Shown: one piece after another, positions 1 to 64,000 of the stretch
Position numbering within the stretch: the stretch's first letter is position 1
Layout of the letters: each line of letters opens with the position of its first letter
Origin: Actinomycetota bacterium
GTDB lineage: Bacteria > Actinomycetota > Geothermincolia > Geothermincolales > RBG-13-55-18
Reading direction: 5' to 3'
Length of the DNA: 64,000 nt
NCBI GenBank assembly: GCA_014360655.1
Contig: JACIXC010000003.1
Span: 124,001 to 188,000, forward strand
Program-made: the position numbers and the translations under genes
Notes under the pieces: generated by a model
The model's database searches: none
What the model was told of the DNA's origin: nothing
What the model saw: only the letters and a program-made list of their open reading frames with translations

Positions 1-1142
1 GACGTGGTCTCGATGGATACCGCGATCTCCCTCAGCGCCCTTCCCGCCCTTTCCACGACCTCCGTGCCGCCCCTCACCTGCTCGATCGCCGCGTCGATGC
101 TGCCCCTCATCTTGTTGACTCCCGACTCGATCTCGCGGATGAGGTTGGAGATCTGCTCGGCCGACTTGCGGGAGTTCTCCGCCAGGCTCCTCACCTCCTC
201 GGCGACGACGGCGAAGCCCCGCCCCTGCTCTCCCGCCCTGGCGGCCTCGATGGCCGCGTTGAGGGCCAGGAGGTTGGTCTGGTCGGCCACGCTGGTGATC
301 ACGTCCACGATGATGCCGATCTGCATGAACCTCTCCTCCAGGCCTGCGCTGGCCTCCACCACGGACTCCGCGGCCTTGCGGATGACCTCCATGGCCCCCG
401 CCGTTTCCACCGCCGCCTCGGCCCCCTTCTGCGCTATCTCGATGGCCTCGTTGGCCGCCTGGTTGGAAAGCCCCGCCTTCTCCGCCATCTCCTGGATGGA
501 GACGTTCATGACTTCCATGGAATGCGAGGTCTCGAGCACCCTGCGGGCCTGCTCCTCCCCTCCCTTGGCGATGTGGGCGATGGTGCTCGATATATCCTGG
601 CTCGATGCGTTCATCTGCTGGATCACAGCGGAAACCTGCTCGGCGCTGTTGCTCAGCTCGCCCGCTATCCTCCCGATCTCCGCCACCGAGCCGCGCAGGG
701 CCGCTATCATGGTGTTGATGGAATCCGCGAGCTCCCCGAAGGTATGCCGGTCCCGTACCACGATCTTGCGCGTGAGGTCCCCGTCCCCTCCCGCCACCTG
801 CTGTACCTGCCAGGTGATCTCCTTTACCGTCCCCGCAAGCCAGCGGTACACGAACACCGCCGCCGCCGCCCCCAGGACCGCCTCCAGCACCAGCACGACC
901 ACGGCGAACGGCAGCGCCCCCTCCAGGATATCGCCCACGGACGCGATCTCTTCCCGCGCCTCTCCCGTCTCCGCCGCCTCGGCCGCCCTGTCCGCGCGCG
1001 AGGCTCCCGATGCGAAAACGGCGATCCCCGCGACGCAGAACGCCAGGGACACCGCCATGAAGGCGACGGCGCAGGCCAGCGCCGCCCCGCGCGTGCTCAT
1101 GCCAAAGCGCGACGTTCCGCTCTTATCGGCGGTCTTTTCCAT
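1..1142 (-). CDS. Methyl-accepting chemotaxis protein, C-terminus cut by the window edge
   Basis: Transmembrane chemoreceptor that signals to CheA/CheW. About 380 residues are visible. A first membrane helix lies near residues 15-42 and a second near 68-90, with only about 20 residues between them, so there is essentially no extracellular sensor domain. A HAMP-like segment follows, then the cytoplasmic signalling helix with the conserved hairpin stretch NLLALNAAIEAARAGE and GRGFAVVAEEVR. The start ATG at 1142 was chosen because GGAGGGAAAAGC precedes it. The same-strand cheR lies 246 bases upstream, so the two form a small chemotaxis group. The lack of an external domain suggests it senses membrane state, an internal signal or a partner protein (inference). 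The last residues lie beyond base 1. Confidence 0.9.
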   Translation of the reverse strand, partial: MEKTADKSGTSRFGMSTRGAALACAVAFMAVSLAFCVAGIAVFASGASRADRAAEAAETGEAREEIASVGDILEGALPFAVVVLVLEAVLGAAAAVFVYRWLAGTVKEITWQVQQVAGGDGDLTRKIVVRDRHTFGELADSINTMIAALRGSVAEIGRIAGELSNSAEQVSAVIQQMNASSQDISSTIAHIAKGGEEQARRVLETSHSMEVMNVSIQEMAEKAGLSNQAANEAIEIAQKGAEAAVETAGAMEVIRKAAESVVEASAGLEERFMQIGIIVDVITSVADQTNLLALNAAIEAARAGEQGRGFAVVAEEVRSLAENSRKSAEQISNLIREIESGVNKMRGSIDAAIEQVRGGTEVVERAGRALREIAVSIETT

Positions 1143-1252
1143 GCTTTTCCCTCCAAGCTCTCAGGATCGATTCGCGAGCGGCCGCGGCACCGGCCTGCGC
1201 CCTCCCGGCCGATACCACGGTCCGCGGTCCCGGAAAAATGCCGCTATGGCCT

Positions 1253-1280
1253 TTTTCGGCATCGTTCCGTTATAGTTTTA
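1253..1280 (-). promoter_or_regulatory. Sigma-28 (FliA/SigD)-like promoter for the MCP gene
   Basis: Read on the minus strand there is TAAA, a 16-base spacer (15 if the preceding A is used), then GCCGAAAA. The known flagellar/chemotaxis sigma consensus is TAAA-N15-GCCGATAA. It lies about 110 bases upstream of the MCP start and downstream of cheR, so it would give the receptor its own motility-linked promoter. Confidence 0.45.
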
Positions 1281-1388
1281 TATTCATCCAGCACTTCTTC
1301 CTTCCCGTGGGCCGCTCCCGCCGCGTGCCTCCGCGGCCGGGGCCGGTATGCCCGGCGCCCTGCCGCCCTCGACACACCGCTCGCTGCC

Positions 1389-2234
1389 CTATTGCCGCAT
1401 ATACACCCTTTCCCTTCTCCGGTAGGGCACGAAGCCGCTGTCCTCCGATCTAACTATGGCCTCGCTCTTTCCCAGCACGAGAAAGCCCCCGGGCCTCAGG
1501 CACCTGCGGAAGATCTCCAGTATCGCCGCCTGCTTTTCCTTCTCGAAGTAGATCAGCACGTTGCGACAGAGGATGAGGTCGAGCTGGCGCAGGGGCGGGG
1601 GCTTCACCAGGTCCAGGAGGAGAAAGCGCACCGGACGCTTCACCTCCTCGCGCACCATGTACCCGCTCGCGAGCGGCAGGAAATGGTCTTCCGCCCTGAT
1701 GCCCGGGAGCAACCTTATCTCCTCGTAGATGCCCAGCTTTGCCTTCATCAGCGCCTTGTCGTCGAGGTCGGACGCGGTTATGCGGACCGTCCACGGTTCC
1801 TCTCTCTTTGTCTTACCAATTTCTTCTAAAAACAGGATGGCTAGGGAGTACGGCTCTTCCCCCGTCGCACAACCGGCGCTCCATGCCCGCAGGCTGTATA
1901 TGCGCTGCTCCCTCTTGTGCCGCATTATCTCCGGGATGACGTGCGACCTCAGCGCCTCGAACACGTCCTGGTCGCGGAAGAACTCCGTCACGTTGATGGT
2001 GAGGTCGTTGATGAGCCTCCTGGCCTCGCCGGGATCCTGCCGCAGGAGCTGGCGGTACTCCAGGTAATCCGAACACCCGGTCGCCCGCATGCGTACCCCT
2101 ATGCGCCTTTTCAGGTAGTTGGGTTTGTACTGTTTCAGATCGAGTCCGATCTGCTGGTTGAGGTGTCGCAGCAGCAGCTCGAGCCCCTGCTCCTCGCGTT
2201 CACTTCCTATCGCTTCTCCCCGGCAACCCGCCAT
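1389..2234 (-). CDS. cheR: CheR-type chemotaxis protein methyltransferase
   Basis: S-adenosylmethionine-dependent methyltransferase that methylates glutamates on chemoreceptors during adaptation. The 281-residue length is normal. An N-terminal helical domain (residues ~15-85) contains QYKPNYLKRRIGVRMR and the hallmark TEFFRD near 83-88. The SAM-binding motif AWSAGCATGEEPYS is at ~117-130, and CRNVLIYFE is near residue 225. No phosphatase CheB or other che genes are in the window. It lies upstream of and on the same strand as the receptor gene, its likely substrate. The ATG at 2234 is preceded by a weak AGGACG site. Confidence 0.93.
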   Translation of the reverse strand: MAGCRGEAIGSEREEQGLELLLRHLNQQIGLDLKQYKPNYLKRRIGVRMRATGCSDYLEYRQLLRQDPGEARRLINDLTINVTEFFRDQDVFEALRSHVIPEIMRHKREQRIYSLRAWSAGCATGEEPYSLAILFLEEIGKTKREEPWTVRITASDLDDKALMKAKLGIYEEIRLLPGIRAEDHFLPLASGYMVREEVKRPVRFLLLDLVKPPPLRQLDLILCRNVLIYFEKEKQAAILEIFRRCLRPGGFLVLGKSEAIVRSEDSGFVPYRRRERVYMRQ

Positions 2235-2777
2235 CGTCGTCCTCGCCTCGCGCCGTCCTTGCGCCTGCCCGCGCCTCTTCCCTTCCGCCGCGGGGCAGGT
2301 GCGCCGTTGAGCATCCCGTCAAAGGGATTTATCGACTTGCCGCAGGCCCACCTTGATCTGGCGGGCGATCCCTTCGGCGCCCTCCCCCCTTTTTCCGCCC
2401 GCCATCCCGCTTCCCCTCGGCTTCCCGCTCCTTGCCGCCATCTCCCCTGCCCTTTCCCGCCCTTCCCGCATCCTTGGTCCCTCCCGCAAGCGCGTACGTG
2501 CTCGCTCTTCCTTCCCGCGGCCGCCCCCGAGCCCGCCCGCATACCGGGCCCTTGCCGGCCGCGCCATTCCCTCCCGTCGCGGGACATCCGCCGCGAGGCT
2601 GCCGGCCCGGCGCCCAGCCCTCCGGCACGGGCGGCGCGCGTTTGTTCCTGCCCCGGTATCCGGGCTCGCGCCGCGGAAGCCCGCCCACCTGCAACCACTC
2701 CTCCCTGCTGGTATACTACATCTCAAGCGTTGGCGGCCCTCGCGCCGCGGGCCCGTCGGCAAGAGAGGTGTTGAGGG
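2235..2777. other. Divergent spacer between cheR and the aminotransferase, no gene seen
   Basis: 543 bases, strongly C/T-rich on the plus strand through 2240-2700. The open frames here have low-complexity Arg/Gly/Ala compositions and no recognisable domain. A TATACT at 2711-2716 could be a -10 element for the aminotransferase, but the sequence 17 bases upstream (CCTGCA) is a poor -35. I see no RNA gene. Confidence 0.5.
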
Positions 2778-4058
2778 ATGTCCCCGAAGTACGTGCTCGA
2801 TCCTTTCGGCGAGAAGTACGCTCACCGGACCTCCAGCATGCTCTCATCGGAGATCCGGGACCTCCTCGAGGTCACGGCCCGCCCCGACATCATCTCGCTC
2901 GCCGGGGGCCTCCCCTACACGCAGGCCTTCGATCCCCGGGTGGTGATGCGCCTGGTGAGAAGGGTCATCGAGGAGGACTGCGCCTCCGCGCTGCAATACG
3001 GGCCCACGGACGGGTATGCGCCCCTGAAGCACAGCCTCGCGGAGGTGATGCGCGAGGAGGGAACTCCCTGCCTTCCCGAGGACATCATCGTCACCAACGG
3101 CGCCCAGCAGGGGTTGGAAATAATTTCCAAGATATTCCTCAACCCCGGCGACCACATCGTGACGGAGGCGCCGAGCTACGTGGGCGCCCTGCAGAGCTTC
3201 CTCAGCTACCAGCCCGAGATACACGCCATCCCCATGGACGAGAAGGGCATGGACCTCGGCGGGCTGCGGGAAACCCTGCGCGCGCTGGCGGAAAGGGGAG
3301 AGCGGGTGAAGTTCATCTACACCGTGCCTAATTTCCAGAATCCGGCAGGCATCACCATGAGCCGCGAGCGCCGTTACGCGCTCCTCGAGACGGCGGAGGA
3401 GTTCGACTGCCTGGTGGTGGAGGACAACCCCTACGGCATGCTGCGCTTCGAGGGCGATCCCGAGCCCACCCTGCGCAGCCTCGACGAGGGAAGGGTGGTA
3501 TACCTCGGCACGCTCTCCAAGATATTCTCCGCCGGCATGAGGATAGGGTGGGTGGCCGCCCCCCACCCTATCCTGGAAAAGCTTCTGCTGGCCAAGCAGT
3601 CGGCCGACCTCTGCACCTCCTCGTTCACCCAGAGGATCGCCCACCTCTACTTCGCGGAGGAGGACTGGCGAGGACAGCTCCGGCAGCTGGTGGAGATATA
3701 CCGGGAGCGGAGGAACACGCTTCTCTCCGCCCTGGAGGAGTTCCTGGGAGAGCTGTGCAGCTGGACGCGCCCGCAGGGTGGGCTCTTCGTCTGGGCGACC
3801 CTTCCCGATTACATCAACACTTCCGAGATGCTCGCCTCCGCCATCGACGCCAAGGTGGCATACGTTCCCGGCAGCGGTTTCTTCCCGTACAAGGGCGGAG
3901 AAAACTGCATGCGCCTCAATTTCAGCTACGCGGAGCCGGACGTGCTCTGGGAGGGCGTGAGGCGGCTGGCCAAGGTCGTGAAGAGAGAGGTGGCGCTGGC
4001 CGAGTCCCTCGGCCTGCGCAAAAAATCCGCCGATGGCGGCGCCGGCGATGAGGAATAG
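2778..4058 (+). CDS. PLP-dependent aminotransferase, class I (LysN/ARO8-MocR-like branch)
   Basis: Fold-type I aminotransferase of 426 residues that would transfer an amino group between an amino acid and a 2-oxoacid in the cytoplasm. Visible signatures are PDIISLAGGLPY near the N-terminus, the substrate/cofactor loop LQYGPTDGYAPLK, NGAQQGLEIISKIF, YTVPNFQNPAG, VVEDNPYG, and the PLP lysine in GTLSKIFSAGMRIGW around residue 240. This pattern is shared by 2-aminoadipate, aromatic and valine-pyruvate transaminases; the exact substrate cannot be read from sequence. The next gene, ddl, starts 13 bases downstream, so co-transcription is likely and a role in amino-acid supply for cell wall or lysine-type metabolism is possible. 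That link is inference. Confidence 0.9.
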   Translation: MSPKYVLDPFGEKYAHRTSSMLSSEIRDLLEVTARPDIISLAGGLPYTQAFDPRVVMRLVRRVIEEDCASALQYGPTDGYAPLKHSLAEVMREEGTPCLPEDIIVTNGAQQGLEIISKIFLNPGDHIVTEAPSYVGALQSFLSYQPEIHAIPMDEKGMDLGGLRETLRALAERGERVKFIYTVPNFQNPAGITMSRERRYALLETAEEFDCLVVEDNPYGMLRFEGDPEPTLRSLDEGRVVYLGTLSKIFSAGMRIGWVAAPHPILEKLLLAKQSADLCTSSFTQRIAHLYFAEEDWRGQLRQLVEIYRERRNTLLSALEEFLGELCSWTRPQGGLFVWATLPDYINTSEMLASAIDAKVAYVPGSGFFPYKGGENCMRLNFSYAEPDVLWEGVRRLAKVVKREVALAESLGLRKKSADGGAGDEE

Positions 4059-4071
4059 GGGGTTGAACGCC

Positions 4072-5010
4072 ATGCGTATCGGTATCCTTATGGGGGGCAG
4101 GTCCCTGGAGAGAGACATCTCCCTTCGCTCGGGGAGGAGGGTCTCGCATGCCCTGCGGGAGCTGGGGCATGAGGTCATCGAGTACGACGTGGACGAGACC
4201 CTCGTCCCGAGCCTGAAGGACGCCGGGCTCGACCTCGTCTACATCTCCCTGCACGGCAAGTTCGGCGAGGACGGCACGGTGCAGGAGTTGTTGGAGATCA
4301 TGGACATCCCCTACACGGGGCCCGGAGTCTATTCCAGCGCCGTGGGCTTCAACAAGGCGCTGAGCAAGGAGATCTTCCGGCGCCACGGAGTCCCCACCCC
4401 GCCTTTCTTTGTGCTCAGCGAAGCGGCTTTCCGGGAAATGGGCTCACTGCACGCCCTTCCCCTCATAGCCACGAAGCTGGGCTTTCCGCTGGTGGTCAAG
4501 CCGGTGGCGCAGGGCTCCGCCCTGGGGGTGCGTGTGGTCCACGAGGAGGAAGGGCTGCCGGAGGCCGTGCGCTCGGCGCTTCACTACGACGACCGCGTGC
4601 TCCTCGAGCGTTACGTGAGCGGTACCGAGGTGGCCGTGAGCATCCTCGGAAACGAGGAGCTGGAGGTGCTTCCCGTCGTGGAGATCGTTCCCCGCAGCGG
4701 CTTCTTCGATTTCGACTCGCGCTACACGCTGGGCGCCACCGACTATTTCTGCCCCGCCAGGCTCGACGGGGAGGTCGCCGGAAGGGTCGTGGACGCGGCC
4801 CTGCGCGCCCACCGGGCCCTGGAGTGCCAGAACGTATCGCGTGTGGACATCATCGTGGATGGGGAGGGGGTTCCCCAGGTCCTGGAGTTGAACATAAGCC
4901 CCGGCATGACGGAGTCCAGCCTTCTGCCCATGGCCGCGGAGGCCGCGGGCCTGAGCTTCCGCGACCTGGTAGGCAGGCTGGTGCGGCTCGCTCTGGAAAA
5001 ATATTCCTGA
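4072..5010 (+). CDS. ddl: D-alanine--D-alanine ligase
   Basis: ATP-grasp ligase making the D-Ala-D-Ala dipeptide for peptidoglycan. 312 residues from the ATG at 4072, a normal family length. Motifs include GGRSLERDISLRSG at the N-terminus, SLHGKFGEDGTVQ, GFNKALSKEIFRRHG, the ATP-grasp lysine region VVKPVAQGSALGV, and the C-terminal metal/substrate loop VLELNISPGMTESS. The start at 4072 is supported by AATAGGGGG upstream; a longer frame to 4033 would overlap the aminotransferase. It follows the aminotransferase in an apparent two-gene operon and is convergent with parB. Confidence 0.94.
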   Translation: MRIGILMGGRSLERDISLRSGRRVSHALRELGHEVIEYDVDETLVPSLKDAGLDLVYISLHGKFGEDGTVQELLEIMDIPYTGPGVYSSAVGFNKALSKEIFRRHGVPTPPFFVLSEAAFREMGSLHALPLIATKLGFPLVVKPVAQGSALGVRVVHEEEGLPEAVRSALHYDDRVLLERYVSGTEVAVSILGNEELEVLPVVEIVPRSGFFDFDSRYTLGATDYFCPARLDGEVAGRVVDAALRAHRALECQNVSRVDIIVDGEGVPQVLELNISPGMTESSLLPMAAEAAGLSFRDLVGRLVRLALEKYS

Positions 5011-5045
5011 AGCATCCCTGCTGCCCTGGAGCCTCGGTCGCGCCC

Positions 5046-5906
5046 TCAGGAACCGGGACCCGCCGCCGCTATCCCCATCTCCTCCAGGATGCGCCGCAGG
5101 TCTTTCTCTCCCTTGAACTCTATGACGATCTTCCCTTTTCTCTTCCCCTGCAGGACCTTGACCTTCGCTTTCAGGCCGGCCGCGATGATCTCGGCGTACT
5201 CCTCCAGCGCCCTCGGCTTTTCCTTTGCCTTCTCCCTGTCGCCTGCTCCCTCCAGGCGCCTGCGGACTATCTCCTCCGTCTGCCTTACCGACAGACCCTC
5301 GTCCACTATGCGCTGCAGGAGCACCGACTGGTAAGGATCTCCTTGCAGCGCGAGGAGTGCGCGGGCGTGCCCGGGCGAGATCTCTTCGGCTACTATGGAT
5401 GCCTGAACCTCAACTGGAAGTTGAAGCAAGCGAAGCGCGTTCGCCACCGCCGACCTGCTTTTGCCCACCTTTTGCGATATCTCCTCTTGCGTAAGGCCGA
5501 AGTCCTCCATCAGCTGCCGATAGGCTGTTGCTTCCTCGATGCCGTTGAGGTCGTCCCGGTGGAGGTTCTCCACCAGCGCCACCTCCAGGCATTGTGAGGC
5601 CTCGGCCTCCCGTATGACCGCCGGGATGGCCTTTATGCCCGCCATCTGGGCGGCTCTCCACCTGCGCTCTCCCACCAGCAACTCGTAGCCCGTTCCCGAG
5701 GGCCGCACGATCACCGGCTGCACCACCCCGTGTTCCTTCAGGGATTCGGCCAGCTCTTCCAGGCTCTCTTCCTTGAACTTCTTCCTGGGTTGCAGGGGGT
5801 TGGGGGAAATGCTGTCCACTGGTATCATCTCCTGGCGCGCCTGCTCCGCGGACACGCTGGAGGTGATCAACGCATTCAATCCCTTTCCAAGGCCTCTCTT
5901 AGTCAT
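5046..5906 (-). CDS. parB: Chromosome-partitioning protein ParB
   Basis: CTP-dependent DNA clamp that loads at parS sites and organises the origin region for segregation with ParA. 286 residues. The N-terminus MTKRGLGKGLNALI is typical. The ParB/Srx nuclease-like domain contains NPLQPRKKF, ELLVGERRWRAAQMAG and ENLHRDDLNGIEEA. A central helix-turn-helix follows (LTQEEISQKVGKSRSAVAN, residues ~150-168), then a C-terminal dimerisation segment. The start overlaps the end of parA by 8 bases, indicating translational coupling. Two matching parS sites lie about 2.2 kb away at 8034 and 8144. Confidence 0.96.
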   Translation of the reverse strand: MTKRGLGKGLNALITSSVSAEQARQEMIPVDSISPNPLQPRKKFKEESLEELAESLKEHGVVQPVIVRPSGTGYELLVGERRWRAAQMAGIKAIPAVIREAEASQCLEVALVENLHRDDLNGIEEATAYRQLMEDFGLTQEEISQKVGKSRSAVANALRLLQLPVEVQASIVAEEISPGHARALLALQGDPYQSVLLQRIVDEGLSVRQTEEIVRRRLEGAGDREKAKEKPRALEEYAEIIAAGLKAKVKVLQGKRKGKIVIEFKGEKDLRRILEEMGIAAAGPGS

Positions 5907-6711
5907 GGGATATCACTTCCTTCGCCAACTCGTGGTACGCCTCCGCACCCCTCGAATGTGGGTCGTACTCGGCTATGGGCTTGCCGTAGCTGGGCGCCTC
6001 GCTAAGCCTTACGTTCCTCGGGATGACCGTCTGGAAGGTCTCCCTGGGATACTGCCTGCGAACCTCCTCCATCACCTGGCGGGAGATGTTGGTGCGCGCG
6101 TCGTGCATGGTGAGGAGTATCCCCCCGATGCGTAGTTCAGAGTTAAGGTAGACCTTTATCTTTTCGATGGTCCGCAGCAGCAGCACCAACCCCTCGAGCG
6201 CGTAATACTCGCACTGTATGGGGATGATGACCTCATCGGCGGCCGCCAAGGCATTAACGGTGAGCAGGCCCAGGGAGGGCGGGCAGTCTATAAGGATGAT
6301 GTCGTATTCGCCCCTCACCTGCTCAAGGCTCTTTCTCAGTCTGCTTTCCCTGGAAAGCATGGATACCAGCTCTACCTCCGCACCGGCCAGTCGCAAGGAT
6401 GAGGGCGCTATATCCAGGCCCTTCGTAGAGGTCGGGATGATGATCTCCTTGATGGGCACCTCGTTGACCAGTACGTCGTAGATCTGCTGGCCATCCGTGT
6501 AGGGGCCGATCCCGAGGCCGCTGGTGGCGTTGCTCTGGGGGTCCAGGTCGACGACGAGCACCCTTTTCCCCTCGATCGCCAGGTAGGCTCCGAGGTTAAT
6601 GGCGGTTGTGCTCTTGCCCACCCCGCCTTTCTGGTTTGCTATTGCCATCACCTTCGCGGGGCGTGGGCCCCCGTTCTCAAGCTTCTGCTCATCACCCCAC
6701 AATTTTCTCAC
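5899..6711 (-). CDS. parA: Chromosome-partitioning ATPase ParA (Soj)
   Basis: Deviant Walker-A ATPase that moves ParB-parS complexes. 270 residues. The Walker A is KGGVGKSTTAINLG near residue 29-42, the A-prime motif is VDLDPQSNATSGLG, and the Walker B region is IILIDCPPSLGLLT. About 20 extra residues precede the Rossmann core. It sits between rsmG and parB on the same strand, the usual origin-proximal order. The gap to rsmG is about 100 bases. Confidence 0.96.
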   Translation of the reverse strand: MRKLWGDEQKLENGGPRPAKVMAIANQKGGVGKSTTAINLGAYLAIEGKRVLVVDLDPQSNATSGLGIGPYTDGQQIYDVLVNEVPIKEIIIPTSTKGLDIAPSSLRLAGAEVELVSMLSRESRLRKSLEQVRGEYDIILIDCPPSLGLLTVNALAAADEVIIPIQCEYYALEGLVLLLRTIEKIKVYLNSELRIGGILLTMHDARTNISRQVMEEVRRQYPRETFQTVIPRNVRLSEAPSYGKPIAEYDPHSRGAEAYHELAKEVISHD

Positions 6712-6807
6712 CTCGCGCTTTGCTCATACCCTCACCGCCTGCCTTCTCCTGGAGCCCGACGGCGGCATGCGGCATTCCTGTGCTCCGCCATCGATGTCGC
6801 GTTTCGC

Positions 6808-7530
6808 TCAGGATATCTTCCCGCAGCCCCAGGCCTTGCCATTGTCGCTCTTTCTCAGCAAAACGAGGTACAGGTCCTTCTGCACGATCCTCTGCGTGGA
6901 CCTCACGGCCTCCATGCGCCAGCCATCAATTCCCGGCACGGCCGATTTCTTCCTGACCGTCTCCATGTCCTTCTTCCCTAGGTAAAGAAGGGCGATACCC
7001 CCCTCGGCAAGGAGGGGCCTCGCCATGCGGCACAGGCGTAACGGCTCCATCACCGCCCTCGCAAGCACCAGGTCGAAAGCGTTCTGCATATCCTCAACGC
7101 GCCTTGCCTCCTCCAGCCGCCCCGCATAGACCTGCGCCCCTTCCAGCGCGAGCGTTTTGCATATATGCCTGAGAAACGTCACCTTTTTCCTCTGTGCCTC
7201 CATCAGCGTCAGGGGGAACGGCCCCCCCATGATGTAGAGCGGAACCCCGGGCATTCCCGCGCCGGCACCGATGTCCAGAACCTCTTGCGAGCCGCCGAGT
7301 AACCCCTTTACGGCAAGGGGCGTTATCGCGTCCACGAAGAGCCCCACCAGCTCCTCGGGCCCCAGCTTCCTGCCCACCAGGTTGTATGCCCTGTTCCAGC
7401 GCACCAGCTCCCTCAGGTAAAGTGCCGCCTTCTCCTTCTGTTCCTCCCCGAAAGAGAGGCCCATCCTTTTCGCCGCCCTATCAAGCGAGTATGCCAGCAC
7501 TTCCGCAATCCTGTTGCGTTCTTCCTGCAT
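6808..7530 (-). CDS. rsmG: 16S rRNA (guanine-527-N7) methyltransferase
   Basis: Methylates G527 of 16S rRNA using S-adenosylmethionine. The SAM-binding loop is EVLDIGAGAGMPGVPL, preceded by WNRAYNLVGRK, with LVLARAVMEPL further along. I prefer the ATG at 7530 because GGGAGCGCTTTG precedes it; in-frame starts at 7551 (ATG) and 7560 (TTG) would add 7-10 residues with weaker ribosome sites. It is first in the rsmG-parA-parB run. Confidence 0.93.
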   Translation of the reverse strand: MQEERNRIAEVLAYSLDRAAKRMGLSFGEEQKEKAALYLRELVRWNRAYNLVGRKLGPEELVGLFVDAITPLAVKGLLGGSQEVLDIGAGAGMPGVPLYIMGGPFPLTLMEAQRKKVTFLRHICKTLALEGAQVYAGRLEEARRVEDMQNAFDLVLARAVMEPLRLCRMARPLLAEGGIALLYLGKKDMETVRKKSAVPGIDGWRMEAVRSTQRIVQKDLYLVLLRKSDNGKAWGCGKIS

Positions 7531-8033
7531 CAAAGCGCTCCCGGCCGCCATCACCGCCAAGATTTTCGCTCCAGGGCTCCCTTTTGCCCTGCAAACGAAC
7601 TGCCCGGGCGTGTTTGCGAGATTTTCGCCCGGCCAAAGCCCACGACAATCCCTGTGTATGACAATTTAACCCATGTCAAGCTGTTTTTGCTATATTATAT
7701 TTTCTATTTATTTCTATTCCGCCCGGCTTTTTCCTTTCATGGCTGAAGGCCCCGGTCCTGCTCCTGCTCTCAACGCCCCGTTGCCCCCATTTCCCATACC
7801 CTTTGCCTGCGTGAAGACTGCTTCAAGATCTTTCATTCCTTTCCCTACGAATTAACCTCTAATATGCGGGTTTTCACGGGCTCTCGCGTATCTCCTTGAC
7901 CTTTTCATGCGCCCGCATGTTCCAGGCGGCGCACGCTTATCGCGCTTGTACGCGCTTATCTGGGGTTTGGTTTTCGAGCTCCGGCGTCGCCGGGTTTTTG
8001 CCTGGCTGCCCGTTCACTTGCCATGTCCATACA

Positions 8034-8049
8034 TGTTTCACGTGAAACA
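8034..8049. promoter_or_regulatory. parS: parS centromere site 1
   Basis: TGTTTCACGTGAAACA is an exact match to the ParB-binding consensus palindrome. It is intergenic, near its cognate parAB. Confidence 0.95.
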
Positions 8050-8143
8050 GAACATCGGCATTTCCGCCAATTGTGCTTGAACGGGTCATAATGGCAGGGG
8101 TCTTAACCTGAAGTAACGCTTTAGCCTTTGCGCGGCTTGGTCG

Positions 8144-8159
8144 TGTTTCACGTGAAACG
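8144..8159. promoter_or_regulatory. parS: parS centromere site 2
   Basis: TGTTTCACGTGAAACG matches 15 of 16 consensus positions. It lies 110 bases from site 1 and just downstream of the jag stop codon. Confidence 0.92.
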
Positions 8160-8185
8160 TACCGCTGCGGCTCTCCGTCTCCGCC

Positions 8186-8641
8186 TCACGCGGGCGAGAT
8201 GATCACCCTTCTCTGGGGCTCTTCTCCCTCGCTCTTGCTCTCGACTCCGGGAATGTCTTTAAGTGCGTCGTGTATTATTTTTCTTTCCCTTGAGCTCATG
8301 GGGTCCAGCCTGACGGGCCTTCCTGTGGTAACCGCCTTTTCGGCCATCCTTTCCGCATATTCCCGCAGCTTCTGCCTTCTACGCTCGCGATACCTCTCCA
8401 CGTCGATGGTTATTCTTCTCTCCTCCCCGCAATTTCTCCGTATTATCACGGTCACCAGGTCCTGCAGGGCCTGCAGCGTCGCCCCGCCCTTCCCGATCAG
8501 TATACCGAGCCCGTCTCCCCACACATCCACGTGGATTTCTTCCTCGTCTTCCCAGGACGTCACGCGTGTTCTCAAGTTCATCATGTTGACGATGTCCACC
8601 ACCACGCTCTTCGGGGTAACAGATCTCTCGATGGCCTCCAT
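8186..8641 (-). CDS. jag: Jag/KhpB RNA-binding protein (KH + R3H)
   Basis: Cytoplasmic RNA-binding protein usually encoded beside yidC. From the ATG at 8641, chosen for the strong GGGGAGGAAGC site, it is 151 residues. The KH domain holds the GxxG loop as ILIGKGGATLQALQDL, and the R3H domain follows with ERRRQKLREYAERMA, the GRPVRLDPM stretch and SSRERKIIHDALKD. There is no separate N-terminal Jag_N domain. A longer frame upstream is the shadow of the yidC tail. The yidC stop is 49 bases upstream. Confidence 0.92.
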   Translation of the reverse strand: MEAIERSVTPKSVVVDIVNMMNLRTRVTSWEDEEEIHVDVWGDGLGILIGKGGATLQALQDLVTVIIRRNCGEERRITIDVERYRERRRQKLREYAERMAEKAVTTGRPVRLDPMSSRERKIIHDALKDIPGVESKSEGEEPQRRVIISPA

Positions 8642-8690
8642 GCTTCCTCCCCTTATTACCTCGGCCGCCCGCGCAAGAGCCGCCTTAAAG

Positions 8691-9752
8691 TCAGCGCTTC
8701 TTGTGTGGCGGCGGTCCCTTTGGTTTTTTCTTCTTGGGGGGCGCTTGTCCCCGTGTTGGCTTGGGCGGAGTTCCTCCGCCGGCGCCCTTTCCCCTGGCAG
8801 GAGTCGTACCGGCGCCCTTCTTACCGGCCGGCTCCGCTTTTCTTCCCGCCGGTTGCGTCGCCTTTTTTCCCTGCGGGCCCGCGGGCTTTTTCCCGGCAAC
8901 CGCGGCCTTGCCTTCCCCGGCTTTTGCTTTCATGCCGGGTTTTGCCCCACCCGCCACCGCCTTTTTTCCCGCGGACTCCGCCTTGGCCGCAATGGGCGCC
9001 TTCTCTTCTTTTTTAAACCTCTTGTCGTACAACTCCATCCCCAACTGCTGTAATATCTGCAGAATATTGGTGGTCAGCCAGTAAAGCACCACGCCCGCCG
9101 GAAGGCTTATCCCTATAAACGCGGTTATCAAGGGCATGATTATGAGCATGTTCTTCTGCCGCGGGTCACTCATCACCTGCTTCTGCGAGTACCAGGTCGA
9201 CGCCGCCAGCAATATGATGAGCACGAAGGTGGGGTCGGCTGTGCGCGTTGTGTCCGCCAGGTTTCCCAACCACAGGAAGCCTGCGCTTTTCGTTATGGGA
9301 AGCGCGGCGTAGGCCGCCGTTGCTCCCTGTCCAAAACCGGGCAGGTTCTTGAATATCGCGAACGTGTTGCCAACGATTATCGCCGGCGGTGTCATGAGGT
9401 ACTTCCTCAAAACGGTGAACAGGGCGAAGAAAACCGGCATCTGCAGTAAAAGAGGAAGGCAGCCCCCCAGGGGGTTCACCTTGTTCTCCTTGTAGAATTT
9501 CATCATCTCCTGGGAGAGCTTTTCCTTGTCGTCCTTGTACTTCTCCTGCAGCTTCCTGATCTCGGGCTGGATCTTCTGCATGGCTATCATAGACCTGGTC
9601 TGCCTGATGGTGAGTGGCAGCAACACCATCTTTATAAGGAGGGTCAGAAGGATTATGGCTATGCCGTAGCTTCCGGAAAACTTGTAGAACGCCTGCAGCA
9701 GGAAGTTGAGCCCCGCAACAATTCCGTTCCATATATCGCCGAACGCATTCAT
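8691..9752 (-). CDS. yidC: Membrane protein insertase YidC/Oxa1, short type with basic tail
   Basis: Inserts membrane proteins with or without SecYEG. The form is the Gram-positive Oxa1/SpoIIIJ type with no large extracytoplasmic domain. Membrane segments include one near the N-terminus (GIAIILLTLLIKMVLLPL), then GGCLPLLLQMPVFFALF, a third around FVLIILLAASTWY, and IIMPLITAFIGISLPAGV with VLYWLTTNIL. The conserved positive helix region LTIRQTRSMIAMQKI is present. The C-terminal ~110 residues are Lys/Pro/Gly/Ala-rich, likely a ribosome-contacting tail. Start taken at 9752; an upstream ATG at 9782 overlaps yidD and has a badly spaced ribosome site. Confidence 0.93.
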   Translation of the reverse strand: MNAFGDIWNGIVAGLNFLLQAFYKFSGSYGIAIILLTLLIKMVLLPLTIRQTRSMIAMQKIQPEIRKLQEKYKDDKEKLSQEMMKFYKENKVNPLGGCLPLLLQMPVFFALFTVLRKYLMTPPAIIVGNTFAIFKNLPGFGQGATAAYAALPITKSAGFLWLGNLADTTRTADPTFVLIILLAASTWYSQKQVMSDPRQKNMLIIMPLITAFIGISLPAGVVLYWLTTNILQILQQLGMELYDKRFKKEEKAPIAAKAESAGKKAVAGGAKPGMKAKAGEGKAAVAGKKPAGPQGKKATQPAGRKAEPAGKKGAGTTPARGKGAGGGTPPKPTRGQAPPKKKKPKGPPPHKKR

Positions 9753-9759
9753 CGTATCT

Positions 9760-9954
9760 CTATCCCTCCGGTAGAGGGTCATAGCCTCCGTCGTTCCAGG
9801 GGTGGCAGCGGCATATTCTGCGTACTCCCATTGACACTCCCCTTACCGCACCGAATCTCTCGACCGCCTGTATCATGTACTGCGAACACGAGGGGTAAAA
9901 GCGGCATCTCGGCGGCGTCCAACTCGATATCAGGGCCCTGTAAGCCTTGATCAT
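9760..9954 (-). CDS. yidD: YidD, membrane protein insertion efficiency factor
   Basis: Small membrane-associated protein that helps YidC-dependent insertion. The family core is complete: YRALISSWTPPRCRFYPSCSQY followed by AVERFGAVRGVSMGVRRICRCHPWN and a G-G-Y-D-P end. The three conserved cysteines are present. The ATG at 9954 fits the family N-terminus (MIKAYRALIS). The frame stays open back to 10065 inside rnpA, so a longer basic N-terminus overlapping rnpA cannot be excluded. Confidence 0.9.
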   Translation of the reverse strand: MIKAYRALISSWTPPRCRFYPSCSQYMIQAVERFGAVRGVSMGVRRICRCHPWNDGGYDPLPEG

Positions 9955-10007
9955 TCCCACCACTATCCTTGCGCCTATCGCGCTTTTTTCCTTGTTCTTT
10001 GCTTTTC

Positions 10008-10316
10008 TCACTTTCCCAGCCTTCTTATGTCTTCCTCTATGCTTTTGAAGTCGGCCTCGAGGCATCTCCTTCCCGCTATTATCACTATATCCTCGCTCTC
10101 AGGCAAAAAGGAGGCGTTTCTTCTCAGCGCCTCCTTCACCCTTCTCCTTATCCTGTTCCGCTCAACGCTCCTGCCCGCTTTCCTGGAAACGGTTATTCCT
10201 ATCCTGGTAATCCCTTCCTTTTGGGGAAGCCTGCAGACGACTATTGTTTCCAGTTTTTCCCTGCTTCCGCCCTGCAACACCTTCTTGAACTGGCGGCTCT
10301 TCTTCAGGGTTTCCAT
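10008..10316 (-). CDS. rnpA: Ribonuclease P protein component
   Basis: Protein subunit of RNase P, which matures tRNA 5' ends. 102 residues, about the usual length. It has METLKKSRQFKKVLQGG at the N-terminus and the RNR signature SVERNRIRRRVKEALRR, then DIVIIAGRRCLEADF. It starts 6 bases after the rpmH stop, the standard arrangement. Confidence 0.95.
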   Translation of the reverse strand: METLKKSRQFKKVLQGGSREKLETIVVCRLPQKEGITRIGITVSRKAGRSVERNRIRRRVKEALRRNASFLPESEDIVIIAGRRCLEADFKSIEEDIRRLGK

Positions 10317-10322
10317 GCGGTA

Positions 10323-10457
10323 TCAAGCGCTCAGGCGCCTTCTGCCCTTCAGCCTCCTCCTCTTCAGGATGGCCCGGCCGGCGCGCGTGCTCATCCTCCT
10401 GCGGAACCCGTGGTTCTTTTTCCTTTTTCTGGTATTTGGCTGATATGTTCTTTTCAT
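10323..10457 (-). CDS. rpmH: 50S ribosomal protein L34
   Basis: 44-residue ribosomal protein. The translation reads [18 protein letters not shown], then [17 protein letters not shown], and ends LKGRRRLSA, which is the full L34 pattern. GGAGGTAAGG precedes the ATG at 10457. It heads the rpmH-rnpA-yidD-yidC-jag operon and has a consensus promoter just upstream. Confidence 0.97.
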
Positions 10458-10483
10458 CTCCTTACCTCCAAAAAAGCAGGAAA

Positions 10484-10512
10484 ATTATATCTGCGGCCCC
10501 TATGGGTGTCAA
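10484..10512 (-). promoter_or_regulatory. Consensus housekeeping promoter of the rpmH operon
   Basis: On the minus strand TTGACA (10512-10507) is followed by a 17-base spacer and TATAAT (10489-10484). Both hexamers are perfect consensus. Predicted start of transcription is around 10477, about 20 bases before the L34 start codon. Confidence 0.85.
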
Positions 10513-10970
10513 GGAAACCCACCCCTTCCCCTTCCCTCTCTTTTCTTTCTCCTCTCCCGTCTTGCTCCCCAGGTGGTCCTGTTGTTTTTTTCGTACGTCT
10601 TCGCTTTCCCGCCGCTTTCTTTCTCTTAAACACTTCAACCTCGCTCGTCCGTTCGCGCTGCGCCCCCAACCTCGTCCCAGCGATCATCCCGACGCCGCCG
10701 CGTCTGGCATACGGCATCATGCCGGAAAGCGCTATGCTTCCCGTTATCGATATGCCCGGGGTGGCCTATAACGTGCATTATTGTGATGGTCGCGCTTGTT
10801 GATATTTAAGAGCGATCGCATTGCTGAAAAAGAGGTTGGATCGCGAGGAATTCGCTTTTCAACAGCTGTGCAAAATCCTGTGGAAAACTTTTCGATAGCG
10901 CTTTTATGCTGGGCTTTCGCACACTTTGCCATATAGCAGAAAATTCCATCAAGAAAGTGCCGAAACCCAC
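10513..10970. other. rpmH-dnaA spacer, possible upstream part of the origin
   Basis: Pyrimidine-rich at 10520-10660, less GC-rich after about 10740. TGTGGAAAA at 10880-10888 is one mismatch from a DnaA box on the minus strand, and TGTGCAAAA is nearby. I find no gene here. Confidence 0.4.
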
Positions 10971-11000
10971 TTGCGGGGGCTTCAAGGGCTGTAATAGAAT
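10971..11000 (+). promoter_or_regulatory. Likely dnaA promoter
   Basis: TTGCGG at 10971, an 18-base spacer and TAGAAT at 10995. Transcription would start near 11007, giving a leader of about 38 bases to the ATG at 11045. Confidence 0.5.
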
Positions 11001-11044
11001 ACCCCCGGAGAACGACCGTGAGACCTGCCTCGGGGGATGATCAG

Positions 11045-12397
11045 ATGACCTCAAAAGACGGTTCTTTATGGGATAAATATAAGAAGATCATCCTCGACCG
11101 CTTTCCCGACTCCTTCTCTATGTGGCTTAAAAACGTGCATTTTGACCACGTGGACGGAAACGCCCTCGTCCTCTACACCAATAACGTATTCACAAAGGAG
11201 TGGGTGGAAAAACGCTTTCTTAACCTTATACGAGAGGTTGTTGCAGAGAGCGGGGACGGCATAACCGACGTCAGGCTAACGTTCAAGGACAGGCGAAAGG
11301 GGAGCGGCCGAAAGCCCGTCTACCTTGACGTGAACATCCTCGATGAGGACAGCTCTCCAGAGGACCTCAGCCCGAGGTTCACTTTCGAGACCTTCATCAT
11401 AGGTCCAAGTAACAGGTTCGCCCACGCGGCTGCCCTTTCCGTATCGGAAAACCCCACCTGTTTCAACCCTCTCTTCATCTACGGGGGTGTGGGGCTCGGC
11501 AAAACACACCTGCTGCACGCTATCGGGCACTACACCAGAAAGCTCTACCCTAACTTAAAAGTTCAGTACGTGCCGACCGAAAAGTTCGTAAACGACTACA
11601 TCGAGGCCGTTCGCGAGAACAGCTTTCCCTCCTTTCAGAAGACCTACCGTTCCTGTGACGTCCTTCTACTTGACGATATCCAGATCCTGGCCAAAAAAGA
11701 GCGCATCCAGGAGGAGTTCTTTCACACCTTCAACGACCTCTATAACAACAACAAACAAATCGTTCTGAGCAGCGACCGCACGCCCAATGAAATCCCCACC
11801 CTCGAGGACAGGTTGAAATCCCGTTTTGGCTGGGGGCTCATCACCGACATCCAGCCTCCGGATCTCGAAACGCGCATCGCCATTCTCCAGAAGAAAGCGG
11901 CCCTTGACAGGAGAGAGGTGCCTTACGAGGTCATCGAGTACATAGCCTCGCGTTTTGATTCCAATATCCGCGAGCTGGAGGGTGCACTCATAAGGGTGGT
12001 GGCGCATGCGAGCCTCACCAAGGAGCCCGTAAGCCTCTCCCAAGCCGTAGAGGTTCTTCGAGTCATCCTCCCCGAACAGGAGGCGAGGACGATCACCATA
12101 GACGAGATAATCAGGGAGACAGCGGATTGTTTCAATATATCCGTCGAACAGCTCACCAGCTCCAGCCGCTCACGCAACCTGGTCACCGCAAGGCAGGTGT
12201 GCATGTATCTCTGCCGTGAGCTTACGGATGCCTCCCTTCCCGTCATAAGCAACGCGCTGGGGGGCCGCCACCACTCCACCGCCATCCATTCCGTGGAGAA
12301 GATACGTGCTCTTATCAAGGAGAAGCGTGATATCTATCAAATGGTTCAGAAGATAACCAACCGTTTAAAACACGGTTATCCACAAAAAGTCCCGTAG
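11045..12397 (+). CDS. dnaA: Chromosomal replication initiator DnaA
   Basis: AAA+ protein that binds DnaA boxes and melts the origin. From the ATG at 11045 the protein begins MTSKDGSLWDKYKKII, matching the DnaB-interacting domain I. Domain II is short. Domain III has Walker A GGVGLGKTHLLHAIG, Walker B LLLDDIQ and the sensor RLKSRFGWGL. Domain IV ends with the DnaA-box reader GGRHHSTAIHS. A GTG at 11018 with GGAG seven bases upstream would add nine residues; the choice is not settled. The last codons contain a perfect DnaA box (12376-12384). Confidence 0.97.
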   Translation: MTSKDGSLWDKYKKIILDRFPDSFSMWLKNVHFDHVDGNALVLYTNNVFTKEWVEKRFLNLIREVVAESGDGITDVRLTFKDRRKGSGRKPVYLDVNILDEDSSPEDLSPRFTFETFIIGPSNRFAHAAALSVSENPTCFNPLFIYGGVGLGKTHLLHAIGHYTRKLYPNLKVQYVPTEKFVNDYIEAVRENSFPSFQKTYRSCDVLLLDDIQILAKKERIQEEFFHTFNDLYNNNKQIVLSSDRTPNEIPTLEDRLKSRFGWGLITDIQPPDLETRIAILQKKAALDRREVPYEVIEYIASRFDSNIRELEGALIRVVAHASLTKEPVSLSQAVEVLRVILPEQEARTITIDEIIRETADCFNISVEQLTSSSRSRNLVTARQVCMYLCRELTDASLPVISNALGGRHHSTAIHSVEKIRALIKEKRDIYQMVQKITNRLKHGYPQKVP

Positions 12398-12665
12398 ATG
12401 CCGTTGAAGGGTTGTAGAAAAAAAATGACCATGAACACACTCTTTAGAAAAACGACAATTTTATCCGTTCCTTTGTTCATAAAAAGCACTCTTATAAACA
12501 GTTTATTTATCCAATATATCCGCCTTCTATCCCTTCTTTTACACGATTTCAACATTATCGACAGGTCATATGATGACTATGAAGAGATTTATTTTATATA
12601 TCATCCATCATCTTCAGAAAGTCAATAAAAGTGATGCTGATAGACTTTAGTCAGGAGGTATAAAG
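12376..12665. other. oriC: Putative oriC: dnaA-dnaN spacer with DnaA boxes
   Basis: The spacer is strikingly AT-rich compared with the genome, as expected for a DNA unwinding element. On the plus strand there is a perfect TTATCCACA at 12376-12384 plus relaxed boxes TTATCCGTT at 12462, TTATCCAAT at 12508 and TTATCGACA at 12555. A 76-codon open frame here has no family features and is probably spurious. GC-skew inspection or marker-frequency data would locate the true start site. Confidence 0.7.
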
Positions 12666-13754
12666 ATGAGATTCAACGCCCTTCGTGATGACCTGGTAAA
12701 GGCCGTCCAGACGCTGCAGTATTCCGTAAGCACAAGGGGTATGATGCCCATACTGTCGGGCCTCAAGATAACGTCCGTTCCTGGATCCCTTGTTCTCAAC
12801 TCCAACGATCTGGAGTCATCAACCACGACGACCTGTGCGGCGCAGGTTGAGGAAGAAGGGACCTGTGTGGTGAATCACAAGCTGTTCATGGAGATATTGA
12901 GGGACATGAGGGACGAAAAACTGTCCTTCTACACTGTGGGAAACGAGGCGGTGCTGGAGGGAAGCAGTGCATTTTTTAAGTTGTTCACGCTCCCGGCGGA
13001 CGAGTTCCCGGCGACTCCCGAGGTGGACTACGAGGTGGCAAGGGGAATAGAGGCTTCCGCACTCATGAAGTCGGTGCAGAGGGTGGCGAGAGCGGCTTCG
13101 AAGGACGAGAAGAGGCCGACCCTCACGGGTATCCTCGTGGAATTGGGTGCCGGGAGGATAAAGATGGTGAGCACGGACAGCTACAGGCTCGCGATTGACG
13201 CGATAAGCGACGGGTTCGAGATACTCGAGGAAGACGCATACATAATACCGAGCAACGCTCTCCTTAATTTTACAAGGATAATAGGTGGGGAAGAGAAGGT
13301 GAGCCTCTACAGGAACGATAACAAGGGGCAGGTAAGGTTGAGCGGCGGTGGAGTGGACTACACGATACGGTTAATAGAGGGGAAGTTCCCCAAATACGAG
13401 CAGTTTATACCGGAGGGGGTAGAAAAAAGGGTCATAGTCGGGAAGGAGGAAATGGTAGGGGCCGTAAAGAGGATATCGCTCGTGAACGCGGTGGTCAGGT
13501 TCAGTATCGAGGGCGAGGAGCTCACGGTGATGGGGGAGTCGAGGGAGGTAGGAGAGGGAAAGGAAACCCTGAAGGTCGATTATAACGGGGAACCGATGGT
13601 GATAGCCTTTAACAGCAAGTTCGTGGAGGACGGCCTGATCTCGGTGGAGGACGAGGAAGTGATGATAGGTGTGACGGAACCGCTGAAGCCGGGAGTGATA
13701 AAAGGGAAGGAAAAGGACGATTTCACATACATAATAATGCCCGTAAGGATATAG
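12666..13754 (+). CDS. dnaN: DNA polymerase III sliding clamp, beta subunit
   Basis: Ring-shaped clamp that tethers replicative polymerase. 362 residues covering three repeated clamp domains. It opens MRFNALRDDLVKAVQTLQYSV, with TLTGILVELG and STDSYRLA in the second domain and the typical ending YIIMPVRI. AGGAGGTATAAAG precedes the ATG. The coding strand is unusually purine-rich, with many AGG and ATA codons, as is recF. Confidence 0.97.
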   Translation: MRFNALRDDLVKAVQTLQYSVSTRGMMPILSGLKITSVPGSLVLNSNDLESSTTTTCAAQVEEEGTCVVNHKLFMEILRDMRDEKLSFYTVGNEAVLEGSSAFFKLFTLPADEFPATPEVDYEVARGIEASALMKSVQRVARAASKDEKRPTLTGILVELGAGRIKMVSTDSYRLAIDAISDGFEILEEDAYIIPSNALLNFTRIIGGEEKVSLYRNDNKGQVRLSGGGVDYTIRLIEGKFPKYEQFIPEGVEKRVIVGKEEMVGAVKRISLVNAVVRFSIEGEELTVMGESREVGEGKETLKVDYNGEPMVIAFNSKFVEDGLISVEDEEVMIGVTEPLKPGVIKGKEKDDFTYIIMPVRI

Positions 13755-13757
13755 GAA

Positions 13758-14798
13758 TTGATAAGAAGGATATATCTTGAAAACTTCAGGAACTATCCCG
13801 AAAAACAGGTAGAGTTAAAACCCGGGATAAATCTCATAATCGGGGAGAACGGCACCGGCAAGACGAACCTGCTGGAGGCCGTTTTTGTATTGTTGGAGGG
13901 AAGATCCCCGCGCACGGCGGATCTGAAGGAAGTGGTGAGGACGGGAGAGGAGAGTGCGCTGGTGAGAGGGTGGGTAGGGGAGGGTGGTGAGGAGAGGGGA
14001 GAGACACGGGTCGAAAGGGAAGGAGAGGTGAGGCGGAGAGAAGCGCGGGGTTTCGACGCGGTAGCGTACATGCCTGACGACATCTACCTGGTAAAAGGGG
14101 GGCCGGAGGAAAGGAGGAGGTATCTCGACGAGACGGTGGGGCTGGTAAAGAAGGGTTACCGGGAGCTGAGCAGGGAATACGCAAGGATACTGAAGCAGCG
14201 CAACGAGGCCATAAGGATGGTAAGAAGAGAGGTATGGGGAAGGGAGAGGATAAGACACTGGAACACCCTGTTGTTGGAAAGAGGAGAGGAGATAACCAGG
14301 GAAAGAATGGGGATGGCGGAGAGGGCGACGCGGGCGATGAAAATTTTCGCGTCCGGGTGGGGAGTAGGTGAGATAAGAACCAGGTACTACAGCAATATGC
14401 TCACGACGGGGGGAGAGCACGGCGGGGAGGAAAAAGGGGTCGGCGGAAACGAGGAGAAGCTGCGCATGCTCGAGGAAGCCGAGATCAGGAGGGGGATGAC
14501 CCTCCTGGGGCCGCACAGGGACGAGCTGTTCTTTACGTACAACGGGGAGAGTGCCAGGAGCAGGTGCTCGCAGGGGGAGCAGAAGATTCTGTCGCTCCTC
14601 CTGAGATTGGCGCAGGCGGACATCATCGAGGAATACAGCGGAAGGAGACCGGTCCTGCTCCTCGACGACTGCTTCTCCGAGCTGGACGCGAGAAACCGAG
14701 AGGCGCTGCTGACGCTGCTCGAGGGCTGGGGACAGGTGATAGTCACGTCGACGGACGATGTGGCCGCGGACGCCGTGTCGGAGAGGATATACCTGTAG
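13758..14798 (+). CDS. recF: DNA replication and repair ATPase RecF
   Basis: ABC-type ATPase that helps load RecA at gaps. 346 residues. Walker A is IGENGTGKTNLLEA, the signature region is SRCSQGEQKILSLLLRLAQ, and Walker B plus D-loop are VLLLDDCFSELDARNR. The N-terminal MIRRIYLENFRNYP is typical. The start is a TTG at 13758, three bases after the dnaN stop, with AAGGATATAGG upstream, so dnaN and recF are probably coupled. Confidence 0.95.
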   Translation: MIRRIYLENFRNYPEKQVELKPGINLIIGENGTGKTNLLEAVFVLLEGRSPRTADLKEVVRTGEESALVRGWVGEGGEERGETRVEREGEVRRREARGFDAVAYMPDDIYLVKGGPEERRRYLDETVGLVKKGYRELSREYARILKQRNEAIRMVRREVWGRERIRHWNTLLLERGEEITRERMGMAERATRAMKIFASGWGVGEIRTRYYSNMLTTGGEHGGEEKGVGGNEEKLRMLEEAEIRRGMTLLGPHRDELFFTYNGESARSRCSQGEQKILSLLLRLAQADIIEEYSGRRPVLLLDDCFSELDARNREALLTLLEGWGQVIVTSTDDVAADAVSERIYL

Positions 14799-14992
14799 GA
14801 CTATGCAGGGCTTCTGGGGCTGGGGGTCGGCTTGAAGGAGAAGAGGGACGAGGGAAGGGGAGGGGGACCTGTCCCCGGGCGGGGATAAAATGACAGGAGG
14901 GAGACGGGGTGGCCGAAGCCTGGGGCAGGGGCACGCGGGGAGGCCGGATGCACGGCCGGCAATGCTGGAATATGTAAAGGGGTTGTACGAGG

Positions 14993-15271
14993 TTGCGGGA
15001 GATAGGGGAACTCGTCAGGGAAATTCTGAGAGGGGCGGGCATGGGTGCCGCGGAGGAGCTCGCGGCGATCAAAGGAGCGTGGGCATCCCTATCCGCCTGT
15101 CCGTCCTACGCCGAACCCTACAGGCTGGAGGAGGGCAGGCTGTACGTGAGGGTGGAGTCCCACGTGTGGGCGCAGGAATTCGGTTACGCGAGCGAGACGG
15201 TAAGGGAGGAAATAACCAGGAAAACGGGGGTGGAGATCAGGGAGATCATAATAAAGGTAAACGTAAAGTAA
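14993..15271 (+). CDS. dciA: DUF721/DciA-type replicative helicase loader
   Basis: 92-residue protein with the DUF721 core. An N-terminal helix (REIGELVREILR) is followed by AIKGAWASLSACPSYAEPYRLEEG, then RLYVRVESHVWAQEFGY, and a Lys-poor C-terminal strand. DciA is the ancestral DnaB loader in most bacteria, and the gene sits at its common place between recF and gyrB. The start is a TTG at 14993 because an in-frame stop lies at 14975; ACGAGG precedes it. The 194-base gap after recF holds no other gene. Confidence 0.82.
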   Translation: MREIGELVREILRGAGMGAAEELAAIKGAWASLSACPSYAEPYRLEEGRLYVRVESHVWAQEFGYASETVREEITRKTGVEIREIIIKVNVK

Positions 15272-15324
15272 AGATTAAGGTCATGTGAAGAGGGAACAAC
15301 GCCACAACATCCGGCGTCTGCTGG

Positions 15325-15333
15325 TGATATAAT
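15325..15333 (+). promoter_or_regulatory. Extended -10 promoter upstream of gyrB
   Basis: TG-A-TATAAT is an extended -10 element with a perfect TATAAT at 15328-15333. The sequence at the -35 position (CAACAT) is poor, which extended -10 promoters tolerate. About 110 bases separate it from the gyrB start. Confidence 0.5.
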
Positions 15334-15414
15334 AAAAAGCGGAAAAACATCCGCTGTTACGGGCTAAAAGGCGGGGAGAAAGGGCCGTTCGGGGCCGGAT
15401 TTAGCGCGTGATAA

Positions 15415-17364
<1,950 letters not shown>

Positions 17365-17432
17365 CGCGAAGCCACCGCGCATCGAGCGATTGAGCACACT
17401 GCGACGATCCTGATCCTTGGGAGGAAGAGAGA

Positions 17433-19925
17433 ATGGTGCAAGCGCTCGCCGGAAAGATAAAGCCCGTGGAGATCGAGGAGGAGATGAGGCGCTCCTACAT
17501 GGATTACGCCATGAGCGTGATCGTGGGCAGGGCGCTCCCGGACGTGAGAGACGGCCTCAAGCCAGTGCACAGGCGCATACTCTACGGCATGTTCGAGCAG
17601 AACCTCACGCCCAACCGGCCTTACCGCAAGTCGGCGAGGGTGGTGGGCGACGTGATGGGAAAGTACCATCCCCACGGCGACGCGGCCATCTACGACACCC
17701 TGGTGCGCATGGCGCAGGACTTCTCGTGCCGCTACGAGCTGGTGGACGGGCACGGCAACTTCGGATCGGTGGACGGCGACAGCCCGGCGGCGATGCGCTA
17801 CACCGAGGCCAGGCTGTCGCCCATCAGCATGGAGATGCTGCGCGACATAGACAAGGAGACGGTGGACTTCACCCCCAACTACGACGGTTCGCTGCAGGAG
17901 CCCGTGGTCCTGCCCTCGCGCTTCCCGAACCTCCTGGCCAACGGCTCGTCAGGGATAGCGGTGGGGATGTCCACCAACATCCCTCCCCATAACCTGGGCG
18001 AGGTGATAGACGCGACCATAGCGCTCATAGAGAACCCGGAGGCGGAGACGAAGGACCTCATGAAGCACATCAAGGGGCCGGACTTTCCCACCGGCGGCAT
18101 GGTCATGGGCCTGGAGGGCATAAGGGAGGCCTACGAGAGCGGTCGCGGCGTGATAAGGGTGAGGGGCAGGGCGCACGTGGAGCAGACCAAGTCGGGGCGC
18201 AGCAATATCGTGGTGACCGAGATACCCTACCAGGTGAACAAGGCGAGGCTCACGGAGAGGATAGCGGAGCTGGTGCGCAGCAAGAAGATCGGTGGCATCG
18301 CCGACCTGAGGGACGAGAGCGACCGCTCGGGCATGAGGCTGGTGATAGAGCTGCGCAGGGAAAGCCAGCCGCAGGTGGTGTTGAACCAGCTGTACAAGCA
18401 CACGCAACTCCAGGAGTCCTTCGGCATCATCATGCTCGCCCTGGTGGGGGGCGTTCCGCGCGTGCTCAACCTCAAGGAGATGCTGGCCGGGTACGTGGAG
18501 CACCAGCTGGAGGTGGTGACAAGGAGGACGCGCTTCGAGCTGGACAGGGCGGAGAAGCGGGCGCACATCCTCGAGGGCCTCCTGGTCGCGCTGGCCAACC
18601 TGGAAGAGGTGATAGAACTCATCAAGAGATCACGCACCGTTCCGGATGCCCGCGACGGCCTAATGAAGCGGTTCAAGCTGAGCGAGGAACAGGCGCAGGC
18701 CATACTGGACATGCGGCTGCAGAGGCTCACCGGCCTCGAGAGGGAGAAGGTGAAGGAAGAGCACAAGGAGTTGAAGAAGGAGATCGCCCGGCTGAAGGAG
18801 ATCCTCGCCGACGAGAGCAAGCTCCGGGGCATCATCGTGGAGGAGCTGCGGGAGATAAAGAAGAAGTACGGGGACCCGCGCCGCACCGAGATAGTGCCCG
18901 ACTACGAGGACCTGGAGATCGAGGACCTCATCGCCGACGAGGAGGTGGTGGTGACCATAACCCATTCCGGCTACGCCAAGAGGCTGCCCATCACCACCTA
19001 CCGCACGCAGCGCAGAGGGGGCAAGGGCGTGGCGGGCATGAACCTCAAGGAGGGCGACTTCGTCGAGCACCTCTTCGTGGCCTCCACTCACCACTATATC
19101 CACTTCTTCTCCAACCGCGGGAGGTCGTACCGCCTGAAGGTGTACGAGCTTCCGGAGGGCTCGCGCACCTCGCGGGGCCAGGCGCTTGTGAACCTCCTCC
19201 CCCTTGGGCCGGGAGAGAAGATATGTTCCGTGATCGCCACGCGCGACTACCCAGAGGACAGCTTCCTGGTCATGGCGACGGCGAGGGGCATGATCAAGAA
19301 AACGCCCTTCCGCCTGTACGACTCGCCGCGCAGGGACGGGCTCATCGCCATCGACCTGCAGGAAGGGGACGAGGTGATAGACACGCGCCTCACGGACGGC
19401 AAGAGCGACCTCATCCTGGTCACCCGGGAGGGACAGGCGTTGCGCTTTCCGGAGACCGATTGCCGCCCCATGGGAAGGGACACCCGGGGCGTGAGAGGGA
19501 TAAGGCTTTCTCCGGAGGACGAGCTCATCGCCATGGGGATCGCAGCGGAGGACGCCGACCTCTTCATCATCACCGAGCTGGGCTATGGCAAGAGGACGGC
19601 CATATCGAGGTATCCCCGCAGGCGGCGCGGCGGCAAGGGGGTGAGGACCATGGCGGCTGGCGCCGCGAAGGGCCGCATCGCGGGGGCGAGGGTGGTCAGG
19701 GAAAACCAGGAGCTCATGGCCATATCCGTGGACGGCGTGGTCATCAGGGTGCCCATTGACGATATCTCTCGCATGGGGCGCGTCACCCAGGGAGTGAAGA
19801 TAATGAGCCTCAAGGGCGAGGACCGCGTCGCCTCCATCGCCCACCTCGCGTCGCGGGAGGGGATCGCGCAGTCGCCCCGGGACGACGAAGAACCCCGGGA
19901 AGGTGAAGAGCCTGAAAGGGTTTGA
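17433..19925 (+). CDS. gyrA: DNA gyrase subunit A
   Basis: Breakage-reunion subunit of gyrase, 830 residues. The winged helix has [16 protein letters not shown], and the catalytic tyrosine is Tyr123 in [10 protein letters not shown]. The quinolone-determining segment reads [18 protein letters not shown], so Ala84 stands where E. coli has Ser83, while Asp88 is kept. The GyrA box QRRGGKGV in the C-terminal beta-pinwheel marks it as gyrase rather than topoisomerase IV. The tail after the pinwheel is short and acidic. It follows gyrB by 68 bases. Confidence 0.97.
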
Positions 19926-20328
19926 GTTCATCGAACATACCGCGGACGTGGGCATCAGGGCTCGCGGCCTTTCCCGTGCGGAGGTCTTCGAGCAGTGCGC
20001 GCTGGGGATGGTGTCTCTCATGTACGACCCGGAGGCGGTGGAGGGGTCGCGGAGGGTGAGGATAGAGGCACGGGCCGACGACGAGAAGGCGCTGCTCGTC
20101 GCGTGGCTCTCCGAGATAATATACCTGGTGGAGACGGAGGGCTGGGCCTTCCGCGATTTCGAGGTGGAGGATATCTCCCGGCAGGAGGTGAGGGGCTGGG
20201 GGCTGGGCGAACCGTTGGATGCCGCCAGGCACAAGGTCTCCGGCGAGGTCAAGGCCCCCACCTACCACATGCTGGAGCTGGCGGAGCGGGAGGGCCGCTG
20301 GGAGGCCCAGGTCATATTCGATGTGTGA
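19903..20328 (+). CDS. Archease, RtcB ligase activator
   Basis: Small protein of 141 residues that helps guanylylate and turn over the RNA ligase RtcB. The signature [16 protein letters not shown] is at residues ~7-22, [22 protein letters not shown] is central, and [12 protein letters not shown] and QVIFDV are C-terminal. The conserved metal-binding Asp of HTADVG is present. The start is a GTG at 19903 that overlaps the end of gyrA by 23 bases. The partner rtcB follows 98 bases downstream, which strongly supports the assignment. Confidence 0.93.
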
Positions 20329-20426
20329 CCCGAGGGTATGCTGAGGGAAGGCACGGCCGCTCGCGGCGCGGCAGGCGCCGGGAAAGGAAGGCCTGCCTGC
20401 GGGACATGCCTGCGAGGTGATAGCGG

Positions 20427-21872
20427 ATGAGCCTGCTGGGCTTCGCGGAGGAAGTGGAAAAATATACCTGGCGGATCTCGACCGACGCGCAGGAGGGCAT
20501 GCGCGTCCCGGGCATCGTTTTCGGCGACCGCGAACTCATGGAGAAAGCGGACGCGGACAACGCCCTTCAGCAGGTGGTCAACGTCGCCTGCCTGCCGGGG
20601 ATAGTGCGGGCGTCCCTGGCCATGCCCGATATCCACTGGGGATACGGCTTTCCCATCGGCGGGGTGGCGGCCACCATGGCGGAGGGCGGCGTGATCTCGC
20701 CGGGAGGCGTGGGCTACGACATATCGTGCGGCGTGAGGCTTATAAAGACGTCCCTTGCGCACGAGGAGGCGAAGGGAAAAATGGCGCAGCTGCTGGACCT
20801 TCTCAACGCCAGCGTACCCAAGGGCCTGGGCACCAGGGGCAGGCTGCGCATGGAGAGGAGGGAGATGGAGGCGCTCATGGCCCGCGGGGCCAGGGAGCTC
20901 GTCGCGAGGGGCATAGGCTGGGAGGAGGACCTGGAGGCCATGGAGGAAGGGGGCTGCTACGAGGGGGCGGACCCGGCAAAGGTGAGCGAGAGGGCCTTCG
21001 CGCGCGGCAGGGACCAGGTGGGAACGCTCGGATCGGGCAACCACTTCCTGGAGCTGCAGGTGGTCGAGCAGGTGGTGCCTCCGGCGGAGAAGCTGGGCCT
21101 CTTCGAGGGGCAGCTGGTCATCATGGTGCATTCCGGGTCGCGGGGGCTGGGACACCAGGTATGCACCGATTACATCGAGGTGATGAACGCCCGCCTGCCA
21201 GAATATGGTTATGACTTACCGGACCGCCAGCTGGTATGCGCACCCGTGCAGTCGCGGGAAGGGGCGGACTACCTTGCGGCCATGGCCTGCGCCGCCAACT
21301 TCGCCATGTGCAACAGGGAGGCCATAACCCACTGGATAAGGGAATGCTTCGAGAAGGTCTTCAGGGCGGGGGCGAGAAAGCTGGGCATGGAGGTGCTGTA
21401 CGACGTGTCGCACAACCTGGCGAAGCGGGAGGAACACCTGGTCGAGGGGAAGACCGTACCCCTCATGGTGCATCGCAAGGGGGCAACGCGGGCCTTCCCC
21501 GGGAGCAGGCCGGAGGTGGCGGAGAGGTTCGCGGAAACCGGCCAGCCGGTAATCATCCCCGGGGACATGGGCAGCCACTCCTTCGTGCTGGTGGGAACGG
21601 AGGAGGCGCTGCGCAAGAGCTTCGGTTCGACCTGCCACGGAGCCGGAAGGACGATGAGCAGGAAGGCGGCGAAGAAGAGCATAAGGGGGGAGGATCTCAG
21701 GAAACGCCTTGAGAGCATGGGGATCATGGTCAGGTGCTCTCACCCGGCGGGGCTCGCCGAAGAGGCCCCGGAGGCCTACAAGGATGTACAGGCCGTAGTG
21801 CAGATATGCGAGGGGGCCGGCCTCTCCCGGCGGGTGGCCCGCATGCGACCCGTGGCCGTGATGAAAGGCTGA
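20427..21872 (+). CDS. rtcB: RNA-splicing ligase RtcB
   Basis: GTP- and Mn-dependent ligase joining 2',3'-cyclic phosphate or 3'-phosphate ends to 5'-OH ends in RNA repair or tRNA splicing. 481 residues, the full family length. Seen are MPDIHWGYGFPIGGVA, GVGYDISCGVRL with the metal Cys, LGSGNHFLELQ, HSGSRGLGHQ, the YDVSHNLAK His, RKGATRAFP, and the guanylylated His within STCHGAGRTMSR. It is paired with archease. Confidence 0.96.
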   Translation: MSLLGFAEEVEKYTWRISTDAQEGMRVPGIVFGDRELMEKADADNALQQVVNVACLPGIVRASLAMPDIHWGYGFPIGGVAATMAEGGVISPGGVGYDISCGVRLIKTSLAHEEAKGKMAQLLDLLNASVPKGLGTRGRLRMERREMEALMARGARELVARGIGWEEDLEAMEEGGCYEGADPAKVSERAFARGRDQVGTLGSGNHFLELQVVEQVVPPAEKLGLFEGQLVIMVHSGSRGLGHQVCTDYIEVMNARLPEYGYDLPDRQLVCAPVQSREGADYLAAMACAANFAMCNREAITHWIRECFEKVFRAGARKLGMEVLYDVSHNLAKREEHLVEGKTVPLMVHRKGATRAFPGSRPEVAERFAETGQPVIIPGDMGSHSFVLVGTEEALRKSFGSTCHGAGRTMSRKAAKKSIRGEDLRKRLESMGIMVRCSHPAGLAEEAPEAYKDVQAVVQICEGAGLSRRVARMRPVAVMKG

Positions 21873-21876
21873 CGGC

Positions 21877-22650
21877 ATGGAGGAGGTCAACGGCTCGCGG
21901 CACCTTCCTCGCGGCGGCGCCCCGGCTGCCGGGTGGGGATGGCGGAAGAGGCGGCAGGCGGCGAGGGGCGAGGAAGAAGGCCGCGGTACGGCGGAGAAGG
22001 CATGCGGGTCCGGGCGCGGACGCTGGAACGAGCGAGGGCAGGGACGCGAGCGCGAGCGTCGGCGACGAACGGCGGGCCTCGGGCTGACGGCGGCCTGCGC
22101 CGCCTGGTTGGTCCTGGGGCTCACGGGGTGCGGCGGAACGGGAGAGGCGGCCGACCCCGCGCGGCTGATGCGGGAAGGGGAGAGGGCCACGCTGGAGGGC
22201 AGCTACCGGGTGAAGGGGAGCGAGGGAGGGGAGGTGCTCGGGGTGGGGGCCTACGACAACGGCTCCTTCCGCGTCATAATCGAGGGAACGCCGACCATGG
22301 TCATTTACGACGCCGGGAGCGGGAAGGGCTGGCTGGTCAACTTCCACACGAAGACCTACAAGGAGATATCCTACGACGAGGCGGCAAGGCGCGCCGGGTT
22401 CATGCCGCACGTGGTGACGAAGCCCTATTTCGAAGTGGACAGGTACTGGGGCGAGGACGGTTTTAGCATGGACGCTCCAGACGGCAGGTCCATTCGCATC
22501 CGCCTGGACGGCCCGGGCAATCTGCCCAGCGCCTTCGAGGTCCGCTCGCGGGATGGCATCGTGAGGAGGATTGACTGGGAATATCGCGGGGTGGGGTCGG
22601 TGTCGCCGGAAAACTTCCGGCTTCCCGAGGGCCTGCAGGCGCAGACCTGA
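21877..22650 (+). CDS. Hypothetical secreted lipoprotein (LolA/RseB-like size, not recognised)
   Basis: 257 residues if started at the ATG at 21877. Residues ~1-64 are Arg/Gly/Glu-rich and unusually long for a signal peptide n-region. A hydrophobic stretch at ~66-82 and a lipobox LTGC (Cys85) follow, so the protein should be lipidated and held outside the membrane. The mature part has a repeated strand-like pattern (LEGSYRVKGSE, GSFRVIIEGTPTMVIYDAG, GWLVNFHTKTYKEISYDE) resembling lipoprotein-carrier folds, but I do not recognise a family. I see no in-frame alternative start nearer to the lipobox. It lies five bases after rtcB. Confidence 0.65.
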   Translation: MEEVNGSRHLPRGGAPAAGWGWRKRRQAARGEEEGRGTAEKACGSGRGRWNERGQGRERERRRRTAGLGLTAACAAWLVLGLTGCGGTGEAADPARLMREGERATLEGSYRVKGSEGGEVLGVGAYDNGSFRVIIEGTPTMVIYDAGSGKGWLVNFHTKTYKEISYDEAARRAGFMPHVVTKPYFEVDRYWGEDGFSMDAPDGRSIRIRLDGPGNLPSAFEVRSRDGIVRRIDWEYRGVGSVSPENFRLPEGLQAQT

Positions 22651-23069
22651 TAAATACAACATGTAGTAGGTAGAGGCGGAGTTTTTCACAAAATATTGTG
22701 GAAAATGTGCATAAGGGGCATGCGCGAACGAGCCCCCGGGGATTTCTTGAACGGGGTGGCGACAACTGAAGGGTAATGCGCCGGGGGCGAGGGAGAAGGC
22801 GGGACGGTTGTCCGCGCACGGGAGATCCGCGCGAGCTCGGCTGCGCGAGAGCGAAACGAGAAACAGATCGGCCGAAAAGCGGATGGGCTCGCGAGAAGGG
22901 CGTGGCGTCGCCTCGGCGGGCACCCTTCGTGTCGAGAAGATTCGAGGGCCGGGGAGCGCTTGCTGCGGAACGACCGTGCGGCAGGAGGCGGGACGGCCCC
23001 CCGCGGAGGAGGCCGCGGAAGGGCCCGACACGCGGAAAAGGCGGGCACGAGGCCGGCGGGGCGGGTTTC
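22651..23069. other. Spacer upstream of tRNA-Ile, no gene seen
   Basis: About 420 bases. A short AT-rich patch near 22650-22710 is followed by GC-rich sequence. Open frames are Arg-rich with no recognisable features. Confidence 0.5.
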
Positions 23070-23098
23070 TTGTGCCGCGGTTGAGGCGAGGTTATAAT
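23070..23098 (+). promoter_or_regulatory. tRNA-Ile promoter
   Basis: TTGTGC at 23070-23075, a 17-base spacer and a perfect TATAAT at 23093-23098. Transcription would begin about 6 bases before the mature tRNA end. Confidence 0.75.
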
Positions 23099-23110
23099 TT
23101 ACCCTTGCAG

Positions 23111-23187
<77 letters not shown>

Positions 23188-23193
23188 GAAAAG

Positions 23194-23222
23194 ACCGGGA
23201 GCGGGGCGAGCTCCCGGTTTCC
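23194..23222 (+). terminator. Rho-independent terminator after tRNA-Ile
   Basis: A perfect 9-base-pair stem ACCGGGAGC/GCTCCCGGT (23194-23202 and 23210-23218) with a 7-base loop, followed by TTCCTCTT. It starts 7 bases after the CCA end. Confidence 0.75.
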
Positions 23223-23389
23223 TCTTGACTCCCCGTGCCCCCGACGTGATCGTGGAGCGCGGTTAACGGCGGAATGGTTCGCGGCGAAATGTAAATACCG
23301 GGCGGCGCGGTTGAATGACACGGGCGGGGTCGGCGCGTTCCCGTGCGCCGGGCCGTGTGGGGCCGGTCCTGGTCCCGGCGTGCGGGGCC

Positions 23390-24385
23390 TCAGCGGGGCA
23401 ACTCCTCCTCCAGGTCCAGCTCCATCTCCCCGCTGAGGGGCCGCGGCACGTAGAGGGGCCGCTTGAAGAGGTTCTTCACGTCCGTCCACGGGGACTCGCT
23501 GTCGAGGGAGCGCTCCACGATCTCCCGGAAGCTGTTCACCTTGGCGTCCAGGTTGTCCACGTGGTGCAGCACGATGGCCTCTAGGGTCTTCGGGCGCTTG
23601 GGCGACCCCCACTCCAGCTCTCCGTGATGGCTGAGCACCGCGTGGCGCAGGCGCAGGGCGAGGTCGGGAGGGAAGGAGGGCACGTCGGCTATCCTTTCCC
23701 GCAACATCTGGTCCGAGAGCATCAGGTGACCCAGGAACCTCCCGGCGTCCGTGTAGTCGATGGTCCGCTCGTAGGCGAGCTCCTGCACCTTGCCGATGTC
23801 GTGGAGCATGGCCGCCGCCACCAGGAGATCGCGGTCTATGTCCGGGTAGAGGTCGGCGAGCAGCCGGCAGATGCGCACCGTGCTCGCCGTGTGCTCCAGG
23901 AGCCCCCCGATATACGGGTGATGGTAATTCTTGGCAGCGGGAGCCGCGGTGAAGAGGCGCATGAACTCGGGGTCGTTCAAGAAGGCGAGGAGCAGGCTTT
24001 TCAGGTGCAGGTTCCGCACCTCCTCGGCGGCCTGCCGCAGCTCGCCTTCCAGCGCGGCGCGGTCCGTCTGAACCACCCGGAGGAAGTCCGAGACGTCCAC
24101 CTCCTCGTCGGAGCAGCGCCGCAGCGAATTCACCACCACCTGCAGCTGCTCGCGGTACTTCTCCACCCTCCCGCTCACCGCGATGTAATCCTGCTCGCCG
24201 AAAGCGTCCTTGTAGCGCAGCGCGTTCTCCCAGACCCTCGCGTCTATCTTCCCGCTCTTGTCCGCCAGCTCGAGGGCCAGGTAGGGGGCTCCCGCCTTCG
24301 TCTTGCGCAACTCCTTGCGCGCCACCACGAAGACGCTCTTTACCTCCTCTCCCGGCTCCAGCTCGCTCACCAGCTGCTTGGGCAT
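23390..24385 (-). CDS. YhaM-like 3'-5' exonuclease (OB fold + HD domain)
   Basis: 331 residues from the ATG at 24385, which has GGGAGGACGAG upstream. An N-terminal OB-type nucleic-acid-binding domain (YLALELADKSGKIDARVWE, ISGRVEKY-like stretch) is followed by an HD phosphohydrolase domain: His in GGLLEHTAST, the HD pair in AAMLHDIGKVQEL, HAVLSHHGELEWGS and HHVDNLDAK. This domain order is that of YhaM/Cbf1, an exoribonuclease that also acts on DNA. The protein stands alone on the minus strand between the tRNA and the transglutaminase operon. Confidence 0.88.
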   Translation of the reverse strand: MPKQLVSELEPGEEVKSVFVVARKELRKTKAGAPYLALELADKSGKIDARVWENALRYKDAFGEQDYIAVSGRVEKYREQLQVVVNSLRRCSDEEVDVSDFLRVVQTDRAALEGELRQAAEEVRNLHLKSLLLAFLNDPEFMRLFTAAPAAKNYHHPYIGGLLEHTASTVRICRLLADLYPDIDRDLLVAAAMLHDIGKVQELAYERTIDYTDAGRFLGHLMLSDQMLRERIADVPSFPPDLALRLRHAVLSHHGELEWGSPKRPKTLEAIVLHHVDNLDAKVNSFREIVERSLDSESPWTDVKNLFKRPLYVPRPLSGEMELDLEEELPR

Positions 24386-24744
24386 CTCGTCCTCCCTTTC
24401 GCGTGCCGTCACCGTCGCCGGTATGACTTCTCGTTTGCGGGTTCCCGCCGCCCGGGATGCAAGGCCTCCCTGTTCGCTATCCTGCCTTTATCTTCTTTCC
24501 CAGGCGGCTTTTTCCTCCGCTGCCCCGGGACGACGCTGACAGGAGCAGGTTCCCCCGCCTCTTGCCGCATGCAGGCCCGGCCTTCGCGGGAATCGCTTCT
24601 CACCCTTCGCACTCATGATAATGCGTGGTGACGACAGGATGATGCGGGGCGACGACAGGCGGCCCGCGTCATCCGTTCTCGCGGGAGCGCCGCCTGGCCG
24701 CCGGGCTCCTCGCCCACGCGCACCTCCTGTCGCCGCCCCCTGGT
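24386..24744. other. Spacer with a 21-bp tandem duplication
   Basis: No gene seen in about 360 bases. Two adjacent 21-base units at 24617-24637 and 24638-24658 differ at three positions; the shared core is GATGATGCG then GACGACAG. Confidence 0.55.
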
Positions 24745-27009
24745 TCAGCGCGCATCGGTGCCCCGCGCCTGCGCCGGGCTACACCTATCGCGCGCCTTCC
24801 GGAACCCGCCCTTTCCGTGGAGTAGGCCGGCTTCCTCGACGGCGCGGGCCAAACCGCGCTTCAGGAAGGAGAGCTCCGCTGGATCCAGCCGGCCCCCGCC
24901 GTAGCGCGCCCTTTCAAAGAGGCGGAATTCCTCCTCGAGGCTTATCCCGGGGAGCGCGGAAGCGACGCGCTCCCGGTACTCCCACAGCGTCTGCTGGGGC
25001 ACGCGCGCGATCCCCAGGGGCTCCAGGGAGCGCAGGAACGCCTCCATGGCCGCGATGGGGTCGCCGGCAAGGGCAAGTGCGTGCGCGCTGCGGCGGCGCG
25101 CTCGCGCGCGAACCGCGAAGGCGGCGGCGACGAGCAGGAGGAAGAAGGTAGCCGGGAGCCAGGGCGCCTCGCGCGAAGAATAGGCGAGGCCGGAAAACAG
25201 GCCCTTCACCCCGGAGGCGAGGGCGGAGAAGGCGGATTTGAAGAAAGCCCGCAGGGAGGGAGGGAAAAGGGAGGCGATGCCGCGGCCGAGCCACGAGAAG
25301 AGGTCCCTGAATATCCAGAATATTCCATATGACTGCCGGTAGTCGGGCAGCGCGAAACCGGGCGTCGGCTCCCTGGCCACCCAGCCCACGCCCGGCAGAT
25401 AGATCTCGGCCCACGCGTGCGCGTCGTCCAGGCTCACCTCGTAGAGGCCGGTGAAGGGATTGTATTCACCCGTGGAGTAGCCTGTCACCACGCGGGAGGG
25501 GACCCCCGCCAGGCGGCAGAGGACGGCGTAGGCGGTGGCGAAGTGCTCGCAGTACCCGCGCCGGGTCTCGAAGAGGAAAAAGTCCACCGCGTCCTTCCCC
25601 GGGGGCAGGGGGGGCACGTCCAGGGAATATTCGTAGTTGCGCGCCAGGTAGTCCTCGATGGCCCGGGCCTTTACCAGCACGTTGCCTTCGCGGGGCGCGA
25701 TCTCCTCGGCAAGCCGCCGCACGCGTTCCGGCAGCTCGGGCAGCTCGAGGTAGGGGGCCATCTCCCCCTCGCGCACCCTTCCCGCCATGGGCAGGAGTTC
25801 ATCGTCGCTGTACTCGATGCAGTACGAGACCGCGCTGTAAACCAGCCCCTGGGACAGGGTGAAGGGGCTTTTCAGGCCGGACTCGTCCCGGTAGATGTAG
25901 TCGGAGGGGTAATAGAGCAGGGCTGGACGGTAAGCCGCGAAGATGACGTTGGGCTGCTCGCTCTCGAGGTAGTAGGTCTGCACCAGGTTTTTCGTCGCCA
26001 GGTGCGATTGCCCCTCCGTCATGGTGATGGTGAAGGGCTGCTCCGGCGTGTACAGCCTTTCCGGCTCCCCCTGGGGCAGCTCCCACGCAAAGCCGTTGTA
26101 CCGGCGGAAGACCAGCCCGCTCCAGTAGGCGGGGTCGCTGGCCCGCACCTTCATGACCGGCAGGTCCGACATCACCCCTCGCGAGCGGAGATCCAGGAAG
26201 GGACCGAAGCCGAAGTAGGCCTCGGGGTTGACCTCGAGGGGATCGCGGGGCGGGCGGGAGGGCAGGTCGGGATAGCCCGGGTTGGAAAGGCTGTAACCCT
26301 GCGGCGAGAAGACGGAGCGCCGCAGCGAGAAGGGCAGCGAGCGCAGGTAGGTCACGGAAAAGCGCGGCAGGAAGGCGCCGAAGGCGAGGCTCGCCACCGT
26401 TACCGCCACCAGGAGGGCGGAAAGCGTCGCAGAGACCCTGCGGTAGGTGCCCCGGGCGACGGCCGCCCTCCCCGTGCCGGCGGAGAGGGAGATGAGGCGC
26501 GACCTCTGGGCATGGTACAGGGCGGGGACGGCGCAGAGCAACCAGATCAGGACTATCCAGGCGAAGGCGGTGGTGACGGAATAGGAGCCGGCCAGCGCCA
26601 GGAGGATGAAGGAGCTCACCAGGGAATAGAGGAGGTCGCGGCGGCGCGGAAGGTCGAAGCTGTGCAGCACCTGCACCCAGAGGAACAACTCCGCCAGGGG
26701 GATGCGGAGGTCATAGGGCTGCAGGTAGGACTGGCGCAGGAAGGAGGCGCAGGCGGCCAGCACCAGCAGGGCGATCAGCGCCTTGATGGGGATGTTGTGA
26801 TTGTAACGGCGCCACCAGCTGACCAGGAACCCCAGGGCTATGAGGGCGAGGCAGGGCACGACGAGCGAGGGATTTATCACCCCCTGCCAGGCGAGAGCAA
26901 GGACGGAGACCGACACGGAAGCCCATACTGCGATGCGGAACCCCCGCGAATCGTCCACGTCGCGCGGGGCTACGAGGTCCTTCAGGCGGGAAAGGAGCTT
27001 TCCAGGCAT
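24745..27009 (-). CDS. Transglutaminase-domain membrane protein (TgpA/DUF3488 type)
   Basis: 754 residues. The N-terminal ~210 residues hold about six membrane helices. A large extracytoplasmic region follows, with a transglutaminase core: Cys487 in RRGYCEHFATAYAVLCR and His531 in LDDAHAWAEIYLPGVGWV. A further membrane helix at ~620-640 precedes a cytoplasmic DUF4129-like tail. Known members are membrane-anchored transglutaminases or proteases acting on cell-surface proteins. The start overlaps the DUF58 gene by 28 bases. With DUF58 and MoxR it forms a conserved three-gene operon of actinobacteria and others whose precise role remains undefined. Confidence 0.9.
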   Translation of the reverse strand: MPGKLLSRLKDLVAPRDVDDSRGFRIAVWASVSVSVLALAWQGVINPSLVVPCLALIALGFLVSWWRRYNHNIPIKALIALLVLAACASFLRQSYLQPYDLRIPLAELFLWVQVLHSFDLPRRRDLLYSLVSSFILLALAGSYSVTTAFAWIVLIWLLCAVPALYHAQRSRLISLSAGTGRAAVARGTYRRVSATLSALLVAVTVASLAFGAFLPRFSVTYLRSLPFSLRRSVFSPQGYSLSNPGYPDLPSRPPRDPLEVNPEAYFGFGPFLDLRSRGVMSDLPVMKVRASDPAYWSGLVFRRYNGFAWELPQGEPERLYTPEQPFTITMTEGQSHLATKNLVQTYYLESEQPNVIFAAYRPALLYYPSDYIYRDESGLKSPFTLSQGLVYSAVSYCIEYSDDELLPMAGRVREGEMAPYLELPELPERVRRLAEEIAPREGNVLVKARAIEDYLARNYEYSLDVPPLPPGKDAVDFFLFETRRGYCEHFATAYAVLCRLAGVPSRVVTGYSTGEYNPFTGLYEVSLDDAHAWAEIYLPGVGWVAREPTPGFALPDYRQSYGIFWIFRDLFSWLGRGIASLFPPSLRAFFKSAFSALASGVKGLFSGLAYSSREAPWLPATFFLLLVAAAFAVRARARRRSAHALALAGDPIAAMEAFLRSLEPLGIARVPQQTLWEYRERVASALPGISLEEEFRLFERARYGGGRLDPAELSFLKRGLARAVEEAGLLHGKGGFRKARDRCSPAQARGTDAR

Positions 27010-28310
27010 TGCGCTATGTCATCTCCCTCGCGATAGAGCGCGAACCCCCGCCTGCCCTGCCCGTGGCCGTCCGGGATACCCTGCGGTAGGGCCCCGCCCG
27101 TCCCATCCCTCCCGCGCATGGGACTCCCCTCGCCTTCGGCGGCGGGGGCCACGATGACCGGGAGGGTGCGGCACGGGAGCGAGGGGTCGTCGGTGGCGGG
27201 CTCCCACCCCGCGCCCCCCGCGAACACCAGCCGGAAGAGCGTGCAACCTCCCGTGAGAAGAAAGCGCAGGCCCTGTACCTGCTCCCGCGGAGGCAGGGCG
27301 CAGGTCGGCTGCAGGGACGCCAGCCAGCGCAGGGCGCCGGGCAGCCCCTGGGGCTCGTGGAGCAGGAGCTCCCGTCCCTCGTAAGCCGCAAGGGTGACCG
27401 GGTGTCCGCGCAGCTGCGCGTAGCAGGCGATGCTGGCGGCAAGGCGCGCCTGTATGTCCAGGGGGGGATCCTCCCGCATCTTCTTGCCCGTGATCTGGCG
27501 GTTGTCGATGAGGACGAGGACGGGCATGCTCGTTTCCTCTTCGAACTCCCTGACCACCAGCTCGCCCCGGCGCGCGGTGGACTTCCAGTGCACGTGGCGC
27601 AGGGGGTCGCCCGCCTGGAATTCCCTCACGCCGTAGAAATCCATGCCGCTGCCCCTGGAGGAAAGGCTGGCCGTGGACCACGCCGCACGCGGCAGCGAGT
27701 CGAGCAGCGGGAGGCGTTGCAGTTCCACGTGGGAAGGGAGCACGGTCAGGCGGGAGGCGACCGCGAGTCTTGCCTGGTGTTTCGCCAGCCCCAGGATCCC
27801 CTCGGAGTATATGTACACGGGCCAGTCACGATACTCGCCCCTGCGCAGCCCCCCGCGGCGGTAGGAGAGGGACGCCGCCTGCCCGGCCTCCACCCGGGGC
27901 AGGAAGAGCGCGACCCTGCCGCACGAGGGACCGGCTTGCTCCGCGCGCTCATGTGGCGGGCTTTCGGAGGGCCAGCGGAAACCGCGGCGCAGGCGCCCGG
28001 GACGGAAACCCCTGGACGCGGCCACAAGAGACGGGTCTTCGTCCACGAGCAGCAGGAGGTTGCGGGAGAAGCGGCCGCGGTTGCGGACGCGCAGGGTTAT
28101 CTCGACCGTTTCCCCCTCCACCGCCTCTTCTTTCACCAGGCGCTCGACCTCCAGCCTTCTGACCTCCGCCAGGGAATCCACCCATGAGACCGCGACGGCG
28201 GCGATACAGAGGCCGGCAAGCCAGAACAACCAGCCGGACTGCGAGTTGATGCCGATGAGGATCATGGAAAAGGCGAGGGCGAGAGCCGCGACGGTACGCA
28301 AAGCCAGCAA
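26982..28310 (-). CDS. DUF58 membrane protein
   Basis: 442 residues. Two membrane helices at ~5-42, then an outer beta-rich region (EGETVEITLRVRNRGRFSRN). The conserved DUF58 core GVREFQAGDPLRHVHWKSTARRGEL starts a von Willebrand-like fold with PVLVLIDNR. DUF58 proteins accompany MoxR ATPases. It is nine bases downstream of MoxR and overlaps the transglutaminase gene. Confidence 0.9.
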   Translation of the reverse strand: MLALRTVAALALAFSMILIGINSQSGWLFWLAGLCIAAVAVSWVDSLAEVRRLEVERLVKEEAVEGETVEITLRVRNRGRFSRNLLLLVDEDPSLVAASRGFRPGRLRRGFRWPSESPPHERAEQAGPSCGRVALFLPRVEAGQAASLSYRRGGLRRGEYRDWPVYIYSEGILGLAKHQARLAVASRLTVLPSHVELQRLPLLDSLPRAAWSTASLSSRGSGMDFYGVREFQAGDPLRHVHWKSTARRGELVVREFEEETSMPVLVLIDNRQITGKKMREDPPLDIQARLAASIACYAQLRGHPVTLAAYEGRELLLHEPQGLPGALRWLASLQPTCALPPREQVQGLRFLLTGGCTLFRLVFAGGAGWEPATDDPSLPCRTLPVIVAPAAEGEGSPMRGRDGTGGALPQGIPDGHGQGRRGFALYREGDDIAQCLESSFPA

Positions 28311-28319
28311 GGCAACCCC

Positions 28320-29273
28320 CTAGAGCACCGGGACGGGGATGCTCTCCATGACCTTCATGACCAGGGAGCGCGCATCGTCGAGCCTGCGGGAGCGCGAGGA
28401 GGGGATGACGCGGTGTGAGAGCACGGGAACGGCCATGGCCTTGATGTCGTCGGGGGTCACGAAGTCGCGGCCGGAGAGGAACGCCCTGGCCTGGGAGGTG
28501 CGGACGAGGAAGATGGACCCGCGCGGGCTCGCGCCGAGGAAGAGGCCCTCTTCCTCGCGGGTCGCCCGCACCAGGCTCACCGCGTACGAGAGGACGTCGG
28601 GATGGACCTTCACCGCCCTGGCGGCACGCTGCAGCTCGGGGATGTCCGCGGCGACGAGCACGGGTTCCAGCGAGCTCACGGGGTGGTCCCTGAGCTGGGC
28701 CGCCACCACCTCCTGCTCCGTCTCCCGCGAGGGGTAGCCGAGGGTGATGCTCATGCAGAAGCGGTCGAGCTGTCCCTCCGGCAGGGGATAGGTGCCGTGG
28801 TATTCAACCGGGTTCTGGGTGGCGATGACGAAGAAGGGCCTCGGGAGGGGATATGTGGCCCCGTCCGCGGTCACCTGCCCCTCGTCCATGGCCTCCAGCA
28901 GGCTGGACTGGGTGCGGGGGGTGGCGCGGTTTATCTCGTCCGCCAGCACCACGTTGGCGAAGATGGGTCCGGGCTTGAACTCGAAATCCGACGACCTCTG
29001 GTCGAAGACCGTGGTCCCCGTCACGTCGGAGGGAAGCAGGTCGGGCGTGAACTGGATGCGGCGGTAGGTGCCGTTGATGGAGAGGGCGAGGGAACGCGCC
29101 AGCATGGTCTTGCCCACGCCGGGCACGTCTTCGACCAGGAGGTGGCCCCCGCTCAGGAGGGCGATCACCGCCAGCGCGACCTGCTCGTCCTTTCCCCGTA
29201 TCACCCGGCAGATGTTATCCACCAGGGCCCGCGCCGGCCCTTCCCTTCCCTCGACGTGTTGCGGTTCCAGCAA
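28320..29273 (-). CDS. MoxR-family AAA+ ATPase
   Basis: 317-residue chaperone-like ATPase. Walker A is VEDVPGVGKTMLARSLA, followed by RIQFTPDLLPSDVTG. Walker B is VVLADEINRATPRTQSSLLEAMDE, sensor 1 is FFVIATQNPVEYHGTYPLPE, and the arginine-finger region is LDRFCMSITLGYPS. First gene of the leftward MoxR-DUF58-transglutaminase operon. It is distinct from the second MoxR-type gene at 48490. Confidence 0.94.
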   Translation of the reverse strand: MLEPQHVEGREGPARALVDNICRVIRGKDEQVALAVIALLSGGHLLVEDVPGVGKTMLARSLALSINGTYRRIQFTPDLLPSDVTGTTVFDQRSSDFEFKPGPIFANVVLADEINRATPRTQSSLLEAMDEGQVTADGATYPLPRPFFVIATQNPVEYHGTYPLPEGQLDRFCMSITLGYPSRETEQEVVAAQLRDHPVSSLEPVLVAADIPELQRAARAVKVHPDVLSYAVSLVRATREEEGLFLGASPRGSIFLVRTSQARAFLSGRDFVTPDDIKAMAVPVLSHRVIPSSRSRRLDDARSLVMKVMESIPVPVL

Positions 29274-29712
29274 GCGTCACCCTTCCCTTCTCTTGTCCGG
29301 AAACCTCTTACCAGGAGTCTTTTTCCTGAACACACTTTCTATATCGAGATTACAGGGGGGGATGTTAATACACAACGACGGATGTCACGCGCGCCGTCGC
29401 GGTCTCGTGTTCCTGTACGGAGAAGGGTCTGCAGGGTGGAAGGACCCGGCGGCGGGAGGGGGATAACGCCGGGCGCGGAGGACAGGCGGGCGTTCGTCGC
29501 CGTGGGAGGGGGCCGGCGGGTTAGAATAGGGGGGAAGACGGTGGAGGGGAAGGCGGCTGGGGGCAGCGGCCGCCTGCCTCCGGGCATCGTGCTGCGGGCA
29601 TGCGGAGGGATGCGTAAGGCGAAGAAGCGTCGTGGGCGAGAGGTCCCGGGTGAACGGGCGAGAGATCCGGGGGGAACGGCGGAAGCGGCGGTACAGTAGG
29701 AGGGGGAACACG
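29274..29712. other. Divergent spacer, no gene seen
   Basis: About 440 bases between divergent genes. It is moderately AT-richer at 29300-29370, where a minus-strand promoter for MoxR is expected. The remainder has Arg-rich open frames without features. Confidence 0.45.
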
Positions 29713-30522
29713 ATGAGGGAGCGGAGCGAGGCGCTCTTTTTCCGGCCGGACGAGGTGCTGCCGCCGCGGGTCGGGGCCGAGCGCGGCGCTTGCGAGGCGG
29801 TGGTGGAGGTGGCGGGCAGGGACAGCGTAGCGGCGGCGCTGGTGCTGGCCCGCGCGGAGGGTTTGAGCCGGCTGCTGCCCGCCATAGCCTATACGGGGAC
29901 GGAATTCGACGACCTCGGCTCCCTGTTCGCCAACGTGGAGCGCATGCGGCGCCTTCTCGCCGCGGAGGGGATCAGGGTGGAAGAACCCGTCGTCGTCGGC
30001 TCGCCCCGCTGGTGGAACGCCGTCATCGGGAGGGTCAACTCCATCCTCTCCCGCCGCTACGGCCCCTGGCATATATGCATCGGGTGCCACATGTACCTGC
30101 ACGCGCTGCGCGTCCCCCTCTGCTGGAGCGCGGGAGTGGACCGGCTGGTGGCGGGGGAGAGGCTGGAGCACGGGGGCCGGATCAAGGTAAACCAGACGCG
30201 CGCCGCCGTGACGGCCTACCGCGAGGTGCTGGAGGAATTCGGGGTGCGGCTGGAGCTGCCCCTGCTGGAGCTCGACGACGAGGAGGGCATGAAAGCCCTG
30301 GTGGGCGAGTGGGAGGAGGGGCGCGATCAGCCTTCCTGCGCCCTTGCGGGCAATTACCTCGACAGGAGGGGAGGGGCGCAGGTGGACGATGAGGGCGTGC
30401 GCGCCTACCTCGCGGAATACCTGGTTCCGGTGACCAAGCGCATACTCGCGGAGTTGAGGAAGGGCGCGCCGGTGGACTACCGAGCGGCCGTCGTCGCGGT
30501 TCTGGAAAACATTGGAGAATAG
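29713..30522 (+). CDS. PP-loop ATPase-like protein, uncharacterised
   Basis: 269 residues from the ATG at 29713, which has GGAGGGGGAACACG upstream. The segment VVEVAGRDSVAAALVLAR near residue 35 resembles the PP-loop SGGxDS that binds ATP in PAPS reductase, tRNA thiolation and ExsB enzymes, although the first residues are A-G-R instead of S-G-G. AIAYTGTEFDDL follows as the second strand. A CIGCHMYLH motif at ~132-140 and HGGRIKVNQTR come later, consistent with an adenylate-forming sulfur or metal chemistry enzyme. The start of the phosphoglycerate mutase-like gene is three bases downstream, so they are likely translated together. I cannot name a substrate. Confidence 0.6.
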   Translation: MRERSEALFFRPDEVLPPRVGAERGACEAVVEVAGRDSVAAALVLARAEGLSRLLPAIAYTGTEFDDLGSLFANVERMRRLLAAEGIRVEEPVVVGSPRWWNAVIGRVNSILSRRYGPWHICIGCHMYLHALRVPLCWSAGVDRLVAGERLEHGGRIKVNQTRAAVTAYREVLEEFGVRLELPLLELDDEEGMKALVGEWEEGRDQPSCALAGNYLDRRGGAQVDDEGVRAYLAEYLVPVTKRILAELRKGAPVDYRAAVVAVLENIGE

Positions 30523-30525
30523 CGC

Positions 30526-31746
30526 ATGAGGGTACTCTTCATCGTCCTGGACGGCATGGCCGACGTCTCCCACCGGGAGCTCTCGTGGCGGACCCCCCTG
30601 CAGGCAGCCTCCACCCCTGCCCTCGACCTCCTTGCGGGGGAAGGGTGCTGCGCCCTCATGTACCCCGTGGCACCGGGGATATGCCCCTCAAGCGAGGTGG
30701 CGCACTGGAGCATGTTCGGCTACCGCCCGGAGGAATTCCCCGGGAGGACCTACCTTCACGCGCTGGCGGCGGGAATCCCCTGCGAGGAAGGGGACGCACT
30801 CTTCATGCTCAACCTGGTCCCGGTGGAGAGGAGGGGGAACGGGCTCTTCGTGCGGGACGGAAGCGGCCTGCCGGTCGCGGACATCTGCGCGGCGTGGGCG
30901 GAGAGGTTGCGCGCCATGGCCGCTCCCGCCATCGGGCTGCACTACGTGGGAGGAATAGAGTTCATCGCGGTTGTGAGCGGCGGCTCCCCCCGCCTCATGT
31001 CCACGGACCCCTTCCTCCACCACCATCCCATCGCGACCCTGCAGGCCGCGGAAGACGGCGACGAAGACGATTCCGCGGCCTTCACCCTGCGGGCACTGGG
31101 CGGCTTCATGGCGGCGGCGGAAGAGGCCCTCGCCCGCGAGGAGGCGGGCCGGGGCGATATGGGACTGATCATGAAGTGGCCCTCGCGCGCGGCGGCGGTG
31201 GAGGGGTTCAGGGAGAGGCACGGCATGGATGCGGCCGCCGTGGTCTCCACCCCCTGCTTCGAGGGCATGGGAAGGCTGCTGGGGATGCGGGTGGCGAAGA
31301 CGGGGGAGGAGGGCGCGGAGGAGGACCTCGCCGCAAAGCTCGCGGCGGCGGAAGGCCTGCTGGCAGGGGGAAGCGAGTTCGTGTTCGTGCACAGCAAGCA
31401 CGCCGACGAGGCCGCCCACACGGGCGACCCCGAGGCTAAGGTAGACGCGATCGAGGGTTTCGACCGCGCCCTGGCGTCGTTCCCGCGCCTCTTCGACGAT
31501 CCCGAGCTGCTGGCCGTCGTCACCTCCGATCATTCCACGCCAACCACGCGTGACCCCCGCGTCATACACGGCGGCGACCCCGTGCCGGTTCTCTTCCACG
31601 GCGTCACGGTGAGGCGCGACGGCATCAGCGCTTTCGACGAGGTGAGCGCAGCCGCGGGAGGGATGGGGCAGATCTCGGGGCGGGACCTCATGCCCCTCAT
31701 TCTCTACCTCTCGCGCCGCGCCCCCTTCTTCACCGGATGGACATGA
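30526..31746 (+). CDS. apgM: 2,3-bisphosphoglycerate-independent phosphoglycerate mutase, archaeal type
   Basis: 406 residues of the alkaline-phosphatase superfamily. FIVLDGMADV gives the first metal Asp, TPLQAASTPALDLLAGEG and GICPSSEVAHWSMFGY give the Ser nucleophile region, HSKHADEAAHTGD supplies metal ligands, and VVTSDHSTPT gives the DHxTP ligands. ApgM interconverts 3- and 2-phosphoglycerate. Divergence from typical family wording (for example PGICPSS instead of PGVRPGSD) leaves a small chance of a different phosphomutase or phosphatase role. It is three bases after the PP-loop-like gene. Confidence 0.8.
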   Translation: MRVLFIVLDGMADVSHRELSWRTPLQAASTPALDLLAGEGCCALMYPVAPGICPSSEVAHWSMFGYRPEEFPGRTYLHALAAGIPCEEGDALFMLNLVPVERRGNGLFVRDGSGLPVADICAAWAERLRAMAAPAIGLHYVGGIEFIAVVSGGSPRLMSTDPFLHHHPIATLQAAEDGDEDDSAAFTLRALGGFMAAAEEALAREEAGRGDMGLIMKWPSRAAAVEGFRERHGMDAAAVVSTPCFEGMGRLLGMRVAKTGEEGAEEDLAAKLAAAEGLLAGGSEFVFVHSKHADEAAHTGDPEAKVDAIEGFDRALASFPRLFDDPELLAVVTSDHSTPTTRDPRVIHGGDPVPVLFHGVTVRRDGISAFDEVSAAAGGMGQISGRDLMPLILYLSRRAPFFTGWT

Positions 31747-31913
31747 GCCGGTGATGGGGGCCGGTCCGTGTCCGGTTGGGTATAGAGCAGTCCTTCTTCC
31801 GGCCCGGGGCCTCAGGCATGGATGGGGCCAAGCCCCCGTTTCAGGCCCCCGTTTGTATCCGGAGGTTATAATGATATGCGCATCGCCGGATGATGCGGGG
31901 AGGAGGCTTAAAG

Positions 31914-32684
31914 GTGGCGACGGTTGAGTTCACCCTGCATGCGAGCGGGGTAGCCATACGGGGGGAAGTGATCGCGCCGGACGGGAAGGGCCAGGCGCCC
32001 CTGGTCATCCTTTGCCACGGCATACCAAGCGGGGCGCCCACGGAGGGCGACCCCGGCTACGAGGCCCTCGCGGAGAGGTTCAACCGGGAAGGGGTCGCGG
32101 CCTGCATCTTCAACTTCCGGGGAACGGGGGAATCGGGGGGCGATTTTTCCCTGCCGGGCTGGATGCGGGACCTGGAAGCGGTGCTGGACGCGGCGCGGGG
32201 GGCGGAAGATGCCTTCCGGGCGTGCGATCCCCGCAGCATCGCCATGATGGGGTTCAGCGGGGGAGGGGCGGTGAGCATCGTCTGTGCGGCCCGCACGGGC
32301 GGGTTGCGCGCCCTGGCGGCCATTTCCGCGCCCGCTGATTTCTCTCATCTCATCACCCGCGAGGGGATCGGGGGTTTCATAGCGCACGCGCGCGAGATCG
32401 GGATCATACGCGACCCGCGTTATCCCGCTTCGGAGGAGGAGTATTACCGGGAGATGCACGAATGCCGTCCCGTGGAGGTTGTGGCGAGGATATCCCCCAC
32501 GCCGCTGCTCATCGTGCACGGGGACGACGACGACACGGTGCCCGTCACGGAGGCGCGGCTCCTCTACGAGGCGGCGCGGGAACCCAAGGAGCTTTTCATC
32601 GTCCCGGGCGGGGGGCACAGGCTCAGGCTCGACGAAGTGGCCATGGACAAGGCCGTTAGCTGGATGCTTCAGAGGCTGCGGTAG
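31914..32684 (+). CDS. Alpha/beta hydrolase
   Basis: 256 residues from a GTG at 31914 with GGGAGGAGGC eight bases upstream; an ATG at 31890 would put the ribosome site inside the gene. Fold motifs are ILCHGIPSG (oxyanion), FNFRGTGESGG, the nucleophile elbow MMGFSGGGAV with Ser, the acid Asp in IVHGDDDDTVPV, and the catalytic His in PGGGHRLR. It resembles dienelactone hydrolase/DUF1749-type esterases. The substrate is unknown. Confidence 0.85.
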   Translation: MATVEFTLHASGVAIRGEVIAPDGKGQAPLVILCHGIPSGAPTEGDPGYEALAERFNREGVAACIFNFRGTGESGGDFSLPGWMRDLEAVLDAARGAEDAFRACDPRSIAMMGFSGGGAVSIVCAARTGGLRALAAISAPADFSHLITREGIGGFIAHAREIGIIRDPRYPASEEEYYREMHECRPVEVVARISPTPLLIVHGDDDDTVPVTEARLLYEAAREPKELFIVPGGGHRLRLDEVAMDKAVSWMLQRLR

Positions 32685-32830
32685 GGGGTTGAGACAGGGC
32701 ATAACGGCGTCGCGCACACAAGAGGAAAAGCCGGATCGGCGACAAGCTTTGTCGCGTTTTCCCGTGGATCACGTCGCCACGCCTGTGTCCGGGAAAGCCG
32801 GCGCTGCGCGGGTAGCGGGCAGGGAGGCCC

Positions 32831-34540
32831 TCACATGCTCTCGGGGGCGGAGACGCCCAGCAACGCCAGGCCGTTGCGCAGCACCTGCAGGGTGCAGCGG
32901 ACCAGGAAAAGGCGGGCGGCGGTGAGGCCGGCGTCGTCGCTGATGACGCGGTGGCGGTTGTAGAAGAGGTGGAAGGCGGCGGCGAGCTCTTCCAGGTAAC
33001 GGGTCAGGCGGTGTGGCGCGCGGTCCAGGGCGGCGTCGCGCACCAGCTCCTCGAACTCGAAGAGCTTCAGTGCCAGGTCCATCTCCTCCTCGGCGCCGAG
33101 CAGGCGCAGGGTTTCCGGGTCCGGGATCTCCTCGCTCAGCTCGAGTCCCCGCCCCAGGCCGTAGCGCAGGATGCTGCAGATGCGCGCGTGCGCGTACTGC
33201 ACGTAGTAGACGGGGTTTTCCATGCTCTCCTCCACCGCGAGCTGGATGTCGAAGTCGAGCGCCGTGTCCTGGCTGCGGGTGAGGAAGAGGTAGCGGGCGG
33301 CGTCCCTTCCCACCTCGGCCACCAGCTCGTCGAAGGTGACCATCTCTCCCGTGCGCTTGGACATGCGCACCGGTTCGCCGCCGCGCTTGAGGTTCACCAG
33401 CTGGCCCAGAATGACCTCCAGGACACCGGGACGGCCCTTGGCCTCCATGGCGGCCTGCATGCGGCGCACGTAGCCGTGGTGGTCCGCCCCCCAGATGTTG
33501 ATGAGGTGCCCGTATCCCCGCGCGAGCTTGTCCAGGTGGTAGGCGATGTCGGCGGCGAAGTAGGTGGGAGCGCCGTTTCTGCGCACCAGCACCCGGTCCT
33601 TGTCGTCTCCGAAGCGGGAGGTGGCCATCCACACGGCGCCGTCCTTCTCGTAGGCCAGTCCCTCTTCCAGTAATTTCCTTATCTCCCTTTGCACGCTCCC
33701 GCTGCGGTGCAGCTCGCGTTCGCTGAACCAGGTGTCGAAGTGCACGCCGAAGGCGTCCAGGGATTCCCGGATGTGGGCGAGGGCGAGGCGGTAGGCCCTC
33801 TCCCCCAGCTCACGCCTCCGTTCCTCCGGGGGCGCGTCCGCCAGGCGGCCCCCGTCCTCCTCGATGAGGGCGCGGGCGATATCCTTGATGTAGGAGCCGT
33901 GGTAGCCCTCCTCGGGGAACCCCACCTCGCGGCCGACCAGCTCGAGGTAGCGGGCCTCCACCGAGGCGGCGAAGACCTCCATCTGTGTGCCGTGATCGTT
34001 GAGGTAGAACTCGCGGTCCACGTCGAAGCCCACCGCTTCCAGCAGGTTGCAGAGAACGTCTCCCAGCGCCGCCCAGCGCCCGTGCCCCACGTGCAGGGGC
34101 CCCACGGGATTGGCGGAGACGAACTCCACCAGCACCCGCTTTCCCCCGCCCAGCTCCCAGCGACCGTAGCCCTCCCCCTCGCCGGCCACGCGCACCAGCT
34201 CCGCGAGCACGCGGTCGCGGTCCAGGGAGAAGTTGATGAAACCGGGGCCTGCGACCTCCACCGCGCTCAACACGCGTGCGCCTGCCGAGCCCCCCTCCCC
34301 CGTCCCGCCGGCACGCGACATCGCCTCCAGGCGTCGCGACAGGGCCTCGGCCACGTCGCGCGGGCTGTGGCCCGCCCTGCTGGCCAGCACCAGGGCGACG
34401 TTGGTGGCCCAGTCCCCGTGCGCCTTGTGCCGGGGCCTCTCGAGGACGAAATCCACCCCCTCCGCGGGCGGGATCTCCCCGGCGCTTGCGGCCTCGGCGA
34501 GCGCCCGCTCGATGAGTTCACGCAATTCCTTGACGATCAA
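32831..34540 (-). CDS. argS: Arginyl-tRNA synthetase
   Basis: Class I synthetase of 569 residues that charges tRNA-Arg. The HIGH motif appears as NPVGPLHVGHGRWAALGD, and the KMSKS-like motif is VRMSKRTGEMVTFDEL. The N-terminal Add-1 tRNA-recognition domain and the C-terminal anticodon-binding helices (residues ~450-569, ending LALLGVSAPESM) are complete. The gene is monocistronic. Confidence 0.96.
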   Translation of the reverse strand: MIVKELRELIERALAEAASAGEIPPAEGVDFVLERPRHKAHGDWATNVALVLASRAGHSPRDVAEALSRRLEAMSRAGGTGEGGSAGARVLSAVEVAGPGFINFSLDRDRVLAELVRVAGEGEGYGRWELGGGKRVLVEFVSANPVGPLHVGHGRWAALGDVLCNLLEAVGFDVDREFYLNDHGTQMEVFAASVEARYLELVGREVGFPEEGYHGSYIKDIARALIEEDGGRLADAPPEERRRELGERAYRLALAHIRESLDAFGVHFDTWFSERELHRSGSVQREIRKLLEEGLAYEKDGAVWMATSRFGDDKDRVLVRRNGAPTYFAADIAYHLDKLARGYGHLINIWGADHHGYVRRMQAAMEAKGRPGVLEVILGQLVNLKRGGEPVRMSKRTGEMVTFDELVAEVGRDAARYLFLTRSQDTALDFDIQLAVEESMENPVYYVQYAHARICSILRYGLGRGLELSEEIPDPETLRLLGAEEEMDLALKLFEFEELVRDAALDRAPHRLTRYLEELAAAFHLFYNRHRVISDDAGLTAARLFLVRCTLQVLRNGLALLGVSAPESM

Positions 34541-35057
34541 CGGCCCTCCTCAATGCCTCGCCTTTACCCTGCGCCCTTCACCCACGGCGCCCTCCATCCG
34601 TAACCGTTTCCCACAAGGGCTTCCCCGGGAAAGAAAGCCTCTCCTTCCCGGGTGCGTCCCGGGATGTCCGGGGGTGGCCGCGCCGGCCGCACCGGGAACG
34701 CTTTGCGTACGCTGCCCGGGGCACGGAAGCCCTCCCGCGCCTCCGAGGGGCTCGGCCGGTAATGGCAATATATGCCATACAGCATTCGCGGGAAAGCCGG
34801 CTTTCGGCCGCGCTGCGCGCACGTCTATTTTAACCGAAAACATCATCGCCGGGTCGCTGGCGCCTTCGCCGCCATCTCTTTTTCCGGGGAAAGGGAGGTG
34901 CGTCTCAAGGGGTCGCAGCCGTCCCGCTTCGCGAGGGAGGCGGCATGGCTCGATGGTGGACTCCCGCGTACCCAATACGCGGAACATGCCGGTTTGTCCA
35001 TGTTATCCATGCGGCAGGGGCGATGCACGGCCGCGCCCGTTTTACATGACGCCGAGT
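34541..35057. other. Spacer upstream of argS, no gene seen
   Basis: About 520 bases. AT-richer near 34760-34850. No coding, tRNA or T-box signature (no specifier stem or T-box bulge seen). Confidence 0.45.
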
Positions 35058-35218
35058 AATAAACGCAATGGCGGTCATGGAGATGCCGCAGCTCGACAGG
35101 GGAGATCCATCACGATCGCGTTGCATCATGATTGCATCCCGGAGATAACCTTGCCCGCGCCGTGGTGGGTGAAGGGGAGATCCATCAAGGTCACGTCGCA
35201 TTATGGTCGCATCCGTTG
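35058..35218. repeat. Dispersed intergenic repeat, copy A with a duplicated half
   Basis: About 90 bases at 35058-35144 align with copies at 39706 and 54501. The common pattern is AACGC-ATG...GAGATxCC...CTCxACAGG...GAxCCATCACGATCGCG...GCATCA...ATTGC. A second, ~80% identical copy of the 42-base half (AGGGGAGATCCATCA then GCATCC) begins 75 bases later at 35173. The three copies keep a similar reading pattern, but stop codons interrupt them. Confidence 0.6.
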
Positions 35219-35240
35219 ATGGTGCCGTCGAGGGGGAAGA

Positions 35241-35272
35241 CGAACCGGCCTCCCGGCCGGGAGGCCGGTTCG
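35241..35272 (-). terminator. Perfect 32-bp palindrome, probable terminator of the leftward operon
   Basis: The arms CGAACCGGCCTCCC and GGGAGGCCGGTTCG flank GGCC, so the whole is self-complementary. It lies 45 bases after the stop of the gene at 35318. The minus-strand continuation TCTTCCCCCT is only weakly T-rich. Confidence 0.5.
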
Positions 35273-35317
35273 CTCGGGGGGTGCGGGGGGAGAACGGTTT
35301 TACGCGCTTTACACGCG

Positions 35318-36079
35318 TCAAAAGCGCGCCCTGCGCCCGGGGCGGGGCGCGAAAAAGCGGGGCCCGTCGCGGACCAGGAGCGATGCCAGCTCCGGGGCCA
35401 CGGACTTTATGCGCTCGGCCTGCACGGAGGTGAGCTCGCCTTCCGCCACGAGGCGGTCGGCGATCTCCTCGATCTTGCCGGCGAGCGAGGATACGAGCCC
35501 GTCCACGGAGACCCCTTTATCCTCGGCCAGCTCGGCCACGGTCTTTCCGTTGCCCAGCTCTTCCTCCAGGACATCCACCGTAACCCCCAGCTCGCCGGCG
35601 AGGAACTCCGCGAGCTCCCCGCGGCAGGCCATCAGCGTTTCCAGCCTGTCGAGCCTTTCTTCCCGGAATTTCTGCAACGGCGTCTCGGGCGGGCAGGCAC
35701 GCATCTCCCTCCAGGGACTTTCCTGCCGCGGCAACCGCACCTCGGGGCGGTCGTCTCCCTGCCTACCCACAGCGTAGCCGATGGCGAACATCCCGCCGAG
35801 AAGGAGGACCGCCAGGACCCCCATGGCGATGCCCGCCCACAACCTGTGCCGGCCGAACCAGCTCGCGGAACTTGCGGGCGGGGTGGCGTCGGGAGACGAT
35901 GCTGGCTGCATGGGCCGCGTGCCCGCCGCAGCCGCCTCCTCTTCCCTCGTGGCCGGCGGCTGCGTTTCCGCCTTCTCGCCCCCGGTTCCGGCTTCCCCGC
36001 CCGCCGTGGTTGAAGGTTGCATCTCCGCGGAAGGCCGCTCTTCTCCTGCCGGCGCTGCTCCGTTCTTCTCGATGTCCAT
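35318..36079 (-). CDS. Single-span membrane protein with an outward helical repeat domain
   Basis: 253 residues from the ATG at 36079 (GGAAGGTGAAGCGT upstream). Residues ~1-78 are an Ala/Pro/Thr/Glu-rich cytoplasmic arm, a membrane helix lies at ~80-103 (GIAMGVLAVLLLGGMFAIGYAVG), and the outside part has the pattern GVTVDVLEEELGNGKTVAEL then GVSVDGLVSSL. This LG-x-S/T-V-x2-L-x6-G-K-(T/S)-x-A-(E/Q)-(L/I)-A repeat is frequent in Gram-positive surface proteins of unknown function. Last gene after the ABC ATPase, 86 bases downstream. Confidence 0.75.
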   Translation of the reverse strand: MDIEKNGAAPAGEERPSAEMQPSTTAGGEAGTGGEKAETQPPATREEEAAAAGTRPMQPASSPDATPPASSASWFGRHRLWAGIAMGVLAVLLLGGMFAIGYAVGRQGDDRPEVRLPRQESPWREMRACPPETPLQKFREERLDRLETLMACRGELAEFLAGELGVTVDVLEEELGNGKTVAELAEDKGVSVDGLVSSLAGKIEEIADRLVAEGELTSVQAERIKSVAPELASLLVRDGPRFFAPRPGRRARF

Positions 36080-36165
36080 ACGCTTCACCTTCCTTCCCCG
36101 CGCGGCCTAGGCCGTGTTTCATCCACATTTGACGCACGGCGGACCCGGCATGATCCCGTGTCCGT

Positions 36166-36855
36166 TTATCCTTCCATTTCCAGGCCCGTGAGCCGCCCGT
36201 CCCGCATATGATAAGCCCAGTCCGCCGCCCGCAGGATGTCCTCGTCGTGGGTGACGATGATCACGCACTTGCCGTCCCTGCGCGCCAGCTCCGCCAGGAT
36301 GTCCACCACCACCTTCCCCGTGGTGGAATCCAGGTTTCCCGTGGGCTCGTCGGCAAGGATCACGTCGGGGTCGTTGGCCAGGGCCCGCGCGATGGCAACG
36401 CGCTGCTTTTCGCCTCCGCTCATGCGGTTGGTCCTGGCCCCCTGCAGGCGGTGGTCGATGCCCATCCTTTCCAGGAGCTCCTCCGCCCGCCTGCGCTGCT
36501 CCGCCGCGGGCACGCCCTCGAGGTCCATGGGAAGGGTGACGTTTTCCAGGGCCGTGAGGGAGGAGACGAGGTTGAACATCTGGAAGACGAACCCTACCCG
36601 CCTGCGCCGGTAATGGATGAGGTCGGCGTCCGGCCGGCAGATGTTCTCGCCGAAGACGTTTATCTCCCCCGCGTCCGGCCGCTCCAGCGAGCCGATGAGG
36701 TGGAGCAGGGTGGTCTTTCCGGAGCCGGACGGCCCCACGATGACCGTGACCTCGCCGCGGCGGGCAAGGAGGTCCACGTCGTCGACCGCCTTCACCTCGC
36801 CCGACTTCGCGCGATAGGCCTTGCTGACGTTTTTTACCTCCAAGAGGTCGTGCAT
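36166..36855 (-). CDS. ABC transporter ATPase, MacB/LolD type
   Basis: 229-residue nucleotide-binding subunit. Walker A is VGPSGSGKTTLLHLIG, Q-loop VGFVFQMFNLVSSLTALENV, signature RMSGGEKQRVAIARAL, Walker B VILADEPTGNLDS, and switch His in VIIVTHDEDI. This subclass pairs with FtsX-like permeases in export of lipoproteins, peptides or drugs by mechanotransmission. Start at 36855 has GGGAGGGATGGAAG. The partner permease lies 58 bases upstream. Confidence 0.93.
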   Translation of the reverse strand: MHDLLEVKNVSKAYRAKSGEVKAVDDVDLLARRGEVTVIVGPSGSGKTTLLHLIGSLERPDAGEINVFGENICRPDADLIHYRRRRVGFVFQMFNLVSSLTALENVTLPMDLEGVPAAEQRRRAEELLERMGIDHRLQGARTNRMSGGEKQRVAIARALANDPDVILADEPTGNLDSTTGKVVVDILAELARRDGKCVIIVTHDEDILRAADWAYHMRDGRLTGLEMEG

Positions 36856-36913
36856 CTTCCATCCCTCCCGTCTCGTGGTGTGCAGGGAGCCGGGGCCGAA
36901 CACGCCTTACGAC

Positions 36914-38434
36914 TCACTCCATGGTCAAGACCCGCGCCGGACGCAGCCGGGATATCCAGATAACGGGAACGCTCATCCCAAGAAGGCTGATTCCCAGGAG
37001 GATGAGGATCCCATAGACAAGCATGCTCCCCCGGTAGATGACGTCCAGCTCCACGCCCTGTCGGTTGCCGGAAGCGAAGGAGAACCTCCCTCCCTCCTTG
37101 TAGAGGTTTCCGGATATGCCCCGCATGGGGGGCGTATCGGCGCCGCCGGGGAACGTGGTCTGCTCCGTGGCGGCCGCGTTACCCTGGAGCAGCCAGTTAC
37201 CCATGCGCTGGGATATGAAAGCGGAGGCGCCCGCGGCCAGGACGATGGCCACCAGGCACAGGCACAGCACCTCCGCCGCGTACTGCACGAGTACCTGGCG
37301 GTCGGTGGCGCCGATGGCCTTGAGCACCCCCAGCTCCCTGGTGCGGCCCCCCACGATGATGGCCATGGCCAGGATGATGATGAGCGCGCAGGCGCCCAGG
37401 GCTCCCGCCAGCCCGATGGTTGAGGCCTTGCCCGTTTTCTGCAGGGGGTCCGAGATGGACTCGAAGTCGGAGTAGTCCGTGGCAAGCTCGTACTTGTCGC
37501 CGTTCTCCAGACCCTCTACTACCATTTCCTGGAAGGCAGCCTGCACCGCGGCGCTGCTGTCTGCGCTGTCCAGGTAGTAATAGCCGAGCTCCACGTAGCC
37601 GGGCGTCCCGTTGAGCTCCTGGACCACGGAGAGAGGGGCGAAGAACTTGTTGCCGGCGGGGTTGAAGGCCTGGGGATTCTGCGCGGCGCCCCGCGCTTCC
37701 GCCTCCACCGTCTCGTAGATGCCGATTATCTCCAGCTCCATCTCGGAGCCCCTTCCCTCGGCGCCGGTGATAGCGGCGGTGATGGTGTCGCCCACCGAGA
37801 GGCCGTTCTCCTCGGCGAGGGTCCGCTCCACCAGCACCACGGGATTGGCGTTGAGATGATCCTGGTAGGTATAGAAGGAGCCCTCCGCCAGCGCCTTGTT
37901 GCCCAACAGGAAGTCGGACGCCGAGGCGCCGTTGGTGTTGCCCTCGAACTGGAACATGTCGGCGCTTGCGGAAGAGGACGACGAACCGGGCATCCCTTGC
38001 CGCAGCGAGAGCATGGTCTCCAGCTCGCTGCCGGTGATGCCCTCCAGGGAGACGCGCGTTTCCAGCACCTTGTCGAAGCTTATTATCTCAGGCAGCAGGG
38101 AAAAGCCGTCGACCATTTCCTCGGGCACCAGGGTGCTGGTGCGCTCCGCTAGGAGCTCCTCCCCGGACATCTTGCGCGCCTCCGCCTGGCGCCTGGCGGG
38201 ATCCTGTTCTCTCTGTTCGGAGAAGAGCTTCATCTGGTATTCGGAGCTCACCCGCAATTCGGCGTAGTTACCGACGCCGCTCTTCACCTCCTCCACCTGC
38301 GCGTCGGCGGAAAGCTTCACCGCCAGCATGGAGAGGGAAAAGGTAAGGCAGACGAAGATGAGCAGCACAACTACAAGGTTGCTCAGGGGATGGCGGACGA
38401 AACTGCGCAAACCTCTATTGATCGCTCCCATCAT
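36914..38434 (-). CDS. FtsX-like ABC permease
   Basis: 506 residues from the ATG at 38434 (AAGGAGCATAAC). A membrane helix at ~17-40 is followed by a ~320-residue external domain (MacB-PCD type, Ser/Gly/Ala-rich near the middle), then three C-terminal helices, including LGACALIIILAMAIIVGG with RTRELGVLKAIGATDRQV, the FtsX hallmark, and a last helix before RLRPARVLTME. It forms a type VII ABC system with the ATPase at 36166. Confidence 0.92.
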   Translation of the reverse strand: MMGAINRGLRSFVRHPLSNLVVVLLIFVCLTFSLSMLAVKLSADAQVEEVKSGVGNYAELRVSSEYQMKLFSEQREQDPARRQAEARKMSGEELLAERTSTLVPEEMVDGFSLLPEIISFDKVLETRVSLEGITGSELETMLSLRQGMPGSSSSSASADMFQFEGNTNGASASDFLLGNKALAEGSFYTYQDHLNANPVVLVERTLAEENGLSVGDTITAAITGAEGRGSEMELEIIGIYETVEAEARGAAQNPQAFNPAGNKFFAPLSVVQELNGTPGYVELGYYYLDSADSSAAVQAAFQEMVVEGLENGDKYELATDYSDFESISDPLQKTGKASTIGLAGALGACALIIILAMAIIVGGRTRELGVLKAIGATDRQVLVQYAAEVLCLCLVAIVLAAGASAFISQRMGNWLLQGNAAATEQTTFPGGADTPPMRGISGNLYKEGGRFSFASGNRQGVELDVIYRGSMLVYGILILLGISLLGMSVPVIWISRLRPARVLTME

Positions 38435-38654
38435 GTTATGCTCCTTCCGCGTTCCTTCCGCGGCCTCTGAAGCCCTGAGGCCGTTTCCAGGCGCTTCCGA
38501 ATCCAACCGCGGCCGCCTCCCGGGCGCCGCACTCTTTCCCGGACCCCCGCGCATGGATCCGCCCCGTCCTTCATGCGGGCCTCCCGCAACCGCCTCTCAA
38601 CCGTCCTCCGGCCGTGCCTCCCAGGCCTGCCGGCCCCGAGGTCCCCGCGATCCC

Positions 38655-39464
38655 TCAGTCCGCGAACCCGGCCAGGTTGACCTCCACCTTGTTGCCGGTT
38701 TCCGTGTCGTAGATGATGAGGTTGGCGCCTTCCTTGGTGAAGCCCTGATTGGCGGAAACGCTCAAGGGGTTGAGGTCGTAGAAGAGGAAGACGTCCCCGA
38801 CCTCCTCGCCCACGCGCAGGGTATAGGCGACCTTTTGCAGGCTTGCGTAATCGAGCAGGGCGGCCGAGACGATGTTCCTGGCCACGTAGCCGCCGTAGGT
38901 GGTGACGTTCCCGTAGTAATCGTCGTAAGCGGAGGCCGTGATGTAGGGGCTCCACAGGCGGAAGGAAAAGCGGGATAGATCAAGTAGGGAATCTCCGCTG
39001 TTCTTGATGGCCAGCTCGATCTCCAGGAAATCGCCGCTCACTTCCCTCTGGCCGGACGATGAGACCAATCTGTTGTTGTCCTGTCTCTTGGCCGCCACCA
39101 CGGTGAAGTCCGCGCTGAAGCCCGTACCCGAGAGGGTGACCGATTTGGCGGTCGAGGTCACGGCGGTGGAGTTAGTGTCCGTATCGGTGGCGCTACCGCC
39201 GGTTGAAGGATTGTCCCCCGTGGTGTTCCCGGAAGCGGTGTAGCCGGAAGCGCCTTCGCCGGACATGGTCCCGGCGGTGGTGGCCGGCGACGAGTCGCTC
39301 GCTTCCAACTCTTCTTCCGTCATCCCCGGGGGCAGCTTCCTGGAGGTCTCGATGCCCGCGTCTCGCGCATCCCCGGCGCCGCAGGCAACCACGCCGATGG
39401 ACAGGGAGAGAAAAACGGACAGCAGGACAAGCACTCTTACGGCATTCCCCTTCACCGTCGTCAT
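38655..39464 (-). CDS. Lipoprotein with a DUF4352-like domain
   Basis: 269 residues from the ATG at 39464 (GGAGACGGGATAAG). The signal peptide VLVLLSVFLSLSIGVVAC ends with a lipobox VVAC. A ~70-residue Ser/Thr/Gly/Asp linker follows, then an Ig-like fold with FLEIELAIKNSGDSLLDL, FSFRLWSP and LRVGEEVGDVFLFYDL, which is the DUF4352/Telokin-like pattern. It lies 220 bases upstream of the permease on the same strand and may be the substrate-binding or partner lipoprotein of that ABC system (inference). Confidence 0.78.
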   Translation of the reverse strand: MTTVKGNAVRVLVLLSVFLSLSIGVVACGAGDARDAGIETSRKLPPGMTEEELEASDSSPATTAGTMSGEGASGYTASGNTTGDNPSTGGSATDTDTNSTAVTSTAKSVTLSGTGFSADFTVVAAKRQDNNRLVSSSGQREVSGDFLEIELAIKNSGDSLLDLSRFSFRLWSPYITASAYDDYYGNVTTYGGYVARNIVSAALLDYASLQKVAYTLRVGEEVGDVFLFYDLNPLSVSANQGFTKEGANLIIYDTETGNKVEVNLAGFAD

Positions 39465-39505
39465 CTTATCCCGTCTCCTTTCCAGAATCTTTCCGGACAC
39501 GAGAC

Positions 39506-39531
39506 AACCTTAGCGGGTGATGGTTAAGGTT
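39506..39531. promoter_or_regulatory. Inverted repeat upstream of the lipoprotein gene
   Basis: AACCTTA (39506-39512) and TTAAGGTT (39524-39531) form an inverted repeat about 45 bases before the lipoprotein start. Similar TTAA-centred elements occur upstream of htrA. Confidence 0.35.
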
Positions 39532-39705
39532 TTATGGGGGAAAACCGGAGAATCTGTAAAGGTTGATGAATGTAAGTGGCCCACGAAGGGGACCGGGCTG
39601 CAGCGAGTAACGCACGGCATTCGTTCTGGTTGGGGAAGGCCCCGGAGTCTGGCGAGAACATGGCGTCGCGGTTCCAGGCCGGAGGAAAACCTACGTGTCG
39701 CTGCG

Positions 39706-39800
39706 CAATGAACGCGATGAGCGTGATCGAGATACCTCAACTCAACAGGAAAAGCCCATCTCGACTACGGCGCATTTAAATTGCAGCCATTAATAAGAAA
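39706..39800. repeat. Dispersed intergenic repeat, copy B
   Basis: About 95 bases aligning with copies A and C. The matching landmarks are ATGAACGCGATG, GAGATACCTCAACTCAACAGG, CCCATCTCGACTACGGCGCAT and GCAGCCATTAATAAG. It lies in the 560-base spacer between the sensor kinase and the lipoprotein, where I see no gene. Confidence 0.6.
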
Positions 39801-40027
39801 TAAGGAGGGGAAAGCCCTCTCCCTCGGTCTTGCCAAGAAGGATATGAACGAAGCCTGGTACTAATGGTTGAAAGTCAGGCCTTCAGCACCAGCACGGGAC
39901 GCTCGCTCCCGCGTCACCCCTTTCGGCTTTTATCCTTGTGATGCGCGTAAAACCTTACGCCGCTTAATACATTTTTCCCGGGATTTCCGCTATCTGATCA
40001 CCGGACGCATCTGGGGTCGGGCGGCGT

Positions 40028-41200
40028 TCATGCCGGGGGGAGGGTGAAGGAGATCCTGGTGCCCTTCCCGGGCTCGCTCTCCGCCCATATGCGCCCTCCG
40101 TGCGCCTCCACCAGGCTCCTGGCTATACTCAACCCCAGACCGCTGCCCCCCGATTCCCGCGCGCGGGAGCGGTCGGTGCGGTGGAAACGCTCAAAGATCA
40201 GCGGCAGCTCTTCCTTCTCGATGCCGGGACCCCGGTCGCTCACCGAGACCACGACCTCCTCGCCTTCCCGGCGCGCTTCCAGCAGGATGCTCCCGCCGCG
40301 CGGGGAGTACGCGAGCGCGTTCTGGATCAGGTTCCCGACCACCTGTGAAAGCCTCTCGGGGTCCGCCCTCACCCTTGGAAGATCATGGGAGAGCACGAAG
40401 CCCACGCGGACGTCCTTTTCCTGGATATAGTGCTCGAAGCCGGCGACCGTTTCCTGGAGGGCTTTTCCGATGTCCAGGGCTTGAGGGTGCAGCTCGAGTT
40501 GCCCGGCATCCACGAGGGCCAGCTGGCGCAGGTCCTCCACCAGGCGGGAGAGCAGGAGGTTGTTCCGGGCGAGGACCTCGAGCGACTCCCGGTCGAAGGG
40601 GATGACCCCGTCCTCCAGCGCCTCCAGGTAGCCGCGCTGCGCCGCAAGGGGGGTCCTCAGCTCGTGGGATATATCGGCGATCATGTTCTTCCTCAGGGTC
40701 TCGTTGCGGGAAAGGTTCTGCGAGAGGGCGTTGAAAGCGGCCGCCAGCCTTTCCACTTCCTGGTAACCGGATACCTTCACCTCTCTTCCGTAAGCCCCGG
40801 CGGCGATTTGCTGGGTAGCCTCCGTGAGCTGCGAGAGCGGCCTGGAGATGCGGTTGGACAGGTAATAGCTCAGGAGAAGGGCGAGTAAGGATCCCAGCAC
40901 GCCGGTGATGATGTAGCCTAGGTCGATGTAGCGCAGCCGGTGCTCGGGCGGGCGGGGAGGCTCCGCTCCCCCGCCCCATGGAGGCGGCGGAGAGACGGTG
41001 GTTTCCTCGTCCTGGAAGGCCCGCCTGAACTCCCTCCGCACCAGGAAGTGCGAGAGAAAGGCGAAGAAGATTATGCACGCCAGGGTGACCCCGAGGATGG
41101 CCAGGAAGAGCTCCAGCCGCAGGTCAAGCCTTCCGCCTGGCCTGGAGGCGGTAGCCGACCCCGTAGACCGTTTCGATGAATCCCCACTCCCCCGCCGCAT
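40028..41200 (-). CDS. Sensor histidine kinase
   Basis: 390 residues. Membrane helices at ~27-52 and ~93-115 flank a short, Pro-rich external loop. HAMP follows (SNRISRPLSQLTEATQQIAAG), then the HisKA dimerisation helix with the phosphorylated His in IADISHELRTPLAAQRG, and HATPase boxes NLIQNALAYSP, VSDRGPGIEKEE and GGSGLGLSIAR. The ATG at 41200 has GGAGG at a 9-base spacing. The coding region overlaps the end of the response regulator by 77 bases in a different frame. Confidence 0.92.
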   Translation of the reverse strand: MRRGSGDSSKRSTGSATASRPGGRLDLRLELFLAILGVTLACIIFFAFLSHFLVRREFRRAFQDEETTVSPPPPWGGGAEPPRPPEHRLRYIDLGYIITGVLGSLLALLLSYYLSNRISRPLSQLTEATQQIAAGAYGREVKVSGYQEVERLAAAFNALSQNLSRNETLRKNMIADISHELRTPLAAQRGYLEALEDGVIPFDRESLEVLARNNLLLSRLVEDLRQLALVDAGQLELHPQALDIGKALQETVAGFEHYIQEKDVRVGFVLSHDLPRVRADPERLSQVVGNLIQNALAYSPRGGSILLEARREGEEVVVSVSDRGPGIEKEELPLIFERFHRTDRSRARESGGSGLGLSIARSLVEAHGGRIWAESEPGKGTRISFTLPPA

Positions 41201-41813
41201 CTTTCAGTTTCCTCCTGATATTCTTCACATGCGTGTCCACGTTCCTGTCATAACCCCCGTAAAGATCTCCCTGGACCTCGTGAAGGATCTTTTCGCGGGA
41301 GAGGACGTTCCCGGGAGCTGCCGCCAGGGCGGCCAGGATGGCGAATTCCGTGGGGGTCAGGACCACCTCCCGCTCGCACGCGGTAACCAGGTGATTCCTC
41401 CTGTCGATGACCAGCGGGCCGACGCACAGCAGGGCTTCCCGCTCCGCCCTGCTGCGCCGCAGGACGGCCCTTATCCTGGCCACGAGTTCGCGGGGGCTGA
41501 AGGGCTTGATGACATAGTCGTCCGCCCCCAGCTCCAGGCCGCGCACCCTGTCCTCCTCCTCCGCCCTGGCCGAGAGGATGATGATGGGCACGCGGGAGAG
41601 CTTCCTCACCTCGCGGCAGAAGGCGTAGCCGTCCAGCATGGGCATGAGGATGTCCAGGACCACCAGGTCCGGCCGGTGTTCGCGCCAGAGGCGCAGAGCC
41701 GTCTCGCCGTCGTAGGCCACAAGGGTGGGGTAGCCCTCCCTCTCCAGGTAGGCCCGCACGAAACTCACGATGTCCTTCTCGTCGTCGACGATGAGTATCC
41801 TGTCCTTCCTCAC
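41124..41813 (-). CDS. OmpR/PhoB-family response regulator
   Basis: 229 residues from a GTG at 41813 (GGGGGAGCG upstream). The receiver domain has the acidic pocket IVDDEKD, phospho-acceptor Asp in DLVVLDILMPMLDG, Thr/Ser switch in IIILSARAEEED and Lys in DYVIKPFSPREL. The C-terminal winged helix has LTPTEFAILAALAAAPGNV, DRNVDTHVKNIRRKL and VYGVGYRL. It heads the regulator-kinase operon and is adjacent to htrA, which suggests envelope stress control like CssRS (inference). Confidence 0.94.
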   Translation of the reverse strand: MRKDRILIVDDEKDIVSFVRAYLEREGYPTLVAYDGETALRLWREHRPDLVVLDILMPMLDGYAFCREVRKLSRVPIIILSARAEEEDRVRGLELGADDYVIKPFSPRELVARIRAVLRRSRAEREALLCVGPLVIDRRNHLVTACEREVVLTPTEFAILAALAAAPGNVLSREKILHEVQGDLYGGYDRNVDTHVKNIRRKLKDAAGEWGFIETVYGVGYRLQARRKA

Positions 41814-41874
41814 CGCTCCCCCTCGACGCGGCTTCCCCGCCCCGGACGCCGCCGGGCTTAGCTCATGATAAGCG

Positions 41875-41890
41875 GTAAATATTAAGAAAA
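41875..41890. promoter_or_regulatory. Possible response-regulator operator upstream of its own gene
   Basis: GTAAATATTAAGAAAA lies about 65 bases before the regulator start. The 8-mer TTAAGAAA also occurs in the cluster of TTAA elements upstream of htrA (43711). Confidence 0.3.
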
Positions 41891-42132
41891 TATGAAGGCG
41901 CATGAGAGCGGGGGCCTCAGTAGGGAAGAAGGTGCCGCAGGACACCGCAGAAAAGAGAGGGCGTTAGAAGGCGGTGACGCGAGGGGGTCCGGGCGGAAGG
42001 GGCAAGAGGGGAGCGAGCACGACCGGGGGTGGCGGGAAACATGCGCGGGGAGCTATCGAGCCCCGAAAAAGTCGTCACGAGGAGAGGGCGGGCGGCCGAG
42101 CAGGCCGGAGCTAAGCTGTTCCCGGAAAGCGT

Positions 42133-42163
42133 GAAGCGCCAGCCGCTTGCGGGCTGGCGCTTC
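42133..42163. terminator. Strong hairpin downstream of htrA
   Basis: A perfect 12-bp stem GAAGCGCCAGCC/GGCTGGCGCTTC with a 7-base loop, about 80 bases beyond the htrA stop. T-tracts are weak on both sides. The rest of 41891-42242 holds no gene. Confidence 0.5.
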
Positions 42164-42242
42164 CGCTCAGGGGGTGTTGGGGCCCTGAGACCGTGCTTCC
42201 GAAAGCCCCGCTCCGGGCCATCTCCAGGTCATCTCAAAGATC

Positions 42243-43442
42243 TCAGAGCGATGATGGCTTCTCCTCCAGAACCGCCCTGACCTGCTTCCTCTCCCTGCCG
42301 CGGTAGAAGTCGACGGTGATCTCGTCTCCCACCTGGTGCTTGCGCACCTCCAGCATCACCTGGTCCATGGAGTCCACCGCCGCGCCGTCTATGGCCACGA
42401 TGATGTCGCCTGCCCGCAGACCCGCCTTCTCCGCGGGGCCGTTGGCGATGACGCGGCGCACGATGGCGCCCCTGTCCACGGGCAGGTCGTACACCCTGGC
42501 GGTGTCCGGGTCCAGGGTGCTGCCCATGAAGCCCAGCCAGGGATGGGTGGCGTGCCCCTTTTCGATCAGTTGCTCGATCACGGGCCTGGCGTTATCGATG
42601 GCGATGGCGAAGCCCAGCCCGTCATAGCCGCCGCTCGTGGTCTGGGAATATATGGCAGTGTTGATGCCGATCACCTGTCCCGCGCTGTTGCACAGGGGGC
42701 CTCCGGAATTGCCGGGGTTGATGGCGGCGTCGGTCTGGATGACGTCGAGCAGGGGCGTGTTGCCGATGTAGATGTTGCGGTTGAGGGCGCTGATGATCCC
42801 AGAGGTGACGCTGCCCTCAAAGCCCTCCGGGCTGCCCACCGCCACCGCCAGCTCGCCGACCACCAGGTCGGAGGAGGTCCCCAGCGGAGCGGCCGGCAGG
42901 TCGGAGGCGTCTATCCTGATGACCGCGAGGTCGCTGTCGGGATCCGTTCCGACTATCCTTGCATCGTAGGTGGACCCGTCGCGCAGGGAGACCTTCAACC
43001 TGCTGGCGTCCTCCACCACGTGGTTGTTGGTGACTATGTAGCCGTCCGAGCGGTAGATGAACCCCGAGCCCACGCCGCCCTGCAGGCCCCCGTACTGCAC
43101 CTCTATGTTGACAACGGAGGGGAGTATTTTCTGGGCCACCTCGACCACGGCTTCCTGCCCCGCCTTGACCACGCGCTCCTCCACCGTCTTTATCTCCTGC
43201 ACCTGCGTTGTCGTGGTCCCCTTGCCGCGCAGAACGTCCACGGGGTTGCTCCCGAGGATGAGGGGCAGGAGGAAGACCACGGCCACCGCGACCACGAGGG
43301 AAACGGCGACCGACGCCAGGATGTTCCTCCGGCGCCCGCCGTTTCGCGGCCCGCCCGATGCGGGGGGCGGGCCCGGCGGCACCGGCGGCGGGGGCGGAGG
43401 CACGGATGGTGGCTGCTGCGGTATCCCCATGTTTTCCGTCAT
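42243..43442 (-). CDS. HtrA/DegP-type membrane serine protease with PDZ domain
   Basis: 399 residues from the ATG at 43442 (GAGGTG six bases upstream). A Pro-rich cytoplasmic arm of ~35 residues is followed by a membrane helix at ~41-63, then a trypsin-like domain with the triad His in YIVTNNHVVED, Asp in SDLAVIRID and Ser in NPGNSGGPL. The C-terminal PDZ domain has GAIVRRVIANGPAEKAGLRAG. It degrades misfolded surface proteins. The minus-strand location next to the two-component genes suggests joint envelope-stress function. Confidence 0.94.
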   Translation of the reverse strand: MTENMGIPQQPPSVPPPPPPVPPGPPPASGGPRNGGRRRNILASVAVSLVVAVAVVFLLPLILGSNPVDVLRGKGTTTTQVQEIKTVEERVVKAGQEAVVEVAQKILPSVVNIEVQYGGLQGGVGSGFIYRSDGYIVTNNHVVEDASRLKVSLRDGSTYDARIVGTDPDSDLAVIRIDASDLPAAPLGTSSDLVVGELAVAVGSPEGFEGSVTSGIISALNRNIYIGNTPLLDVIQTDAAINPGNSGGPLCNSAGQVIGINTAIYSQTTSGGYDGLGFAIAIDNARPVIEQLIEKGHATHPWLGFMGSTLDPDTARVYDLPVDRGAIVRRVIANGPAEKAGLRAGDIIVAIDGAAVDSMDQVMLEVRKHQVGDEITVDFYRGRERKQVRAVLEEKPSSL

Positions 43443-43683
43443 TCTCATCACCTCTTCTGTTCTCGCCGATGGCGAACAAATCCCCGAATCCGGAGGCTGC
43501 CGCTTCGGTCCGAGACGCTTCCTCCCGGTGTGTTTCGCTATGGCCCGCAGGCCTGGGCAGCCTGTGCGTGGGGGGCGCCTCGCCCCCTCCGCGAGTAACC
43601 CGATCAAAAATGACGGGACGGCTCGCTTACGGGTTCCCCTCCCTTCCCTCAACTGTTAATATTACCCGCTTTCCCTGGCAATA

Positions 43684-43715
43684 GGTTAAACGGGTTCTGT
43701 TAAGGAAAGGTTAAG
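43684..43715. promoter_or_regulatory. Cluster of TTAA direct repeats upstream of htrA
   Basis: GGTTAAA (43684), GTTAAGG (43699) and GGTTAAG (43709) lie in the same orientation, 14 and 11 bases apart. Direct repeats about one helical turn apart are typical of OmpR/PhoB-family sites. They are about 245 bases before the htrA start, next to an AT-rich stretch (43650-43690) that could hold the promoter. No gene is seen in 43443-43984. Confidence 0.35.
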
Positions 43716-43984
43716 AAATCATAGGATCCGGGAGAAGAAAGCGGACCCCTTGCCGAACATCGGTCTGTGCGGTCGGGTCGGGTACCGGAACGGGTTTCCC
43801 CGGTGACGTCGTGCTCCCGCCCGGTGCGATGGGCGACCGTTTCATTAAGGCGCAGCCCCGTCTCCGGAAGGCGCGTCCTCTTCTGCGCGGAATGCCCCTG
43901 AGGTTATCCTTAAGAAGGGGGACGACGCGGGAAAAGGAAGGCCGCCGGCGCATATAGAATGATTGACAGACGGAGGTGATGAAC

Positions 43985-44560
43985 ATGAACCATGATGAGA
44001 CGGGCGGTCCGCCTGGACCGCTTGCACCGCAGGAAGACGTGACTTCGCAGGCGCCGGAAGGCATGCCGCCGCGCGCGGGAAGGCCAAGGGTGGAGAAAAA
44101 GCGCCGCAAGGTGAGTCTTGTGGCGGCCCTGGTCGTCAACGTGGTCACGGTGATCATCGTGGCCATCATCATCGTGGCCATCCTCCTGCCGGGCTACCGG
44201 CGATCTTTCACGGCCGCCAGGGCATTGAAGGGCGCCGAAGAGGTATGGGTGGTGGTGCGCACCAGCGAGACGACCATAAGGGAGAACAGCACCGATTTCA
44301 CGCGCGCCCAGGACGGGCTGAGAAACTCCCTCCAGGAGCTCGTGGGAACGGGGGGAGAAAACGTATATGCGTTCGTGCGCGACGGCTTTCCGGACCAGCA
44401 ATGGGTTGAAGAGCACCTGCCGGAGAACATGAGGAAGTGGCTTCAGGAGCTCTATCCCGGCGTGACGCCGCAGAATACCGGCGGCACGCAACCAGGCACG
44501 AAGGGCAAGGACGAGGGCAAGGACGAGGGCGAGGGCGCCTCGCAGGAGGTGAAGCCCTGA
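43985..44560 (+). CDS. Hypothetical single-span membrane protein
   Basis: 191 residues from the ATG at 43985, with GGAGG eight bases upstream. A Pro/Glu-rich cytoplasmic segment, a basic patch (RVEKKRRK), then a long hydrophobic helix (VVNVVTVIIVAIIIVAILL) at ~45-66. The outside region has charged helices and ends with a repetitive Gly/Lys/Asp/Glu tail (KGKDEGKDEGEG). I do not recognise a family. The MscS gene starts one base after its stop, implying translational coupling and possibly a channel-associated role (inference). Confidence 0.7.
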   Translation: MNHDETGGPPGPLAPQEDVTSQAPEGMPPRAGRPRVEKKRRKVSLVAALVVNVVTVIIVAIIIVAILLPGYRRSFTAARALKGAEEVWVVVRTSETTIRENSTDFTRAQDGLRNSLQELVGTGGENVYAFVRDGFPDQQWVEEHLPENMRKWLQELYPGVTPQNTGGTQPGTKGKDEGKDEGEGASQEVKP

Positions 44561-44561
44561 G

Positions 44562-45389
44562 TTGCTGACCGCCAACATCGTGGTTGACGCCTTCCGTAGG
44601 TTCTGGGAGGGATTTATCGACCGCCTGCCCTCCCTCGCCGTCGGGGTGGTCGTCCTCGCCTTTTTCTACCTCCTGGCGCGCGCGGGAAGGTTCCTGGTGG
44701 GACGCTCCGTCGCCAGGCTGAAGGTTTCCGGCCATGCCGCGCAGGTGGTCTCGCGGTTGGTTTTCATCGCCGTGATGACCCTTGGCTTCCTGGTCGCGCT
44801 GGGCGTGATGGGAGTGAACCCGGGCGCGCTGGTGGCCTCCATGGGGCTGGTGAGCGTGGGCCTGGGTTTCGCCCTCAAGGACGTCATCGAGAATTTTCTG
44901 GCGGGGATTACCATCATACTGCAGCGCCCCTTCATCATCGGGGACACGGTGCGCTTCGGGGACGTGGAGGGCGTGGTGGAGGACGTGCGCGTGCGGGACA
45001 CCGTGATACGCATGTTCGACGGCAGGAAGGTGTTCGTCCCCAACCGCTCCCTCTTCTCCGGGGTGGTCATCAACGCCACCGTGAACCGGCGCCGCAGGCT
45101 GGATTTCCAGGTGGGCGTCTCCTTCGACGCCGATCCCGAGAGGGCGGCGCGGTCGGCCGCGGAGGCCCTGGGGGACGTGGAGGGGGCGCTGGCGGAACCC
45201 GCTCCCCTGGTGGTGGTGGAGGGGATGGGGGAGAGCGCGATCAACCTGCGCGTCTATTTCTGGATCGACCCCGAGCGCACCAGCCTCCTGGAGGCCAGGT
45301 CGAGGGCCGTCGCCGCGGTCAAGAGGAGGCTGGAGGAGGAAGGGGTTAGGATACCCTATCCCATCGTCACCGTGTTGCCCGGTCCCTGA
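44562..45389 (+). CDS. MscS-family mechanosensitive ion channel
   Basis: 275 residues. Three membrane helices, the third being the pore-lining glycine/alanine helix GALVASMGLVSVGLGFALKD, followed by the family signature NFLAGITIILQRPFIIGDTV and VPNRSLFSG. The C-terminal soluble domain is complete. The start is a TTG at 44562, immediately after the upstream stop. It releases solutes on osmotic downshock; small MscS proteins may also respond to ligands. Confidence 0.92.
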   Translation: MLTANIVVDAFRRFWEGFIDRLPSLAVGVVVLAFFYLLARAGRFLVGRSVARLKVSGHAAQVVSRLVFIAVMTLGFLVALGVMGVNPGALVASMGLVSVGLGFALKDVIENFLAGITIILQRPFIIGDTVRFGDVEGVVEDVRVRDTVIRMFDGRKVFVPNRSLFSGVVINATVNRRRRLDFQVGVSFDADPERAARSAAEALGDVEGALAEPAPLVVVEGMGESAINLRVYFWIDPERTSLLEARSRAVAAVKRRLEEEGVRIPYPIVTVLPGP

Positions 45390-45532
45390 GCCGGCAGCTG
45401 CACCCCGGGCGATGATGCGGGGAGCTGAAGCGGGGGCGCAAGCAGCGGAGTGCCTGACCGGGCGGCGCCCTTCTCGTGATCGCCGCCACCCGGCCCCCGC
45501 GCGATGTCGCCGCCTTATCTGTCGCCGCCCTG

Positions 45533-46636
45533 TCAGGAGAGGGCGATGCCCAGGCGCGCCGCGATCTCCATGGCCCCGCGCTTCTCCTCCCCGCTCGGCC
45601 TGCGGTCTATCTCCGGGAAGAGGGCGGCGCGGTATTCGGGGCGGTACTGGAACATGAGGTTGAAATACACGCCCGGCATGTTCTCCGCCACCCATTCCAT
45701 GATCCTTGCGGTGCAGCAGTGCAGGTGCCCCGGCAGCAGCAACTGCCTCAGCATGACCTCGCCGTTTTCGCGCGCGAGGAGGAAGTTGCGGCTCACCACG
45801 CGGAAGTAATCCTCCACGTCCGAGTAGCGGGAGGCGCAATCGTCGTTGCCGTAGCGGAAGTCCGCCAGGTAGACATCCATCACTCCCTCCAGGAGGCGCA
45901 TGGCCTCCAGCGAGGTATACATGTTGGAGTTCCAGATCATGGGCAGGCCCCTGCCGTCTTCGCCCAGGGCGATGATGGTGTCCAGGATGGTGTGCAGGTT
46001 GGGGTCGGGGTTGCCGCCCACGAAGTTCGCGTTGCGGGACCCCTGCCGCATGCCCTCCCGCAGACCGGCCGCGAGAAGGAGCGGATCGGCGGGGCTGCCG
46101 CCGCGGGCGTCCATGGCGATATCCCAGTTCTGGCAGTAAGCGCAGCGGAAGGTGCAGCCGGCGAAAAAGATGGTGTGCGACGGGACCAGCTCGGGTTCCT
46201 CCCCGAAATGGAGGAAAACGGAAGCCACGCGAGAGACGTCGCCCACCCCGCAGTAACCCCGTTCTCCCCGCGTGCGGTCGACGCCGCAGCGGCGCTCGCA
46301 CATGCGGCATGCCGCGAGCATGCGGCGCGCCAGGAGTGCCTTGAGCTCGAGCAGGGAAGTACCGCTTGGAGGCGGTGGCTCCTTTCCTTCCCGCCATGCC
46401 AGGCGGAAGCGCTCCATGGCCTCGTCGTGCAGCCCCCAGAGCCCTTCGTCGCTCATGCCCTCCAGGGCTTCAGGGCCCGGGGCGCCGGAAGGTACGGTGC
46501 CGGGAGTGGCGGTGCCGGCGGGAACGGGTGGGACAATGCCCGGGGCGCCGGAGGGGACGGAGATCTCCACGCGCGACGCCACCCAGTGGCGGGCCGGCCT
46601 CTCCCCGTTCAGGATGGCGAAGTATTCGTCCAGCAT
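45533..46636 (-). CDS. Radical SAM protein, PflX-like (COG1313 type)
   Basis: 367 residues. The radical SAM cluster motif is FAGCTFRCAYCQNW at ~159-172, followed by VGGNPDPNLHT. An N-terminal Cys group CRMCERRCGVDRTRGERGYC (~111-130) precedes it, the arrangement seen in PflX/YjjW-like pyruvate-formate-lyase-activating-enzyme relatives. The first ~100 residues include a Pro/Gly/Ala-rich stretch (~25-60) not typical of the family. It is convergent with mscS, so there is no partner glycyl-radical enzyme beside it. Target unknown. Confidence 0.83.
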   Translation of the reverse strand: MLDEYFAILNGERPARHWVASRVEISVPSGAPGIVPPVPAGTATPGTVPSGAPGPEALEGMSDEGLWGLHDEAMERFRLAWREGKEPPPPSGTSLLELKALLARRMLAACRMCERRCGVDRTRGERGYCGVGDVSRVASVFLHFGEEPELVPSHTIFFAGCTFRCAYCQNWDIAMDARGGSPADPLLLAAGLREGMRQGSRNANFVGGNPDPNLHTILDTIIALGEDGRGLPMIWNSNMYTSLEAMRLLEGVMDVYLADFRYGNDDCASRYSDVEDYFRVVSRNFLLARENGEVMLRQLLLPGHLHCCTARIMEWVAENMPGVYFNLMFQYRPEYRAALFPEIDRRPSGEEKRGAMEIAARLGIALS

Positions 46637-46867
46637 GGCCTGCTCCCGTTCCTCCGTTCCACCCTTAACTCCATTCCCCCCTTAATGATTTTACCCTCCC
46701 GGAGAGGCGGGGGCACGCGCGTACGGCCGGGGTGGATAGCACGTTGCGGGCACGTCGTATAATGCAGTTATTGCGGCGGGGCGCCGCGGACAAGGCGCGG
46801 AGAGCAGGGAGCGGATACCGATGCGGACGACCGGGAAGCGGTCTTGCATGGAAGACCTGGAGGCGGC

Positions 46868-47272
46868 ATGGCGGCCTGGGTGATGATCCTGGGAATGGTC
46901 ACGCTGATCAACGTGACCATGGTCGGGGCCGTCATGCAGCTGGCGGGGAACATCCCCGACGCCTCCCTCCTGGTCATCCTCTCCCGTTACCTGAGGAAAA
47001 AGGAGGAGCCGCGCGAGCTTCTCCTGCATCACCTGGAAGCTTCTGCCAGGCTAAAGCGCCTGCGGCGGAAGTCGGCGCTTCTCGCCGCCCTCATCGCCCT
47101 TGCCGCGTGCGGCCTGACGATAGGGGCGCTGGCGGTCGGATGGGGCGCTTGGGGCATGGCCGCGGTCACTTTCTGGATATTGGCGGCGAACGTGGCCTTC
47201 CTGGACGTTCCCATCGCCGCTCTCAAGAGAAGGTCGTCTCGCATGAAGCCCGGGGACGCGCGGCCGGAATGA
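46868..47272 (+). CDS. Hypothetical small membrane protein
   Basis: 134 residues from the ATG at 46868 (GGAGGCGGC). A hydrophobic helix at ~1-26, a basic middle (RYLRKKEEPRELLLHHL, RLKRLRRKS) and two more helices at ~70-118 (LLAALIALAACGLTIGALAV, GMAAVTFWILAANVAFLDV). No family recognised. TATAAT at 46758-46763 may be part of its promoter. Confidence 0.65.
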   Translation: MAAWVMILGMVTLINVTMVGAVMQLAGNIPDASLLVILSRYLRKKEEPRELLLHHLEASARLKRLRRKSALLAALIALAACGLTIGALAVGWGAWGMAAVTFWILAANVAFLDVPIAALKRRSSRMKPGDARPE

Positions 47273-47592
47273 CTCACCGCTCGCATGGTGCCACTCCGTG
47301 CATGCCGCCTCTCCTCCCGACGGGAACGCGGGACCCGCGAGAAACCCACGTTGTCTTTCCGCAGGCATCGTCGTGCGCGCCGTCACGCCCGCCGGCGGGA
47401 GCACCGGGCCGCGCCCACCAGGAGGGCCTTGCGTCAGCCTGCATGCCGCCCGCTTGGGTTACAATTGACGTGGAAAGCGAACCGGCGCGCGTTCCATGTT
47501 TGCGTGGCCGGGAAACATGGTCGGGAAAACGCGGTCCGGTCGCGGCGCAGGCCGGTGGCGCGGACGCGCGGATACGGAGGAAAGGCCGCAAG
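47273..47592. other. Spacer, no gene seen
   Basis: 320 GC-rich bases. The frame of the next gene stays open back through this region, but its residues are Arg/Gly/Ala-rich without features and lack a ribosome site. Confidence 0.45.
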
Positions 47593-48348
47593 TTGCTCTC
47601 GGAAGAATATCTCGCGGCGAGGGCGATCTCGCTGCGCATAGCCTCGGAGGTCGACCCCCCGCGTTTCTACCTGGAAAAGGAGGAGGCGGTGGAGGCCTCG
47701 CGGGCCGCGCTCGAGGGCCATCCTCTGTGCATGTCCGTGCGTGAACTGGTCGAGGAGAGGGGGGAGCGCCTGGGGCACGGGATGGCGCACGTTCTCAAGG
47801 TGGCCGTGGACGCGGGCGCCCTGGTGCTCATCGAGAGCGAGGTCGGCGGGGAGGGAGAAAGGGAGGATAGAGAGCGCACCCTCCTCCTCGTCCACCTGGC
47901 GGGCCTCCTGCACGACATCCGCAGGGACGAGCCGGAGCACGCGCTGAAGGGGGCGGAGGAGGCGGAGATGATCCTGCGGGGCTTCGACGTGAGGGACGGA
48001 GAGAGGAAGGCCATCACGCAGGCCATCCGCAACCACGAGGCCTTCAAGCCGGCCATGCCCCTGGAGGACCCCTCGCTGCAGGTGCTCTCCGACGCGCTTT
48101 ACGATGCCGATAAGTTCAGGTGGGGACCGGACAACTTCACCGAGACCCTGTGGTCGATGGCGGCGCCGTTCCGCATCCCCCTGGAGGTCCTGCTGCGCAA
48201 CTTCCTTCCCAGGATGGAAGGGATAAGGCGCATAGCGGATACTTTCCGCACACCCACGGGCAGGGAGTACGGACCGGACTTCATCGCGCGTGGGCTGGAG
48301 ATAGGCGAGAGGCTGTACCGGGAGCTGGCGGGGATGTACGGGATATGA
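47593..48348 (+). CDS. HD-domain phosphohydrolase
   Basis: 251 residues from a TTG at 47593 with GGAGGAAAGG upstream; the exact start is uncertain. The HD superfamily metal ligands are visible as RLGHGMAHVLKV, the HD pair in LAGLLHDIRRDEPEHA, a His in AIRNHEAFKP and an Asp in LSDALYDADKFRWGPDNF. The C-terminal helices carry EYGPDFIARGLEIGERLY. Substrate unknown; nucleotides or cyclic nucleotides are possible. It precedes the MoxR-VWA pair. Confidence 0.78.
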   Translation: MLSEEYLAARAISLRIASEVDPPRFYLEKEEAVEASRAALEGHPLCMSVRELVEERGERLGHGMAHVLKVAVDAGALVLIESEVGGEGEREDRERTLLLVHLAGLLHDIRRDEPEHALKGAEEAEMILRGFDVRDGERKAITQAIRNHEAFKPAMPLEDPSLQVLSDALYDADKFRWGPDNFTETLWSMAAPFRIPLEVLLRNFLPRMEGIRRIADTFRTPTGREYGPDFIARGLEIGERLYRELAGMYGI

Positions 48349-48448
48349 CGGAACGAGGGGTGGGTGAAGGGCAAGGCGAGAAGCGCCCCGCGATAAGCGG
48401 CGATCGACGGAAGGCGGGTAGAGATAGCGGGAGAGAAGGCGGGTAGAA

Positions 48449-48481
48449 GCAGAGAGAAGGCAGAGAGAAGGCAGAGAGAAG
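48449..48481 (+). repeat. 11-bp tandem repeat, three copies, in the leader of the MoxR gene
   Basis: GCAGAGAGAAG is repeated three times without change and supplies the AGAAGG that would serve as ribosome site for the ATG at 48490. Confidence 0.7.
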
Positions 48482-48489
48482 GCGAGAAC

Positions 48490-49398
48490 ATGTTCCAGAG
48501 CGTCAAAGAGGTTCGCGCCAGGCTGGCGGAGCAGAAGTACATCTGCAGCGAGGAGATCGCCACCGTGGTCTTCCTCGCGGAGCGGTTGGGCAAGCCCGTC
48601 CTGGTGGAAGGGCCGGCGGGGGTGGGCAAGACGGACCTGGGCAAGGTGACGGCGGCCGCCCTGGACCGCGAGTTCATACGCCTGCAGTGCTACGAGGGCC
48701 TGGACGAGGCCAAGTCCCTCTACGAGTGGGAGTACTCCAAGCAGCTGCTGTACACCCAGATCCTCAAGGACGTGCTCGCCGAGGAGCTGGCGGGAGCCCG
48801 CGGGCTGGCGGAGGCGGTGGAGAGGGTCGCGAGGCAGGACGAGGTCTTCTTCTCCCGGAAGTTCATCGTGCCCCGGCCCCTGCTGCGGGCCATCCTGTCG
48901 GAGAAACCGGCCCTGTTGCTCATAGACGAGGTGGACAAGTCCGACCCGGAATTCGAGGCCTTCCTCCTGGAGATCCTCTCCGACTTCCAGGTGAGCATAC
49001 CGGAGCTGGGCACCCTGCGGGCCAGGCATATCCCCATGGTCGTGCTCACGAGCAACAACGCCCGGGAGCTGAGCGACGCCCTCAAGAGGCGCTGCCTGCA
49101 CCTCTTCATCGATTTCCCCTCGCGGGAGCAGGAGCTGGAGATAGTGCGACTGAAGGTCCCCGGCATCGGCGAACGCCTGGCGGAGCAGGTGGTGAAGGCG
49201 GTACACCGCCTGCGCGGGCTCGACCTCAAGAAGGCGCCGGGCATCAGCGAAACCCTGGACTGGGCCCGCGCCCTGGTGGTGCTCAACGCCCAGAGGCTGG
49301 ACCAGGAGCTGGTGCGGCAGACCCTGAACATCGTCCTCAAGTACGAGAAAGACATAGGCAAGGCGAGGGAGAACCTGCACGAGCTGGTGGAGGCATGA
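48490..49398 (+). CDS. MoxR-type AAA+ ATPase (CoxD-like, partner of VWA protein)
   Basis: 302 residues. Walker A is VEGPAGVGKTDLGKVTA, Walker B is ALLLIDEVDKSDPEFEAFLLE, and sensor 1 is PMVVLTSNNARELSDALKRRC. The segment LQCYEGLDEAKSLYEWEY is typical of the branch that pairs with CoxE-like VWA proteins and is used in metal-centre insertion or protein activation. Unlike the MoxR at 28320 it lacks a DUF58 partner; a VWA gene follows. Confidence 0.9.
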   Translation: MFQSVKEVRARLAEQKYICSEEIATVVFLAERLGKPVLVEGPAGVGKTDLGKVTAAALDREFIRLQCYEGLDEAKSLYEWEYSKQLLYTQILKDVLAEELAGARGLAEAVERVARQDEVFFSRKFIVPRPLLRAILSEKPALLLIDEVDKSDPEFEAFLLEILSDFQVSIPELGTLRARHIPMVVLTSNNARELSDALKRRCLHLFIDFPSREQELEIVRLKVPGIGERLAEQVVKAVHRLRGLDLKKAPGISETLDWARALVVLNAQRLDQELVRQTLNIVLKYEKDIGKARENLHELVEA

Positions 49399-49497
49399 AC
49401 GGGGACGGGCGGAAGGCGGGGAGCCGCACCGGAAGGGACCGCCCGTGTTGCCCTGCCTTCCCCTGCGCGGGAGGAAGAGGCGTGAAAGGGTGAGGGC

Positions 49498-50877
49498 GTG
49501 GAGGAGCGCGTCCTGGAATTCGTGAGGGGCCTGCGCGGACGCGGCGTGCCGGTATCCACGGCGGAAAGCATCGATGCCCTGGGGGCCGCGGAGGCGGTGG
49601 GGCTGGAAGACGCCGCGGCCTTCAAGGCCGCGCTCAAGGCTACCCTGGTAAAAAACGACAAGGATGCGGTGCACTTCGAGGAGCTCTTCCCCCTCTATTT
49701 CCTCGGCCTGGAGAGCGCCGGCGGGAACGTGGTCCCCGACGACGGGCTCCTCGCTTCCCTGGAGCGCGCGGCGCGGGAGATGGCGGGGAAAGGCGAAGTG
49801 AGCCCCCTGCTGCTCCTCCTGCTCGGCGGCAGGGCAAGCGAATGGGAGCCTTTCATAAGCGCGGCCGCGGGCGGGGTCGGTACCTCCCAGCTGGTGACGC
49901 GCATGCAGGTGGGGATGTACACGCGGCGCATAAACGATGTTTTCGACTGGCAGGGGATGGAAGAGGAGCTCGCGCTGCTGCTGGCGCGCATGAGGGAGGA
50001 GGGATGGGGGGAGGAGGAGCTGGAGCGCCTGCGGGAGGCATTTCGGGCCAACCGCGAAGCGTTCCGGGGGCAGGTGCGCCGTTACGTGGAGAGGGAGCAG
50101 GCGCGCAACGCGGACCGCGTTCCCATACCCGAGAGGATGGAGCGCCTGGTGGGCAGGCCGCTGTCAGGACTGGACGAGCACGAGATGCAGCAGATGCGGA
50201 GGGCGGTGGACGTCCTGGCCCGCAGGCTGCGCAACAGGATCTCCCTGCGAGAGACGAGGATGCGGCGGGGCAAACTGGACGTCCGGGCGACGCTGCGCGG
50301 CAACATGCAGCACGGAGGGGTCCCCTTCCGCCTGGTCATGAGGAGCAAGAGGATAGAGAAGGTGGAACTCATGGTGCTCTGCGACATCTCCTCTTCCGTG
50401 GCGCGCGTCTCCCAGTTCATGCTGCAGTTCGTCTACACCATCCAGGACTGCCTGGCCAAGGTGCGCAGCTTCGTATTCGTGGACGAGCTGGGAGAGGTCA
50501 CCGATTTCTTCCGAGAGGAAGATATTTCCAAGGGGGTGAAGAGGGCGCTCACGGAGGCGGGCATCGCTTACCATGCCCGCAGCGACTTCGGCGGCGTCTT
50601 CCGCCAGTTCTGCGAACGGTACCTTCAGGACGTGGGCTACCGCACGTACATACTGGTCATAGGGGACGCCCGCAACAACTACAACGACCCGTGCACCTGG
50701 GCGCTGGAGAAGATGCGGGACCGCTGCAAGGGCATCATCTGGCTGAACCCGGAAACCGGGTCCTTCTGGGACACCGGGGACAGCGTCATAGGCGCGTACG
50801 CCCCCTACTGCCGCGAGGTAAGGGTATGCCGCACGTTGCGGGACCTCGAGGATGCGGTGGAGTCCCTGTTGCTGTAG
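49498..50877 (+). CDS. VWA domain protein, CoxE-like
   Basis: 459 residues from the GTG at 49498. The N-terminal ~250 residues are helical. A von Willebrand A domain follows, with MIDAS motif DISSSV at ~300, SKRIEKVELMVL leading in, a Thr in DEDEL-like FVDELGEVTDFF, and Asp in ILVIGDARNNYNDP. CoxE/VWA proteins work with MoxR ATPases as substrate adaptors for cofactor insertion. No CO dehydrogenase or nitric oxide reductase is in the window, so its client is unknown. Confidence 0.88.
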   Translation: MEERVLEFVRGLRGRGVPVSTAESIDALGAAEAVGLEDAAAFKAALKATLVKNDKDAVHFEELFPLYFLGLESAGGNVVPDDGLLASLERAAREMAGKGEVSPLLLLLLGGRASEWEPFISAAAGGVGTSQLVTRMQVGMYTRRINDVFDWQGMEEELALLLARMREEGWGEEELERLREAFRANREAFRGQVRRYVEREQARNADRVPIPERMERLVGRPLSGLDEHEMQQMRRAVDVLARRLRNRISLRETRMRRGKLDVRATLRGNMQHGGVPFRLVMRSKRIEKVELMVLCDISSSVARVSQFMLQFVYTIQDCLAKVRSFVFVDELGEVTDFFREEDISKGVKRALTEAGIAYHARSDFGGVFRQFCERYLQDVGYRTYILVIGDARNNYNDPCTWALEKMRDRCKGIIWLNPETGSFWDTGDSVIGAYAPYCREVRVCRTLRDLEDAVESLLL

Positions 50878-50941
50878 CAAGACCACGGGACCGATGCCGC
50901 GGGGCCGGGCCACAGGCGTTGCCTTCCGCTACATCACGGGG

Positions 50942-50977
50942 TCGCGCCCCGGATGTTGTCGTGATTCCGGGGCGCGA
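50942..50977. terminator. Inverted repeat after the VWA gene
   Basis: TCGCGCCCCGG and CCGGGGCGCGA form a perfect 11-bp stem with a 14-base loop, about 65 bases after the VWA stop. No T-tract. Confidence 0.4.
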
Positions 50978-51047
50978 ACGTGCCGCACGGCACGAGGCGG
51001 GCGAGACGACGGATGATCCAGGACAGGCACGGAGGCCGGGGGTGGTT

Positions 51048-51084
51048 TATAATCGAAAAAACGAAGAGATAATGAAGAGATAAT
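51048..51084 (+). promoter_or_regulatory. Possible trxB promoter followed by an 11-bp duplication
   Basis: TATAAT at 51048-51053 has a poor -35 (AGGCAC). GAAGAGATAAT is then repeated twice at 51063-51073 and 51074-51084. Confidence 0.4.
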
Positions 51085-51138
51085 GCCTCGTGCGGCGTTG
51101 TGCGGCGACGGTGATAGGGGCAGGAGACGGGAGCGCAG

Positions 51139-52101
51139 ATGGAAGAGGCGAAAAGGGAACGCGAGGAGACGCTGGACGTGGTCATCGTAGGTGGCGGCCC
51201 GGCGGGGTTGACCGCCGGCATCTACCTGGCGCGCGCCCGCATGAATGCCTTGCTGGTGGAGAAACAGTCACCTGGAGGGGCGCCAGCCCTCACCGAGCGC
51301 ATCGAGAACTACCCCGGCTTCCCGGAGGGAATATCCGGCTTCGAGCTGGTGGACCGCATGCGCCGCCAGGCGGAAGGATTCGGGCTGCGCATCAACCCCT
51401 TCAATCCCCTGGTGGGAGCGAGGGAGGAGGGGGAGGTAAAGGTGCTGGAGACCGAGGAAGGGGAGCTGCGCGCCCATGCCGTCATCCTGGCCACGGGCAT
51501 GCGGCCGGCGAAGCTGGGCGTCCCGGGGGAGGAGGAATTTCACGGGCGCGGCGTCTCCTACTGCGCCACCTGCGACGGGGCCTTCTTCAAGGACGGGGTG
51601 GTGGCGGTGGTGGGCGGCGGCAATTCCGCCGTGGAGGAAGCCCTCTTTCTCACGCGCTTCGCCCGCAAGGTGATCATCGTGCACAGGAGGGACCGCCTGC
51701 GGGCGGGAAAAATACTCCAGGAGAGGGCGCTGTCGCATCCCAGGATGGACTTTGCATGGAAGAAAGTGGTAAAGGAGATCAGGGGGAAGGAGCGCGTGGA
51801 AGGACTGCTCCTCGCCGACGTGGAGGGGGGCGGCGAGGAGGAGCTGGCGGTGGACGGGGTCTTCCTCTACGTGGGCAACCTTCCCAACACCGAGGAGGTG
51901 CGCGGTTTCGTGGAGCTCGACGACAGGGGGTTCATCCTCGCCGACGCCTCCCTGCAGACCAGCGTGCGGGGGGTGTTCGCCGCGGGTGACGTGCGCGCCG
52001 GGGCGGTGTGGCAGGTGGCGGCCGCGGTGGGAGACGGGGTGAGGGCTGCCCTCAACGCCCAGTTCCACGTGGAAAGCCTCATGGGAACGGCGTACATCTG
52101 A
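51139..52101 (+). CDS. trxB: Thioredoxin-disulfide reductase family flavoprotein
   Basis: 320 residues. FAD-binding VVIVGGGPAGLTAGIYLARA, redox-active CATC in VSYCATCDGAFF (~residues 142-150), NAD(P)H-binding VAVVGGGNSAVEEALFL, and the FAD ribityl motif VFAAGDVRAG. It reduces thioredoxin, whose gene lies 250 bases downstream. NVxNxPG-type ENYPGFPEGISGFEL is present. Full length for the low-molecular-weight class. Confidence 0.93.
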   Translation: MEEAKREREETLDVVIVGGGPAGLTAGIYLARARMNALLVEKQSPGGAPALTERIENYPGFPEGISGFELVDRMRRQAEGFGLRINPFNPLVGAREEGEVKVLETEEGELRAHAVILATGMRPAKLGVPGEEEFHGRGVSYCATCDGAFFKDGVVAVVGGGNSAVEEALFLTRFARKVIIVHRRDRLRAGKILQERALSHPRMDFAWKKVVKEIRGKERVEGLLLADVEGGGEEELAVDGVFLYVGNLPNTEEVRGFVELDDRGFILADASLQTSVRGVFAAGDVRAGAVWQVAAAVGDGVRAALNAQFHVESLMGTAYI

Positions 52102-52350
52102 CCTCCATGGTAATATATGGTATGCCGGGCGGAACGGGACCGGTTTCCGGGGCGGGAAGGAGAGCGCACGGGGGAACTGGTCAAGGGAAAGGGGAAGGAC
52201 GAGCAAGCGGCGCGATGGCGAGGAACGGGAAAGAGGACGGTGGTACGAGGAAGTGTGCGATGCGGGAAAAGCGGAACATGCGCGGATAATCGGAACGGAA
52301 AGAAGAAACGCGTGACAGGCGGGAGACGATACCCGGAGGAGGTGTGACCG

Positions 52351-52677
52351 GTGGCCGGTAAAGTCGTCGAGTTGAATGACGGCAACTTCGAGCAGGAGGT
52401 CCTCAAGAGCGAGCTGCCCACCCTGGTGGACTTCTGGGCGCCCTGGTGCGGCCCCTGCCAGATGATGGCCCCCATCCTGGAGGATGCGGCGGAGGAATGG
52501 GAGGGCAGGATCAAGGTGTGCAAGCTCAACGTGGACGAGGCCATGGCGACGGCGCGCGATTACCAGATCCAGTCCATCCCCACCATGATCCTCTTCGAGA
52601 AGGGCGAGCCCGTTAAGCGGCTTGTCGGCGCGCGGCCCAAGAAGGCCTTCGTGGACGAATTCCAGGGCTGGCTGTAG
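52351..52677 (+). CDS. trxA: Thioredoxin
   Basis: 108 residues. The active site is FWAPWCGPCQMMAP, with the cis-proline in QIQSIPTMILF and the usual FEKGEPVKRLVGARP. The start is GTG at 52351 after GGAGGTGTGACC. The 249-base gap after trxB has no gene. Confidence 0.96.
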   Translation: MAGKVVELNDGNFEQEVLKSELPTLVDFWAPWCGPCQMMAPILEDAAEEWEGRIKVCKLNVDEAMATARDYQIQSIPTMILFEKGEPVKRLVGARPKKAFVDEFQGWL

Positions 52678-52724
52678 GGATCCCGGGGCCGGCCTCAAGG
52701 TATGGTCGCAAGGAGGAAGCGGAC

Positions 52725-53153
52725 ATGAAAATAGCCGTGGTAGACGGCATGGGGGGGTCCATAGGCCACCAGCTCGTCCTGGAACTGCGGCGCAACCTCC
52801 CGGAGGACACGGAGATCATCGCCCTGGGCGCCAACGCCATCGCCACCGGGAACATGATGAAGGCGCGCGCCAACCGGGGGGCCACGGGAGAGAACGCCGT
52901 GCGCGTCTGCATCGGGGAGGCGGACGTCATCATGGGAAGCCTTTCCATCCTCATCCCCAACTCCATGATGGGGGAGCTGACGCCGGAGATGGCCACGGCC
53001 ATCGCCTCCGCCCGTGGTCGCAAGGTGCTCCTGCCCCTGACCCACCCCCGGATAGACATCATGGGCACCGGCGACGAGCCGCTCCCCAAGCTTATCGAGC
53101 AGGCGGTGGAGCTGGTAAGGAGGATGTGCGAGGAGGTGAGCGGAGATGTGTGA
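52725..53153 (+). CDS. DUF3842 family protein
   Basis: 142 residues. Rossmann-like start KIAVVDGMGGSIGHQLVLEL, then DTEIIALGANAIATGNMMKAR, followed by ENAVRVCIGEADVIMGSLSI and a C-terminal helix. This is the conserved uncharacterised DUF3842 pattern common in anaerobic Firmicutes and Actinomycetota, often beside CooT-like genes. Its stop overlaps the start of the next gene by 8 bases, so the two are coupled. Function unknown; nucleotide or nickel-related roles are guesses. Confidence 0.8.
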   Translation: MKIAVVDGMGGSIGHQLVLELRRNLPEDTEIIALGANAIATGNMMKARANRGATGENAVRVCIGEADVIMGSLSILIPNSMMGELTPEMATAIASARGRKVLLPLTHPRIDIMGTGDEPLPKLIEQAVELVRRMCEEVSGDV

Positions 53154-53340
53154 GGCCGCGGTCTTTATGGACAGGGGCGGGCAGCTGGAAAAGATCATGG
53201 ACGACGTGGTGGAGGTGCGGCCCGAGGAGGGAAAGCTGCTCCTGGTGGACGTCTTCGGCGAGCAGAAGCTGGTCTCCGCGCGCATCGGCGAGGTGGAGCT
53301 CCTCGACCACCGCATCATCCTGCGCGAGAGCGAAGGCTGA
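53146..53340 (+). CDS. CooT family nickel-binding protein
   Basis: 64 residues, starting MCEAAVFMDRGG and containing KIMDDVVEVRPEEGKLLLVD and IGEVELLDHRIIL. The N-terminal Met-Cys is the conserved nickel ligand of CooT homodimers, which serve CO dehydrogenase maturation in some organisms. No CODH genes are in this window, as for many standalone CooT genes. Overlaps DUF3842. Convergent with the activase, 11 bases apart. Confidence 0.85.
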   Translation: MCEAAVFMDRGGQLEKIMDDVVEVRPEEGKLLLVDVFGEQKLVSARIGEVELLDHRIILRESEG

Positions 53341-53351
53341 GCGTTTCCGCG

Positions 53352-54335
53352 TCAGCGAGCGGCGGCACCCGCCGTCTTCGCCCCCGGCAGGTCCAGTTCC
53401 CACTTGCCGCAGCGGCCGCCCCAGCGGGCCAGGGTGTCCCCCTCCACCATGATCTTCACGATCTCGCAGTTGTTGGAGCATCCCTTGCAGTTGAAGCTGG
53501 AGGTGCGGTAGTCGATATCGGTGACCCGGAAGCCCTTGAAGTTGGAGACGGGCGGGTTCAGCTCCTTGGCGAGCAGGGCGGCCCCGATGGCCCCCATGAC
53601 GTTGTAATGCTCGGGGACCACCACCTCCATCTTGAGCGCCTCCTCGAAGGCGCGCTTCATGCCCACGTTGGCCGCCACGCCGCCCTGAAAGACCACCGGA
53701 GGCTCGATGCTCTTGCCCTTGGCGAGGTTGTTCAGGTAGTTGCGAACCAGCGCCTCGCACAGCCCGAAGATGATGTTCTCGATGGGGTGCCCCACCTGCT
53801 GCTTGTGGATCATGTCCGATTCGGCGAAGACGGAGCAGCGACCGGCGATCTGTACGCCCGTCTCCGCCCGCAAGGCGTAGGAACCGAAATCCTCGATGGG
53901 GATGGCCAGGCGCGCCGCCTGGTGGTCCAGGAAGGAGCCCGTGCCGGCGGCGCACACCGTGTTCATGGCGAAGTCGACCACGATGCCGTCCTGGAGGATG
54001 ATGATCTTGGAGTCCTGGCCCCCGATCTCCAGCACCGTGCGCACTTCCGGCACGACGTGCAGGGCGGCCACGGCGTGGGCGGTGATCTCGTTCTTGACGA
54101 TGTCCGCCCCCACGATGATGCCGCTCAGGTGGCGGGCGCTTCCCGTGGTCCCCGCACCCATCACCTCCACGTCGCCGGGAAGCTGCGCGCCCAGCTCGCG
54201 CATGCCCTCCTGCACGGCGCGGATGGGCTGTCCCATGGTGCGCAGGTACACGGAGGCCGCTACTTCGCCGCTTTCGTCCAGGAGCACCAGGTTGGTGCTC
54301 ACCGAACCCACGTCAACTCCCAGGTACCCTTTCAT
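53352..54335 (-). CDS. 2-hydroxyacyl-CoA dehydratase/benzoyl-CoA reductase activase (BadF/HgdC type)
   Basis: ATP-driven [4Fe-4S] activator that injects low-potential electrons into HgdB-type enzymes. 327 residues from the ATG at 54335. ASKHA motifs: YLGVDVGSVSTNLVLLD, VLEIGGQDSK and VVFQGGVAANVGM. The two cluster cysteines, one per monomer position, are Cys128 (NTVCAAGTGS) and Cys167 (IAGRCSVFAES). After the core, ~65 extra residues add four cysteines (Cys283, 286, 290 and 309) that could bind a further metal centre. It lies 725 bases from, and on the same strand as, the dehydratase-like subunits it likely serves. Confidence 0.9.
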   Translation of the reverse strand: MKGYLGVDVGSVSTNLVLLDESGEVAASVYLRTMGQPIRAVQEGMRELGAQLPGDVEVMGAGTTGSARHLSGIIVGADIVKNEITAHAVAALHVVPEVRTVLEIGGQDSKIIILQDGIVVDFAMNTVCAAGTGSFLDHQAARLAIPIEDFGSYALRAETGVQIAGRCSVFAESDMIHKQQVGHPIENIIFGLCEALVRNYLNNLAKGKSIEPPVVFQGGVAANVGMKRAFEEALKMEVVVPEHYNVMGAIGAALLAKELNPPVSNFKGFRVTDIDYRTSSFNCKGCSNNCEIVKIMVEGDTLARWGGRCGKWELDLPGAKTAGAAAR

Positions 54336-54500
54336 GGCTATTACTTTATCACAGTACCGGGGGCGGTTGGGGTCGCATCTTCGATATCCGGTTGAAGGGC
54401 CAGGGCTGCCGGATCCGTGACGATCACTCCATGCTCGACAGAAATGCCTGGAAAGCATGGCCGCAGTTGCGGAATTCGTTTGGAAAACTCCATGTCACAG

Positions 54501-54592
54501 AGTGACGAAAGCGATGATGGTGGTGGGGAGGCCGCGGTTTAACGGGAGATGTTCATCACCATCACGCTGCATCATTGCGGCCATCAATAAGC
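54501..54592. repeat. Dispersed intergenic repeat, copy C
   Basis: About 92 bases matching copies A and B: GACGAAAGCGATG, GTTTAACGGGAGATG, CATCACCATCACGCTGCATCAT and GCGGCCATCAATAAGCAGGGA. The lower half matches copy A, the tail matches copy B. Confidence 0.6.
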
Positions 54593-55052
54593 AGGGACCG
54601 GGATAACCCTTCGGCCTTGGGTCGAAAATCGGTGATGGCCGGATGGGATCAAACCCCCGGTGTTCGGCCGAAGGGCCGAATCGAGGCATGCGAACCCCGC
54701 AACCCCAGCGCTTGCGGGAAACCCGTCATTCTTTCCGTGTTGAGGCGCCGAATCGGGAAAGCGCCCCCCTAATCCCATTCCGGCCGACTCCACGCTACTC
54801 CTACCACCGGGAAGGAGGGATTTCGAAAAAGGCGGTGGCCACACCGGAAGGGGGTGGGGCGCCCGGCACGGGCGGTGCGGCACCGCGGCAAGGGTGATCC
54901 CGGAAAAAGAACCCCGGGCTTGCCCCTCCTGCGGGGAGCTGGAGGAGGGATACGAGGGCCAGGGGGGAACGCTTCGTTTCGCTTGCAATTACGCTGCGGA
55001 GACGCGCGATGACGCCGTGCGCGGGTTTGCCGCCGGGCCCGTGCCGCCCGTG
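54593..55052. other. Spacer between activase and dehydratase genes, no gene seen
   Basis: About 460 bases. Short frames, one with CPSCGELEEGY, are too short to call. No clear promoter. Confidence 0.4.
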
Positions 55053-55074
55053 CCGGGCCCTATGCAGGGCCCGG
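55053..55074 (-). terminator. Hairpin at the end of the acyl-CoA operon
   Basis: CCGGGCCC and GGGCCCGG with a 6-base loop overlapping the last codons and stop of the gene at 55060. No T-tract on the minus strand, so function is uncertain. Confidence 0.4.
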
Positions 55075-56481
55075 CCGGTGCGCTCGCCTGCGCGCGGGCT
55101 TTTTTCTCGCTATGACCTGGTCGAGGAAGGTCTCCACCTCGCGCTGGAATATCTCCATGGGCGTCTGCCGCTTGTCGAAGACGTCGCCGGTGAGCACCAG
55201 GGTGGGGACGCCCAACCGCTTCATCATCTCGCGTCGGAAGAAGGAGACGGTTCCCAGGGTATGCTTGCAGGCGTGCACGCCCCCGAAGATGCAGGCGTCC
55301 GCCCCCAGGTCCTGCACGGCGTAGCAGATGTCGTCCACCCAGCGCAGGGAGATGGATTCCCCTCCCATCTGCCGCGTCATGGGATAGTCGAAGGCGATGT
55401 CCGCATAGGTCCGTAACATGCTCTCCTTGGATGAGTAGTCCATGGGAGGGAAATAATGGATGGCGAGTATGTCGCCCAGGATGGATATCCCCCTCTTCTC
55501 CATCCAGGTGAAGTAACCGTGGAAGTCGAACAGCCAGTAGATATAGCTGATGTACACGCGCGCCAGCTCCTCCGGGGCGGTATACTCACCCTTGCGCATC
55601 CTTTCCTTGGAAATATCTACCATACGCTGCAGGACCTGTACCGCGTCCTCGCGTCCCCACATCTGGCTGCGCAGCACCAGGAGGGTCATGCCGAAGATGT
55701 TGGGGACGGGGCAGGGGCGCGCTTTCTTGAGCTCCCAGTACTCGTTGTAGAGCTCCACGGCGCGGTAAGACCTCTCCATCACCTCGCGCAGGCGCTCCTC
55801 CTTGAGCTCCTCCCCGCTCCACTCCTCGATCTCGCGGACGAACCGCATGAGGTACTGGAAGTACTGCTCGCGGCCGCGCGGGGATTCGTCCACCGGCTTT
55901 TCCAGGATGAACTGGGGGACCCCCAGGTAGTCGGCGGCGAAGGCGTGTATCTTGGCGTTGGGGTTGCAGCTCCCGGGCGTGTTGTAGACGATGGCGTCGG
56001 GCTTCAGCCCGGGGCCGGCCAGGAGCGAGGCGATGCCGATGGTGTTGCCGGAGCAGAGGGAGTCGGGAAGCCCCAGGCTCAACGCGTAGTCCCAGAAGCG
56101 CTCCCCCTGCCCGTAGCAGATGTTGACGATGGCCCCGGAGACTATCTCCGTGCACAGGGGAAAGAGGGAATCGAAGGCCCAGAAGAGCTCGGGCGGGAAG
56201 GTGAAGGGGATGAAGATGAGCTTCTTTCCCTCCGCCTGGGCCCGCTGCGCTTCCCAGAAGAGCTCGAGCAGCCTCTGGAAGAAGAAGACCTCCAGGTTGC
56301 GGTTCGCGGGCAGCTCCAGCAGCCCCAGGACGGTGTTCCTGAGCTCCGGGAAGACGAAGTTCGCCGCCCCCTCGACGTCCTCGTCGCTGATGTTCTCGGA
56401 GAACTTGTAGACCATCTCCAGGATGCTCACGGCGCGCTCGAAACCGTTCTCGCCCCACCTCATCGCGTAACCCTTCTCCAT
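55060..56481 (-). CDS. 2-hydroxyacyl-CoA dehydratase/benzoyl-CoA reductase family subunit (HgdB-like, larger)
   Basis: 473 residues. This family uses a [4Fe-4S] cluster per subunit and electrons from an ATP-driven activase to dehydrate 2-hydroxyacyl-CoA or reduce aromatic acyl-CoA. Two Rossmann-like halves are visible, with LIFIPFTFPPELFWAFDS, NICYGQGERFWDYAL, SLCSGNTIGIASLL, YNTPGSCNPNAKIHAFAADY and the terminal GADACIFGGVHACKHTLG and GVPTLVLTGDVFDKRQTP. Candidate cluster cysteines are those of LCSGN, GSCNP and HACKH. The ATG overlaps the previous stop (TGATG). Aromatic, alicyclic or 2-hydroxyacyl substrates cannot be told apart. Confidence 0.88.
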   Translation of the reverse strand: MEKGYAMRWGENGFERAVSILEMVYKFSENISDEDVEGAANFVFPELRNTVLGLLELPANRNLEVFFFQRLLELFWEAQRAQAEGKKLIFIPFTFPPELFWAFDSLFPLCTEIVSGAIVNICYGQGERFWDYALSLGLPDSLCSGNTIGIASLLAGPGLKPDAIVYNTPGSCNPNAKIHAFAADYLGVPQFILEKPVDESPRGREQYFQYLMRFVREIEEWSGEELKEERLREVMERSYRAVELYNEYWELKKARPCPVPNIFGMTLLVLRSQMWGREDAVQVLQRMVDISKERMRKGEYTAPEELARVYISYIYWLFDFHGYFTWMEKRGISILGDILAIHYFPPMDYSSKESMLRTYADIAFDYPMTRQMGGESISLRWVDDICYAVQDLGADACIFGGVHACKHTLGTVSFFRREMMKRLGVPTLVLTGDVFDKRQTPMEIFQREVETFLDQVIARKKPARRRAHRPGPA

Positions 56482-57608
56482 CACGCACCACCCCCGATCC
56501 TCTCCAGGAAGGCCTGCACGCGCGTCTTGGTGCGCCCCACGTCCGACGCGGCGCTGTACTCCTTTTCCAGCACCAGGACGGGGATGCCCGCGCGCTCGAG
56601 GTCGCGGCGCACCAGCACGGAGTCCACGCCGTGCAGGTCGCAGAACTTGTTGTAGAGGTATACGGCGCCGTCAACCCGTGACCGCTGGGCCGTCTGCACG
56701 ATGTAATCACGCCGCTTTCCGTATTCCTTGTACATGCGGGGGCAGAAGATGCTCCCGAGGTAGCCGGAGGCAAGGGCACGCAGGGGATCGCCGTCCGCGT
56801 CCTGCCGCTGCAGGAAGGCACGGGAACCGAAGCAGAGGGCGTCGGAGACGATCGCCGCACCCAGGCCCTCCATCTCCCGCAGCCACTCCACCTCGTCCGT
56901 TGCCGGCCCGCAGAGCATGAGCCTGGCCGCCGGCTTCATCCCCGGCGCGTTCCTCCTTTCCTCCAGGGAGTCGGAGAGCAGGCGGGCGAAATCCCTTCCC
57001 GTCATGCGGGACCCCGCCAGCTCCAGGGCCAGCGCCTCGCTGCCCGAGAGCCTGGGACGCTCCGCTTCCCTCAGGGCGCAGAGCTCCCTCCACTTCTCCC
57101 GCACCAGGTTCCAATCGGCGACCGCCTGCCGCAGGGATGCCTCGCTCGCCTCGGCGCCGAAATGGGACGCGATGTGGTCCCGGAGCAGCTCCAGCTCGCC
57201 CTCGAAGTAGGCCAGGGAGTCGTCGCGGTAGAAGTGCGGGACCTTGAGGTAATGGAAGAAGGGCAGCCCCTTGCAGTGCTGCCAGTTCTCGAACATGGCC
57301 CGCAGGTGGTCGCAACCGTTGGTCTCGATGATGCCGTCCAGGAAATCGTAGGTGCCGTCCAGGGCGAGCTGCAGGCAGGAGCGGCAGAAGGAGCAGTTGA
57401 AGAGGGACATCTCGCCGTCGGCCAGGTCGGTGCGGGGGTTGCCCAGGGCCCGGATGCGGTAGGGAAGGATGCCCGCCGCCTCGATGAGCTCCACCGGCGT
57501 GGCCACGCAGGCGTAGCCGAGCACCAGGCCGCCCCTTGCCTTCCATTCCCGGACGTAGTCGTCGTATACTTCTCGTTCCGTTATAGGTGCCGTGGGTACG
57601 CCTGTCAC
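56481..57608 (-). CDS. 2-hydroxyacyl-CoA dehydratase/benzoyl-CoA reductase family subunit (HgdB-like, smaller)
   Basis: 375 residues from a GTG at 57608 (GGAGGTGAAGGGC). It begins with the Tyr-rich region and GYACVATPVELIEAAGILPYRI, then FNCSFCRSCLQLALDGTYDF with Cys72, Cys75 and Cys78, and the typical ETNGCDHLRAMFENWQ (Cys99). The C-terminal part has FCPRMYKEYGKRR, DGAVYLYNKFCDLHGVD and AGIPVLVLEKEY, which matches the BcrB/HgdA subunit ending. It overlaps the next HgdB-like gene, so the two should form the heterodimer. It follows the repeat protein gene by five bases. Confidence 0.88.
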   Translation of the reverse strand: MTGVPTAPITEREVYDDYVREWKARGGLVLGYACVATPVELIEAAGILPYRIRALGNPRTDLADGEMSLFNCSFCRSCLQLALDGTYDFLDGIIETNGCDHLRAMFENWQHCKGLPFFHYLKVPHFYRDDSLAYFEGELELLRDHIASHFGAEASEASLRQAVADWNLVREKWRELCALREAERPRLSGSEALALELAGSRMTGRDFARLLSDSLEERRNAPGMKPAARLMLCGPATDEVEWLREMEGLGAAIVSDALCFGSRAFLQRQDADGDPLRALASGYLGSIFCPRMYKEYGKRRDYIVQTAQRSRVDGAVYLYNKFCDLHGVDSVLVRRDLERAGIPVLVLEKEYSAASDVGRTKTRVQAFLERIGGGA

Positions 57609-57613
57609 GCCCT

Positions 57614-59041
57614 TCACCTCCTTCCGCGAAGACGGGCCCACCGCCCGGCGAGGTAGCCCTTGATGGTTTGGTATATTATGGTAGATAAGGCCCTGAGGGC
57701 GATGCCGGCGAGCTCCGGGTGCGCGGCCAGCGCGCCCGCGAGGAGGGACGCGGCGTTCCCCGCGGCGCGGTCGAGCTCCGCGTGGTCCAGGCGTTCCAGG
57801 AAGTCCGAGGCGGCCGACCCCGCTGGCATGCCCGCGGCGGCGCGGCGGTTGAAGGCCCGCAGGGCGCGGTTAACCCGGTCCGCCAGGCTGTGGTAGGGGA
57901 TGAGAGAGGTACGCTCGGCTCTCAGGGATGACGCCACCTCCCGGCCGATGCGCGAGAGGAGGCCCGGGCTCTCCTCCCCTGCCCTGCGGCCTAGCTCGAG
58001 GAAGGCATGGACGGCCCTTGCCGTCCCCTCGGTATCCAGGCCCCGGGCCAGCGCCTCCTTCATGCCGCGCATGGTCTCCGGCGGCAGCGAGCACAGGCTC
58101 TCGAAGAGGGAGGCGGCGGTGCGCGCGAGGGCGTTCGCCAGGGAAACCGCCGCCTCCGCCAGCGAGACCGCCATGGCCTCGTCCCTCAGGGCCTGGCCCA
58201 CGAGGGCGGCCACCATGGTTTCCCCTTCCTCCGCAAGGGCGGCCACCGCCTCGGCGAGCAGCGGGCCCTGCAGTCCCGCCACGAGCTCGCTCCCCATGCG
58301 GGAGAAGGGAGTCGCGGAATAGAGGCTCCCCTCCCCCAGGATGAGGTTGCCGCGGTGGAGGTTCACCGCCACGCCGGCGGCCCCGTTGATCACCTCCGCG
58401 ATGCCCTTCCAGTCCAGGTCCTCGAGGATGTTGAAGAGCGCGTAGGACATGGCCTCCGCGGGCATGTTGAGCACCTCGAAGAGCTTCTGCAGGACCTTGA
58501 GGGCCTGGTTGATCACGGGGGGCACCACGCTGAAGAGGTTGACCAGGGCCACCGGGTTGTCCCCCAGCGCTTCCACCTCGCCGCGCAGGAGCTCCAGGTT
58601 TTCCTCCGCCCGGAAGACCAAGGCCTTGCGCAGCTTGCCGAAGTCCACGGCCCGCAGGGCGTCGGCGGTGATGGCCAGGCGCCGCCGGGCGAGCAGCCCG
58701 GGGTCCTGCTCGTGAAGGCGGATCATGAGGCGGGAGAGGGAATTCACCGCCTCGCCGATCGCCCCGCCGTCAAGGCGGGAGAGGGCCCGGTCGACGGCCT
58801 GCGCAGCGCTCTCGGGGGGCAGGCTCTCGAGGTGTTCGGCGAGGGCCTTCACCGCCCGCGCCGCCGCCTCCAGCACCCTGGGGAGCGCCTCCAGGACGGC
58901 CAGGGAAGTATCGCCGTCATCTCCGACCAGGGCCTGCGCCAGCTCCCGCGGGTCGCCCTCGTTGACGTCCCGCAGGAGGCGCGTGAAGTTCTCCCGGATG
59001 CGTTCCACCTCCGGGCGGGTGCTCTCGTTCTCCGCATGCAT
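57614..59041 (-). CDS. Uncharacterised helical repeat protein, about four units
   Basis: 475 residues from the ATG at 59041 (GAGGTG upstream). Nearly all helical, no Cys-rich or catalytic motif. About four ~50-residue units can be aligned at approximately 54-104, 174-224, 297-347 and 384-434. Each has a Leu/Ala-rich helix, then (L/M)(P)PE or NMPAE, then a second helix and (L/I)D with a following GEAVN/GIAEV-type end. Examples are ESLPPESAAQ, EVLNMPAEAM, CSLPPETMRG and AGMPAGSAAS. The same unit occurs once in each of the neighbouring proteins at 59380 and 60086. The C-terminus (IIYQTIKGYLAGRWARLRGRR-like, basic amphipathic) may touch membrane. Possible scaffold or acyl-carrier role is a guess. 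Confidence 0.75.
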   Translation of the reverse strand: MHAENESTRPEVERIRENFTRLLRDVNEGDPRELAQALVGDDGDTSLAVLEALPRVLEAAARAVKALAEHLESLPPESAAQAVDRALSRLDGGAIGEAVNSLSRLMIRLHEQDPGLLARRRLAITADALRAVDFGKLRKALVFRAEENLELLRGEVEALGDNPVALVNLFSVVPPVINQALKVLQKLFEVLNMPAEAMSYALFNILEDLDWKGIAEVINGAAGVAVNLHRGNLILGEGSLYSATPFSRMGSELVAGLQGPLLAEAVAALAEEGETMVAALVGQALRDEAMAVSLAEAAVSLANALARTAASLFESLCSLPPETMRGMKEALARGLDTEGTARAVHAFLELGRRAGEESPGLLSRIGREVASSLRAERTSLIPYHSLADRVNRALRAFNRRAAAGMPAGSAASDFLERLDHAELDRAAGNAASLLAGALAAHPELAGIALRALSTIIYQTIKGYLAGRWARLRGRR

Positions 59042-59141
59042 CGCCATCACCTCGCTGTCGAGTGCACTGCCGTGCGAACACCTGCGGCCGCGCGCCGGGG
59101 ACCCCGCGATTCGGCCGCGCTTCCCGTCAGGCCGCGGCTCA

Positions 59142-59324
59142 TCAATCTACTGCCTTCTTTTTCCAGGGTATGGCCATTGCCAGCATGGCCACGTAGGCGG
59201 CGAAGAACCAGAAAAGGAACCACAGGCCCAGGGAGGGGACCTCCTTCCTGCGCAGCCGATCGGCCAGCAGGGCGCAGGCCATGCCCTTGTAGAGGATCTG
59301 CGCGTACGAGGACGTGTCCTGCAT
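59142..59324 (-). CDS. Small single-span membrane protein
   Basis: 60 residues from the ATG at 59324 (GGGAGGCAGGTC). A polar/charged helix (LLADRLRRKEV) is followed by one hydrophobic segment at ~33-53 (LGLWFLFWFFAAYVAMLAMA) ending with Lys residues. Between the two helical repeat genes, so probably a membrane anchor for the complex (inference). Confidence 0.65.
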   Translation of the reverse strand: MQDTSSYAQILYKGMACALLADRLRRKEVPSLGLWFLFWFFAAYVAMLAMAIPWKKKAVD

Positions 59325-59379
59325 GACCTGCCTCCCGTCAAGCTTTCCCGGGGACCGACGGCCCCATCCACCTCTCCAT

Positions 59380-60072
59380 TCACCGTTTCCTGAGCGCCGC
59401 CGCCTTCCTCTTCGCCAGGCGCAGCAGGAGGAGCGCGGCCACCGCGGCCGCAACGCCCGCCGCGGCCCTGCGCGCGGCCCCTTCCTTTTTTTCGCGCGGG
59501 GGACGCGCCGCGGCGATGGCCAGCGCGGCTACGCGCCGCAGTGAGCGGGCCAGGGCGGCGGTGTCCATTTCCCTGCGGGCCAGGGAAAGGGTGTGGGCGA
59601 TCTCCGCGCGGTTTTCCTCCAGGCGCGCCGTGGCCCGGTCCAGGGCGGAGAGCAGGCGGTTGAGGGCCGCGACGGCCGCTTCCCTCACCTCGTCCGGGGT
59701 GCTGTCCTCGCCCACGGCCAGGCGTCGGAGGAGGGCCCCGTAAACCTCCGGAAAGCGGCCGAGCCGCTCGCGGTCTATGCCCCCGCCGATGCGCCCCAGG
59801 ATGTCCTTGAGCAGCGGTTCCGGCAGGCCGTTGAGCTGGCGGCCCAACTCGAGCATGAACTCCAGCAGCCAGTTGGCGAGGTCGGGAAAAGCGCCGAACA
59901 AGCTCATGGAGATGCCGGGGTCTCCCCAGAGGAGGGTCTTCACCAGGCCGGACGCCGCCTCCGGCCTGATGCCCTTCATCTGGAGGAGGAGGACCTCCTT
60001 CAGCGCCGGGGTGGCGATCACCTCCCTGAGCAGGCGCTCTCCGAGGCCCGGGTAAACCAAGTCGTCGCTCAT
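59380..60072 (-). CDS. Uncharacterised helical protein with one repeat unit and C-terminal membrane helix
   Basis: 230 residues. The shared unit lies at ~49-105 (DPGISMSLFGAFPDLANWLL, then NGLPEPLLKDILGRIGGGID). It is closely similar to the 60086 protein in this part. After it come helices (ALNRLLSALDRATARLEENR) and a hydrophobic helix at ~203-220 (AAAGVAAAVAALLLLRLA) ending in a basic tail. Predicted topology is a cytoplasmic helical domain anchored by the tail. No known family recognised. Gap of 13 bases to the upstream gene. Confidence 0.72.
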   Translation of the reverse strand: MSDDLVYPGLGERLLREVIATPALKEVLLLQMKGIRPEAASGLVKTLLWGDPGISMSLFGAFPDLANWLLEFMLELGRQLNGLPEPLLKDILGRIGGGIDRERLGRFPEVYGALLRRLAVGEDSTPDEVREAAVAALNRLLSALDRATARLEENRAEIAHTLSLARREMDTAALARSLRRVAALAIAAARPPREKKEGAARRAAAGVAAAVAALLLLRLAKRKAAALRKR

Positions 60073-60085
60073 GGCCTCACCCCCC

Positions 60086-60883
60086 TCACTTCTTTTCCGC
60101 CCGGCCCGCGCCGCTTTGGCCCTTCTTCGCCCGGGTCGCGCCGGCTCGGCCCTCCACGGCTTTGGCCGCGCCGCCCCGGCCCTCCTCCGCCCGGGCTTCG
60201 CCCTCCCGGCCTCCCGCCTTCGTGGCGGTCTTGCGCGCGGCCGGCCTGGCGGGGGCTTCCAGCAAAGGCTTGATGACGTGCTGGGCGAAGTCCGGGTTCT
60301 CGGAAAGCGCCCTGCTGAAGGCCTGGATGAAGGCGTGCGTGGAGGTGCTCCTGTCCTTTGCCCGCTCCGCCGTGCGCGCCATCCACCCGCTGAGCCTCGC
60401 GGCGAGGTCGCCGCCCTCGAGGGCGCGGGAGCAGGAGGCGGAGAAGTCCCCCGCCAGGGAGGAGAGGCCCCTGCGCAGGCCGCTTTCCGTGTCCGTGAGG
60501 TCCAGGGAGAGGAGCATCTTTAAAAGCCCGCCGGCCGCTTCCCCCGCCGCGGCGCCGTCTATACCCGCCACGATGCGTCCCAGCAGGTCCTTCAGCAGGG
60601 GAGGGGGCATGGCGTTCATCTGGGCGGCGCTCTCGGCCATGGCTTCCAGCGCCACGTTCACCATGGCGGGAAGGGACCCCATGATGGACATGAGCAGCCC
60701 GGGGTCCTGCCAGAAGAGGGTGCGCACCAGCCTCCTGGCCGCCGGGGGGTCTATGGAATTCAGGAGGATGATGACGGTCTCCTTGAACTTGGGGGTGCGG
60801 ATGAGCTCCCGCAGGATGCGGTCTGCGGCGTCGACGATGCCCCTGCTCTCCGCCTCGCCTCGCGTCTCGATGTCCGCTTTCAT
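60086..60883 (-). CDS. Uncharacterised helical protein with one repeat unit and a basic Ala/Gly/Lys tail
   Basis: 265 residues from the ATG at 60883 (GAGGTGGTGAAG). The shared unit lies at ~58-115 (DPGLLMSIMGSLPAMVNVAL then NAMPPPLLKDLLGRIVAGID and GAAAGEAAGG). The first ~45 residues contain an RTPKFKETVIILLNSIDPPAAR stretch, also seen (TPALKEVLLLQMKGI) in the 59380 protein. From ~210 the tail is low complexity, rich in Ala, Lys, Arg and Gly, histone-H1-like. Ten bases separate it from the dehydrogenase gene. Function unknown. Confidence 0.72.
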   Translation of the reverse strand: MKADIETRGEAESRGIVDAADRILRELIRTPKFKETVIILLNSIDPPAARRLVRTLFWQDPGLLMSIMGSLPAMVNVALEAMAESAAQMNAMPPPLLKDLLGRIVAGIDGAAAGEAAGGLLKMLLSLDLTDTESGLRRGLSSLAGDFSASCSRALEGGDLAARLSGWMARTAERAKDRSTSTHAFIQAFSRALSENPDFAQHVIKPLLEAPARPAARKTATKAGGREGEARAEEGRGGAAKAVEGRAGATRAKKGQSGAGRAEKK

Positions 60884-60893
60884 CTTCACCACC

Positions 60894-62177
60894 TCAGAGG
60901 GTCTCGCACTCGTAGAACCAGCGGGCCACCTCTATCTGGCAGAGCTGCTTCGATCCCTCCACCAGCTGCAGGATCTTCAGGTCGCGCCAGTGCTTCTCCA
61001 CGTCCCAGTCGCGGTCCGCGCCGTAGGCTTCCATGAGGTTCATGACCCTGCCGGTGACCTCGATAAAGCGGTCCATGGCCAGGTAGCGCTGGGCGCGCAT
61101 CCTGGCCACCAGCCCGGGGTGCCAGAGCGGCCCGTAGAGGTCGTGGCGGTCGCACATGCGGGCGCACTGGTAGCCCACTATCCTTATGGCCTCGATGTTG
61201 GCGGCGAAGTCGGCCAGCAGCCCGGCCACGGCATCGTTTTCCTTCAGGGGCAGCCCGCGGTAGCGCTTGCGGTTCACGAACTCCGTGAGCCTCTCGTAGA
61301 TGTTCATCATGGCGCCGGAGATCCAGGCGATGATGCCCATGTTCCCCGTGGACATGATCTCCCCGAAGTACTTGGCGTCGTCGCCGGGGCCGCAGGCGCG
61401 GTACCAGAGGGGCACGCGCACGTTCTCGAACCACACGTCCGAGTTCATGTCCGCCGCCATGCCCGCCTTCTCGTATGGCGGCCCCTGGGTCACCCCGGGC
61501 GTGTCGTCGGTCACGAAGATCACCGCGATGTCCCGGGGGTCGTCGGACCCCGGGTTGGTGGTGCAGACCACGGCCATGAGCCTGGCCAGCCCGCCCGTGT
61601 TGGAAGGCCACAGCTTGTGACCGTTGATCACCCACTCGTCCCCGTCCCTCACCGCGGTGGTCCTGATGGTGCTTCCCCTCACGATCTCGATGTTCTCGAT
61701 GTCCGAGCCGCCCTGGGGCTCGGTCATGCACAGGGCCGCGAAGACGGGCTCCGTCGTCTCGCAGAACATGGGGGCGAACTCCTCCAGGAGGCGGCGGTTC
61801 TCGTGCGGCTCCAGGGCTATGAAGAGGAAGGGCCAGAAAAGGGCGCCGAAGGCCAGGGCCATCCCGGAATCGGCGCGGGCTATCTCCTCGAACATGCGGA
61901 AGGCGGCCACGCACATGTAATGCGACCGGCCCATGCCCCAGCCGCCGAGGTCCTCCGGGAAGATCATGCGCTGCAGGCCGTACTCTCCCAGGAGCTTCCT
62001 GAAGGGGGGATGGATGAGGTGGTGGTCACGGTAATCCTCGTCGAACTCGCGGCGGTAGGGCATGACGTCCTTTTCCACCCAGTCGCGGAAGATGGAACCC
62101 AGGAGGCCGTCCATGGGCGAGACGTATTCCAGGGGTCGGGTGAAATCGTCGATGCTCCTCGCGTCGTTGCTTCCCAC
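60894..62177 (-). CDS. Acyl-CoA dehydrogenase, likely catalytic subunit
   Basis: 427 residues from a GTG at 62177, eight bases after GGAGG. FAD enzyme that makes a 2,3-enoyl-CoA (or analogous desaturation). Motifs: LQRMIFPEDLGGWGMG, ARADSGMALAFGAL, AALCMTEPQGGSDIEN, WVINGHKLWPSN and the C-terminal RDLKILQLVEGSKQL. The Glu of LVEGS aligns with the catalytic base Glu of medium-chain acyl-CoA dehydrogenase (YEGT). It follows a second dehydrogenase by 13 bases; a heteromer is likely. Natural electron acceptor would be ETF, whose genes are not in this window. Confidence 0.92.
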   Translation of the reverse strand: MGSNDARSIDDFTRPLEYVSPMDGLLGSIFRDWVEKDVMPYRREFDEDYRDHHLIHPPFRKLLGEYGLQRMIFPEDLGGWGMGRSHYMCVAAFRMFEEIARADSGMALAFGALFWPFLFIALEPHENRRLLEEFAPMFCETTEPVFAALCMTEPQGGSDIENIEIVRGSTIRTTAVRDGDEWVINGHKLWPSNTGGLARLMAVVCTTNPGSDDPRDIAVIFVTDDTPGVTQGPPYEKAGMAADMNSDVWFENVRVPLWYRACGPGDDAKYFGEIMSTGNMGIIAWISGAMMNIYERLTEFVNRKRYRGLPLKENDAVAGLLADFAANIEAIRIVGYQCARMCDRHDLYGPLWHPGLVARMRAQRYLAMDRFIEVTGRVMNLMEAYGADRDWDVEKHWRDLKILQLVEGSKQLCQIEVARWFYECETL

Positions 62178-62190
62178 GTGCGTCACCTCC

Positions 62191-63426
62191 TCACAGTGTC
62201 CGGGCCCCGTAGAACCGGCGGGCGAAATCGTGCTTGGCCAGCTCGTAGGCGCCCAGGTAGCACTGCAGGGTCTTCACGTCGCGCCAGTAGCGCTCGAGCT
62301 GCCATTCCTTGGCGTAGCCGGCGGAGGCCATGAGCTCCATGGTGCGGTGGATGGCGTATTCCGCCGAGGCGAGGACCTGGTGGGCGATCATGAGGGCGGC
62401 GGTGAAGACGCCCTCGGAGTCGGCGTCCCCGTAAGTGTCCGGCTCGGCCAGCATCTCCGCCAGGTCGTAGGCCAGGAGGCGGTCCACGGCGATCTCCTTG
62501 GCGATTTCCCCCATGAGGGCGCCGGTGAGCGGGTTTTCCTTGAAGATGTTGCCGGTGCCCTTGATCACCCGGTTATCGCCCCACTCCCTGAGGATGCGGT
62601 AGGAGGCGAGGAGCGCACCGACCGCGGAAGCCGTCACTCCCAGGTAATACCAGGATAGGAGGTGTCGGTACTCATCCTCCTCGCGGAAGAGGCAGTTGCC
62701 GGCGGGGAGCTCCACCCCCTCGAGGTCGAGGTCCGCGTTGCGGCTGGCGGCGAGGCCGGTCTTCTTGAATTCCGGCCCGCGCGAGACACCCTTCGCGTCG
62801 CCGGGGACGAGGATGAAGGCCGGCCGCTCTTCCCCCTCCACCGCGCACCACGCCCCGAAGAGGTCGGCGTCGGCCCCGGAGCAGGTGGGCCGCGCGCGCC
62901 TGCCGGAGAGCTTCCACCCCGTTGCCGTGGGCGTGGCCTTCACCTGGTAACTTTTCCCATGCCAGGCGGGCGCATCCTCCTCTTCCCCGAAGGCGGGGAG
63001 GAGGAAGGAGACGATGACCGGGGACCCGTTTGCGCAGAAGAGGGGGGCGAAACGGTCGCAGGCCTCCTGCTTGCGGTGGCCGTCCGCGGCGAGCGAGGCC
63101 TGCAGGGCGAAGCTGTGGGCGGCCAGGAAGGCCAGCCCGACGTCGGCCCTGCCGACCTGCTCCAGCGCCGCCGTCACCGTGAAGGCGGCCTCCGGCCCGC
63201 TGTGTCCGTCCCCGCCCAGTTCCTCCGGCCAGAACATCCTCTGCAGCCCCATGTCCGCCATCAGCCTGGCGTAGGCCGGCCCGAGGAGCCCCTCGTAGTC
63301 CTCCTTGAGTTCCAACCGCTTTTCCACGATCTCCTTTTCCACCAGGCCCTGCAGCCCCGCCGCCAGGTCGAGGTCGGGTTCCTGCAGGCGCCCCCGGGGA
63401 TAGGGGAACAGGTCCAGTCCGCTCAT
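62191..63426 (-). CDS. Acyl-CoA dehydrogenase homologue lacking the usual catalytic Glu
   Basis: 411 residues from the ATG at 63426 (GGGAGGTGCGT). Family fold is clear: LQRMFWPEELGGDG, GRADVGLAFLAAHSFAL, WKLSGRRARPTCSGADADLF, GPEFKKTGLAASRNADLDLEGV, and the end ELMASAGYAKEWQLERYWRDVKTLQ. Where the canonical enzymes have Tyr-Glu-Gly, this protein has CYLGAYEL, so Leu replaces the base. Either another residue acts or it is a structural partner of the next dehydrogenase. First gene of the leftward operon, 13 bases before the next. Confidence 0.9.
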   Translation of the reverse strand: MSGLDLFPYPRGRLQEPDLDLAAGLQGLVEKEIVEKRLELKEDYEGLLGPAYARLMADMGLQRMFWPEELGGDGHSGPEAAFTVTAALEQVGRADVGLAFLAAHSFALQASLAADGHRKQEACDRFAPLFCANGSPVIVSFLLPAFGEEEDAPAWHGKSYQVKATPTATGWKLSGRRARPTCSGADADLFGAWCAVEGEERPAFILVPGDAKGVSRGPEFKKTGLAASRNADLDLEGVELPAGNCLFREEDEYRHLLSWYYLGVTASAVGALLASYRILREWGDNRVIKGTGNIFKENPLTGALMGEIAKEIAVDRLLAYDLAEMLAEPDTYGDADSEGVFTAALMIAHQVLASAEYAIHRTMELMASAGYAKEWQLERYWRDVKTLQCYLGAYELAKHDFARRFYGARTL

Positions 63427-63509
63427 ACGCACCTCCCTTTCGGTACTTCCGACAAGTGTTTCGCAGAGGCCGACGGGACGGCACGGGCGGGCGTCCAACG
63501 GTTAAGCGG

Positions 63510-63680
63510 ATGGGCGAGTCTCAGCGGGTGGAGCAAGAGCACCTCCCCTTAGGATTCATCCCTGCTGCGAGCATCGGCCGGCCCTGTTGGCGGGAACCTT
63601 ACTGCGAGACATGCCCGCGGTGCGGGCAAGTAGAGCACCGTTCGCCCCGTTACGGGAGCAGCCTCCTTCCCGATTTATAA
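63510..63680 (+). pseudogene. Possible transposon relic (IS200/IS605-end-like), low confidence
   Basis: On the plus strand a frame ending TAA at 63678 reads RVEQEHLPLGFIPAAS, then CPRCGQVEHRSPRYGSSLLPDL in two parts with no start codon that makes sense. Such wording resembles the downstream ends of TnpB-type elements, but no TnpB catalytic part is here, only the 5' end of the dehydrogenase on the other strand. Confidence 0.25.
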
Positions 63681-63708
63681 CTTTATCCCCTCGGGCGGTT
63701 ATTCTCAA
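63680..63708 (-). promoter_or_regulatory. Candidate promoter of the acyl-CoA operon
   Basis: On the minus strand TTGAGA (63708-63703), a 17-base spacer and TAAAGT (63685-63680). It would give a leader of about 245 bases before the first start codon, long enough for an attenuator or riboswitch, though I recognise none. Confidence 0.4.
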
Positions 63709-63766
63709 ACCAATCCATTCTTTGGTTGCTGTCCGGAAAAGGTAGGCACCCCATCCCGGCAAAACC

Positions 63767-64000
63767 TCAACACGCAATCCTCTCATGGCCGGCTAAGACC
63801 CTGAGGACATCCTTCACCCAGGGGTCACCGCTCCTCGCCTCGAGCAGCGGCATGTTCTTCTTGAGCCAGGCCTCCGGGTTCCTCCTCGCCTCCCCTCTGA
63901 GGGAAGCCATGGCCGCCACGGCCGCCTTCTCGTCTGCCTGCCTCCTTGCGGTGACGTAGGATCCGAGTTCCCCGTTCTCCCTGAGCTCGATGATCTGGCA
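63767..64000 (-). CDS. C-terminal part of an unidentified protein, cut by the window edge
   Basis: 77 residues and a TGA at 63769-63767. The visible part is charged and helical: IIELRENGELGSYVTARRQA, DEKAAVAAMASLRGEARRN and PEAWLKKNMPLLEARSGDPW. No family recognised. Codon use looks like a real gene. It is on the same strand as the acyl-CoA operon, whose first gene starts 340 bases downstream. Confidence 0.55.
   Translation of the reverse strand, partial: CQIIELRENGELGSYVTARRQADEKAAVAAMASLRGEARRNPEAWLKKNMPLLEARSGDPWVKDVLRVLAGHERIAC

Follow-up and report, generated by a model that had tools for sequence, protein, structure and literature searches.

The three adjacent genes helA, helB and helC encode homologous proteins whose role is probably that of dedicated docking components in an anaerobic enzyme complex not studied so far. 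They lie on a 64,000-nucleotide stretch of DNA (the window) from an uncultured member of the Actinomycetota closely related to Ca. Geothermincolaceae, with Ca. Geothermincola and Ca. Solincola as the best named matches. Our overall reading, in which our confidence is about evenly balanced, is that they form a new all-helical repeat family of non-catalytic subunits that join one anaerobic enzyme system and hold it at the membrane. The enzymes concerned are a pair of acyl-CoA dehydrogenases (ACADa and ACADb) and a predicted ATP-dependent reductase (HGDbeta and HGDalpha) of the benzoyl-CoA reductase type, a type that carries out some of the lowest-potential reductions known in biology. Three proteins otherwise annotated as hypothetical become a name-ready family and parts of a concrete, testable predicted complex, and an uncharacterized branch of these reductases is seen to be kept, with three dedicated helical proteins, by uncultured anaerobes that belong to at least three phyla.

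Homology of the three proteins is evident from phmmer comparisons (E ∼1e-24 for helA with helB and 1e-7 for helA with helC), in agreement with the initial annotation, which had proposed a three-protein family and whose coordinates were correct; all three reading frames lie on the minus strand. When the unit was profiled from helA, helB and a short paralogue, with no helC included, the profile still matched helC three times (iE of 2e-10, 2e-3 and 1e-3), and profile-profile comparison (hhalign) of the unit with helC gave 1.2e-9, 4.5e-6 and 6e-4. Self-comparison of helC is also significant (9e-10 for units 1 and 3, 1e-4 for units 1 and 2, and 2e-5 for unit 3 and the C-terminal half unit), which bears out the intragenic duplication suggested earlier. 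For five of the six comparisons, none of 60 column-shuffled profiles scored as high as the real one; for the unit with helC unit 2, one of 60 did. No diagnostic DNA-level repeat remains, and the duplication is therefore old.

The repeat had been described as a helical unit of ∼50 residues, present about four times in helC and about six times in total. The motif is real as the core of the repeat, while the full unit spans ∼110–120 residues and, in AlphaFold models, consists of five helices of roughly 26, 30, 13, 21 and 15 residues. The models contain helices alone, as anticipated, and this five-helix series recurs along them. helC is indeed repetitive, but instead of four equal copies it has three complete units followed by a half unit, with GMPAG, at the C-terminus. 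The total across helA, helB and helC is ∼5.5 to 6, in line with the earlier count. The features of the locus are listed in Table 1. For helA, the probable start is the ATG at 60883, although the called frame opens at 60892. The GTG and ATG codons chosen by the ORF caller fall within Shine-Dalgarno-like sequence (gaggtggtgaagatg, gaggtgatggcgatg), which is why M4 is apparently invariant in the family alignment.

Table 1. Features of the hel locus, in coordinates of the window.
Feature	Position	Strand	Description
ACADa, divergent acyl-CoA dehydrogenase	62191..63498	−	Pfam; no catalytic-position Glu (CYLG)
ACADb, acyl-CoA dehydrogenase	60894..62186	−	Pfam, PDB alignment; catalytic-position Glu present (LQLVEG)
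helA	60086..60892	−	268 aa; one unit and an Ala/Lys/Gly-rich basic tail
helA helical unit	60500..60823	−	residues 24–131; unit profile iE 9.5e-48 (helA among profile members)
helB	59380..60072	−	230 aa, likely start ATG 60072; one unit, then a partial helical C-terminal half
helB helical unit	59716..60039	−	residues 12–119; unit profile iE 5e-44 (helB among profile members)
Membrane-protein remnant	59142..59324	−	60 aa; between helB and helC
helC	57614..59050	−	478 aa as called; 475 aa from probable ATG 59041
helC unit 1	58646..59008	−	residues 15–135; LPPE; hhalign u1–u3 9e-10, unit–helC 1.2e-9
helC unit 2	58271..58645	−	residues 136–260; NMPAE; hhalign u1–u2 1e-4
helC unit 3	57905..58270	−	residues 261–382; LPPE; unit–helC 4.5e-6
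helC C-terminal half unit	57617..57904	−	residues 383–478; GMPAG; hhalign u3–u4 1.8e-5, 51 columns
HGDbeta, BzdN-like reductase subunit	56481..57641	−	Pfam/NCBIfam/PDB comparison; six invariant Cys
HGDalpha, BzdO-like reductase subunit	55060..56484	−	Pfam, PDB comparison; three invariant Cys
ATP-dependent activase (BadF/BcrAD, CoA_E_activ)	53352..54458	−	Pfam and NCBIfam

The hel proteins have no match above curated cut-offs in Pfam, NCBIfam or PHROGs, with sporadic matches below them, and PDB sequence profiles contain no credible counterpart of the unit. The initial annotation had recognized no named domain and had viewed the proteins as a dedicated, adjacent family; both views stand, as internal repeats were found and none of the three proteins is assigned to a known family by a database profile. 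A match to apolipoproteins (E=1e-5) covers profile positions 111–207, in the variable C-terminal part outside the conserved unit; such similarity, to apolipoproteins or designed bundles, is a composition effect. On these comparisons, the hel family is undescribed and lies outside every entry of Pfam, NCBIfam, PHROGs and the PDB. No description of the ACAD–hel–HGD gene order was found in the open-access literature.

The family occurs in uncultured members of at least three phyla (Actinomycetota, Desulfobacterota, Smithella, Syntrophomonadaceae). In partial genome samples, in which every named record is a metagenome-assembled genome (MAG), hel genes are present in 14 of 15 sampled genomes of the host's family, mostly at two loci, in 25 of 396 Actinomycetota, in 18 of 345 from the phylum of a ‘Deltaproteobacteria’ MAG, in 2 of 398 from the phylum of a Syntrophomonadaceae MAG, and in one Smithella MAG. 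A search of plasmids for the family returned none.

Across phyla, the recurrent gene order is ACADa-ACADb-helA-helB-helC-HGDbeta-HGDalpha (one to three copies)-activase (one or two). helA/B are nearly always preceded by an acyl-CoA dehydrogenase. Among distinct copies, the gene immediately before them is ACADb in 46 cases, another helA/B in 27 and ACADa in four. HGDbeta comes directly after helC in 40 cases, and does so at every junction with clean gene calls; most departures from the pattern trace to contig ends or to conflicting or overlapping ORF calls. It is not a strict rule that helA follows ACADb, given the four copies behind ACADa and the loci disturbed in these ways; a helA homologue is present at the corresponding place in 11 loci of the family. 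helC and HGDbeta are separated by a median of a few bases, with roughly half of the junctions overlapping, typically by 4 bp. Three loci (L170, L171 and L173) contain helC and HGD genes without ACAD, helA or helB, and one (L105) contains ACADb-helA-helB without helC. The partial loci therefore define two separable pairs, helA/B with the dehydrogenases and helC with the reductase. Gene order thus shows the partnership of the hel proteins with the ACADs and the BzdN-like reductase.

Comparison with structurally known enzymes identifies the type of this reductase. The best PDB match of HGDbeta is BzdN (1.8e-51), and that of the HGDalpha profile is BzdO (1.2e-25). Residues C45, C83, C110, C270, C300 and C334 of HGDbeta are conserved without exception (52 of 52 sequences) and correspond in the alignment to BzdN Cys36, Cys73, Cys100, Cys263, Cys293 and Cys327, the double-cubane ligands according to a study of BzdNO (PMC11971306). 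Similarly, C144, C173 and C406 of HGDalpha, invariant in 70 of 70 sequences, align with BzdO Cys95, Cys128 and Cys380, given there as ligands of the active-site cluster. HGDbeta therefore has the six Cys for a [8Fe-9S] double cubane and HGDalpha the three for a [4Fe-4S]-OH2 cluster. Since the 2-hydroxyacyl-CoA dehydratases of the superfamily lack the double cubane (PMC11971306) and HGDbeta contains all six Cys, a dehydratase reading of HGDbeta was ruled out, and the Pfam HGD-D dehydratase label on these neighbors is probably misleading and is corrected here. Scores against the curated bzd/bcr equivalogs of NCBIfam are well below every one of their cut-offs (164 against 454 bits for bzdN, 25 against 449 and 78 against 380). 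Thus, as judged from ligand conservation and profile scores, HGDbeta/HGDalpha is a predicted ATP-dependent reductase of the benzoyl-CoA reductase type that lies outside all curated subfamilies and equivalogs.

The closest known system is the class I benzoyl-CoA reductase of the bzd type (BzdNO with the ATPase BzdPQ; PDB 8s02), with which the reductase encoded beside the hel genes shares the six and three ligand Cys and the BcrAD-type activases, one or two, that follow. It differs in an N-terminal extension of ∼80–90 residues of HGDalpha outside the HGD-D match, in the frequent occurrence of HGDalpha in two or three copies, and in the accompanying hel proteins and ACAD pair. To our knowledge, known members of the benzoyl-CoA reductase type have neither helical proteins dedicated to them in this way nor a pair of dehydrogenases. 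The 2-hydroxyacyl-CoA dehydratases (HadBC/HadI; PDB 3o3m) belong to the same superfamily and use the same type of activase, but lost the double cubane (PMC11971306), whose six ligands HGDbeta keeps. The double-cubane cluster protein DCCP (NF040772) also resembles HGDbeta, which scores 157 bits and retains the six ligand positions; however, this is below the 350-bit cut-off, and two unlike subunits are present here, as in BzdNO. Of the dehydrogenases, ACADa lacks the catalytic-position Glu; this residue is present in ACADb of the window, where most relatives have Met or Leu instead. The pair may therefore use an alternative base, or have a role in electron transfer.

Within helC, D136, P166, N181 and G234 are invariant, and F137, G138 and H232 nearly so, in 49 sequences from three phyla. 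All of these residues (DFG, P, N and H-x-G) lie in unit 2, which would mean that this unit has a precise task, whether as a constant interface or as a small site. DFG and H-x-G in particular hint at a more specific role beyond scaffolding. The AlphaFold model of helC is all helix (pLDDT 71), as is the AF2 model of a helB-helC fusion (pLDDT 82, pTM 0.58), and Foldseek found no usable match to either in the PDB. Because of this pTM and the lack of a PDB match, no functional site can be placed in a hel model.

We propose that helC docks onto the ATP-driven double-cubane reductase, and that helA and helB dock onto the dehydrogenase pair. Since a single fold is common to the docking proteins, contacts between units could join the dehydrogenases and the reductase, a connection that would be fixed covalently where helB and helC are fused, as in several genomes (542 aa in a second operon of the host and its orthologues; 602 aa in Syntrophomonadaceae). 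The C-termini of helB and helC are hydrophobic and basic: helB ends in a hydrophobic segment (hydropathy 1.83 over 19 residues) followed by a basic end (AAAGVAAAVAALLLLRLAK...RKR), and a basic amphipathic helix closes the C-terminal half unit of helC. These ends may hold the assembly, probably at the membrane. The helB tail is less hydrophobic in Desulfobacterota, and membrane attachment may therefore be limited to some lineages. ATP hydrolysis by the activase would drive electrons onto the HGDbeta double cubane, from which they would pass to the [4Fe-4S] cluster of HGDalpha and reduce an acyl-CoA either made by, or destined for, the dehydrogenases. More tentatively, and less probably than not, the whole could be a membrane-attached metabolon, in which the shared duplicated docking fold holds the ACAD pair and the reductase together; product or electrons would then go directly from an oxidation to a very-low-potential reduction. 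We know of no description of such a multi-enzyme architecture for any enzyme of the benzoyl-CoA reductase type. Among the points against the docking view are that gene adjacency would suit an assembly factor as well and that the window operon has one activase (two are present in many loci) against the two ASKHA-type ATPase subunits of class I.

Among alternatives, the one to be taken most seriously, although rather unlikely, is that the hel proteins stand outside the working enzyme and act transiently in assembly or maturation, loading FAD or Fe-S clusters or folding the ACADs or the reductase. Their constant one-to-one adjacency with the enzyme genes, translational coupling, the specific invariant residues of helC, and the CooC/MinD-like ATPases after many operons, suggestive of cluster or metal maturation, would suit such factors. 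However, the passages of PMC11971306 consulted on class I benzoyl-CoA reductase and its dehydratase relatives mention none, one factor family would have to be common to two enzyme types, fusion of helB with helC is rather to be expected of structural subunits, and membrane-like tails would be odd in a soluble chaperone. An unlikely proposal, which takes up the acyl-chain binding raised as a possibility in the initial annotation, is that a hydrophobic pocket in the hel proteins hands long or polycyclic acyl-CoA from one enzyme to the other. It draws on the hydrophobic helices, the SCP2-like neighbor at L105, and the CoA-transferase and MmgE/PrpD genes of the second operon; against it, neither sequence nor Foldseek revealed a lipid-binding fold, and the apolipoprotein match falls outside the conserved unit.

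Slightly less probable still is a role as quinone-coupling subunits, for which the precedent is ForE (DUF1641), an accessory subunit that lets a soluble formate dehydrogenase of Bacillus reduce menaquinone (PMC8808070). Like the hel proteins, which are helical and have membrane-seeking tails, ForE is a small protein encoded beside a redox enzyme, and a loose membrane contact has been proposed for it (PMC8808070), a further point in common. The enzyme partners differ, though, and there is no profile similarity: hhalign probabilities against five DUF1641 (PF07849) proteins were at most 5.5%, which rejects membership, and none of the 31 genomes of the class has a PF07849 match. The electrons that the reductase needs are also far more negative than quinol supplies, so that such coupling would serve at most the ACAD half. 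Finally, that the repeats reflect the shared composition of Ala/Leu-rich amphipathic helices is very improbable, even in a high-GC genome with all-helical proteins for which apolipoproteins and designed bundles are the top PDB sequence matches. The single-unit proteins share invariant W, D, P and N residues, and synteny is one-to-one over three phyla; for the homology of helA, helB and helC, composition is refuted by the phmmer and profile-profile scores and by the column shuffles. We would provisionally rank assembly factor ahead of carrier, and carrier ahead of quinone coupling.

Several further genes accompany these loci. In many, a CdhC-like and a CooC/MinD-like protein follow the operon, and the operon at L105 has a neighbor weakly similar to SCP2 (Pfam E=0.005, below the cut-off). 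The second, paralogous operon of the host (L007) encodes a CoA-transferase, MmgE/PrpD, ACADs, a 167-aa one-unit hel protein, the helB-helC fusion, HGD subunits, a CCG/ferredoxin protein and a MetV-like protein. A Desulfobacterota protein encoded between helB and helC was rejected as a family member, as by eye it resembles a TetR-type regulator. In relatives, a small multi-helix membrane protein of 137–163 aa is encoded between helB and helC, of which the window retains the 60-aa remnant.

The acyl-CoA dehydrogenase gene adjoining helA, the first of the three helical-repeat genes, is ACADb of the Glu-bearing type, 94% identical to L038:4030–5361. In the same-genus genome L036, this slot holds a Leu-type paralogue instead (72%), and in other genera ACADa, its partner dehydrogenase, is flanked by both types.

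Between helB and helC lies the remnant of a small membrane protein gene (60 aa), of which the counterparts in relatives have 137–163 aa. Compared with the same-genus locus L036, it lacks ∼237 bp (79 codons) in frame. In several Desulfobacterota loci, helB and helC are separated by a TetR-type regulator (assigned by eye), and this placement suggests substrate-responsive control. A GMC-type FAD oxidoreductase adjoins helC-HGD loci (HGD, BzdNO-like reductase subunits) that are without helA and helB.

Features around the helical-repeat genes
Feature	Location	Strand	Position
ACADb, Glu-bearing type	window 60894–62186	−	adjoins helA
Small membrane protein remnant	window 59142–59324	−	between helB and helC
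TetR-type regulator (by eye)	L101:11094–11732; L110:4288–4974; L177:8132–8806; L180:7691–8344		between helB and helC
GMC-type FAD oxidoreductase	L171:10153–11532; L172:14028–15362; L170		upstream of helC (L170)
CdhC-domain protein and CooC/MinD-like ATPase	L047/L111, L127, L175, L179, L183, others		3′ of activases

In many genomes, the cluster also includes, downstream of the activases (BadF/BcrAD-type ATPases of HGD), genes for a CooC/MinD-like ATPase and for a protein of 244–277 aa that has a domain of the CdhC type (acetyl-CoA synthase beta); a flavodoxin-ferredoxin is sometimes present as well. The window operon has none of these genes.

The Ala/Gly/Lys/Arg-rich tail of helA, which is shorter in relatives, is encoded in the window by three degenerate DNA repeats with a 30-nt spacing (60106–60211).
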